Of a DNA stretch of 37,255 nt, positions 1 through 37,255 are shown in pieces (position 1 is the first letter of the stretch; each line of letters opens with the position of its first letter). The notes beneath the pieces are model-generated. The model was not told where the DNA came from, ran no database searches, and saw only the letters and a list, made by a program, of their open reading frames with translations. The DNA is from Clostridia bacterium (GTDB lineage Bacteria > Bacillota > Clostridia > Christensenellales > Aristaeellaceae): positions 1-37,255 of the forward strand of contig JAFXZS010000014.1 of the NCBI GenBank assembly GCA_017541105.1. The letters are read 5' to 3'. Position numbers and translations under genes: made by a program.

Positions 1-36
1 CGCTCTCCGCGTGCGATTCCTTTCCTTTGCGCGTTT

Positions 37-58
37 CTTCTCTGTATCGTTTTCAAGG
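37..58 (-). promoter_or_regulatory. rRNA-operon-like leader element
   Basis: Read on the minus strand, 58 to 37 is CCTTGAAAACGATACAGAGA followed by AG. Bacillota rRNA leaders and spacers commonly carry a box of the form CTTTGAAAACT next to antitermination signals, and this resembles it. It lies about 40 bases inside the transcript expected from the promoter at 103-131, with no ORF between. A small stem (76-80 with 91-95) lies upstream of it. The inference is that a 16S rRNA gene or another stable-RNA operon starts beyond the left edge; the gene itself is not in the window. Confidence 0.45.
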
Positions 59-102
59 TTCGCTCCGCTCTTTCCCTCGCTTTCGTTCGGGCGAGCTTGT
101 GT

Positions 103-131
103 AGAATATCAAATCTGTTTCCGATTGTCAA
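103..131 (-). promoter_or_regulatory. Strong sigma-A promoter reading off the left edge
   Basis: Minus strand: TTGACA (131-126), a 17-base spacer and TATTCT (108-103). Directly upstream of the -35 lie A-rich tracts (about 132-165), like the UP elements of rRNA promoters. The 11-mer TGATATTCTAC around the -10 is identical to that of the rplU promoter at 20842-20870. It drives something to the left of base 1. Confidence 0.75.
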
Positions 132-180
132 GCACTTTTTTTTGCTTTTCTGAATCTTTTTTGATAATTTTCCATAAAGA

Positions 181-221
181 AAAACACTGACTGGTTTTCC
201 CTGCGTCCCGAGTCAGTGTTT
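181..221 (-). terminator. Intrinsic terminator after the 240-767 gene
   Basis: An 11-bp perfect stem (182-192 with 211-221, AAACACTGACT) with an 18-base loop is followed on the minus strand by a T-rich tail. It sits 19 bases after the stop of the membrane protein gene and insulates it from the promoter at 103-131. Confidence 0.75.
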
Positions 222-239
222 CTGATGGAATTCTTGGTA

Positions 240-767
240 CTATCTGGCCTTTTCGGTCATTGAACGGATTTTCCATTGTCCGTTTTCCCGGACCAGCTGA
301 ACGCTGTATTCCGCTTCCGGCCATTCCGGCGGATATACGCTCCCTCCGCCGGCCAGCACTTCGTCTGCTTTCAGCCCTTTCACCCGCCCGTCAATTCTCG
401 GAATCTGCTCCGAAATGTCTGCCCGTACGGAGTTGTCCCAGGGCCAGATCCACATAAATCCCATCTCAAGCCGGTGGTCAATTCCCCTGATATTGTAATC
501 GGCATAAGGAGAATTGCCCTGCCCTGCGGCTGAAAGCATTTCATCCTCGTCAAGGCAGTTCGCCTGAAAATACTTCTCCAGGTCTGAAGGATCCTCTGTG
601 ATCCCCATGATGTATTTTGCCCGTCCGGCCATGCCGTCCTTCAGAACTATCTGAATATTGGTCAGATTCATGGCATAGTAGAACACGGTGATCATCAGTC
701 CGAATATCAGGCAGATCACAAGAAGTCTGCCCGCTACATACCAGACTCCGCGCCGCAGATATTTCAT
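240..767 (-). CDS. Membrane-anchored protein of unknown function
   Basis: 175 residues, ATG preceded by an AAGGAGGG Shine-Dalgarno. Residues 11-34 form one strongly hydrophobic segment after a positively charged start (KYLRR), so the protein is probably a signal-anchored membrane protein with the remaining ~140 residues outside the cell. The outer part is acidic and aromatic-rich. Its end, where a strand with alternating hydrophobics leads into ENGQWKI, resembles the closing strands of NTF2-like or lumazine-binding-type domains, but that is only a fold guess. It follows the NYN-LOTUS gene by 34 bases and shares its transcript, ending at the terminator at 181-221. I do not recognise a family. 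Confidence 0.7.
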   Translation of the reverse strand: MKYLRRGVWYVAGRLLVICLIFGLMITVFYYAMNLTNIQIVLKDGMAGRAKYIMGITEDPSDLEKYFQANCLDEDEMLSAAGQGNSPYADYNIRGIDHRLEMGFMWIWPWDNSVRADISEQIPRIDGRVKGLKADEVLAGGGSVYPPEWPEAEYSVQLVRENGQWKIRSMTEKAR

Positions 768-801
768 GATTCTGCCCTCCTTTCCCTGAGATGGATGCTC
801 C

Positions 802-1791
802 CTACAGCAGTTTGATCAGCATGGTGTTCTGCTCATCCATTTCCACGACCACCAGGCCGTCCTTTTCGAGCTGTTTCATCACATCGGAAAAGCGCTTGAA
901 TCCGATGGCACGCTCATTGAAATCCGGATAGGCTGTAATGATGTCCGCCTTCAGAATGGAAGGGTTCACCCGCTCAAAACCGCCGTCCTTATAAGCCTTC
1001 AGCTGTGCGGCAAAAGCGTCTCTCCAGTTTTCCCGGGTCAGCTGGGGAATAATGTCTCCGTTATCCCCGCTGTTGGTAAGCCCAACCATCACATCAAAAT
1101 TGTCATTATGTACCCGCAGATCTCCGAACCGGTTGGCCAGTTTGAGCAGAAGTTTATAGAACGTAGCGCAGCCATAGGCCTTTTCATTGAAATCCGGCCG
1201 CAGGCGCAGCAGTGTCCCTTTCAGTTCACTGGCATAGATTTCATCCCGGTCCTGCTCTTCCAGGACTGTGGTCAGAAGCTTATTCAGCTCGCTTTCATCC
1301 GCCATTTCCTCGTTGCTGAAGGAGCTTTTTTGCTTCCTGGGTTTTTCCACATTTCGCTTGCCGACGCTTTCCAGAAACTGAAACTCGTTGCATGCGTTAA
1401 TAAATATGTTGCTGGCTGCCTCGCTGCGGCTGATCCCCAGCACGAACTTCCCCATGCTCTTGAGCCGCCCGACCAGCGGAACATAGTCGCTGTCACCGGA
1501 TACAATGCAGAAACTGTCTATCAGCTCGTTTTTGTACGCGACTTCCAGCGCGTCAATCACCAGCTGTATATCCGCATTGTTCTTCTGGCTGATTCCGTAG
1601 CGCAGGCTTGGCACAACAGTAAAAGTATTGCTCAGAAGCACTTCTTTCAGGTCGTCAAATTTGTCTGTATACCCATACACTTTGCCCAGTAAAATATCAC
1701 CGCGGATCTTGACTTTTTCCAGAATGCTTTTCAGCGTTGCCACTTTGGCACCGCAGTTTTCCAAATCCACAAACACCGCAAATCTGCTCAG
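802..1791 (-). CDS. NYN domain protein with two LOTUS/OST-HTH domains (LabA-like)
   Basis: A PIN-like NYN domain comes first: FVDLEN with the first acidic residue, NNADIQLVID, and SGDSDY carrying further metal-site acids. Two repeated OST-HTH/LOTUS-type modules follow, each with the pattern RPDFNEKAYG or YPDFNERAIG. NYN domains are usually metal-dependent RNases or RNA-processing proteins and LOTUS domains bind RNA, so a cytoplasmic RNA-directed enzyme is likely; the target is unknown. The start is unclear. The frame is closed by TAA just upstream of a GGGAAGAAGG Shine-Dalgarno, and there is no ATG or TTG. CTG at 1789-1791 is 8 bases from the SD and keeps the first strand (RFAVFVDLEN). GTG at 1776 is the nearest conventional start but is 23 bases from the SD and cuts that strand. 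Confidence 0.85.
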   Translation of the reverse strand: MSRFAVFVDLENCGAKVATLKSILEKVKIRGDILLGKVYGYTDKFDDLKEVLLSNTFTVVPSLRYGISQKNNADIQLVIDALEVAYKNELIDSFCIVSGDSDYVPLVGRLKSMGKFVLGISRSEAASNIFINACNEFQFLESVGKRNVEKPRKQKSSFSNEEMADESELNKLLTTVLEEQDRDEIYASELKGTLLRLRPDFNEKAYGCATFYKLLLKLANRFGDLRVHNDNFDVMVGLTNSGDNGDIIPQLTRENWRDAFAAQLKAYKDGGFERVNPSILKADIITAYPDFNERAIGFKRFSDVMKQLEKDGLVVVEMDEQNTMLIKLL

Positions 1792-1844
1792 ATTAAAAAC
1801 CTTCTTCCCTTATTGTTCCGGCAGAATAATCTGCCTTATCTTTT

Positions 1845-1874
1845 AGTATATCATTCTCTGAACCATTTTGCCAC
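1845..1874 (-). promoter_or_regulatory. Promoter for the NYN-LOTUS / membrane protein pair
   Basis: Minus strand: GTGGCA (1874-1869), 18-base spacer, extended -10 TGA-TATACT (-10 at 1850-1845). A GGCAGA-ATAA-TCTGCC inverted repeat at 1820-1835 falls at the very 5' end of the predicted mRNA, just before the Shine-Dalgarno. It could be an operator or an mRNA hairpin. The -35 is weak, so the -10 carries most of the support. Confidence 0.5.
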
Positions 1875-1921
1875 TTTTTCTTTCGGGGCCTGCTCCGCTC
1901 TTTCCCTTTTTCCGGGAAGTA

Positions 1922-1950
1922 TGGACAAAAGCGCATCGGCTCTGTACAAT
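1922..1950 (+). promoter_or_regulatory. Promoter of the glycosyltransferase pair
   Basis: TGGACA (1922-1927), 17-base spacer, TACAAT (1945-1950); each hexamer is one base from the sigma-A consensus. The expected start of transcription falls inside the palindrome at 1953-1972. Confidence 0.65.
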
Positions 1951-1952
1951 AT

Positions 1953-1972
1953 GGAACAGAAGGTTCTGTTCC
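1953..1972 (+). repeat. 20-bp perfect palindrome at the transcription start (candidate operator)
   Basis: Two 9-base arms, GGAACAGAA and TTCTGTTCC, separated by GG, begin 2 bases after the -10. The position over +1 is typical of a repressor site. The stem could also form in the mRNA just upstream of the Shine-Dalgarno at 1975-1981. The half-site contains GAAC/GTTC as in Bacillota LexA boxes, but the spacing differs, so I do not call it a LexA box. Confidence 0.55.
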
Positions 1973-1989
1973 GGAAGGAGGCCTGTCTG

Positions 1990-2760
1990 ATGGCGTCAGT
2001 TCTGTCTGCCTGCCTTGTGCTGTATCACTGCGGAGAAGAAATAGATTATGCCCTTCGGTGTATTCAGAATGCCGATATCGAGGTCACAGTCTATCTGTGT
2101 GATAATTCCCCGGAGGAGATTACTGCGGAAAGACTGACCTGGCTTTTCCCCGGTGTGATCGTTCTTCCTCAGCCGAAAAATGTAGGCTTCGGCCGCGCCA
2201 ATAATGCTGTGCTTCCGATGCTGGAAAGCAAGTACCATCTGATAATGAATCCCGATGTTTCCTTTGATCCGGCGCTGCTTCGCCGGATGGTTGTGTATAT
2301 GGATGAACACCCCAATATTGCGGTCCTGACGCCGCGGGTGCTCAATGAAGACGGTTCGGAACAATATCTCCCTAAGAAGCGTATTTCCGTACATTATCTT
2401 CTGGGGGGCCTGTTGGAAGGTTTCGGAGGCATTTTTGCCCGCTGGCGGAGAGATTTTACAATGGCGGACATGGATGTGCAGAAGCCGACACCCGTGGAAT
2501 TTGCAACAGGCTGCTTCCTGTTGATCCGGACGGATGTTTTCCGCCATCTGCAGGGGTTCGATCCCCGTTTCTTCCTGTATCAGGAAGATTCGGATCTGAG
2601 CCGCCGCGTTCTGGAGCAGCGTCTCGGCAGTATCATCTATCATCCTGATTTTTGTATTACACACCGCTGGTCCCGTGAGAACACTCGTACATTCCGCGGG
2701 AGGATACGGCAGATTTGCTCTGTCTGCAAGTATTTTCTGAAATGGGGGATTTCCTGGTGA
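1990..2760 (+). CDS. Family 2 glycosyltransferase, rhamnosyltransferase-like
   Basis: 256 residues from ATG 1990, chosen because AAGGAGG lies 8 bases upstream and the GT-A fold starts at once (SVLSACLVLYHC). The open frame extends to 1813, but that part contains the promoter. Visible GT2 features are a nucleotide-sugar site around LCDNSPEE (36-43), the metal-binding NPD at 87-89 (replacing DXD, as in rhamnosyltransferase-type GT2 enzymes), GCFLLIRTD, and GFDPRFFLYQED (189-200) carrying the likely catalytic acids. Family members add a sugar to a surface polysaccharide or wall glycan precursor on the cytoplasmic face. It is coupled by a GTGA overlap to the next glycosyltransferase. The sugar donor and acceptor cannot be told. 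Confidence 0.9.
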   Translation: MASVLSACLVLYHCGEEIDYALRCIQNADIEVTVYLCDNSPEEITAERLTWLFPGVIVLPQPKNVGFGRANNAVLPMLESKYHLIMNPDVSFDPALLRRMVVYMDEHPNIAVLTPRVLNEDGSEQYLPKKRISVHYLLGGLLEGFGGIFARWRRDFTMADMDVQKPTPVEFATGCFLLIRTDVFRHLQGFDPRFFLYQEDSDLSRRVLEQRLGSIIYHPDFCITHRWSRENTRTFRGRIRQICSVCKYFLKWGISW

Positions 2761-3689
2761 AAACAGCCGTGTTGCTGGCTGCATACAATGGAATCAAGAA
2801 TCTTCCGGCTCTTCTGGAATCGCTCGAAGCCCAGACGGATTCAGACTTCAGTGTCCTCATGCAGGATGACGGCTCAGAGGATGGCACACAGCAGCTTCTG
2901 GAAAGCTGGCGGGAAAAGGATTCCCGTTTCGTTTTCGGCGGGTTTCAGGGCAGGCACTTTGGCCCTGCGGGAAACTTCCTGTCCCTTCTCCGGCAAACAG
3001 ACGCGGATTATGCGCTGCTGTGCGATCAGGATGATCTATGGGCACCGGATAAAATCGGAACTCTGAAACACGCCATCATGGACGCTGCGTCTGTTTACGG
3101 GCCGCAGACACCGCTTCTTGTTCACTCCGACTGCAGCCTGATTGATGAAAAAGGCAGTATCATCGCTGACAGTTTTTTTCGCCATCAGGGATGGGATCCT
3201 GCTGCATTGTCTCTGAACCGTCTTCTGGTACAGAACAATGTCACAGGCTGCACCCTGATCATGAATCGGCCTCTGATTGATCTGGTATCCGCCTATGGCA
3301 AGGCAAAAGAGCTGTTCATGCATGACTGGTTCATCGCTCTGACAGCCGCTTCCTTCGGCCGGATTCTCTTTCTCCCCCAGCCGTTGACATTCTACCGGCA
3401 GCATGGGGACAATGCCGTCGGCGCCAGCAGGAAAGGGCTGGCCCGTCGGGGCCTTCAGGCCCTCAGCCGCCGGAAGGATGCCAGGCGTCGAATCCTCCTG
3501 ACCTACACCCACACGATGGTTTTTCGGAAACTGTATAAAGAAAAGCTTCCCCCCGAAGCAGACCGGATCACTTCCGAATACCTGGCCACCCGGCAGATGC
3601 CAAAGATCCGCCGGATGGTTGCGGTACGCCGTCTGGGCTGCACCATGCAAAGCCCGGTCACCCGAATGGGTCAGCTTCTCTTCGGCTGA
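2757..3689 (+). CDS. Family 2 glycosyltransferase
   Basis: 310 residues from GTG 2757, which overlaps the TGA of the previous gene and has GGGGGA 7 bases upstream. Starting here the protein begins with the usual GT2 strand (KTAVLLAAYNG). Motifs: MQDDGSEDGT at 35-44, metal-binding DQDD at 90-93 in a CDQDDLWAPDK context, and HDWF further on, as in rhamnan and O-antigen glycosyltransferases. There is no membrane segment. Translational coupling means the two transferases probably act successively on the same glycan. A short imperfect stem (3669-3693) and a T-rich stretch follow the gene, but no convincing terminator. An ATG at 2742 is an alternative start. Confidence 0.9.
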   Translation: MKTAVLLAAYNGIKNLPALLESLEAQTDSDFSVLMQDDGSEDGTQQLLESWREKDSRFVFGGFQGRHFGPAGNFLSLLRQTDADYALLCDQDDLWAPDKIGTLKHAIMDAASVYGPQTPLLVHSDCSLIDEKGSIIADSFFRHQGWDPAALSLNRLLVQNNVTGCTLIMNRPLIDLVSAYGKAKELFMHDWFIALTAASFGRILFLPQPLTFYRQHGDNAVGASRKGLARRGLQALSRRKDARRRILLTYTHTMVFRKLYKEKLPPEADRITSEYLATRQMPKIRRMVAVRRLGCTMQSPVTRMGQLLFG

Positions 3690-3720
3690 ACCCTCATTCC
3701 ATGCCTCTCTTTTTTCTTTC

Positions 3721-5889
3721 TTATTCTTTCAGTTCAAAGCTCTGTGTCAGTATCAGATGATCCGCGTATCCGGCAGAGATACGGAACTCCCCGGGTTCGG
3801 ATACTTCCCGGCACTCCGCGTTTACCAGGCGGAGCTGTTTTTCTGTGATCACGAATTCCACTTCCGCACGCTCTCCGGGTTTCAGCGCCACCTTGCGATA
3901 ATCAATCAGTTGCTGAACCGGGCGGACCACCGAAGCCACGGGATCCTGCAGGTACAGCTGGACCGCTTCCTTGCCGGCCCGCTGCCCCGCGTTCCGAAGA
4001 GTCACTGTCACGCGGATCTCCCCGTCCCTGTTCATGGATTTCTGATCCATGGTCAGGCTTTCATAGATGAAATCCGTGTAGCTCAGTCCGTACCCGAAGG
4101 AGTACAGGGGCAGGTTCGGCATATCCAGGTAACAGCTGGTAAAGGGGACGGAACGGCTGTCCGGCGGCGGTTTCGGCCTCCCTGTATTCGTTCGGTTGTA
4201 TGGCATGGGATATTGTCCCACGCTTCTGGGCAGTCCGGCGGACAGTTTGCCGCAGGGATTGGCTTCTCCCCAGAGCAGTCTGGCCAGAGCGTTCCCGCCC
4301 TCTGTACCCGGATACCACATTTCCAGCAGTGCCGGGGCAATGTCTGAAAGTTCCGTCAGCACCAGCGGCCGCCCGTTAAAGAGAACCACCGCCGTATGCG
4401 GATTCGCTGCGATCACTCTCCGTGCAAGTTCCATCTGCGGCCCCGGAAGCGACAGTTCTGCCCGGCTTCTTCCTTCCCCGCTGTAATTCTCCGGTTCTCC
4501 GACCGCCAGGATAACTGCGTCCGCTTTGCGCGCTGCTTCCACGGCTGCGTCGATACGGCTCCTGTCCGTATCCTCGAAGCAGGCACCGCAGCCTCTTTCA
4601 ATGTCCAGTCTGACCTCCGGCAGCAGGGCACGGATTCCCTCCGGGATCGTTACCGTATACTGTTCCGCACCGGGTCTCGACCAGAACCCGTTCAGCCTTT
4701 TTTCTTCCGCAAAAGGACCGATCAGCGCGATCCGTTTCACGTCACGGGAAAACGGAAGAATCCCCTCGTTTTTCAGCAATACCGCTGATTCCTCCGCCGC
4801 CCGGCGGGCTATCTCCCGATGTTCCCGGCAAAGGTACAGCTGTTTCTCCGCTTCTTCGTCTGCGCCGTGATAAGGGTTTTCAAACAGTCCCAGTTCATTT
4901 TTCAGATTCAGGACACGCAGGACAGCTTCGTTCAGTGCTTCCTCCGGCACGGTCCCTTCCCGCACAAGATCTGCCAGATGCAGATAATACGCATTCCGCA
5001 CCATATCGATATCGCAGCCTGCTTCCATTGACATGCGCACTGCATCCCTGAGATCCGAAGCGACACCATGGCTGACAAGTTCACCTACCGCGTTATAATC
5101 GCTGATAACCACGCCGTCAAATCCCCATTCTTCCCGGAGCACCTGATTCATCAGCCATTTGTTCGCTACAGAAGGGATCCCGTTCAGCGAATTGAAGGAT
5201 GGCATTACAAGCCGGACCCCCGCGTCCACACAGGCTTTATAGGCGGGAAAATACGTTTCCCGCAGCGTGCGTTCGGACAGTTCAACCGTATTGTAATCAC
5301 GTCCGGCTTCCCCGGCTCCGTAAGCGGCATAGTGCTTGACACAGCAGGCAACATTCTCCTTCCGGGACAGATCCTGCCCCTGCGTAACCCGGACCAGAGC
5401 AGCTCCCATCCGGCTGTTGATCAGCGGCTCCTCTGAATTTGTTTCCAGAATCCGGCCCCACCGGGCGTCTCTGGCGGTGTCCACCATGGGGTTGAAGGTC
5501 ACATGGACACCGCAGGCGGAAGACTCTTTCCGTGCCATATCCGCGCACTCCGCCAGCAATTCGTCGTCAAAAGTGCAGCCCATTGCCAGCGGGATCGGAT
5601 ATGTAGTACGCAGCCCGTGAATCACGTCCAGCATCAGCAGCAGGGGGATTTTGTTCGGATCCGCCGCCAGATGCATATCCTGCAGTTCTCTGGCCTGGCG
5701 GGCATCTTCAAAAGTCAGAAGGCTCCCCATCACCCTGCACAGCTCTTCTGCGGGCAGCAGTTCCCCATCCGGCCCTGTCATTTCCAGATTGTTCCGGATA
5801 AACTGGCTTGCATTGCATTGAACGAGCTGGCCGACCTTTTCCTCAATCGTCAGGCGCCCCAGAAGCTCCTGCAGTTCATGATCTGTCAT
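3721..5889 (-). CDS. Glycoside hydrolase family 3 beta-glucosidase
   Basis: 722 residues, BglX-like. It has the N-terminal GH3 barrel (about 10-330), the KH pair at 185-186, and nucleophile Asp264 in GVVISDYNAV. The alpha/beta sandwich (about 370-590) has the acid/base candidate in NYSGEGRSRAEL. A C-terminal fibronectin III-like domain (about 625-722) completes the usual architecture. There is no signal peptide, so it should act in the cytoplasm on imported beta-linked oligosaccharides. It stands alone: its own promoter lies at 5935-5963 and its end faces the glycosyltransferase pair. GH3 enzymes also include xylosidases and N-acetylglucosaminidases, but the SDY nucleophile context and long BglX form favour glucosidase or mixed specificity. 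Confidence 0.93.
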   Translation of the reverse strand: MTDHELQELLGRLTIEEKVGQLVQCNASQFIRNNLEMTGPDGELLPAEELCRVMGSLLTFEDARQARELQDMHLAADPNKIPLLLMLDVIHGLRTTYPIPLAMGCTFDDELLAECADMARKESSACGVHVTFNPMVDTARDARWGRILETNSEEPLINSRMGAALVRVTQGQDLSRKENVACCVKHYAAYGAGEAGRDYNTVELSERTLRETYFPAYKACVDAGVRLVMPSFNSLNGIPSVANKWLMNQVLREEWGFDGVVISDYNAVGELVSHGVASDLRDAVRMSMEAGCDIDMVRNAYYLHLADLVREGTVPEEALNEAVLRVLNLKNELGLFENPYHGADEEAEKQLYLCREHREIARRAAEESAVLLKNEGILPFSRDVKRIALIGPFAEEKRLNGFWSRPGAEQYTVTIPEGIRALLPEVRLDIERGCGACFEDTDRSRIDAAVEAARKADAVILAVGEPENYSGEGRSRAELSLPGPQMELARRVIAANPHTAVVLFNGRPLVLTELSDIAPALLEMWYPGTEGGNALARLLWGEANPCGKLSAGLPRSVGQYPMPYNRTNTGRPKPPPDSRSVPFTSCYLDMPNLPLYSFGYGLSYTDFIYESLTMDQKSMNRDGEIRVTVTLRNAGQRAGKEAVQLYLQDPVASVVRPVQQLIDYRKVALKPGERAEVEFVITEKQLRLVNAECREVSEPGEFRISAGYADHLILTQSFELKE

Positions 5890-5934
5890 GTTTTCCTCTT
5901 TGTCAAACTTTATTTCTATATACTATTGCCCGGC

Positions 5935-5963
5935 ATGATACTCATTTTATTCTTCACAGACAA
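5935..5963 (-). promoter_or_regulatory. Promoter of the GH3 gene
   Basis: Minus strand: TTGTCT (5963-5958), 17-base spacer, TATCAT (5940-5935). It is about 45 bases upstream of the ATG, with a short AT-rich leader. I see no CRE-like or other operator palindrome beside it. Confidence 0.6.
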
Positions 5964-6055
5964 TGAAAACCCTTTTTCAGCACGCTTTTTCCTTTCCCCG
6001 TCTTCTCCGGGATTCCGGGGCCTTCAAAAGCCATGAAAACCTTGCGAAAAAAAGC

Positions 6056-6084
6056 TTGCTTTTTCATATCATTTGTGATAGAGT
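6056..6084 (+). promoter_or_regulatory. Promoter of rpmB
   Basis: TTGCTT (6056-6061), 17-base spacer, TAGAGT (6079-6084), 44 bases before the rpmB start. An A5-G/C-T5 inverted repeat overlaps the -35. The remainder of 5890-6128 holds only the two divergent promoters. Confidence 0.45.
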
Positions 6085-6128
6085 AGACAAGCTTGATGTG
6101 TAACACTCCAGTAAGGAGGGGGATTTCC

Positions 6129-6341
6129 ATGGGTAAGTACTGTGAGATTTGCGAAAAGGGCACGCTGAACGGCAACAACGTCAGCCATTCCAACCGCAAG
6201 AGCCATCGGATCTGGGCTCCCAATGTGCAGAGCGTTCGCGTGATGGTGAACGGAGCTGCCCGGCGGATGAATGTTTGCACCCGCTGCCTCCGCAGCGGCA
6301 ACGTGCAGCGCGCTTTGCCCAAGATTCACGAAGAGGCCTGA
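6129..6341 (+). CDS. rpmB: 50S ribosomal protein L28 (zinc-type)
   Basis: 70 residues from ATG 6129, with AAGGAGG upstream. The CEIC pair near the start and the CTRC pair near residue 55 are the zinc-ribbon cysteines of the C+ form of L28. The middle has the usual SHSNRKSHRIW and PNVQSVRV stretches. It is a single-gene transcript between its own promoter and the terminator at 6359. L28 often sits alone in Bacillota. Confidence 0.95.
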   Translation: MGKYCEICEKGTLNGNNVSHSNRKSHRIWAPNVQSVRVMVNGAARRMNVCTRCLRSGNVQRALPKIHEEA

Positions 6342-6358
6342 TTGCAGCCGAATGAATC

Positions 6359-6385
6359 GCGGCGTGAGAATTCACGCCGCTTTTC
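6359..6385 (+). terminator. Terminator of rpmB
   Basis: A perfect 9-bp GC-rich stem (GCGGCGTGA, 6359-6367, with 6372-6380) and a 4-base loop are followed by TTTTCGTTT. It also separates rpmB from the convergent ABC transporter gene. Confidence 0.9.
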
Positions 6386-6401
6386 GTTTGTCTGCACACT
6401 G

Positions 6402-8189
6402 TTATGCGTTCCCCCGGAACTGGAGCTGGTACAGGTCGTAATAGGCGCCGTGCCTGGCCATCAGTTCCTCGTGTGTTCCCTGCTCGACAATCCGCCCGTC
6501 ATCTACCACGGCAATCTCATCCGCGTTTTTGATGGTGCTCAGCCGATGGGCCACCACCAGCGTTGTCCGGCCGACGCACAGCTCATCCAGCGCGTTCTGA
6601 ATCAGGATTTCCGTCGTATTGTCCAGCGCGCTTGTCGCCTCATCCAGGATCAGGATCGGCGGATTTTTCAGAAAAACCCGTGCGATGCTCAGGCGTTGTT
6701 TCTGTCCGCCGCTCAGCCGGACGCCCCGTTCACCGATCTGCGTATCGTATCCCTTTGGAAGGGACATGATATAATCGTGAATATTCGCGCGCCGGGCTGC
6801 TGCAACGATTTCCTCATCCGTTGCGTCCAGCTTGCCGTAACGGATGTTTTCCCGCATCGTATCGTTGAAGAGATAGATATCCTGCTGTACGATGCCGATA
6901 TTCTTCCGCAGGCTTTCCAGCGTGAATGTGTGGATTTCTTTCCCGTCCAGCAGGATCTGGCCGCTGGCCACATCGTAGAAATGCGGTATCAGATGGCAGA
7001 TCGTCGTTTTTCCTCCGCCGGAGGGGCCTACCAGCGCGAATTTCTTTCCTTTTTCAATATTCAGGTCCACATGCCGCAGGACGCGCTTATCCTCGTCATA
7101 GGCGTAATTTACATCCCGGAACTCAATATGCCCTTCCAGTTCTCCGGCATTCACGGCGCCTGCCTGGTCCCGCTCCGGTTCAGCGTCCATGATGGCGCAG
7201 AACCGCTCAAAGCCGGTAATCCCGTTTTCGAACTGCTCCGTAAAGTTGATCAGGGTCATGACGGGGCCGATGAACATATTTACGGATACGATGAACGCGG
7301 AATAGTCGCCGAAACGGATCTGCCCGTTATACAGAAACAGGCCGCCCGCAATCAGCACCACCACGTTGAAAATATCGGTCACAAACGTGTTCCCGCTGTG
7401 GAAACGGCCCATGGCGCTGTAGGAATCCCTGCGGGCCCGCTTGAACCGCTCATTGCCTTCCTCAAACTTTTCCTGTTCTTTGTCCGCGTTGGTAAAAGCC
7501 TTTGTCACCCGGATGCCGCTGATGCTGCTTTCCAGGCTCGCGTTGATATCCGCCATGGCGGAACGCGTATCCCTGAATGCCTTCCGCATCTTTTTCCGCA
7601 GGGTATAGGAAATAATCACCAGGAAAGGCACGCAGGCAAAGATAATCAGCGTCAGCCAGATATTGATGGAGCTGAGATAAATGAACGACACAATGATGCT
7701 CAGCACGGAAATCACCAGGTTTTCCGGGCCGTGGTGTGCCAGTTCCACGACGTCGAACAGGTCGTTCGTCATCCGGCTCATGATCTTCCCTGTCTCATGG
7801 GTATCATAAAAACTGTAGGGCAGCCGTTCCAGGTGCTCAAACATATCGCTGCGCATACGGGCCTGCATGTATACGCCCATCATATGCCCCTGATACTGAA
7901 TAAAGTAGTTCAGCAGCATCTTTGCGATGTACAGGCATAGCAGCGTCAGGCCCAGAATCACGATCATCCGGTAATTCCGGTCCGGGATCAGGGTGTTCAG
8001 CATGGTCCGGGTAATGATGGGATAGACAATCCCGATCATCGCCACCAGCAGGGATGCACCCATATCCATGCAGAACAGCTTTCTGTGAGGTCTGTAATAG
8101 GCAGTAAAGCGCCTCAGAAGGCTCTGCGTTTCCTTCCGGCTCCGCTTTTCCGATTCCTCCCGCGGCGGCCGGTTTCTTCTCTCCGACAT
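6402..8189 (-). CDS. ABC exporter, fused membrane and ATPase domains (MsbA/BmrA type)
   Basis: 595 residues. A charged N-terminus of about 30 residues is followed by a six-segment type IV exporter membrane domain (about 40-330) and one nucleotide-binding domain. ATPase motifs are complete: Walker A GPSGGGKTT at 388-396, LSGGQKQR, Walker B ILILDEATSALD and the switch His in VVAHRLST. It would work as a homodimer exporting a lipid, drug or glycan carrier from the inner leaflet. It is last in the minus-strand series, 6 bases after the pyruvyl transferase family gene and near wecB, so a role with a surface glycan is possible. Sequence alone cannot separate that from a multidrug exporter. Confidence 0.92.
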   Translation of the reverse strand: MSERRNRPPREESEKRSRKETQSLLRRFTAYYRPHRKLFCMDMGASLLVAMIGIVYPIITRTMLNTLIPDRNYRMIVILGLTLLCLYIAKMLLNYFIQYQGHMMGVYMQARMRSDMFEHLERLPYSFYDTHETGKIMSRMTNDLFDVVELAHHGPENLVISVLSIIVSFIYLSSINIWLTLIIFACVPFLVIISYTLRKKMRKAFRDTRSAMADINASLESSISGIRVTKAFTNADKEQEKFEEGNERFKRARRDSYSAMGRFHSGNTFVTDIFNVVVLIAGGLFLYNGQIRFGDYSAFIVSVNMFIGPVMTLINFTEQFENGITGFERFCAIMDAEPERDQAGAVNAGELEGHIEFRDVNYAYDEDKRVLRHVDLNIEKGKKFALVGPSGGGKTTICHLIPHFYDVASGQILLDGKEIHTFTLESLRKNIGIVQQDIYLFNDTMRENIRYGKLDATDEEIVAAARRANIHDYIMSLPKGYDTQIGERGVRLSGGQKQRLSIARVFLKNPPILILDEATSALDNTTEILIQNALDELCVGRTTLVVAHRLSTIKNADEIAVVDDGRIVEQGTHEELMARHGAYYDLYQLQFRGNA

Positions 8190-8195
8190 GATTTC

Positions 8196-9254
8196 TTACC
8201 CTCCCCCGGCTTCGCTTCCCAGTTTTTTCCTCAGCCATGCCCGGCCTTCCCCGCGCAGCGCATCCACCCCTTTTTCCCGGATGATCCGCTGAAAATGGTC
8301 TACCCGGCTGTTTTTGCTTTCCGGATCCTCCTCCCGGTATCGGCGCATCACTTCCGTCCGGACGTTCAGGATTGTTCCGAACACCAGGCCGTGAAAGCTG
8401 TCCGTACAGAAGCATGCCGCGTTCCGGATCGCTCCGAGAAATGCTTCCGGGCCGATCCCTTCCAGCAGCTCGAAGCCGGAACGGTACCCTTCCGCCGTAA
8501 CAGGAATCTCAAGAATCCGCAGTCCTTCCTCCCGGCTGATCTGCCGGACCTTCTCCCGGTAGGTTTCATTGGTTCCGATAAAATAGCACAGGACATAGGG
8601 GGAACCCTCCGGCCCGGGAGCCGCGATTTCCTCCCATTCTTTCCGGCTCAGCAGGCACACGGGATCCGGCATCACATCCGGGCGCATTCCGGTCATCTGC
8701 TCCATCAGCTTCGCGCCTTCCTCTTCCCGGACGGAAACAGCGGAAAAGCCGCGCATCCACCGTCGGATTTTCCGGATTTTGCCGGCCGGCGGCATCGTCC
8801 GGATCCCAAGGCTCGGGGCGTAAGCAATCTTTTTCGTTTTTTCCGGTGCGAAATTCAGATAATATACCGGATTCAGCCACACCGGATTCCAGATCTGGTC
8901 GCTCCCGCAGACCAGCGCGTCATATCCCATGCTCTGTTCCCGCAGTTCCCGCGCGTTTCGGCATGCGGAAGACATCTTCATCCGCCGTGCGTAGAAAGCC
9001 GGAATGGCAATGCTTTTCTCCTTTGCGCCCTGTTGCCCGGCTTTCACGCTTTTCTTCCGGATGCCTTCCAGAATCAGTTTCGGGCTGTTGCCGCTCAGCA
9101 GCAGGTTCTTGATCTTTTCCTTCCGGTCCGGCTGATAATCCAGATGCTCGCAGTCGAATCCCATGTCCCGGATCGTTCGTTGCAGGGCATAGGCCTGGAG
9201 GGAAGATCCGTAGTTTTCGTTATGCAGAAAGGTAATAACGCCTACGCGAGCCAT
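8196..9254 (-). CDS. Polysaccharide pyruvyl transferase family protein
   Basis: 352 residues from ATG 9254, preferred over a GTG at 9263 because GGAG lies 8 bases before it. The protein opens with VGVITFLHNENYGSSLQAYAL and contains VCGSDQIWNPVW, both typical of the PS_pyruv_trans fold, and ends with a D(S)FHGLVFG-type motif. Family members (CsaB, WcaK, EpsO-like) move pyruvate from PEP onto sugars of wall polymers or exopolysaccharides; many distant members have not been tested. It overlaps or abuts wecB upstream, which makes a UDP-ManNAc precursor. A pyruvylated wall or capsule sugar is therefore plausible but not shown. Confidence 0.85.
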   Translation of the reverse strand: MARVGVITFLHNENYGSSLQAYALQRTIRDMGFDCEHLDYQPDRKEKIKNLLLSGNSPKLILEGIRKKSVKAGQQGAKEKSIAIPAFYARRMKMSSACRNARELREQSMGYDALVCGSDQIWNPVWLNPVYYLNFAPEKTKKIAYAPSLGIRTMPPAGKIRKIRRWMRGFSAVSVREEEGAKLMEQMTGMRPDVMPDPVCLLSRKEWEEIAAPGPEGSPYVLCYFIGTNETYREKVRQISREEGLRILEIPVTAEGYRSGFELLEGIGPEAFLGAIRNAACFCTDSFHGLVFGTILNVRTEVMRRYREEDPESKNSRVDHFQRIIREKGVDALRGEGRAWLRKKLGSEAGGG

Positions 9255-9259
9255 ATGCC

Positions 9260-10366
9260 TCACTCCGTATCCGTTTTTTTGCCTGTCAGGATATCCGCGA
9301 TGCGTTCACAGGCGCGGCCGTCTCCGTAAGGGTTTTCCGCGTGCGCCATGCGCTGGTAGATTTCCGGATTATCCAGCAGGAGCGTAAACTCCCGGACAAT
9401 CGTCTCCTCATCCGTTCCCGTCAGCTTCAGGGTTCCTGCTTCCACGCCCTCCGGGCGTTCCGTGGTATCACGCATCACCAGGACAGGTTTCCCCAGGCTC
9501 GGCGCTTCCTCCTGAATCCCGCCGCTGTCCGTCAGGATCAGGTAACTGCGGGCCATCAGATTATGGCAGTCCAGCACATCCAGCGGTTCGATCAGCCGGA
9601 TCCTGTCACATCCGTTCAACTCTGCCGCTGCGGCTTCCCGCACCTGCGGATTCATGTGGATCGGATACAGCACCTTGACATCGGGATGCGCCTCCGTGAC
9701 CCTGCGGATCGCCCGAAACATGGCATGCATCGGAAGGCCGAGGTTCTCCCGCCGGTGCGCTGTCAGGAGGACAAGCCGGCTTCCCGATGCCCAGTCCAGC
9801 TCCGGATGGGTATAATCCTTCCGCACAGTCGTTTTCAGTGCGTCAATCACGGTATTCCCTGTCACAAAGATATGCTCCGGATTTTTCCCTTCCCGGATGA
9901 GATTGTCCCGGCTCAGCTTTGTTGGCGCGAAATTGTACCTGGCGATGATCGAAACCGCCTGCCGGTTGTATTCCTCCGGATAAGGAGAAAACAGATCGTA
10001 GGTCCGCAATCCGGCTTCCACATGGCCCACCGGAATCTGAAGGTAAAAGCAGCTCAGAGCGGCGGCAAAAGTTGTGCTGGTATCGCCGTGTACCAGAACC
10101 ACATCCGGATGTTCCTTTTCCAGCACTGTGCGCATGCCTTCCAAAACATGGGTGGTAATGTCAAACAAAGTCTGCCGTTCTTTCATAATCGCCAGGTCAT
10201 AATCCGGCTGTACGTCAAAAGCGTCCAGCACCTGCCGGAGCATATCCCGGTGCTGCCCTGTCACGCAGACCAGCGTTTCGGTTCCTTCCCGCTGTTTCAG
10301 TTCCTTTACCAGCGGGCACATTTTGATGGCTTCCGGCCGGGTGCCGAAAACGAGCATGATCTTCAT
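9260..10366 (-). CDS. wecB: UDP-N-acetylglucosamine 2-epimerase (non-hydrolysing)
   Basis: 368 residues, the normal size for WecB/MnaA. The N-terminus has GTRPEAIKMCPL. Further on are the HGDTSTTFA and GHVEAGLRT stretches, LTAHRRENLG, and a C-terminal TDSGGIQEEAPSLGKPVLVMR UDP-binding segment. It interconverts UDP-GlcNAc and UDP-ManNAc in the cytoplasm, supplying ManNAc for wall teichoic acid linkage units or capsule. The stop overlaps the upstream GTG of the pyruvyl transferase family gene. It is 84 bases downstream of topB; that gap contains the palindrome at 10416-10434. Confidence 0.95.
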   Translation of the reverse strand: MKIMLVFGTRPEAIKMCPLVKELKQREGTETLVCVTGQHRDMLRQVLDAFDVQPDYDLAIMKERQTLFDITTHVLEGMRTVLEKEHPDVVLVHGDTSTTFAAALSCFYLQIPVGHVEAGLRTYDLFSPYPEEYNRQAVSIIARYNFAPTKLSRDNLIREGKNPEHIFVTGNTVIDALKTTVRKDYTHPELDWASGSRLVLLTAHRRENLGLPMHAMFRAIRRVTEAHPDVKVLYPIHMNPQVREAAAAELNGCDRIRLIEPLDVLDCHNLMARSYLILTDSGGIQEEAPSLGKPVLVMRDTTERPEGVEAGTLKLTGTDEETIVREFTLLLDNPEIYQRMAHAENPYGDGRACERIADILTGKKTDTE

Positions 10367-10415
10367 GGTCTTCCTGTCTCCTCATGCATTCTCTCAGAAT
10401 TTCACCGGAACGCAT

Positions 10416-10434
10416 CCGGTGTGTGGCACACCGG
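10416..10434 (-). repeat. Hairpin between topB and wecB
   Basis: Perfect 8-bp arms (CCGGTGTG / CACACCGG) with a 3-base loop lie in the 84-base gap, without a T-run on either strand. It may be an mRNA processing or stability element, or an operator. It is not a convincing terminator. Confidence 0.4.
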
Positions 10435-10450
10435 AGCGGAATCAGGCATA

Positions 10451-12628
10451 TCAGCCCCTGCCGGTTTTCTTTTCGTAAATCAGGGATCTGCTCACGCTGG
10501 GCGTTTCGCTTCCGTTTGGATAGAAGAGAATTTCCCCCTCGCGGATCATCAGGATGCCGGTAGATCCCTTCAGTTGCTTTTTCTCAAGCAGTAACGTCAT
10601 AATCTTCGTCGTCAGCGCGGGTCCGCCTCCCCGCTGCAGGCAATCCTTCCAGATTGTGCATTTGCACCCCGATTCCGTGCATCCGAAAGCCAGCGCGGTT
10701 TCTCGCACTTTGCCCTTTCCGCACAACGGGCAGACCGTACCCTCCAGAACCGCGGAAGGGACGGATTTCTTTCCTTTTCCACGCCCGCGCCGGACATCCT
10801 CCGGAAAGTTCAGCGGCTTCGCCCGGTCCCGTGCATAATCCACCAGGAAGCTGCTCATCTTCCGGATTCCGTCCATAAAGCGCTCCGGATCCTGTTTCCC
10901 GTCCGTGATCTCATGCAGTGCCAGTTCCCAGCGGCCGGTCATTTCCGGGCTGGCAATCTCCTGGGGCATAACGTCAATCAGCATAACGCCTTTTTCCGTT
11001 GCGTTCAGCGTTTTCCCGCGCCGGGCTGCATATCCCACCTTCAGCAGCCGCTCGATGATTGCCGCCCGGGTGGCCGGCGTCCCGATCCCGCTTCCCTTCA
11101 TCTGCCGGACCAGTTCCTCATCGTCCAGGTCCTTGCCGGCAGTCTCCATGGCGGCCAGCAGGCTGGCATCCGTATGCGGCGCCGGCGGTTTGGTCTGGTC
11201 TTCCCGGATGACGGTATCCCGCACCGTCCGCCGTTCACCGGCCTGCAGCGCCGGCAGCTGCCCCTGTTCCTCCTCTTCCGGAGAGGATGTCTTTTTCGGC
11301 TTCGGCGGTTTCTCCATCGGCGGCACATCATGCCATCCGTTATTCACGACAACACGCCCGTTGGTCCGGAAAGTGCGGTCTCCGACCGCTGTCACAATCC
11401 GGGTGGCATCATAGTCACAGGCCGGATGGAAGGCTGCCAGCATCCGCCGGGCCACCAGGTCGTACAGTTTTCGCTCATCCTCCGTAAAGCGGCTCATATC
11501 CGCCTTCTTTGCGGTCGGCAGAATGGCATGGTGATCCGTCACCTTGGACGCGTCGATTGTTCTCCGGGTAACCGGCAGTTTCCCGCCGGGCAGCGCGCCT
11601 GGCACAAACGACTGGTATGCCTCCGGCAGCAGTTTCATTGTCTGAACCACCCGGGGGATCATATCCGGCGGCAAATACCTGCTGTCCGTCCGCGGATAGG
11701 TCAGTGCTTTGTGTGTTTCGTATAGGCTCTGTGCTGTTTTCAGGGTTTTGTCCGCTGTGAAACCCAGCAGCCTGTTCGCATCCCGCTGCAGGCTGGTCAG
11801 ATCGTAAAGCTGCGGCGGAAGCTCATGCTTCCGCACCGTCTCCGCCTGTGTCACCCGGCCTTCCCTGCCCATGACCTCCGCGGCCGCTGCCTCCGCGTCC
11901 TGCCTTGTTTTCAGGTGCGTATCCGGATCCAGTTTGTCGGAGAACAGAATGCCCCGGTAATCGCCGAAATCCGCCGTCAGCGTACAGTATCCTTCCGGTC
12001 TGAATTCCTCGATTTCCTTTTTTCTTTTGACCAGGATGGCCAGCGTCGGCGTCTGGACCCGGCCCACACTCAGCAGTGTATTGTATTTCAGCGTAAACGC
12101 TCGGCTGGCATTCATGCCCACCAGCCAGTCCGCCCTGCTGCGGCACCGGGCGCTTTCATACAGGCCGTCGTAATCCCCGCCCGGGCGGATTGCCTGAAAG
12201 CCCTCGCGGATCGCTTCATCCGTCATCGAGGAGATCCATAACCGGTCAAAGGGTTTTCTGCATCCTGCCTTCTCATAGATATAACGAAAAATCAGTTCGC
12301 CTTCCCGTCCGGCATCCGTGGCGCAGATCAGGGAATCCGTTTCCCTGTCGTTCATCAGTTTTTTTATCTTTGAGAACTGGGACCGTGTGGCGGAGATGAC
12401 TTTCAGCGGAATCTCCTGCGGCAGAATCGGCAGCGTTGCAAAGGACCACTTTTTGTACTGTGGGTCCATCTCGTCCGGCTCCGCCAGCGTGACCAGGTGG
12501 CCGATCGCCCAGGTCACGATATACCGTTCGCCGATCAGGCATCCGTCTCCCGAAGTCCTGCATCCGATGACCCGGGCGATATCCCGCCCGACGCTGGGCT
12601 TTTCGGCCACAACCACGATCTTTCCCAT
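10451..12628 (-). CDS. topB: DNA topoisomerase III
   Basis: 725 residues, the length of Bacillota TopB. It has the TOPRIM domain at the N-terminus (KIVVVAEKPSVGRDIA; the DAGREGE metal motif at about 105-111), the decatenation-type core, and catalytic Tyr311 in LTYPRTDSRYLP. A single C-terminal zinc-ribbon-like segment (CPLCGKGKVRE and further cysteines near 655-680) follows. It relaxes and decatenates single-stranded regions during replication and recombination. The ATG has AGGAGG upstream. It lies 40 bases downstream of the FeoB-associated gene and looks co-transcribed with it. Chromosomal TopB and mobile-element TopB are similar; nothing here suggests a mobile element. Confidence 0.95.
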   Translation of the reverse strand: MGKIVVVAEKPSVGRDIARVIGCRTSGDGCLIGERYIVTWAIGHLVTLAEPDEMDPQYKKWSFATLPILPQEIPLKVISATRSQFSKIKKLMNDRETDSLICATDAGREGELIFRYIYEKAGCRKPFDRLWISSMTDEAIREGFQAIRPGGDYDGLYESARCRSRADWLVGMNASRAFTLKYNTLLSVGRVQTPTLAILVKRKKEIEEFRPEGYCTLTADFGDYRGILFSDKLDPDTHLKTRQDAEAAAAEVMGREGRVTQAETVRKHELPPQLYDLTSLQRDANRLLGFTADKTLKTAQSLYETHKALTYPRTDSRYLPPDMIPRVVQTMKLLPEAYQSFVPGALPGGKLPVTRRTIDASKVTDHHAILPTAKKADMSRFTEDERKLYDLVARRMLAAFHPACDYDATRIVTAVGDRTFRTNGRVVVNNGWHDVPPMEKPPKPKKTSSPEEEEQGQLPALQAGERRTVRDTVIREDQTKPPAPHTDASLLAAMETAGKDLDDEELVRQMKGSGIGTPATRAAIIERLLKVGYAARRGKTLNATEKGVMLIDVMPQEIASPEMTGRWELALHEITDGKQDPERFMDGIRKMSSFLVDYARDRAKPLNFPEDVRRGRGKGKKSVPSAVLEGTVCPLCGKGKVRETALAFGCTESGCKCTIWKDCLQRGGGPALTTKIMTLLLEKKQLKGSTGILMIREGEILFYPNGSETPSVSRSLIYEKKTGRG

Positions 12629-12668
12629 CGCGCGCCTCCTGTCTGTGCGCCATCATCATATCAGATTT

Positions 12669-12833
12669 TCAGCCTTTTGTCTCCTTTTCCTGCTTTCTCT
12701 TTTTGCAGTCGGCGGCGCAGCCGCCGCAGCCGCAGGAACACCCTCCGCTGTTGTTTTTCCGGCGCAGCGTACGGATAGCCAGGACAGCCAGCCCCGCGAC
12801 GGCGGCAAGAATCAGGATATCCCAGAAATTCAT
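12669..12833 (-). CDS. FeoB-associated Cys-rich membrane protein
   Basis: 54 residues, read directly from the sequence. It begins MNFWDILILAAVAGLAVLAI (one membrane helix), continues with a basic stop-transfer (RTLRRK), then a cysteine cluster (GGCSCGCGGCAADC) and a lysine-rich tail. This is the layout of the short FeoB-associated protein family (FeoB_associated) found after feoB in Bacillota, thought to help iron uptake, perhaps as a metal-binding partner of FeoB. It starts 4 bases after the FeoAB stop, with the SD inside the end of feoB. The five Cys and few other residues fit an Fe(II) or Fe-S site; that part is inference. Confidence 0.9.
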   Translation of the reverse strand: MNFWDILILAAVAGLAVLAIRTLRRKNNSGGCSCGCGGCAADCKKRKQEKETKG

Positions 12834-12837
12834 CCGA

Positions 12838-15189
12838 TCACCCCGCTCCGAACAGCATGCCGATCAGCCGCACACACAGCGCCGCAATCCAGGCGATACC
12901 GCATTGCCAGAGCACGGTGAACAGCGCCCAGCCCCGGCCCATCTCCCGCCGGATGGACGCGACCGCCGCGACACAGGGCGTGTACAGCAGGCAGAACACC
13001 AGCATGGAAGACGCTGCAAGGGAACTGACCTGTGCCGTCAGCCCGGCTTCGTTCACGAACAGCACGCCCATCACGGAAACCACGCTCTCCTTCGCCATGA
13101 ATCCGCTGACCAGGGACGTCACCATCCGCCAGTCCCCCAGGCCCAGCGGAGCAAAGATGGGAGCGATCGCTCCGGAAATGACCGCAAGCATACTGTCGTG
13201 CGAATTTTCCACCAGGTTCAGGTGGAAATTGAAGCTCTTCAGGAACCACACCACGATGGTTGCGATCAGAATCACCGTAAACGCCCGCTGCAGGAAATCC
13301 TTGGCCTTTTCCCACATCAGCAGCATGACGTTCCGCGGGCTCGGAATCCGGTAATTCGGCAGCTCCATGACAAAGGGAACGGCATTCCCCTTAAACAGGG
13401 TCTTTTTGTAAAACAGCGCCGCCAGAATCCCCATCACAATCCCGAACAGATACAGTCCTGTGATAATCAGCCAGCTGTACCGCGGGAAAAACGCCGCCAC
13501 GAAAAAACTGTAGATCGGCAGCTTGGCCGTGCAGGACATAAAGGGCGTCAGCAGGATCGTCATCTTCCTGTCCCGGTCGCTGGGCAGTGTCCGGGTGGAC
13601 ATCACCGCCGGCACCGTACAGCCGAACCCGATCAGCATCGGCACGATGCTCCGGCCGCTCAGGCCGATCCTCCGCAGCAGCTTATCCATGACAAACGCCA
13701 CCCGCGCGATGTATCCGCTGTCCTCCAGCAGCGACAGGAAGAAGAACAGAATCACAATCAGCGGCAGGAAGCTCAGCACGCTGCCCACCCCTTCGAAGAT
13801 CCCGCCCAGTACCAGGCTCTGGATCACTTCATTTACATGCACCGCTTCCATTGCCCGCGCAGTCAGTTCTGCCAGAGATTCAATCCCCGAGGAAAGCAGG
13901 TCCTGCAGTTTCGGGCCGATCAGGAAAAACGTCAGGAAAAAGACAAGTGCCATGATTCCGATGAACAGCGGAATCGCGGTATACTTGCCGGTCAGTACCC
14001 GGTCGATCTTTCTGCTTCGGGCATGCTCCCGGCTTTCCCGCGGGCGGATCAGGCATTGTTCACATACGCGTTCAATATAATCGAACCGCATGTCCGCGAT
14101 GGCGGCGCTGGCATCCAGCCCCCGCTCCTTTTCCATCTGCAGCACAATGTGTTCCAACATTTCCTTCTCGTTTTCATCCAGCTCCAGCAGGGAGGCAATC
14201 TGCGCGTCTCCCTCTATCAGCTTGGCCGAGGCAAACTCCACGGGAATCCCGTTCCGTTCCGCGTGATCTTCAATCAGGTGGCTCACTGCGTGCAGCGCCC
14301 GGTGCATGGAACCCTCATGATCCTCCGGGCTGCAGAAATCCTGCTCCAGCGGCTTTTCCTGATACTTTGCGATGTGGATCGCGTGGCGGACAAGCTCATC
14401 CACGCCCTCGTTTTTTGCCGCGGAAATCGGCACCACCGGGACGCCGAGCATCGCCTCCATTGCGTTAAGATCCACCGTGCCGCCGTTTCCCCGCAGCTCA
14501 TCCATCATGTTCAGCGCGACAACCATCGGGATTTCCATCTTCAGCAGCTGCATCGTCAGATACAGGTTACGCTCCAGGTTCGTGGCATCCACGATATTGA
14601 TGATGGCCTTTGGCTTCTGCTTCAGGACAAAGTCCCGGGAAACGAGTTCCTCGCTGGAATAGGGAGACATGGAATAAATACCGGGCAGATCCGTGATGGA
14701 TGTATCCGCATGCCCGCGGATTGCGCCGTCCTTCCGGTCCACTGTTACGCCGGGAAAATTTCCGACGTGCTGGTTGGAGCCCGTCAGCTGGTTAAAAAGC
14801 GTCGTTTTCCCGCTGTTCTGGTTTCCGACCAGCGCAAAGGTCAGGATCGTTCCCTCCGGCAGCGGGTCCCCCGTTCCCTTTGGGTGAAAGATTCCTTCTT
14901 CACCCAGGCCGGGATGGTGGATTTTTTTCCGGTTCTCCCGATCCTTCCGGGTCTGTTCCGCCGCTTCCACCGGCGTGATACGGATCTTCCCCGCGTCCTC
15001 CAGGCGCAGCGTCAGTTCATAGCCGCGGATCATCAGCTCCATCGGATCCCCCATCGGAGCCAGCTTGACCATCGTGACGTCCACTCCGGGAATCAGCCCC
15101 ATATCCAGAAAATGCTGCCGCAGGGCGCCTTCCCCGCCGACTTCCTCAATCCGCGCGGTCTTTCCGGGCTTCAGCTCATTCAGTTGCAA
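12838..15189 (-). CDS. feoB: Ferrous iron transporter, FeoA-FeoB fusion
   Basis: 784 residues from TTG 15189, chosen because GGGGAGG lies 8 bases upstream and the FeoA SH3-like domain starts at once (LQLNELKPGKTARIEEV). Residues 1-74 are FeoA. A linker (75-115) leads into the FeoB G domain: GNQNSGKT at 122-129, the GNFPGVTVD switch, DLPG at 167-170 and an NMMD guanine motif. A helical GDI-like region follows, then the membrane core with two gate repeats and conserved Cys such as GFGCTVP. The C-terminus ends in several helices. It imports Fe(II) across the cytoplasmic membrane, powered or gated by GTP. The open frame runs upstream to 15291, but that part overlaps the HD-GYP gene. No Fur or DtxR box is evident, since the gene follows 28 bases after its neighbour. 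Confidence 0.95.
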   Translation of the reverse strand: MQLNELKPGKTARIEEVGGEGALRQHFLDMGLIPGVDVTMVKLAPMGDPMELMIRGYELTLRLEDAGKIRITPVEAAEQTRKDRENRKKIHHPGLGEEGIFHPKGTGDPLPEGTILTFALVGNQNSGKTTLFNQLTGSNQHVGNFPGVTVDRKDGAIRGHADTSITDLPGIYSMSPYSSEELVSRDFVLKQKPKAIINIVDATNLERNLYLTMQLLKMEIPMVVALNMMDELRGNGGTVDLNAMEAMLGVPVVPISAAKNEGVDELVRHAIHIAKYQEKPLEQDFCSPEDHEGSMHRALHAVSHLIEDHAERNGIPVEFASAKLIEGDAQIASLLELDENEKEMLEHIVLQMEKERGLDASAAIADMRFDYIERVCEQCLIRPRESREHARSRKIDRVLTGKYTAIPLFIGIMALVFFLTFFLIGPKLQDLLSSGIESLAELTARAMEAVHVNEVIQSLVLGGIFEGVGSVLSFLPLIVILFFFLSLLEDSGYIARVAFVMDKLLRRIGLSGRSIVPMLIGFGCTVPAVMSTRTLPSDRDRKMTILLTPFMSCTAKLPIYSFFVAAFFPRYSWLIITGLYLFGIVMGILAALFYKKTLFKGNAVPFVMELPNYRIPSPRNVMLLMWEKAKDFLQRAFTVILIATIVVWFLKSFNFHLNLVENSHDSMLAVISGAIAPIFAPLGLGDWRMVTSLVSGFMAKESVVSVMGVLFVNEAGLTAQVSSLAASSMLVFCLLYTPCVAAVASIRREMGRGWALFTVLWQCGIAWIAALCVRLIGMLFGAG

Positions 15190-15217
15190 GGTGATTGCCT
15201 CCCCATGTCCGGTGTTC

Positions 15218-16906
15218 TCATTCCAGGCTGCTGTAATAGGCTTCCAGGGCAGGACGGGATTCCACATAATACTTCTCCAGCGAAGAATCAAACTGGGATC
15301 CCATTCCTTCCATCATAATGGCGTCTGCCTTCTCAAAGGACATTTTTTCTTTATATACCCGTTTGCTGACCAGGGCGTCGTATACATCCGCCACTGCCAT
15401 GATCCGGGCCTCCAGCGGGATTTCTTCCCCCTTCAGTTTTTCGGGGTATCCGTTCCCGTCCCACCGCTCATGATGGTAATGCGCCACATTTTCCGCAATT
15501 TTCCGGAAAACATCGTCGTCTGTCCCCTTCAGAATCTCATGCACGATACGGAGGCCTTCCGGCGCGTGCTTTTTCATTTCCTCATATTCTTCAGGCGTAA
15601 AGCGCCCCGGCTTGCGCAGCACATCATCGTCCACGGCGATCTTCCCCAGATCGTGCATGGGCGCGGCTTTAATCAGATTGCGGCGGTACTCCTCGCCCAG
15701 CGCATTGTCCGGATCCCTCTGCATCGCGGCGGTCAGAATCCTGACGCCTTCACTGGTCCGTCGGATATGCCCGCCGGTGGAGTTGTCCCGGCTTTCCACC
15801 ATGGTTGCCATGCTCATGATCAGCTGGTCGTGCATCTCCACGATATGCTCCGTCTTTCTGCGGACCTCTGCTTCCAGCTTGTCATTATAGTCGTTCAGAA
15901 GGCGGATATTCTCCTGGTTTTTCGTATCGTCGAGAATGGTCAGCTGATACCCCTTGCGGCGTTTTCCGTTGTACAGCCAGCTTGTGGTAATCAGATAAAT
16001 CTTTCCGTTTTTCTCCTGCAGGTGCCTGTCATCGGCCGGGTTTTCCAGAAACTCCTCCATCCAGGGGGTCATCAGGCTCTGCAGCGTTCTGCTGCGCCGG
16101 ATGGAAAGGTCCACGGTCAGATTGTTCAGTTCGGGAAAAACTTCCTTGGCGGTCTGATTGCTTCCCAGGTAATGATAATGAAAGTCAAAGGTGGCCAGCC
16201 CGGTGCTGCCGGTCTGCACCATGGTATCCACGGCCGTATCTTCCACATCGTACTGCCCGATTTTCAGAACGATTGTCAGGTACATGATCTGTCCGAACGC
16301 ATATGCTACCGGCATCAGTTCAATATGGGGAACCAGTCTTCTTCCTCCGTAGTAGCAGATTACAGCCACCACAACCGGCAGAAACAGCAAAGCAAGTATT
16401 TTCCTGGAAATCTGCTTCTTTTTCCAGAAGCTGTACAGAATACACGCCAGGCTCATGGCAAAATAAACAGCCACCAGCCCACGGAACACAGAGTGAACCG
16501 GACCGTACTCCCGCTGCAGATAAGCTGCGTTTCCCTCCCGGACAAACTCCAGCGATTTGTAAAACAGCCCTCCGTCACGGATCGTCAGAGTAAAGGCATA
16601 AACCGTGGCACTGATGATCAGCATCCCGGTTTTAATCCATCGGCTGAGATGAATGTCGCACAGGCTGAAAACCATCAGCATGACCATCAGTTCAAGAAAA
16701 CAGCCGCCCAGGAAGGTCATGTTAAACGCCACAATGGCTGCCTCCTGCGACTGTGCCCGGGCCATCATCCAAAATCCCATATTGGTCACCGGCGCGAGCA
16801 CAAAAACCAGGGTGATGTGCACATCGAAATGCCTGTGCCAGATGAACATGTAAACACCCGTGAGCAAACATGACAGGGCAAACGCGATCAGATAATACAG
16901 TTCCAT
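15218..16906 (-). CDS. Membrane HD-GYP domain protein
   Basis: 562 residues. Seven or so hydrophobic segments (about 4-220) resemble the 7TM sensor found before many histidine kinase and cyclase domains. A PAS-like region (about 228-330) and a coiled-coil stretch (335-365) follow, then an HD-GYP domain. Its motifs are HDLGKI with HD at 418-419, a KPGRFT segment, HHE at 478-480 and DGNGYP with GYP at 486-488. HD-GYP enzymes hydrolyse cyclic di-GMP or related dinucleotides; these residues look complete, so activity is plausible. It starts 3 bases after tatD and ends 28 bases before feoAB. What the sensor part detects is unknown. Confidence 0.88.
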   Translation of the reverse strand: MELYYLIAFALSCLLTGVYMFIWHRHFDVHITLVFVLAPVTNMGFWMMARAQSQEAAIVAFNMTFLGGCFLELMVMLMVFSLCDIHLSRWIKTGMLIISATVYAFTLTIRDGGLFYKSLEFVREGNAAYLQREYGPVHSVFRGLVAVYFAMSLACILYSFWKKKQISRKILALLFLPVVVAVICYYGGRRLVPHIELMPVAYAFGQIMYLTIVLKIGQYDVEDTAVDTMVQTGSTGLATFDFHYHYLGSNQTAKEVFPELNNLTVDLSIRRSRTLQSLMTPWMEEFLENPADDRHLQEKNGKIYLITTSWLYNGKRRKGYQLTILDDTKNQENIRLLNDYNDKLEAEVRRKTEHIVEMHDQLIMSMATMVESRDNSTGGHIRRTSEGVRILTAAMQRDPDNALGEEYRRNLIKAAPMHDLGKIAVDDDVLRKPGRFTPEEYEEMKKHAPEGLRIVHEILKGTDDDVFRKIAENVAHYHHERWDGNGYPEKLKGEEIPLEARIMAVADVYDALVSKRVYKEKMSFEKADAIMMEGMGSQFDSSLEKYYVESRPALEAYYSSLE

Positions 16907-16909
16907 TCT

Positions 16910-17695
16910 CTATTCCTGTGTCTTCCGCATGCCGTATATGCGCATGGCATTTTCCGTGGTATACGCTGCGACTTCTTCCGGTGTTTCTCCCCGGATCTCG
17001 GCCAGCTTTATTCCCACATACCGTACGTTTGCCGGTTCGTTTCGGGTGCCGCGCACCGGTTCCGGCGCCATGTAGGGGCTGTCTGTTTCAATCAGCAGCC
17101 GGTCCCTGGGAATCAGCCGCGCCGCTTCCCGGAGCTTCGGTGCCTTCCGGAAGGTCAGCGGTCCCGCAAAGGAAATGGAATACCCGAGCTTCAGGTATTC
17201 TTTCGCGCTCTCCGCGCTGCCGGAGAAGCAATGGATGATTCCGCCTGTCAGCTTCTCTTTCATGCTTTTCATGATCTCCAGCATGTCTCCGTGCGCGTCC
17301 CGGATATGGTAAACCACAGGTGCGCCGATCTCCCAGGCCAGCTGCATCTGGCGGATGCAGACTTCCCGCTGTACGTCCCGGGGACTGAAATCATAGTAAT
17401 AGTCGAGTCCGATTTCCCCGATGGCCCGGATTTTTCCGCTGCGCCACCAGGCCGCGATCTCTTCGCAGTCTTTTTCCCGGAAGCCTTTTGCTTCGTGAGG
17501 ATGAATCCCCCCGGCTGCCACGGCGCCGGGGTGTTCCTCCGCGAAGGAAATGGCATGCCGTGAGGTTTCCATATCGCTGCCGATGACCGCAAAACGGGTA
17601 ATACCGTGCTCACGCATGCGCGCCAGCACGGTATCCCTGTCCTCGTTAAATTTTTCCTCATCCACATGGCAGTGGCTGTCAAACCATTCGGTCAT
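16910..17695 (-). CDS. tatD: TatD-family metal-dependent DNase
   Basis: 261 residues, standard for TatD/YabD. Metal-binding DSHCH (H8, H10) is near the start, then GEIGLDYYYD, VYHIRDAHGD, IHCFSGSAE and ETDSPYM, giving the amidohydrolase-fold His/Glu/Asp set. TatD proteins are cytoplasmic 3'-5' exonucleases or DNases involved in DNA repair and degradation. Its ATG overlaps the metG stop (ATGA), and metS-yabD adjacency is a known Bacillota arrangement, which supports the identification. Confidence 0.94.
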   Translation of the reverse strand: MTEWFDSHCHVDEEKFNEDRDTVLARMREHGITRFAVIGSDMETSRHAISFAEEHPGAVAAGGIHPHEAKGFREKDCEEIAAWWRSGKIRAIGEIGLDYYYDFSPRDVQREVCIRQMQLAWEIGAPVVYHIRDAHGDMLEIMKSMKEKLTGGIIHCFSGSAESAKEYLKLGYSISFAGPLTFRKAPKLREAARLIPRDRLLIETDSPYMAPEPVRGTRNEPANVRYVGIKLAEIRGETPEEVAAYTTENAMRIYGMRKTQE

Positions 17696-19710
17696 CCGAT
17701 GATTGCACCGTCCTCCACGCCTTCTTCAACACTCATCAGCCGCAGATTTCCGTTCTCGTCCATCGCGCTCAGAATCATGCCCTGGCTTTCGATCCCTGCC
17801 AGTTTTGCCGTCTTCAGGTTGGTGATCACCGCGACCTGCCGCCCGACCAGCGTTTCCGGAGCATACCACTTCTGAATACCGCTGACGACGGTTCGCTCGC
17901 CGTCTTTTCCCAGTCCCAGGGTGAACTTCAGCAGCTTGCTGCTCTTTTCCACCTTCTCACAGGCAATGACTCGCGCTACCTGAATTTTGCATTTGAAGAA
18001 ATCGTCAATGGCGATTTCCGGCGGATATTCCGGCTCATCTTGTTTCTTTTCGGCTTTTCCGGTTTTCTTGTCCTGTTTCTGCTCCGCCTTTTCCGCCTTC
18101 TTTTCTTCCTTTTCCGTATCCTTTCCGCTGAGCGCTTCCAGTTCCTTCATCACGTCAATGCGGGGGAACAGGGCGTCGCCCTTGCAAACCCGGGTTCCGC
18201 CGGTCAGCGCTCCGTAGTTCTTCAGGGAATCCCAGGTTTTCAGGTTCTCATCGGTAATTCCCAGCTGCGCGAAGATACGGGACGGTGTCGAGGGCATAAA
18301 CGGCCCGATCAGGACCGCCGCGAACCGTACGCATTCCGCCAGGGTGCGCAGCACATTGCCCAGCAGGCCTTTCTTTTCCGGATCCTTGCACAGGATCCAC
18401 GGCTGCGTCAGGTCAATGTACTTATTGCATTCGCCGATCACTTTCCAGATTTCTGTCAGTGCCTGTGAAAACTGGAGCTTGTCCATCTGCTCGTTCACAA
18501 GGTCCGGAAGCTCCGCGCAGTGTTTCCGCAGATCGTTGCCGACGGGTTCCTCTGCGGTTTCATCCCATGCCGGCACAATTCCGTCGAAGTATTTCTCAAT
18601 CATCGCGACGGTTCTGCTGACCAGGTTGCCCAGATCGTTCGCCAGATCGGCGTTCATCCGCGTCAGAAAGGATTCATTGGTGTAATTCCCGTCCGCGCCG
18701 AAGGGCATTTCCCTCATGAGATAATACCGAAGCGGATCCACGCCGTAACGGGCGACAATGGGCTGCGGATAAACCACATTTCCCTTGGATTTGCTCATCT
18801 TGTCATTGCCGAAGAGCAGCCAGCCGTGGCCGAACACCTGCTTTGGCAGGGGCAGTCCCAGGGCATGCAGCATGATTGGCCAGTAGATCGTGTGGAACCG
18901 GACAATCTCCTTACCGACCAGGTGCACATCCGCCGGCCAGTATTTCCGGAACTTGTCATCCTGCTCTGTGCCGTAGCCCAGCGCGGTAATATAGTTGCTC
19001 AGCGCGTCAATCCAGACATAGACGGTGTGCTTCTCGTCGAAGTCCACCGGAACACCCCATTTCACACTCGTCCGGCTGACACACAGATCCTGCAGTCCCG
19101 GACGAAGGAAATTCGTCAGCATCTCGTTGGCCCGCTTCGCCGGCTGAATAAATTCGGGATGCGTCTCGATATAGTCGATCAGCCAATCCTGATACTTGCT
19201 CATCCTGAAGAAATAGCTTTCCTCCTGCATGGGCTTGCAGGGCCGGCCGCAGTCGGGACAGACCTTGACGCCTTCTTTCTCGGCGAGCTGCGTGGGTGTC
19301 CAGAAGCTTTCGCAGTCCGTACAGTACATCCCTTCATAGGTCGCCTTATAGATATCCCCCTGCTCATAGAACTGCCGGAAGATCTTCTGGACAATCTTCA
19401 TGTGGCGCTCCTCCGTGGTGCGGATGAAGTCGTCATATTTGATATCCATCAGCTTCCACAGATCTTTCGTTGCCGCGACGATCTGATCCACATACTCGAT
19501 CGGGGTTACGCCGGCTTCGGCGGCTTTCTTTTCAATCTTCTGCCCATGTTCGTCTGTCCCGGTCAGAAAATATGTATCGTACCCCTGCATCTTCCTGAAG
19601 CGCGCCATGGTATCCGCCGCGACCGTCGTATAGGTGTGGCCGATGGTCATGTTCCCGGAGGGATAGTAAATGGGTGTGGTGATGTAATAGGTGCTGCGCT
19701 TCTCTTCCAT
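17692..19710 (-). CDS. metG: Methionyl-tRNA synthetase with C-terminal tRNA-binding domain
   Basis: 672 residues. Class I motifs are IGH at 23-25 (HIGH variant) and KMSKS at 304-308. Zinc-knuckle cysteines are C130, C133, C151 and C154. An anticodon-binding helical domain follows. A highly charged Lys/Glu/Gln linker (about 525-563) separates it from a C-terminal EMAP-like OB-fold tRNA-binding domain (IAIDDFFKCKIQVARVIACE onward), which dimerises and clamps tRNA in this family. The start has AAAGGAGG upstream. The 73-base gap to rpmA contains a terminator and no room for a T-box; transcription may come from read-through or a weak promoter in that gap. The charged linker is longer and more repetitive than usual. 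Confidence 0.96.
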   Translation of the reverse strand: MEEKRSTYYITTPIYYPSGNMTIGHTYTTVAADTMARFRKMQGYDTYFLTGTDEHGQKIEKKAAEAGVTPIEYVDQIVAATKDLWKLMDIKYDDFIRTTEERHMKIVQKIFRQFYEQGDIYKATYEGMYCTDCESFWTPTQLAEKEGVKVCPDCGRPCKPMQEESYFFRMSKYQDWLIDYIETHPEFIQPAKRANEMLTNFLRPGLQDLCVSRTSVKWGVPVDFDEKHTVYVWIDALSNYITALGYGTEQDDKFRKYWPADVHLVGKEIVRFHTIYWPIMLHALGLPLPKQVFGHGWLLFGNDKMSKSKGNVVYPQPIVARYGVDPLRYYLMREMPFGADGNYTNESFLTRMNADLANDLGNLVSRTVAMIEKYFDGIVPAWDETAEEPVGNDLRKHCAELPDLVNEQMDKLQFSQALTEIWKVIGECNKYIDLTQPWILCKDPEKKGLLGNVLRTLAECVRFAAVLIGPFMPSTPSRIFAQLGITDENLKTWDSLKNYGALTGGTRVCKGDALFPRIDVMKELEALSGKDTEKEEKKAEKAEQKQDKKTGKAEKKQDEPEYPPEIAIDDFFKCKIQVARVIACEKVEKSSKLLKFTLGLGKDGERTVVSGIQKWYAPETLVGRQVAVITNLKTAKLAGIESQGMILSAMDENGNLRLMSVEEGVEDGAIIG

Positions 19711-19734
19711 GGCGTCTTCCTCCTTTTATGTATG

Positions 19735-19763
19735 CAAAACGGGCTGTTGCGGCGCAACAGCCC
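19735..19763 (-). terminator. Terminator of the rplU-prp-rpmA operon
   Basis: A 10-bp perfect stem (19741-19750 with 19754-19763, GGGCTGTTGC) with a 3-base loop is followed on the minus strand by GTTTTG. The T-run is short, so part of the transcription may continue into metG. Confidence 0.8.
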
Positions 19764-19783
19764 ATCTTCTTCCGTTCAGTCTA

Positions 19784-20083
19784 TTACTGAGCTTCGGCCG
19801 CGGTCTCCACAGGATACACGGAAACCTGCTTGCGGTCCTTGCCCAGGCGCTCGAACCGGACGATCCCCGTCGTCTTGGCGAAGAGGGTATCATCCTTACC
19901 GATGCCGACATTGTGGCCGGGATGGATATGGGTGCCGCGCTGACGAACCAGAATGTTGCCCGCGAGGGCCATCTGTCCGTCCGCCCGCTTCGGCCCAAGG
20001 CGCTTGCTTTCGCTGTCGCGCCCGTTCCGGGTGGAGCCCATTCCCTTTTTATGGGCGAAAAACTGAAGATTAAGCTTCATCAT
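19784..20083 (-). CDS. rpmA: 50S ribosomal protein L27 (Prp-cleaved precursor)
   Basis: 99 residues from ATG 20083, with GGAGG 8 bases upstream. The N-terminal extension [14 protein letters not shown] carries the LNLQFF/A site that Bacillota cleave with Prp to expose the mature AHKKG end, which reaches the peptidyl-transferase centre. The body has [10 protein letters not shown] and [18 protein letters not shown], typical of L27. It is third in the rplU-prp-rpmA operon. A second ATG codon follows directly; either start leaves the cleavage site intact. Confidence 0.97.
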
Positions 20084-20101
20084 GGTCGTTTCCTCCGTTC
20101 C

Positions 20102-20443
20102 TTAATGGGAAAGTGTTTGAATGCTCAGGCGAACATATTCCGGATAAGATGCTGCAAGATCGCTCAGCCCCTGCTTCAGGGACTTCATCAGGATCTGGGC
20201 TTTCTCGTTCTCGGCCTCTGTCCTTTCGGGAAGCTCGAATGCGAGAATTCCGCTCTTCTCGTTCTCCTCCGTGATCCGGGGAACAACATTGCAGATCTTC
20301 TCCAGTGAGTTGACACAGTTGCAGGTCAGCACAGATACCGCAGCGCAGATGATATCTCCGCCCGCGTCTGCCCATCCGCTGTGCCCTTTGGCTTTGTATC
20401 CGGTCAGGTTATCGCCTTCCCGGTACAGCGTCGCGGAAATCAT
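20102..20443 (-). CDS. prp: Ribosomal-processing cysteine protease Prp
   Basis: 113 residues, YsxB/Prp family. The catalytic His is in KGHSGWA and the Cys in DIICAAVSVL, the pair seen in all Prp proteins. Known role: removal of the N-terminal extension of L27 (LNLQFF/A) before or during ribosome assembly, essential where studied. The substrate is the next gene and contains the exact site. The ATG overlaps the rplU stop (TAATG), so it is translationally coupled. Confidence 0.95.
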   Translation of the reverse strand: MISATLYREGDNLTGYKAKGHSGWADAGGDIICAAVSVLTCNCVNSLEKICNVVPRITEENEKSGILAFELPERTEAENEKAQILMKSLKQGLSDLAASYPEYVRLSIQTLSH

Positions 20444-20751
20444 TACGCGTTGATCGCCGTGATTTCCACCTTGGTGTAAGGCTGACGATGGCCGATCTTC
20501 CGGCTGGAATCCTTCTTGCTCTTGTACTTGTAAACGGTGATCTTCTCACCCTTTACCTGAGCCAGAACCTTGCCCTCAACCTTGGCACCTTCCAGAACGG
20601 GGTTTCCGACTTTCACGTCTCCGTCGCCGCCGATCATCAGCACGTCGAAGGAAATCGCGGAATCAGCTTCCTGGTTGACTTTGTCGATGTAGATCACATC
20701 ACCCTGGGATACACGGTATTGCCTGCCGCCCGCTGCGATAATAGCATACAT
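20443..20751 (-). CDS. rplU: 50S ribosomal protein L21
   Basis: 102 residues, standard L21: starts MYAIIAAGGRQYRVSQGD, has VGNPVLEGAKVEGKVL in the middle and a basic KYKSKKDSSRKIGHRQPYT segment near the end, which contacts 23S rRNA. First gene of the rplU-prp-rpmA operon. AGGAGG precedes the ATG by 9 bases. The promoter and structured leader upstream (20775-20870) point to autoregulation. Confidence 0.97.
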   Translation of the reverse strand: MYAIIAAGGRQYRVSQGDVIYIDKVNQEADSAISFDVLMIGGDGDVKVGNPVLEGAKVEGKVLAQVKGEKITVYKYKSKKDSSRKIGHRQPYTKVEITAINA

Positions 20752-20774
20752 GGGACAGCACCTCCTGATTACAT

Positions 20775-20841
20775 ACTCGCCGGGATTTCGAGGTTGCGCA
20801 AGCGCATTTGGACAGACCTCTCCCGAGCGGCTTACCCGAGT
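20775..20841 (-). ncRNA. Structured 5' leader of rplU (L21 leader candidate)
   Basis: The minus-strand transcript can form four stems in order. They are ACTCG/CGAGT (20841-20837 with 20779-20775), CGGGA/TCCCG (20825-20821 with 20785-20781), GAGGT/ACCTC (20820-20816 with 20794-20790) and TGCGC/GCGCA (20806-20802 with 20799-20795). All arms pair perfectly and the structure ends shortly before the Shine-Dalgarno. An L21 leader family that binds L21 and represses its own mRNA is known in Bacillota. The location and shape fit, but I have not compared it to the family model. Confidence 0.65.
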
Positions 20842-20870
20842 AGAATATCACTCTTCCATTGCACTGTCAA
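20842..20870 (-). promoter_or_regulatory. Promoter of rplU-prp-rpmA
   Basis: Minus strand: TTGACA (20870-20865), 17-base spacer, TATTCT (20847-20842). The -35 is only 7 bases downstream of the stop of the glycosidase gene. Same architecture and same 11 bases around the -10 as the left-edge promoter (103-131). Confidence 0.85.
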
Positions 20871-20877
20871 GGTTTTT

Positions 20878-21867
20878 TTATTCTTCGCGGATCTTTCCGA
20901 AAGCAAGAACTTCAAAGGTGGCGCGGCCGTTTGGATCGCTCTTCTGAACCATGTTCAGCTGCTTCCCCATGAAGGCCATCACCGCGGTCTGTCCGCCGTC
21001 CAGATTCACTGCGATCCGGCATCCGCGGTCCTTCATGATCTGCGCGAGGTTTTCCATCATCACACCCGTGGATCCGTTGGTTTTCTTTAATCGTCCTTCG
21101 CAAATGACGTCGATGTAATGCCCCGGTTCCACCATGCCGAAGGCGTGCCGGGGGTTCAGCTTTCTGTTGGCATGCTTCGTGATAAACTCCGTCAGCTCGC
21201 CGTCCCGCACGAGGCAGGGGCCAAAGGTGTACACCTGCAGCGCGCCTTCGGCCAGATATTCCTTTGCTTTCTTTCCGGTGTTGGGATGGCTTTCCGCATG
21301 GCCGTCGGCAAACAGGGCCAGCGTATCGTAATTCGGCATACTCTTTTCCCGGTTTTTTACCGGGGAATCATACAGAATCTCTCCGTTCCGGATCACGATG
21401 CCCACAGGGCCCCCGTTTTTCTTCTTTTTGTCCACCCGGTATGTATAATAATCCGTGCTGGTGGCAAAAACCAGATTCTGTTCCGCGGCGATCTCGCGGA
21501 TGATCTTCTGGGTATTCTTGCCCCGCGGATTCTCCGGATCGGACCAGACCGTCATCGGCAGTTCTCCCTGTTCAGTGTCGCACCAGATTTCTGCCGTAAA
21601 GCAGTAAAAGGACTGCGCGGCATCTGATTTCTTTACTTTTTCCGGTGTCTCCCATGTCCGTTCAATCTGTATGCGCAGTGTCGGGCTCACATACATCCAG
21701 TGCCCGTTTTCCTCATCCTCCAGCACATACTCTCCCGCATCCAGAAATCCCCGTTCATTCAGTGTCACTTCCGCCCATTCCGGTATGGACAGCATCTCCG
21801 CGGCTCCCGGAAAAGCCATCCCCCACAGCAGCACCGCTGTCATCAGCCAGATCCAGATCTTTTTCAT
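20878..21867 (-). CDS. Exported phosphodiester glycosidase family protein (NAGPA domain)
   Basis: 329 residues. A signal peptide (1-23: charged start, hydrophobic LMTAVLLWGMAF, cleavage near PGAAE) indicates export. The C-terminal half has the NAGPA/DUF2233 signature: KKKKNGGPVGIVIRNGEIL, DTLALFADG, TFGPCLVRDGEL, NPRHAFGMVEPGHY and AVNLDGGQTAVMAF. NAGPA relatives cleave GlcNAc-1-phosphodiester bonds; bacterial members act on wall teichoic acid or exopolysaccharide phosphodiesters. The N-terminal 120 residues are not part of the family core. The ATG overlaps the stop of the PIG-L gene (ATGA), suggesting both exported enzymes act on the same surface glycan. LDGGQ replaces the common LDGGGS, which may matter for catalysis. 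Confidence 0.85.
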   Translation of the reverse strand: MKKIWIWLMTAVLLWGMAFPGAAEMLSIPEWAEVTLNERGFLDAGEYVLEDEENGHWMYVSPTLRIQIERTWETPEKVKKSDAAQSFYCFTAEIWCDTEQGELPMTVWSDPENPRGKNTQKIIREIAAEQNLVFATSTDYYTYRVDKKKKNGGPVGIVIRNGEILYDSPVKNREKSMPNYDTLALFADGHAESHPNTGKKAKEYLAEGALQVYTFGPCLVRDGELTEFITKHANRKLNPRHAFGMVEPGHYIDVICEGRLKKTNGSTGVMMENLAQIMKDRGCRIAVNLDGGQTAVMAFMGKQLNMVQKSDPNGRATFEVLAFGKIREE

Positions 21868-23108
21868 TGTCCCTCATCCACCTCGCCGGTATTCTCCAGA
21901 AAATCGTCGTGTGCCGTATCCGGCCCGACCGTACTGATATACAATCCAAAGCAGTTGTTCGGATAGCGCTTGACACCGTATTCCTCCACGGAAAAGGGAA
22001 CCAGCTTTCCGTTATACTTCTTTCCCATTCCTGCCTGCGTCACATGCATTTCGAACGCTTTCTGCGACAGTTCATTGGCCGTCAGTCCGCCAAACTCCGC
22101 CCGGGGAATGCTCCAGTCAAACCGGGTCTGATCCTCCTCGCCGCCGTACAGATGAAGATACAGTTTCTGTACCTGCCAGGTTCCGTAGGCCTGAGCGGAT
22201 TCCGGATACTGTTCCGGCTCAGCGGCCAGTTCAAAACTGGCTGCGGCGGCATCTGCCAGCATTTTATGCTGCGGATGCCCGTATTCCCCGTTCAGGTCAT
22301 GCGTCACCATCACTTTTGGCCTGTATTTCCGGATCATCTCCGTAACCCACCGCCGGACTTCTTTTTTTCCCCCTTTGATCATATCATAGGCATCCTGCAG
22401 CTTTCCGGTTTTTGCATACCGGTCGCTGTAGGGCCCGAATTCAGGATACCGGCGAAGCCCCAGTGTCCACAATCCGTTCAGCGCTTCGCTTCTGCGGGTG
22501 GTATTGCTGGGTGTCAGATAAGCCACCTGTACATTCCGATGGTCGACAAGCGCCGCGGTTGCAATCGCGCTTCCCATAAACAGCAGTTCATCGTCCGGAT
22601 GGGCTGCGAGAAAAAGCAGATCCGTCTCTCCCTCCGGCTCCTCCCAGCGCTGCACCCACCCGGGAATATCTCCCTCGCCGAAGGCGAAGATTTCATTGAA
22701 CCCCATAGTGATCTTCCCGTCTCCCAGCGCTTGAATCCTGAGATCCGTCTCTCCCTTCAGCGCATAGAACACATGATGATACCGTGTGTCTCCCGCAGCC
22801 AGGGTCGTACCGTTCTTTCCCTGTATTTCATAAGCGTCCGGTTTCTTCTGAAAGCACAGGTACAGGCCGTATATCGGACGTTCGCTGTGGATGGTCACAT
22901 AGGGGCTTTTCATCTTGCCGCTTTCCCAGTATGTCCGGTAATCCTCGTCTGTGATCCGCTTTACCTGCTGTCCTTTTGCGCACAGTTTTATTTTGCATTC
23001 CGCCGTCAGGTTTTCGGCTTCCGTTGCGCCTGACGCGCAGGAAGCCAGGCAGAGGGCTGTCAGAAATATCAGAAAAAAAGCGGAAGCTTTCCATTTGTTT
23101 CCGTTCAT
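21864..23108 (-). CDS. PIG-L family deacetylase lipoprotein
   Basis: 414 residues. A lipobox (LASC, Cys24) after a hydrophobic signal marks it as a lipoprotein on the outer membrane face. Residues about 45-165 look like a beta-sandwich (TYWESG and SPYVTIHSERPIYGLYL resemble F5/8 type C modules) and may bind carbohydrate. The PIG-L/LmbE zinc site is clear: LAAHPDDELLFMG, and THDLNGEYGHPQHKMLADA further on. The family removes acetyl groups from GlcNAc-containing substrates. Extracellular PIG-L lipoproteins are less common than the cytoplasmic BshB type. ATGA overlaps with rimI upstream and the glycosidase downstream suggest one translational unit. The substrate is unknown. Confidence 0.88.
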   Translation of the reverse strand: MNGNKWKASAFFLIFLTALCLASCASGATEAENLTAECKIKLCAKGQQVKRITDEDYRTYWESGKMKSPYVTIHSERPIYGLYLCFQKKPDAYEIQGKNGTTLAAGDTRYHHVFYALKGETDLRIQALGDGKITMGFNEIFAFGEGDIPGWVQRWEEPEGETDLLFLAAHPDDELLFMGSAIATAALVDHRNVQVAYLTPSNTTRRSEALNGLWTLGLRRYPEFGPYSDRYAKTGKLQDAYDMIKGGKKEVRRWVTEMIRKYRPKVMVTHDLNGEYGHPQHKMLADAAAASFELAAEPEQYPESAQAYGTWQVQKLYLHLYGGEEDQTRFDWSIPRAEFGGLTANELSQKAFEMHVTQAGMGKKYNGKLVPFSVEEYGVKRYPNNCFGLYISTVGPDTAHDDFLENTGEVDEGQ

Positions 23109-23602
23109 GCTTGATCCTCCCGCTCCTCAAAATCCGGATCTGCGTCAGGCATTTGTTCACAGACCATCAGCCAGGCATCCTCCTGGTTGTCCTCATAGTA
23201 ACGTTTCCTTTTCCCCACACGGATAAACCCCAGGCTTTCATACAGGCGCTGGGCTCTTTCATTGCTCACCCGCACCTCCAGGGTTGCGTAGCTTGCTCCG
23301 AGGTTGGACAGATACTGCAGCAGCGCGTATGTCAGTTGTCTGCCGATGCCCCGGCCGCGGCATTCTTCCCTGACAGCGATGTTGGTGATGTGGCTCTCAT
23401 CCAGGATCACCCATGCGCCTGCGTAGCCGGCGACCTGTCCCTCTGTCTCTGCAACCAGGTACCGCGCTGCCACGTTTCTTTCCAGCTCCTGCCGGAAGCT
23501 TTCCCGGCTCCAGGGGATTGCGAAAGTCGCGTTTTCAATCTCCGTCACTGCGTCCAGATCCTTCAGCCGCATCCGTCGGATGGTTACAGGCTCTTTCGTC
23601 AT
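23105..23602 (-). CDS. rimI: Ribosomal protein-alanine N-acetyltransferase
   Basis: 165 residues, GNAT fold. The acetyl-CoA loop is in ECRGRGIGRQL (R/Q-x-x-G-x-G/A), with the usual IRRMRLKDLDAVTEIE start and the YESLGF end typical of RimI. RimI acetylates the N-terminal Ala of ribosomal protein S18. Its position after tsaE and tsaB matches the common tsaE-tsaB-rimI order in Bacteria. It overlaps tsaB by ATGA. Confidence 0.93.
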   Translation of the reverse strand: MTKEPVTIRRMRLKDLDAVTEIENATFAIPWSRESFRQELERNVAARYLVAETEGQVAGYAGAWVILDESHITNIAVREECRGRGIGRQLTYALLQYLSNLGASYATLEVRVSNERAQRLYESLGFIRVGKRKRYYEDNQEDAWLMVCEQMPDADPDFEEREDQA

Positions 23603-24297
23603 TTCGGATTCATTCCCATCGCTTCCAGCAGTTTTTTATTCTTCTGTGCGTTCGGAGGCCGCAGATAGGAGGCCTGCAGGTTCAGGTAATCCGTGCGTTC
23701 TGCGGAATGCAGGGCAGCCCAGCCGGCAGCGGAAGGCCGCAGGTAACACAGGTACGCCGGTGCGAACTCCGCCTGTCCGCCCAGGAACTGCCGGATGCTT
23801 TCACGATGAACCGGCATTCCGTCCCCAAGAAAAAGAAAACGGTTTCCCATCGGCTTAATTCTTTCCAGAAATTCTTCCAGTTTCAGCGCTTCGTCCTTCA
23901 TCAGCCGTTTCCCGTTCCGGAATGCCGCGCCGTACACCTGCCCCGCCCGGGCGTCCTGGATGGGACAGATCACCCCGTCAAACAGGCCGGCCGAGAGGCT
24001 CAATGCTTCCAGCGCGTCCACCGGAATGCAGGGAATGCCGGCCCCGTGCGCCAATCCTTTGGCTGTCGCCACTCCGATCCGCACCCCGGTAAAACTCCCC
24101 GGTCCGGTCACGGCGGCAACAGCGTCCAGTTCTTCCAGCGCAAGGCCTGCGGAAGTCAGTGCTGCTTCTGTCATCGGAAGCAGATTGGTGGAATGGGTAT
24201 TCCTGTTCTGTGCGATGTATTCGCACAGAACACGTTCGTTATCCATAACCGCCGTACCGCAGACAGGTCCGGATGTATCAATCACCAGCAGTTTCAT
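23599..24297 (-). CDS. tsaB: tRNA t6A37 threonylcarbamoyltransferase subunit TsaB
   Basis: 232 residues, the normal TsaB size. ASKHA fold N-terminus (LLVIDTSGPVCGTAV), HSTNLLPMTEAAL, and the GPGSFTGVRIGVATAKGLA signature. TsaB partners TsaD and TsaE to transfer threonylcarbamoyl to A37 of tRNAs reading ANN codons. It is catalytically inactive itself. TsaE is encoded 21 bases upstream. TsaD is not in the window, so it must be elsewhere. Confidence 0.95.
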   Translation of the reverse strand: MKLLVIDTSGPVCGTAVMDNERVLCEYIAQNRNTHSTNLLPMTEAALTSAGLALEELDAVAAVTGPGSFTGVRIGVATAKGLAHGAGIPCIPVDALEALSLSAGLFDGVICPIQDARAGQVYGAAFRNGKRLMKDEALKLEEFLERIKPMGNRFLFLGDGMPVHRESIRQFLGGQAEFAPAYLCYLRPSAAGWAALHSAERTDYLNLQASYLRPPNAQKNKKLLEAMGMNPK

Positions 24298-24318
24298 ATT
24301 CTTTTGCTCCGTCCGGAA

Positions 24319-24750
24319 TTATTCCGCATGATGAATGGTGATCCTCCTGCGGTTTTCCTCCCCGGTGTCCTCCAGCCGGATCCGCAGGGTTCTTTCCGGA
24401 ATTGCCTCCGGGCATCGTTCCGGCCATTCCACTACGGCGATGCCGTCTCCGCCCAGATACTCATCCAGTCCCAGCTCGTAAAGCTCCTCCGCGCTTTCCA
24501 GCCTGTACCAGTCAAAATGGTACAGGGGGCATCGTCCGCTTTCATAAACATTCAGAATCGTAAAGCTCGGGCTGGTCACGGTCTCCGTCACGCCAAGCCC
24601 GCGGGCAATTCCGCGTGTCAGCTCGCTTTTCCCTGCGCCGAGATCCCCTTCCAGGAGTACCACATCCCCCGCCTGCAGTTCCGCAGCCAGCTGTTCTCCC
24701 AGATCGCGCGTTTCCGCTGCGCTGTTCGTTTCGGTCAGCCTCTCAGCCAT
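24319..24750 (-). CDS. tsaE: tRNA t6A37 biosynthesis ATPase TsaE
   Basis: 143 residues, the usual TsaE length. P-loop GDLGAGKSE, TSPSFTILNVYE switch region, LYHFDWYRL and VVEWPERCPEAIP, all standard TsaE motifs. It drives the TsaB-TsaD cycle by ATP hydrolysis. Its first 16 bases overlap the end of the galactokinase-like gene, which is unusual for a housekeeping gene and ties the two together in one transcript. Confidence 0.95.
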   Translation of the reverse strand: MAERLTETNSAAETRDLGEQLAAELQAGDVVLLEGDLGAGKSELTRGIARGLGVTETVTSPSFTILNVYESGRCPLYHFDWYRLESAEELYELGLDEYLGGDGIAVVEWPERCPEAIPERTLRIRLEDTGEENRRRITIHHAE

Positions 24751-26018
24751 GCGACTCCTTCCGGCCGGATGTTCAGCACCGTACAGGCTCCTGCGCCAAA
24801 GGCACTGTTCATTGTCTCCACAAATTCACCGGTCATCTCCAGCGGTACAAAGTTCAGCGTCGTACCTGCGAATCCTCCCCCATGAATGCGCCAGGCCCCC
24901 CGCCCTTTCAGCAGGCTTTCTGCCATGCACAGCGCCAGGCTCAGGCTTTGATCCGTACCGGGGGCATACACGTTCTGCAGGTACATGAAACTGCTTCGGC
25001 CGCTGTCGATAATCAGCTGAAGGAAATCCTTCATCCGGCCCTCTTCAAGCATCTTCACCTGTTCCGGTACCCGATCGTTTTCCGTAACAAAGTGAATGGC
25101 CCGCATCAGCGCACGGTCCCCTGCCTTCGCCCGGATTTCACCGGCTTTTGCCAGCAGCTGCGCTTCAGTCACTCCCCGCAGCGTATCCTGGCCGAACAGT
25201 GCTGCCGTTGCCTTCATTTCCGCGGGAATAGCCGCGTAATGCGGCGTCAGGTCCGCATGGCTTCCGCCGGTGGCAACCACCACCAGTGCGTACCCCTTCT
25301 TCGCGAAATCATACTGCAGTGCCCGGACTTTCGGTTTTTTCGTGTCCTGAAAGTCCACGGTCACCAATCCTCCGGCCGCGCTGGCCATCTGATCCAGCAA
25401 TCCGGACGGTTTGCCGAAATACATATTCTCCGCCTGCTGGCTGATCTGTGCCCGAAGGATATAGGGCATGTCAAACCGGTTGTACAGTGCATCCAGCACA
25501 CCGGTCAGCATCACTTCCAGTGCTGCGGAACTGCTCAGTCCGCTGCCGCCGGCCACGGTGGAGGTCACCGCCGCGTCGAATCCGCCGATCCTGTATCCGG
25601 CATCCTGCATACCGGCTGCTACCCCGCGGATCAGCGCACGCGTTGTTCCCTGTTCCTCCGGATGAATGCTTAAATCCTCCAGATCCATTTCAATGGCCGG
25701 ATATCCTTCGCTGAAAAAGCGGACCTTCAGGTCTTCCCTGGGGGTCACCGCGCTCAGCGCATCCAGGTTGACGGCTGCTGCCAGAACTCTCCCGTTGTTA
25801 TGATCCGTATGATTGCCGCCGATCTCCGTCCGCCCCGGCGCGCTGATCAGCGCAATTTCCCCGCGGTCGCCGAAAAGTTCTTCATGGCGGCGGATCAGTG
25901 CGGCATAACGGCGCTGCTGCTTTTCCGCCATTTCCCGCGACGGTCCGTAAAGATGCATCAGCTTCTGAACGTTTTCCCGGCCTTCGAGCCTCTGAATCAT
26001 ATGCTCTCCGCTGCTCAT
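24735..26018 (-). CDS. Galactokinase-like GHMP kinase
   Basis: 427 residues, a little longer than the ~390 usual for GalK. ATG 26018 has GGAGG 6 bases upstream. After a ~50-residue N-terminal part comes the substrate motif GRTEIGGNHTDHNNG (consensus GRVNLIGEHTDYN), then the GHMP ATP loop VAGGSGLSSSAALE, FGKPSGLLDQMASAAGG with the catalytic Asp, and a C-terminal GRGAWRIHGGGFAGTTLNF motif. The substrate motif is altered: Asn replaces the Glu and His the Tyr next to the sugar. So galactose is likely but not certain; arabinose and GalNAc kinases are relatives. The neighbours are a solute-binding lipoprotein (ATGA overlap) and tsaE, not galT or galE. Confidence 0.85.
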   Translation of the reverse strand: MSSGEHMIQRLEGRENVQKLMHLYGPSREMAEKQQRRYAALIRRHEELFGDRGEIALISAPGRTEIGGNHTDHNNGRVLAAAVNLDALSAVTPREDLKVRFFSEGYPAIEMDLEDLSIHPEEQGTTRALIRGVAAGMQDAGYRIGGFDAAVTSTVAGGSGLSSSAALEVMLTGVLDALYNRFDMPYILRAQISQQAENMYFGKPSGLLDQMASAAGGLVTVDFQDTKKPKVRALQYDFAKKGYALVVVATGGSHADLTPHYAAIPAEMKATAALFGQDTLRGVTEAQLLAKAGEIRAKAGDRALMRAIHFVTENDRVPEQVKMLEEGRMKDFLQLIIDSGRSSFMYLQNVYAPGTDQSLSLALCMAESLLKGRGAWRIHGGGFAGTTLNFVPLEMTGEFVETMNSAFGAGACTVLNIRPEGVAWLRG

Positions 26019-27532
26019 GGATTTCCTCCGAATTCATCGATGTACTTCTGCCAGATCGCGATCATGGCCTTCAGTCCTTTTTCGTTCACTGTCTCACAGA
26101 AAGCCTGCCAGTGGGCATCGTCCAGCGGCAGATCTCCCGTAACAAAGCGTGCCATGGTTTGCTCCGCGTAAGGCGCAAGTTCCTTCTGAATTTCCGCGGC
26201 AGCCTGTTCATCCTCCCGGGTCAGAACCACCTGCGGATACGGCAGCACAGCCAGCTTCTTGAGTTCCGTCATCTGCAGAATATTGCTCCGCGTATATTCA
26301 TCCGCGTACTTTGTCTGAAAATCCACCGGGGAAATGCCGGGAATCGGCGCTCCGCTCGCGATGGTGCGCCCGGGCAGAATCTCTTCCGCCACCGTGGTCA
26401 GATCATCTTTCCACTCCCACAGGCCGTCCTCCCGCCAGCTGTATTCCTCCTCCTCCAGGCCGTACTGAGCCATCAGGGCTCCGTCTTCCGTATAGAGTCC
26501 GTTCACCCATTGAACCAGGCGTTCCGGTTCCTTGCAGCGGGAGGTGATGGCAAAAGTCCCCCGGATCAGGCTGCCGGTCAGATCACGGTACACCTGCTTC
26601 CCTTCGTATTTCAGGGGCATCAGCATCGTATACTGGTTCAGCGATGCTGATGGAATCACCGTCAGCGGGGTGGAACTTAAAATCATCCCGTAGGGAATAT
26701 CCTGTTTTTCATCCGTGATCTGGCGCAGGCTCTCCGCAGTCGTGAATCCGTTGTGATCCAGCAGGTTTTCCTCCCAAAGTTCATGGAGCCAGGTCAGGAA
26801 AGCGCGCTGATTCTCTCCCGTCAGTGAGGAGATGACCTTTCCGTCCGTACAGGTGATATAGTAATCGTTGTCAATGATCCCGAAGGCATGTCCCAGAAAA
26901 CGGAGTTCCCACATTCCGATGAATGCCAGCGGTACTTCATCTTTCTTTCCGTTCCCGTTGGGATCCCGGTCCCGGAACGCCCGCAGGACCTCAGTCAGCT
27001 CATCCGCGGTTTCTGGCGTTTCGAGTCCCAGCCGCTTCAGCCATTTCTCGTTGATCCACATGGCGTCGTTGTTTTGCAGTGAGTTGAAAGCCGGAAGGGC
27101 GGGAATGGCACCGTCCGGCATGGAAACAGCTGCCATCACGTCGGGATTCTCCTCCAGCAGCGTCCAGAGATCCGGGGCGTATTGCTCCAGGTAAGGCTTC
27201 AGGTCTGTCAGCACACCCGCCTCATACATCTCCCGCGTTTCCGACGTGGTCAGTTCTGCCTTGAACAGAAGATCCGGCAGGTTTTCCCCCGCAAGGATTT
27301 CATTTTTACGCTGCTGCCAGCTGGTATAGCTGGTAAATTCCCGGAACTGGAAAGAGATGCCTGTTTTTTCTTCCATCCTGGTAAAGAACAGGTTTGTTTC
27401 CCAGTTGCAGTTGCTCGATTCCCCGTCAAATCCCTCCAGGATATAATCCGGGGCCTTCTGCCCGTCTGCCGGAGCGCATCCGCATCCTGCCAGGAACACC
27501 GTCACCAGCAGCAGAGCTGTCATTTTTTTCAT
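26015..27532 (-). CDS. Extracellular solute-binding lipoprotein (family 1 type)
   Basis: 505 residues. Lipobox LAGC with Cys17. The body resembles the large carbohydrate-binding ABC proteins of Clostridia (LplA/YtcQ type): NAILAGENLPDLLFK-like segments, WINEKWLKRLGLETPETADEL and RDRDPNGNGKKDEVPLAF are typical. Those proteins feed complex saccharides to two membrane proteins, LplB- and LplC-like. No permease genes lie beside it, so it must pair with permeases elsewhere or have a sensory role. It is followed directly by the galactokinase-like gene, which fits a sugar ligand. 85 bases separate it from the MATE gene; I see no terminator there. Confidence 0.9.
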   Translation of the reverse strand: MKKMTALLLVTVFLAGCGCAPADGQKAPDYILEGFDGESSNCNWETNLFFTRMEEKTGISFQFREFTSYTSWQQRKNEILAGENLPDLLFKAELTTSETREMYEAGVLTDLKPYLEQYAPDLWTLLEENPDVMAAVSMPDGAIPALPAFNSLQNNDAMWINEKWLKRLGLETPETADELTEVLRAFRDRDPNGNGKKDEVPLAFIGMWELRFLGHAFGIIDNDYYITCTDGKVISSLTGENQRAFLTWLHELWEENLLDHNGFTTAESLRQITDEKQDIPYGMILSSTPLTVIPSASLNQYTMLMPLKYEGKQVYRDLTGSLIRGTFAITSRCKEPERLVQWVNGLYTEDGALMAQYGLEEEEYSWREDGLWEWKDDLTTVAEEILPGRTIASGAPIPGISPVDFQTKYADEYTRSNILQMTELKKLAVLPYPQVVLTREDEQAAAEIQKELAPYAEQTMARFVTGDLPLDDAHWQAFCETVNEKGLKAMIAIWQKYIDEFGGNP

Positions 27533-27617
27533 CGTTCAAATTCCTCCCTCAGCCTGATTTCAGATGGTTTGCCGGAATTCATACCCGATGGAGGCCGGAA
27601 TCAGGATCCGCCGCGCA

Positions 27618-29375
27618 TCATTCAATCAGGATCAGCAGGCTGTTGACGCCGAATGTGCACTGGTAGATCGTTTCCACAGCAAGATTTCGCACCATCTGGA
27701 TTCCCATGAAGCGCTCATCGTCTTCATACTCCGGCGAAAGGGGGTTGAAATCAATGCCTCCGTATCGGATGCGTATACCGATGACTCCCTGGACAGAGAA
27801 AACCCGCACATCAAAGCTCAGGGCTGTATCGGGATTGAACTGTGTGATAAGCGTCATCATTTCTTCCAGCGCCAGGCTGACCCGCATTGTCTGTTTGGGA
27901 GCCATCTGGTTATCCGCACAGAAGGCGCCGATCCGCTCGCTCGCTTCACAGATGGCGTTCATTTCCGACGTGCTCGAAAAGTTAATGCTGTTCCCGCCGT
28001 CCTCCAGCGATCTGTCCATCAGCAGCCATCGGCTGAGGGGCTTATTCTTTTCCTTTCGCCGGATAAAGAACGTCAGGCCGGCCCAAAGCAGCAGCGTCAG
28101 CAGCGTCTCCGTAACCAGGAAGAGCCAGGGTGTCGCGCCGATCGCATACAATACCAGCAGGCTGACCACACAGAAGACGAAGGTTCTCGATATAATGAGA
28201 ATATTGGACAGCATTTCCCGGCCGGAAACACGGTAGAATCCGGTAAGAATGTTGATCAGAAGCGTGGGGAACAGGCTGACGGCCAGCATCGCAAGGGGAA
28301 GTTCCATTCCGTTCACCTGGTACATCCCGCCGATTGCGGAAGAGCCAAAGAACAGAAGCAGCGCCAGCAGTGCGCAGCCGATCAGGCCGATCCGCAGCTG
28401 CTGCCGCAGCAGAATAAGGATACTCGGATTGTCCCGCTCACCGCTGTATACTCCCAGAATGGCTGTACCGGATTGCGGAACCCCCAGGGTAATACCCTCG
28501 GTCAGCGACGCCATGGCACTCACAACCGTAAACCGGGCGATCATAAACTGGGCAAGCATCATATTGCCGCTCAGCCGGAGCAGAATGCTGTTTACGACAA
28601 ACACGCGCAGCGCCTGGAAAAGATTGCTGACAGCTTCCGGGCTGCCTGCCCCGGCCATATTCAGAAGCTCCTTCAGGCACGGCCGGACAAGCCGCAGGGA
28701 AAACGTATGCCTTCCGGTATGCAGCGAACACATGCCGAAGACCGAAGCAGCCCCGGCGGACAGAACACTGGCCAATGCCGCGCCGCGTACGCCCATGCGC
28801 AGAACATACAGGAACAGAATATCCAGCAGGATATTCCCGATGCCCATGATCAGCATCATGACGGATACAGAGGCGTTTTTCCCTTCCAGAGGCAGAAACC
28901 AGAAAGGCGGGAAGGTCAGCATAATCGCCGGAACCGCCAGCAGATAGATCTGCGTATATTCACAGACAAGTGAAATCAGCGACGGGTCATCACCGCAGAG
29001 TCCGCTCGCGATCGGTTCCATCAGGAACATCCCCGTTGCCATCAGGACGGCGGAAAAAATCAGAATCAATGTAAGATGAATGGAATACAGCCGCTGCGCC
29101 TGATCCCCGTGGTTTTCCCCCACCGCTCTGGCGCAAAGGGTTTCCGCCCCGCAGGAAAGGCAGGCGGCAATCATGTTGATCAGCAGGATGATGGGTGTGC
29201 TCAGGCTCACCGCGGCCAGCCCCTTCACACCTACATACTGGCCCACCAGGATTCCGTCGGCCAGAAGTGCCAGATTGCTGCTGAAGAAAGAGATGATTCC
29301 CGGAATCACCGCAGCCCGGTAGGCCGTGCGGAGAAAGGCTGTGGATTGTGTCAGGGAACCGGTGTTTTCCGTCAT
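27618..29375 (-). CDS. MATE transporter fused to a degenerate RsbW-like domain
   Basis: 585 residues. Residues about 15-440 are a complete 12-helix MATE (MatE x2) transporter, which normally exports cationic drugs or metabolites using a Na+ or H+ gradient. After RRKEKNKP comes a cytoplasmic domain (about 462-585) that aligns over its length with the stand-alone RsbW-like protein at 35466-35873. Key ATP residues are gone: the N-box Asn is Leu509 (LALEEMMTLI), the G1-box Asp is Tyr538 (IRYGGIDFNP), and the G2 box GGLG is RFMG (555-558). So it probably does not bind ATP in the usual way. The ATG overlaps the SpoIIE phosphatase stop (ATGA). MATE-HATPase fusions occur in gut Clostridia, from memory. 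The loss of the site here and its purpose are my inference. Confidence 0.9.
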   Translation of the reverse strand: MTENTGSLTQSTAFLRTAYRAAVIPGIISFFSSNLALLADGILVGQYVGVKGLAAVSLSTPIILLINMIAACLSCGAETLCARAVGENHGDQAQRLYSIHLTLILIFSAVLMATGMFLMEPIASGLCGDDPSLISLVCEYTQIYLLAVPAIMLTFPPFWFLPLEGKNASVSVMMLIMGIGNILLDILFLYVLRMGVRGAALASVLSAGAASVFGMCSLHTGRHTFSLRLVRPCLKELLNMAGAGSPEAVSNLFQALRVFVVNSILLRLSGNMMLAQFMIARFTVVSAMASLTEGITLGVPQSGTAILGVYSGERDNPSILILLRQQLRIGLIGCALLALLLFFGSSAIGGMYQVNGMELPLAMLAVSLFPTLLINILTGFYRVSGREMLSNILIISRTFVFCVVSLLVLYAIGATPWLFLVTETLLTLLLWAGLTFFIRRKEKNKPLSRWLLMDRSLEDGGNSINFSSTSEMNAICEASERIGAFCADNQMAPKQTMRVSLALEEMMTLITQFNPDTALSFDVRVFSVQGVIGIRIRYGGIDFNPLSPEYEDDERFMGIQMVRNLAVETIYQCTFGVNSLLILIE

Positions 29376-31012
29376 TGCTGAGCCTCTTCCGCCGCGGCAG
29401 ACGGCCCGTAATACTGCAGGTTCAGCATGGTAATATCGTCAAACTGGGGCGCTTCTCCGACAAACTCGTCAATCGACTGCTTGACGGCGGGAAGGAGCTC
29501 GGCGGGCGTTGCGGACAGGCGGCTGTTGAGCGCACTGATCATCCGGTCCGTTCCGAAGAGCTCGTTATGGCTGTCCGTTGCTTCCGTCACGCCGTCCGTA
29601 TAGACAAAGAGGCTGTCCCCGGGGTCAAGGTGGAATTCATGCTGGCGGAAACGCAGCCCTTCCATCACAGCCACTGCGGGGGAATGCTTGTAAACGATCA
29701 TTTCGTAGGATCCGTTGGCTTTCCGGATCACAGGATTCTCATGGCCCGCGTTGGCAGCAAGGCCGCGGCCTGTGCTCAGCTCGATGACGGCCAGCCAGAC
29801 TGTGACAAACAGCTGCGCTTCATTGCCTTCACAAAGCTGCTCGTTCACATGTGCAAGGGCCTCCTCGGGGCTGTCCCCCGCCATCACGCGGTTCTTGATC
29901 AGCGTCTTGGCGATAACCATGAACAGCGCGGCAGGCACCCCTTTGCCGGATACATCCGCCATGACAAGAGCCAGATGATCGTCATCCACCAGGAAAAAGT
30001 CATAGAAATCGCCGCCCACTTCCTTCGCCGGATCCATTGAGGCATAGATATCAAAATCCTTGCGCGACGGGAAAGCCGGGAAGATTCTCGGCAGCATATC
30101 CGCCTGGATCTGCGTGGCAACGTTCAGTTCCGCTCCGATGCGTTCCTTCTCCGCCGTGACCGCGGACAGTTCATGAATGTAACGGCGCAGGCCAAGATCC
30201 ATCTGTTCGAAGGAGTTCGCGAGCGATTCCAGCTCGTCTCCCGTATGGATATCCGCGCTGAACGGCACATCCTGATCGATGTTTGTCACCAGGTCCTCAG
30301 CGGCATTTTCCAGTGTTTTGACCGGCCGGAGAACGTTGCGGTTGATCTTTGTATAGAACAGAACGCCGCCAAGCACCGTCACGACCAGAACGACGCCGAT
30401 CACGCTCAGCAGGAAGATCATCATCATGCGAACGACGTTGGGCATATTCAGGTCGACACCGACCACCGCGACACCCTTTCCGGTCGAATCGTAGATCGGA
30501 ACCCGGGCAGTTCCGATGAGCCCGAATTCAGGGTGCCACGCAACGATAAAGTCCTCGGGGGGATTCGGGGAGGTAAGCAGCTCCTCCACGGCGCCGCGCG
30601 CCCTGTCCATATACTCCTCATGATCTCCCAGAACGTTCATTTCCTCATCGGAATAAGCGTCCCAGACATAGATCAGATCGTCTCCGTTATGTACAAAAAC
30701 ATAGTAATACCATGCTCCGGAACGCTGCTTCAGGATATCCATGAAATGCTGGACCTGGTCATAATACTCGTCCGTCTGCATTGTGGTGACATAACCCGCG
30801 ACGCGATCCCCGTCAATATAGTCCGAGGCCATTTTGCCCAGTGAGAAGGCGGTCTTGCTGTACTCCTTCATCTGGGAATCATAGTATATCAGGGTTACGA
30901 TGACCCCAGTGCAAATACAGATGACCAATGCCATCACCACAAGAGATCCCAGGAATTTTTTGCTCAGTGTTTTCTTCTTTGGCTGTCCTGTTTCTTTCAT
31001 GACAGTTTTCAC
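29372..31012 (-). CDS. Membrane-bound SpoIIE-type PP2C phosphatase with extracellular sensor
   Basis: 546 residues. TM1 (19-43), an outer domain of ~150 residues (44-195, cache-like, with YYYVFVHNGDDLIYVWD and ARVPIYDSTGKGVAVVGVDL), TM2 (196-221), HAMP (222-275), a helical linker, and a C-terminal SpoIIE/RsbU PP2C domain (310-535). Metal residues are intact: EVGGDFYD (D335), ADVSGKG (D353), YTDGVTEA and FDDITM. Such phosphatases remove phosphate from STAS anti-anti-sigma factors and so release sigma factors. It is probably gated by a ligand outside the cell. It precedes the MATE fusion with ATGA overlap; no STAS protein or sigma factor gene is in this window. Confidence 0.94.
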   Translation of the reverse strand: MKTVMKETGQPKKKTLSKKFLGSLVVMALVICICTGVIVTLIYYDSQMKEYSKTAFSLGKMASDYIDGDRVAGYVTTMQTDEYYDQVQHFMDILKQRSGAWYYYVFVHNGDDLIYVWDAYSDEEMNVLGDHEEYMDRARGAVEELLTSPNPPEDFIVAWHPEFGLIGTARVPIYDSTGKGVAVVGVDLNMPNVVRMMMIFLLSVIGVVLVVTVLGGVLFYTKINRNVLRPVKTLENAAEDLVTNIDQDVPFSADIHTGDELESLANSFEQMDLGLRRYIHELSAVTAEKERIGAELNVATQIQADMLPRIFPAFPSRKDFDIYASMDPAKEVGGDFYDFFLVDDDHLALVMADVSGKGVPAALFMVIAKTLIKNRVMAGDSPEEALAHVNEQLCEGNEAQLFVTVWLAVIELSTGRGLAANAGHENPVIRKANGSYEMIVYKHSPAVAVMEGLRFRQHEFHLDPGDSLFVYTDGVTEATDSHNELFGTDRMISALNSRLSATPAELLPAVKQSIDEFVGEAPQFDDITMLNLQYYGPSAAAEEAQQ

Positions 31013-31015
31013 TCC

Positions 31016-32434
31016 TTAATCCCGATCCAGATAGATCCAGGTATCGTCCCGTCTTCTTTCCCGAAAACCTGAGGCAATTGCGGAATACAGGGCACTTTTA
31101 TTATCCGGGTTGTTCAGGCATCTGGCCCGGGTGTGCAGGCCCAGTTCTTCCTCCGCGTAACGGATCAGCACATTCCCGGCCTTGCTGATTCCCCTGCCGT
31201 GATACTCCGGCAGCAGGCGCATGCCCACTTCCGCGCTGCCCGCGTCGGTAAAGTTCCAGAGCAGCGCTTCCCCGATCATCGGGCCGTCCTCCCGTTCCCT
31301 GACAGCAAAGTTCATCGAATCTCCGACCGCCATATCGTACTGGACGGACCGGTAGAATGTCTCCGGATCCGGATATCGGGGCAGCGTGAAATCCTCTTCG
31401 TAATCGTAGCCCCACCAGTGATTGTTCTCCCGGTCGGTGTTCATCCGGTAATAGGCTTCCATATCCGTTTCCCGGAAAGCGGTGAGCACCGCGTTGTCCG
31501 CCTGAAGCACCGGATATTGCACCACTTTTGCCCCGGGCGCCCGTACATGCGCCTGGTATTTATGCACCTGCCGCAATGGATGATAGAGTTCCTTGGCTCT
31601 GCGGATCCCGGGATCCCCCGAATCATCCTCCCAGTTGAACCAGCGCAGCGGACCGTATCCCAGGTCCCGGACATACCGGATGAAGCCTCGGAGCATGACC
31701 GGATAGATATCCGTATAAGCCATCAGCGCTTTTTCCACATGGATCATCAGCGTCTGGCCAATCACTTCCCCGATGCAGATGGCCGCAAGCCTGCCCTGCA
31801 CCCAAAGCCCGGCAGCCGGCAGGTCCAGCGCATGATAAACATCCAGCAGATCACGGCTGTGCCGAAGCTCCATTTCTTCCAGTTTGTCCATATCCGGGTG
31901 TTCCAGCGTATAGGCCTTCAGCAGTTCCAGCGCAGCAGGCATATGCTCCGGCAGCAGCGGACGGATATCCGGCTCACCGTAAAGGCGGATAAAGTGGTTG
32001 ACCCTGTAACGGATTTTGCGCAGCTCACTTCCGCTCATGTCGGCATACGGTTCAAAATGATACAGGTAATCACTCCATCTGGCCTCATATCCCCACATCG
32101 TCTGCGGAAACCGGGGATCCCGAAGCAGTCGCTGAAGTGTGTCCTCATCCAGCGCAAAGAACCGGAGCGCGATATCCTCCTCCCGAACCTGCTCAGACAA
32201 GGCATCCAGCATCCCGTCCGCATCGGGGCCGGCCGGATAAGTGAAAGCGGGATATCCGTTCATCATCTGCCGGAGAACTATCGTGTCGTTCCGGAAACAG
32301 ATCTGCGCCTCCTGTTCCTGGCGCCACATCCAGATCGTCCCCATGGACAGATCCGAACAGAGCGTGGGCAGATTGCGGAAATAGGGTTTCAGGCGCTTCA
32401 GAAGTTCAAGCGTACAGGGCTCAAATAGCAACAT
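31016..32434 (-). CDS. DUF2156-GNAT double acyltransferase
   Basis: 472 residues from ATG 32434 (GGGAGG 4 bases upstream; a GTG at 32467 would add 11 residues). Residues 1-290 match the DUF2156 (LPG synthase C-terminal-like) pattern: YRVNHFIRLYGEPDIRPL, AAGLWVQGRLAAICIGE, and the WFNWEDDSGDPGIRRAKELYHP stretch. Residues about 305-472 are a RimJ-like GNAT: AFRETDMEAYYRM, a LLPEYHGRGISKAG acetyl-CoA loop, and NNPDNKSALYSAIASGF. DUF2156 proteins alone are thought to transfer aminoacyl or acyl groups; the GNAT part should use acetyl-CoA. No membrane segments, so cytoplasmic. It begins the long minus-strand series and lies 3 bases upstream of the phosphatase gene. Confidence 0.85.
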   Translation of the reverse strand: MLLFEPCTLELLKRLKPYFRNLPTLCSDLSMGTIWMWRQEQEAQICFRNDTIVLRQMMNGYPAFTYPAGPDADGMLDALSEQVREEDIALRFFALDEDTLQRLLRDPRFPQTMWGYEARWSDYLYHFEPYADMSGSELRKIRYRVNHFIRLYGEPDIRPLLPEHMPAALELLKAYTLEHPDMDKLEEMELRHSRDLLDVYHALDLPAAGLWVQGRLAAICIGEVIGQTLMIHVEKALMAYTDIYPVMLRGFIRYVRDLGYGPLRWFNWEDDSGDPGIRRAKELYHPLRQVHKYQAHVRAPGAKVVQYPVLQADNAVLTAFRETDMEAYYRMNTDRENNHWWGYDYEEDFTLPRYPDPETFYRSVQYDMAVGDSMNFAVREREDGPMIGEALLWNFTDAGSAEVGMRLLPEYHGRGISKAGNVLIRYAEEELGLHTRARCLNNPDNKSALYSAIASGFRERRRDDTWIYLDRD

Positions 32435-32505
32435 AAATCCTCCCGGACGGGCAATGGACGGCTCCACGCGGAAACGGTTTTCGCGGTTCCCTCAGGGGAT
32501 CCGTG

Positions 32506-32530
32506 TACGATGACGGTCGCGGTGATCGTA
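32506..32530 (-). repeat. Stem-loop in the long leader of the acyltransferase gene
   Basis: Six-base arms TACGAT (32506-32511) and ATCGTA (32525-32530) enclose 13 bases within the ~150-base leader of the minus-strand operon. No tract of T follows. The rest of 32468-32587 shows no ORF or conserved riboswitch core that I can recognise. Confidence 0.3.
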
Positions 32531-32587
32531 TATCATCCTCATTCCGTTTCCGGCAGCCGGAATTTAAAAGGCACCACGCATCATATT

Positions 32588-32617
32588 ATTTTATCATACA
32601 GAATGCCCGTTTGTCTA
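32588..32617 (-). promoter_or_regulatory. Promoter of the acyltransferase-phosphatase-MATE operon
   Basis: Minus strand: TAGACA (32617-32612), 18-base spacer, extended -10 TGA-TAAAAT (-10 at 32593-32588). It reads toward 32434, leaving a leader of about 150 bases. It lies back to back with the promoter at 32721-32750. Confidence 0.55.
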
Positions 32618-32663
32618 CCGGGGGAAAAACAACTTGTCCGAAGAGAACCGGGTGCCCGTGATT

Positions 32664-32680
32664 AACCATCATCTTTGGTT
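32664..32680 (+). promoter_or_regulatory. Candidate operator 1 (AACCA-N7-TGGTT)
   Basis: Dyad AACCA-7-TGGTT. The same pattern recurs at 32728-32744, 64 bases away centre to centre, about six helical turns. It lies 41 bases upstream of the -35 of the plus-strand module and 47 bases upstream of the minus-strand -35 at 32612. Confidence 0.55.
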
Positions 32681-32686
32681 TTCTGT

Positions 32687-32706
32687 GAAGAATTTCCTGA
32701 TTCTTC
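32687..32706 (+). repeat. Inverted repeat between the operators
   Basis: Perfect arms GAAGAAT (32687-32693) and ATTCTTC (32700-32706) around a 6-base core. It may be a site for a second regulator, or for part of the same one. It is not followed by a T-run. Confidence 0.4.
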
Positions 32707-32720
32707 GTGGGATTTTCCGA

Positions 32721-32750
32721 TTGACAAAACCATTGTTCTTGGTTTATTAT
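32721..32750 (+). promoter_or_regulatory. Promoter of the repressor-polymerase module, with operator 2 in its spacer
   Basis: TTGACA (32721-32726), 18-base spacer, TATTAT (32745-32750). The dyad AACCA-7-TGGTT at 32728-32744 fills the spacer almost exactly, so a bound repressor would block polymerase. The start codon is 35 bases downstream. Confidence 0.75.
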
Positions 32751-32784
32751 GCTGATAACAGATGCGGAACATCAGGAGGTTGCC

Positions 32785-33612
32785 ATGGATAAAGGGGGAG
32801 CCAAGCAGCGGAATCTGGAAAGTTTCGGCCTGAAAATCAAAAAGTACCGGAAGAATGCCCGCATGACGGCGGAGGCCCTGGCCCGTTCGCTGCAGGTCTC
32901 CGTCAGTTCGGTGAGAAACTGGGAATGCGGCCTTTCCCGTCCTGATCCGGAATCGCTTTTTAAACTTTTCACCGTTCTCCGCGTGGAGCCAAACGAGTTT
33001 TTCGGGATCCGGGGCATCGGTGCCGCCCTCTCTCCCGGCGAGCAGGCGCTGCTGGAAGACTACAGAATGATGGATTCCCGCGCCCGGGAGGATTTCCGGG
33101 CGATCGGGGAAGCCATGCGCCGTCAGTGCCGTCACCGCGCTCTGCGGGAAGTGCGCGGCCGGCTTCGTTCCGTACCGGATTACGGAAGGTGCGCGGCCGC
33201 CGGAAGCGAATCCGGCTGGGAGGTCCGTTCTGAGCCTTGCGAAGTGCTTCTGTATAACAGCGGCATCGTTTCCCAGGCAAACGAAATCATTACCGTCTCC
33301 GGGCACAGCATGGAACCTGGTTTTCACAATGGGGACCGGGTTCTTGTCCGGTATTGTACAGAAGCTGCGTGGGGGAAGGTTTGTGTATTCAGTCTCCGGG
33401 GTGTCGGCTGCGTGATCAAGGAGGCCGCGCCCGGCCGGCTGCATTCACAGAACCGGGCATACGGCGATATTGTTCCCTGGGAGGAAGACGGGGCGGAGCT
33501 GATTGGCTGCGTTCTGGGCGTTATTGAGGATCGCATGATCCCCTCTCCCGAAGAAGCCGTTCTTTATGAGGAAGCCGTTCGGATGGAAAAGGAAGAAGGA
33601 GATCCCGAATGA
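32785..33612 (+). CDS. LexA-like self-cleaving repressor with XRE-type HTH
   Basis: 275 residues from ATG 32785 (AGGAGG 5 bases upstream). An XRE helix-turn-helix (about 10-75: FGLKIKKYRKNARMTAEALA, VSSVRNWECGLSRPDPESL) is followed by a helical linker and an S24/LexA-type peptidase domain. The cleavage-site pattern VPDYGRCAAAG places the Ala-Gly bond at 139-140. The catalytic pair is Ser175 (SGHSMEPG) and Lys212 (CVIKEA). Gly140 to Ser175 is 35 and Ser to Lys 37 residues, almost as in E. coli LexA (34 and 37). So RecA-stimulated self-cleavage is likely. It resembles HdiR and phage CI-type SOS regulators. Stop and next start overlap (ATGA). It probably represses its own operon through the AACCA-N7-TGGTT sites. 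Confidence 0.88.
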   Translation: MDKGGAKQRNLESFGLKIKKYRKNARMTAEALARSLQVSVSSVRNWECGLSRPDPESLFKLFTVLRVEPNEFFGIRGIGAALSPGEQALLEDYRMMDSRAREDFRAIGEAMRRQCRHRALREVRGRLRSVPDYGRCAAAGSESGWEVRSEPCEVLLYNSGIVSQANEIITVSGHSMEPGFHNGDRVLVRYCTEAAWGKVCVFSLRGVGCVIKEAAPGRLHSQNRAYGDIVPWEEDGAELIGCVLGVIEDRMIPSPEEAVLYEEAVRMEKEEGDPE

Positions 33613-33872
33613 CAGAGCGGGTGTACGTTCAGGTAAATTCTGACTTCGATGCCACCGGATTCATGCAGCCCCGGTCCATTACCTGGAAGGATGGGCGCAC
33701 CTTCCGGATTGACGCGGTCAAGGATTTTCGCCCCGCGTCTTCCGTGGAAAAAGGGCTCCGCGGCGACTGCTATACGGTTGTGATCAAAGGAGAAATCCGG
33801 CATCTCTTCTTTGAGCGGGGCAGCAATCGCTTCGCCAGCCAGTTCGGCCGTTGGTTTGTGGAGACGGAATAA
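33609..33872 (+). CDS. Small DUF6504-like protein between repressor and polymerase
   Basis: 87 residues, ATG overlapping the stop of the repressor. Features: PRSITWKDGRTFRIDAVKDFRP, CYTVVIKGEIRHLFFER, and GRWFVE at the end, i.e. a predicted small beta-rich fold. The pattern of W/F, R/K and final RWFVE recalls DUF6504, a family I remember from mutasome (ImuB/DnaE2) neighbourhoods in actinobacteria. That is a resemblance from memory, not a search result. Its place between a self-cleaving repressor and a Y-family polymerase suggests a role with the polymerase. No YolD similarity, which is the usual partner of UvrX in Bacillus. Confidence 0.75.
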   Translation: MTERVYVQVNSDFDATGFMQPRSITWKDGRTFRIDAVKDFRPASSVEKGLRGDCYTVVIKGEIRHLFFERGSNRFASQFGRWFVETE

Positions 33873-33900
33873 CTCCGTTTTGCCGGAAAAGGAGGACGCG

Positions 33901-35469
33901 TTGGACAGAACCTACGTCGCGATCGATCTGAAATCGTTTTATGCCAGTGTGGAGCTTGCGGACAGAAAATATGATCCGCTGACGACCCATCTGGTCGTAG
34001 CGGATGACAGCCGGACAGACAAAACCATCTGCCTCGCTGTCTCCCCTTCCCTGAAGGCCTGCGGAATCCCGGGCAGGCCCCGGCTGTTTGAAGTCATCCG
34101 GCAGGTAAAAGAGCTTAACGAAGAACGATTCAGAAAAGCGTGCGCACTCGGCCTGCTGCCCAAGAATCCCGGCACCGGGCAGTACCATTTCAAATCCTTC
34201 TCCTTTGATGCGGAAGCCCTTGCCGCGGATCCCTCCCTCGGGCTTTCCTATATCATCGCGCCTCCGCGGATGAAACTGTATGAGAAAATCAGTTCCCGGA
34301 TTGTCGGGATCTATCTGAAGTATGTTTCTTCCGAAGATATTCATGTGTACAGCATCGATGAGTGTTTTATGGACATTACGGGCTATCTGGAAACCTACGG
34401 CCTTTCTCCCCGTGAACTGACCGGCACCATGATCCGGAATGTTCTTCACGACACGGGAATTACCGCTACCGCAGGCATCGGCACCAATCTGTATCTGGCG
34501 AAAATTGCAATGGATATTGTTGCCAAGCATGTCCCTGCCGATAAGGATGGGGTGCGGATCGCGGAATTGAATGAAGCGCAGTACCGGGAACAGCTCTGGT
34601 GCCATACGCCGCTGACCGATTTCTGGCGTGTCGGGCCCGGAACCACCCGGCGCCTGGCGCTGCTCGGCTGCCATACCATGGGGGACATAGCCCGCCTGAG
34701 CCTCACCGGGGAAAGCCGGCTTTTTGCCGCGCTGGGCATCGGTGCGGAATTGTTGATTGATCACGCATGGGGATGGGAGCCCACCGAACTCAGCGCAATC
34801 CATTCCTGCCAGCCTGAAACAAAAAGCCTTTCTTCCGGCCAGGTACTGATGGAACCCTATGACTGGGGAAAGGCAAAGCTGATTGTTCGGGAGATGACAG
34901 ATCAGCTTGTGCTGGATCTGGTCCGGAAGGGATATGTCACCCGTCAGGTGGTACTGACCGTCGGATATGACAAGAGCAGCATTGTTCCGCTCCGGGATTC
35001 CGGTTTTGCCGTTGCAAAAACGGGCCGGCCATATGCCGGCCATGTCAGGCTGGATCTCTATGGCAGGTCCATTCCCGCATATGCGCACGGCACCGGGAAT
35101 CTGGATCAGTGGACCAATTCTGTCCGGCGCATTATGGATGTCATGATGGAACTGTACGATCGCATTGTGGATCCGGATCTGACCGTTCGTCGGATCAGCG
35201 TGGATGCCTGCAATCTGATCCCGGAAGATGAAATTCCCGCAGGCGATCCGGTACAGCTGGATTTCTTTACGGACTGGACCGCGCTGGAAAAGCGCCGGGC
35301 AAAAGAAACCCGCGCGGATGAAAAGGAAAGGCAGCTTCAGAAAGCAAGACTCGCTGTCCGTGGAAAATTCGGAAACAACGCTCTCCTGAAGGGCACAAGC
35401 CTGCAGAAGGGCGCAACCGCCCGGCAGCGGAATGAGCAGATCGGCGGCCACCGGGCCGGCATCACTTAA
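33901..35469 (+). CDS. Y-family DNA polymerase (UvrX/YqjW type)
   Basis: 522 residues from TTG 33901, which has AAGGAGG 5 bases upstream and gives the proper start DRTYVAIDLKSFYASVE. An extension to 33811 would overlap the previous gene. Palm motifs: the first metal Asp in AIDLKSFYASVE and the second acidic pair in SIDECFMD. The helix-hairpin-helix region (FWRVGPGTTRRLALLG), a little-finger domain and a C-terminal NALLKGTSLQKGATARQRN, then QIGGH, as in UvrX-like proteins. These copy damaged DNA with low fidelity, and are usually damage-induced. No beta-clamp motif is obvious, though QLDFF near residue 454 could be one. Gap of 28 bases after the small gene. Its end overlaps the convergent ATPase gene by 4 bases. 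Confidence 0.93.
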   Translation: MDRTYVAIDLKSFYASVELADRKYDPLTTHLVVADDSRTDKTICLAVSPSLKACGIPGRPRLFEVIRQVKELNEERFRKACALGLLPKNPGTGQYHFKSFSFDAEALAADPSLGLSYIIAPPRMKLYEKISSRIVGIYLKYVSSEDIHVYSIDECFMDITGYLETYGLSPRELTGTMIRNVLHDTGITATAGIGTNLYLAKIAMDIVAKHVPADKDGVRIAELNEAQYREQLWCHTPLTDFWRVGPGTTRRLALLGCHTMGDIARLSLTGESRLFAALGIGAELLIDHAWGWEPTELSAIHSCQPETKSLSSGQVLMEPYDWGKAKLIVREMTDQLVLDLVRKGYVTRQVVLTVGYDKSSIVPLRDSGFAVAKTGRPYAGHVRLDLYGRSIPAYAHGTGNLDQWTNSVRRIMDVMMELYDRIVDPDLTVRRISVDACNLIPEDEIPAGDPVQLDFFTDWTALEKRRAKETRADEKERQLQKARLAVRGKFGNNALLKGTSLQKGATARQRNEQIGGHRAGIT

Positions 35470-35873
35470 AAGTTTTTCCGGATCCGCAGAACATTCCGGC
35501 CATCCCGGTATTCATAGGAGACCGCATCCATGCTCTGCTTGACCATATAGATTCCGAGCCCGCCGATCTTCCTTTCCTCCGCGGAGAGGGTAACATCCGG
35601 ATCCTCCTTGGCCAGCGGATTATAAGGGATCCCGCTGTCAATCAGCGTAATCGCCACGGCATGGTACGGTTCCTCCGTCTCCACGCGAATTGTCGCGGAG
35701 CCTGTTTCTTCGCCGTAGGCATAACTGGCGATATTGACAAACAGTTCCTCCACGGCGATGTCAATCTGCGTCTGTACTTTCTCCGGACAGTTCGCGGCTT
35801 CCAGATGGCCGTCCACAAAGTCCAGCACCCGCATCAGGTTGTCAACTCTGGCCTCCAGTGTCAGTTCGTTCAT
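35466..35873 (-). CDS. RsbW/SpoIIAB-like ATP-binding protein
   Basis: 135 residues from ATG 35873, chosen because the fold begins MNELTLEARVDNL; an ATG at 35894 adds 7 residues. A GHKL ATPase: N-box VEELFVNIA (E43, N47), G1 box IDSGIPYNP (D79, G81) and G2 box GGLGIYMVK (104-112), all intact. Such proteins are serine kinases that bind sigma factors or STAS antagonists. This short form without extra domains is common in gut Clostridia. It is convergent with the polymerase and sits 72 bases downstream of metA, probably in the same transcript. No cognate STAS or sigma gene is adjacent; the closest related domain is the degenerate one in the MATE fusion. Confidence 0.9.
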   Translation of the reverse strand: MNELTLEARVDNLMRVLDFVDGHLEAANCPEKVQTQIDIAVEELFVNIASYAYGEETGSATIRVETEEPYHAVAITLIDSGIPYNPLAKEDPDVTLSAEERKIGGLGIYMVKQSMDAVSYEYRDGRNVLRIRKNF

Positions 35874-35944
35874 ACGTCCTGTATTCCTCCGCATTCTGGA
35901 ACTATGGCATCGTCATTCGTCCGGAAGTCCGCCGGGAATCCGGT

Positions 35945-36865
35945 TCAGCTTGTAATCTCCTGCAGATCGTATGGAGTGGTCTGGTAGACCATATAGTTCA
36001 GCCAGTTGGCGTACAGGAGGTTCGCGTGGCTGCGCCAGGTCACCATGGGCTCCCGTGAATCGTCATCGTCCGGATAATAGTTCACGGGAACCTGGATGGC
36101 AAGCCCGGCCTGCTTGTCCCGCAGGTATTCCCGCTCCAGTGTCCGCGGATCATACTCGCTGTGCCCCATGATAAATACCTGGCGCCCGTTCTCCGTGGCA
36201 GCCGCATAGACGCCCGCTTCTTCCGAGGAGGCCAGGATTTTCAGCGCTCCGCATTTCTCTAGATCCTCACGATACACCGTGGTGTGCCGGCTGTGGGGTG
36301 CCATAAACACATCGTCGAATCCCCGCAGCAGAATATAGTTCTTACGCTCTGCATGATGGGGAAACACGCCGAATATCTTCCGGTCCATTGTATGCTTCGG
36401 AATCCCAAAGTGATAATACAAAGCTGCCTGGGCGCCCCAGCAGATATGAAATGTGGAATGAACATGTTTCTTGCTCCACTCCATGATTCCGCACAGTTCG
36501 TCCCAGTATTCAACCTCTTCAAACTCCATCTGTTCCACCGGAGCGCCCGTGATGATCATCCCGTCGAAATTCTGGTCCCGCACTTCGGAAAACGTTTTGT
36601 AGAAAGTGGTCAGATGCTCCTGGGATGTGTTTTTCGATACATGGGAACTCATCTTGATCAGTTCCGTCTCAACCTGCAAAGCTGTGTTCCCCAGCAGCCG
36701 CAGCAACTGTGTTTCCGTATCGATTTTTGTGGGCATCAGATTAACAATCGCGATGCGCAGCGGACGAATGTCCTGTGTCATGGCCCGGGTCTCGGTCATG
36801 ACGAAAATGTTCTCTTCTGTCAGCGTTTTAAACGCCGGAAGCTCATTCGGAATCTTAATCGGCAA
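35945..36865 (-). CDS. metA: Homoserine O-acetyltransferase (MetA family)
   Basis: 306 residues from TTG 36865; the frame has a stop just upstream, and GGAAGGG is 11 bases before it. The start [12 protein letters not shown] is that of known MetA proteins. Catalytic Cys142 (HICWGA), His235 and Glu237 (GHSEYD) are at the family positions. The residue after GAPV is Glu111, which in characterised MetA enzymes selects acetyl-CoA over succinyl-CoA (Gly). It therefore most likely makes O-acetylhomoserine, the first dedicated step of methionine synthesis. The 5' leader is only about 45 bases, with no room for a SAM riboswitch. A six-codon ATG frame overlaps its start. Confidence 0.95.
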
Positions 36866-36916
36866 TCGGATTCATTCCCTTCCATCCCGCGGGGGATTTC
36901 TGTTCAAATCCGTTCC

Positions 36917-36945
36917 AGTTTATCATATCTGTCCGGAGAACTCAA
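36917..36945 (-). promoter_or_regulatory. Promoter of metA
   Basis: Minus strand: TTGAGT (36945-36940), 17-base spacer, extended -10 TGA-TAAACT (-10 at 36922-36917), giving a leader of about 45 bases. Confidence 0.6.
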
Positions 36946-36992
36946 GAACGGCCGGAGAATTGTCTTTTGCTCTCTCTGAAGGCGGAATCAAA

Positions 36993-37113
36993 ACCACCGG
37001 CTGAGCCGGTGGTATGCACCACGCCTTCAAGGCGTTAATGCTAGCAGCGTCTCAAGACGCATCGAAAAGTTCGCCAACCGCGGATTTTTCTCAGGCCGCC
37101 GCTAAAGCGGCCT
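36993..37113 (-). mobile_element. IS200/IS605-like end with four hairpins
   Basis: Four stems lie between the transposase stop and the metA promoter: 37093-37113 (AGGCCGC / GCGGCCT), 37047-37060 (GCGTC / GACGC), 37021-37035 (ACGCCTT / AAGGCGT) and 36993-37013 (ACCACCGGC / GCCGGTGGT). On the minus strand the last is followed by TTTTG. IS200/IS605 ends contain subterminal hairpins that TnpA reads in single-stranded form, and sometimes a guide RNA. The exact end of the element is not visible, but it is probably close to 36985-36992. The outermost hairpin may also act as a terminator for the transposase. Confidence 0.55.
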
Positions 37114-37118
37114 CTTTC

Positions 37119-37255
37119 TTATGCCTTAGAATTCTTGCTACCCGTAAACGGGTCTATGAATTCCTTAAACGATAACTGGTCATATGTAATATCTTCCTGT
37201 AACTGATTGCGGATGTATTCTGCAATTTTTTCTTTGTTCCGTCCGACTGTATCCA
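37119..37255 (-). CDS. tnpA: IS200/IS605-type Y1 transposase, C-terminal 44 residues (partial)
   Basis: The minus-strand frame enters at 37253 and stops at 37119-37121. It reads DTVGRNKEKIAEYIRNQLQE, then DITYDQLSFKEF and IDPFTGSKNSKA. The pattern (V)GxNxxxIxxYIxNQxxED, then a DPFTG tail, is the end of IS200-like TnpA proteins, whose catalytic HUH and Tyr lie further upstream, outside the window. TnpA acts on single-stranded ends to excise and insert the element. It is not possible to see whether the gene is intact or whether a tnpB partner exists. The 3' end and hairpins adjoin the metA promoter. Confidence 0.75.
   Translation of the reverse strand, partial: DTVGRNKEKIAEYIRNQLQEDITYDQLSFKEFIDPFTGSKNSKA

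Follow-up and report, generated by a model that had tools for sequence, protein, structure and literature searches.

The DNA analysed here, a 37,255-nucleotide stretch of a contig from an uncultured gut-type Clostridia bacterium (referred to as the window; its genome assembly is 62% complete), carries a minus-strand operon encoding an LPG_synthase_C (DUF2156)+GNAT enzyme, a sensor-HAMP-SpoIIE phosphatase, and a MATE transporter that ends in a degenerate RsbW-type domain. We consider it reasonably probable that this unit is a partner-switching module with the transporter as its output. The features are as follows:

31016..32434, minus strand: LPG_synthase_C (DUF2156) + GNAT double group-transfer enzyme, 472 aa from ATG (Pfam PF09924, PF13302)
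29372..31000, minus strand: membrane sensor phosphatase, 542 aa (HAMP + SpoIIE PP2C)
27618-29375, minus strand: MATE protein, whole, 585 aa (MatE 1.2e-17)
28056..29375, minus strand: MATE transporter core, residues 1-440
27618..28055, minus strand: predicted RsbW-type pseudo-kinase domain, C-terminal in the MATE protein, residues 441-585
35466..35873, minus strand: stand-alone RsbW-like HATPase_c_2 kinase, 135 aa (Pfam PF13581, 2.7e-24)

The first three genes lie where the preliminary description placed them, with Pfam domains confirming each, and the ATGA overlap joining the phosphatase and MATE genes is present. The 3-base gap described between enzyme and phosphatase holds only if translation begins with the GTG at 31012; an ATG at 31000 with AAGGAG upstream looks the likelier start, and it leaves a 15-base gap. 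Across 35 enzyme-phosphatase gene pairs the gap ranges from -29 to +127 bp; gene calls in relatives come from a purpose-written script, whose starts can be misplaced. A single promoter had also been proposed: a TAGACA-18-TAAAAT site does exist at 32617-32588, but with 4 such sites found where shuffling predicts 3.1, they are not enriched.

The description of the transporter as a MATE-pseudo-ATPase fusion was borne out, in that a MatE core is followed by a degenerate C-terminus related to HATPase_c_2; both the MatE domain and the MATE fold were found. When searched alone, the C-terminal 145 aa match HATPase_c_2 weakly (E 0.016; 15.7 bits, below the cut-off of 27.4), and the domain was therefore assigned to this family through its relatives. 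PF13581 matches 31 of 36 aligned relatives at E<=0.1 (best 1.2e-6), a broader relative (L061) reaches 37.2 bits against the same cut-off, and a profile of 29 MATE-fused domains matches RsbW (6m36) with an E-value of 5e-4. The AlphaFold2 model of the fused domain (463-584) has the order beta-alpha-alpha-beta-beta-alpha-beta-beta, which fits RsbW. In a structure search with the MATE model, the matches obtained were to the transporter core.

The ATP site of the fused domain is degraded: the N-box Asn is replaced by Leu and the G1 Asp by Tyr, and the GG of the G2 box is not kept. Both Asn and Asp are lost in all 47 MATE-fused domains of the window clade (Leu in 46, Tyr in 46); of 21 small HATPases, 20 retain the two residues, as do 6/6 SpoIIE-fused HATPases. 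The one exception among the small HATPases is a split MATE piece of locus L116. Other MATE fusions, outside the window clade, keep Asn and Asp in 6/6 and in further cases, and the degenerate state is therefore not general to MATE fusions. With both ATP-site residues lost, the C-terminal domain in the window clade is, judged by its sequence, an RsbW-type pseudo-kinase rather than a kinase. Seven of the 47 loci also have a domain of this type on an amino-acid ABC ATPase, whose gene immediately precedes the MATE gene in four of them, and the window genome itself has the same RsbW-type domain on an amino-acid ABC ATPase (G000:C8).

The second protein had been called a cache-like HAMP SpoIIE phosphatase. 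The HAMP and SpoIIE domains are clear (1.8e-6 and 5.8e-47 in Pfam, scanned from the GTG at 31012; 160.6 bits for PF07228 against a cut-off of 25) and the phosphatase motifs are intact, but Cache models each match only 1 of 30 relatives, at E ~0.06. The order of elements is an N-terminal helix, an alpha/beta domain, a second long helix, HAMP, a coiled coil, and the SpoIIE PP2C domain; the first two long helices probably cross the membrane, placing the alpha/beta domain outside. A structure comparison covered only the phosphatase part, to which its matches belong; the PP2C domain of SiaA is among the closest structures.

The preliminary description regarded the switch as incomplete, there being no local STAS or sigma gene. 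The STAS gene is indeed on another contig, but the switch is not incomplete, as an RsbW-like kinase is encoded inside the window about 3 kb upstream of the operon and a STAS protein is encoded elsewhere in the assembly. The kinase scores 86 bits against the PF13581 cut-off of 27.4, is the sole match over that cut-off in the assembly, has intact N-box, G1 and G2 residues (N, D, GG), and shares 56-66% identity with each of 19 small kinases from the loci of relatives. The search of the assembly for STAS proteins, which had been suggested earlier, returned a single match (G000:C6:66474-66737, 54.4 bits), whose gene lies near a second MATE fusion. The SSAG motif is invariant in 16 aligned STAS proteins, and its Ser is presumably the residue that is phosphorylated. 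The STAS protein of the window genome probably also serves the amino-acid ABC importer that bears the same domain.

Linkage was surveyed at 47 fusion loci, several of which are near-duplicates. The contig ends within three genes downstream in 11 of these, which were dropped, leaving 36 with untruncated downstream sequence. The SpoIIE phosphatase is present in 35 of the 36 clusters (34 with a recognisable sensor part), the kinase in 24, STAS in 19 (in 18 as a small protein), and all three in 18. Once near-duplicates are excluded, 38 loci remain, of which 31 are untruncated, and the corresponding counts become 30, 20, 15, and 14. The phosphatase and the MATE fusion thus form a recurrent unit. 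The exact trio proposed for the window is rare, occurring besides the window at only 2/47 loci (L078 and L079).

Within the family, a switch gene lies within three genes of 18/38 fused MATE genes, compared with 1/37 unfused MATE genes (Fisher 6.9e-6), the latter being the strongest MatE scores in 12 genomes and not a random draw. For this control 40 loci were chosen, three without a gene call at the site were dropped, and one MATE gene adjoining another was skipped. Locus L077, among the 18, counts only via its 194-aa protein. Leaving out L038-L042 gives 14/33; the contigs of L038, L039, and L040 are also those of L078, L092, and L111. The remaining 20 of the 38 fused genes have no switch gene within three genes. 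STAS is encoded in all 40 family genomes that have a strong domain-profile match (best E <=2e-19; 120 genomes), against a background of 101/120 family genomes (Fisher 3e-4), a test that is weak because STAS is common and the carriers are related. Overall, the gene linkage of the module is well supported.

In the longer 483-aa frame the window enzyme comprises LPG_synthase_C (residues 33-306; 9e-25; 87.8 bits for PF09924 against a cut-off of 27.5) and GNAT (residues 327-460; Acetyltransf_3, 2.5e-12), and the Pfam scan of this frame gave no third domain and no fused flippase domain. A group-transfer enzyme is present in the cluster at 34/36 loci, as GH3 in 21, GNAT-like in 11, and LPG+GNAT in two; counterparts of the window enzyme lie at L078 and L079. 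The type switches at least two times on the MATE tree. The enzyme slot is exchangeable, and the DUF2156-GNAT gene fills it in a lineage-specific way. The idea that it is a fixed partner was rejected, a homologue at 1e-20 being found in only 5/120 family genomes, including the window's own. No SpoIIE, kinase, or STAS genes were seen near the homologues outside the trio (L171, L172, and L173). The first of these, in G048, is 44% identical to the window enzyme, and the 18 kb around it show neither a switch gene nor a MATE gene; at L172 there is a MATE-like gene about 2 kb away.

Among the 24 slot enzymes longer than 500 aa, the three GH3 nucleotide motifs are found in 22, 21, and 24 with loose patterns and in 13, 16, and 21 with strict ones. 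The GNAT-like slot proteins match Acetyltransf_1 weakly in 8/12 (best 0.007) and Acetyltransf_9 in two (best 0.0023). A profile search with a 199-aa member against solved structures gave no convincing match (best 0.042, unrelated; AAC3-I 0.067), and for these reasons this protein is a likely, rather than a proven, GNAT.

Because the phosphatase-MATE unit is recurrent and an enzyme accompanies it at almost all loci, regulated export of a modified small molecule is the best reading; export of an acylated small molecule was one of two outputs suggested in the preliminary description. In the mechanism that we propose, the membrane phosphatase would sense an outside signal and dephosphorylate the small STAS protein, which the RsbW-like kinase would phosphorylate. 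In one of its phosphorylation states the STAS protein may then dock on the MATE-fused pseudo-kinase domain, which could not phosphorylate it back, and docking would either open or shut the pump. The neighboring enzyme (LPG_synthase_C+GNAT here, a GH3 amide synthetase or GNAT-like protein in relatives) would make the cargo, for which a conjugate of acyl or aminoacyl type is the likeliest candidate. Against this mechanism are the positions of STAS on another contig and of the kinase outside the operon in the window genome, the presence of STAS in only 19/36 and of the kinase in only 24/36 clusters, the 20/38 fused MATE genes without a nearby switch gene, the ECF sigma genes near a few loci, and the other MATE fusions in which Asn and Asp persist. 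More tentatively, and with somewhat less than even confidence, we suggest that pseudo-kinase RsbW domains fused to MATE exporters and to the ATPases of amino-acid ABC importers all offer a docking site to the same STAS protein, itself regulated by phosphorylation, by which a single extracellular signal would co-ordinate precursor import, conjugation, and conjugate export without transcription.

The other suggested output was control of a sigma factor by transport state. Here the phosphatase, kinase, and STAS protein would act in Rsb fashion on a sigma factor encoded elsewhere, with the MATE domain as a decoy that titrates STAS by transport state. All the classical Rsb parts are present, and ECF-type sigma genes lie near the module at 4/47 loci (L091, L092, L097, and L114). 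At L091, L092, and L097 the sigma gene closely precedes STAS and shares its orientation. A transcriptional output may exist at the four loci. We nevertheless regard this reading as unlikely in general. Six Sigma70_r2 matches occur in the window assembly (RpoD, SigH, two ECF-superfamily members, a 176-aa ECF-like frame, and one that no NCBIfam model matches at 1e-20), and no SigB/F type was recognised among them, in an assembly that is 62% complete; a scan with four own-genome queries only saw no sigma gene in 43/47 loci.

It is more doubtful still that the fused domain is a mere structural or dimerisation appendage, with the switch genes regulating something else and linked by shared expression or transfer. 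The fused MATE genes that have no switch gene close by would fit such an arrangement, but the near-constant linkage in the window clade (35/36, against 1/37 in the control), the loss of both ATP-site residues in every one of the 47 domains, nearly always to the same letters, and the recurrence of this domain on ABC ATPases within some of these operons all argue against it. Least probable of all, in our judgment, is a split MprF-like system, in which the DUF2156 enzyme would aminoacylate a lipid, MATE would flip it, and the sensor would exert control. MprF, a lysyl-phosphatidylglycerol synthase/flippase, combines LPG_synthase_C with a fused flippase domain and is not known to carry a GNAT domain. 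The window enzyme shares LPG_synthase_C, and the transporter encoded nearby has a model similar to MOP flippases, but the enzyme lacks the fused flippase domain and has the extra GNAT domain.

Partner switches are known chiefly as controls of sigma factors, and a few enzyme or secretion targets are also known. The module resembles Rsb/SpoIIA (RsbU-RsbW-RsbV and SpoIIE-SpoIIAB-SpoIIAA) in its PP2C phosphatase, intact RsbW-like kinase, and SSAG STAS protein; it differs in that the linked partner is a transporter with a degenerate kinase copy, and in that no sigma factor of the assembly, which is incomplete, was recognised as SigB/F type. We know of no pseudo-kinase fused to the effector of SiaABC(D). 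In this Pseudomonas aeruginosa system, the phosphatase SiaA and kinase SiaB balance the phosphorylation of SiaC and, with the cyclase SiaD, control biofilm formation; it is likewise a partner switch, but its effector is a diguanylate cyclase and not a pump (PMC7647112). In MlaB-MlaF, the binding partner of the STAS protein is a transporter subunit, which depends on that protein for its stability, as the complex does for its assembly and function; MlaB, however, binds the ABC ATPase itself, and the abstract names no pseudo-kinase domain, kinase, or phosphatase (PMC7367683). Listings of open-access papers showed no MATE transporter linked to SpoIIE, STAS, or HATPase.

If the proposed gating is correct, pumps and importers would be gated post-translationally via a built-in dead kinase, and a single switch would in some operons govern an exporter together with a GH3 amide synthetase and an amino-acid importer. 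OlsH, a GH3-like N-acyl ornithine synthetase, is a bacterial GH3 enzyme that forms an amide; the words MATE and transporter are absent from that paper, and the window has LPG+GNAT rather than GH3 (PMC12493201). One slot enzyme gives an E-value of 5.2e-17 with the OlsH model, but an identification as OlsH was rejected, as the score of 61.6 bits is far under the OlsH cut-off of 620. The same source records N-acyl amino acids from gut Clostridia (PMC12493201), and the module offers a testable lead on how gut and rumen Clostridia might make and release such compounds.

The genome assembly that contains the window is 1.92 Mb in size and 62% complete, the window being one of its contigs. The genes considered here are:

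32434–31016, minus strand: LPG_synthase_C (DUF2156) + GNAT enzyme, first gene of a tightly packed trio
31000–29372, minus strand: sensor phosphatase with an ATG start; an alternative GTG start at 31012 is possible
29375–27618, minus strand: MATE transporter with a C-terminal extension, sharing an ATGA overlap with the phosphatase gene
35873–35466, minus strand: intact RsbW-like kinase, also within the window, some 3 kb upstream of the trio

The Shine–Dalgarno sequence is better placed for the phosphatase ATG (31000) than for the GTG (31012). Between the operon and the kinase gene sits a LexA/UmuC-like set on the plus strand (32785–35469), encoding a repressor with HTH and peptidase S24 domains, a small protein and a Y-family DNA polymerase.

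A neighbourhood survey, in which one genome per species was searched, returned 47 loci containing the MATE fusion, from relatives labelled, for example, Clostridia, Lachnospiraceae, Oscillospiraceae, Ruminococcus and Christensenellaceae, many of them from gut or rumen samples. The fullest gene order is STAS, MATE fusion, enzyme, sensor phosphatase, kinase, with gaps mostly near zero. Contig ends truncate 11 loci on the downstream side. Across the other 36, the cluster contains a SpoIIE phosphatase in 35 (with a recognisable sensor part in 34), a kinase in 24 (in some as one protein with the phosphatase), STAS in 19 (L080 being counted via a 412-aa protein alone) and all three in 18. Removal of near-duplicates (MATE proteins at least 90% identical) leaves 31 such loci, with phosphatase in 30, kinase in 20, STAS in 15 and all three in 14. 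The proposal of one unit is borne out for phosphatase and MATE fusion by this linkage. STAS and kinase are absent from many clusters, and may be encoded elsewhere in those genomes. In seven loci the opposing phosphatase and RsbW-like kinase activities are carried on one chain (L047:1576–3402; L082, L090, L102, L109, L123 and L124). Two loci with MATE fusions, L054 (5628–6803) and L047 (3739–4908), encode STAS joined to an APH-type phosphotransferase domain, and STAS proteins of about this length occur in L080, L090, L101 and L102.

DUF2156/LPG_synthase_C enzymes transfer aminoacyl groups, as in MprF. The enzyme position in the 36 untruncated loci is most often occupied by GH3 (21 loci), then by a 199-aa GNAT-like protein (11 loci) and by LPG+GNAT (two loci), and two loci have no recognised enzyme; GH3 was identified by Pfam in the two enzymes tested (7.8e-61 and 4.4e-53), and the others were assigned by similarity to one of these. 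The enzyme type changes at least twice on the MATE tree, a quick tree with some long branches. Of the trio in the preliminary description, the phosphatase/MATE unit recurs; the DUF2156-GNAT member accompanies it, besides in the window, in only two of the 47 loci (L078 and L079) and is a local choice of enzyme. In the GNAT-like protein (e.g., L111:9448–10044), C-terminal cysteines (YC-YC----C-C) are invariant in 12 aligned sequences and possibly bind metal.

The C-terminal 145 residues of the window's MATE protein, scanned alone, match the RsbW-type family HATPase_c_2 at E = 0.016. The same family is matched by 31 of 36 aligned relatives' domains at E ≤ 0.1 (best 1.2e-6), and a broader relative, L061, exceeds the Pfam cut-off (37.2 vs 27.4 bits). 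A PDB search with a profile of 29 fused domains found RsbW (6m36, E = 5e-4), and the AlphaFold model (pTM 0.85) places secondary-structure elements in the order β-α-α-β-β-α-β-β at 463–584, behind the MATE bundle. In all 47 domains of the window's clade (46 loci plus the window), both ATP-site residues are replaced: the N-box Asn by Leu (46) or Ile (1), and the G1 Asp by Tyr (46) or Cys (1). Because this substitution is uniform among proteins with as little as 37% identity to the window's, the domain looks to be in a selected non-catalytic state rather than in decay. Both residues are retained in some other MATE fusions (6/6 examined).

GlnQ-type ABC ATPases, a family assignment made on the own-genome protein, bear the same domain, with Asp replaced by Tyr and Asn by another residue in 7/7. 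They occur in seven of the 47 loci, immediately before the MATE gene in L081, L087, L088 and L089; L088 runs STAS, SBP_bac_3/permease fusion, ABC ATPase with domain, MATE with domain, GH3, phosphatase, kinase. On another contig of the window's assembly (L174, G000:C8:38000–54000; 7492–10117), a GlnQ-like ABC ATPase with this degenerate C-terminal domain adjoins an SBP_bac_3/permease fusion protein.

The module had been described as incomplete, which is not borne out. The window's kinase is 56–66% identical to 19 small kinases from relatives' loci. STAS is indeed missing from the window, and the assembly contains a single match, a 98-aa protein on contig C6 that shares 30–64% identity with 23 small STAS proteins from relatives; the SSAG motif is invariant among 16 aligned. 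The assembly's only SpoIIE match over the cut-off is the window's own phosphatase. On C6 the STAS gene is followed by a gene for a 194-aa protein, which has no significant Pfam match and is weakly related to the fused-domain group by iterated HMM, with a second MATE fusion close by (L077, G000:C6:58000–75000; 5025–6776 and 7866–8759). The RsbW-like domain of this fusion is divergent.

As a control, 40 unfused MATE genes were taken from 12 family genomes, strongest MatE match first with one neighbour skipped, and 37 were scorable. A STAS, SpoIIE, kinase or 194-aa-type gene lay within three genes of 1/37 unfused and 18/38 fused MATE genes in the family (Fisher 6.9e-6), L077 qualifying solely via its 194-aa protein; with the five loci closest to the window (L038–L042) removed, the fused count is 14/33. 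The other 20 of the 38 have no switch gene close by. The fused-domain profile matches 57/398 phylum genomes at 1e-3, ordinary kinases included, and 58/120 family genomes at 1e-5. STAS, present in 101/120 family genomes, occurs in 58/58 of those matching, including 40/40 strong matches (best E ≤ 2e-19; Fisher 3e-4), and 0/19 STAS-less genomes match. This is a weak test: the carriers are relatives of one another, and kinases too are picked up by the profile.

The kinase would be expected to act on STAS, and the phosphatase to reverse this action. Together with the apparently dead kinase copies joined to transporters, these two enzymes suggest a model in which STAS, in one of its phosphorylation states, would dock on the transporters. 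BtrU/BtrV/BtrW act on type III secretion, according to a review (PMC8256260). GH3 enzymes form amides; OlsH, for example, makes N-acyl ornithine, and the paper on it also notes N-acyl amino acids from gut Clostridia (PMC12493201). The likely role proposed earlier, regulated export of a modified small molecule, is in our judgement right, with export and cargo putative. We conclude that this is a real, recurrent arrangement that has transporters as a linked output of partner switching, docking and gating being putative; we found no earlier description, and among the listings of open-access papers examined nothing connected MATE with SpoIIE, STAS or HATPase.

ECF sigma genes, scanned for with own-genome queries only, lie near four loci, just upstream of STAS in L091, L092 and L097 and on the opposite strand in L114; transcriptional output may therefore coexist with transporter output. 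A gene for a protein of 62–68 aa, which in L097 has no Pfam match, lies ahead of the ECF sigma gene in L091, L092 and L097.
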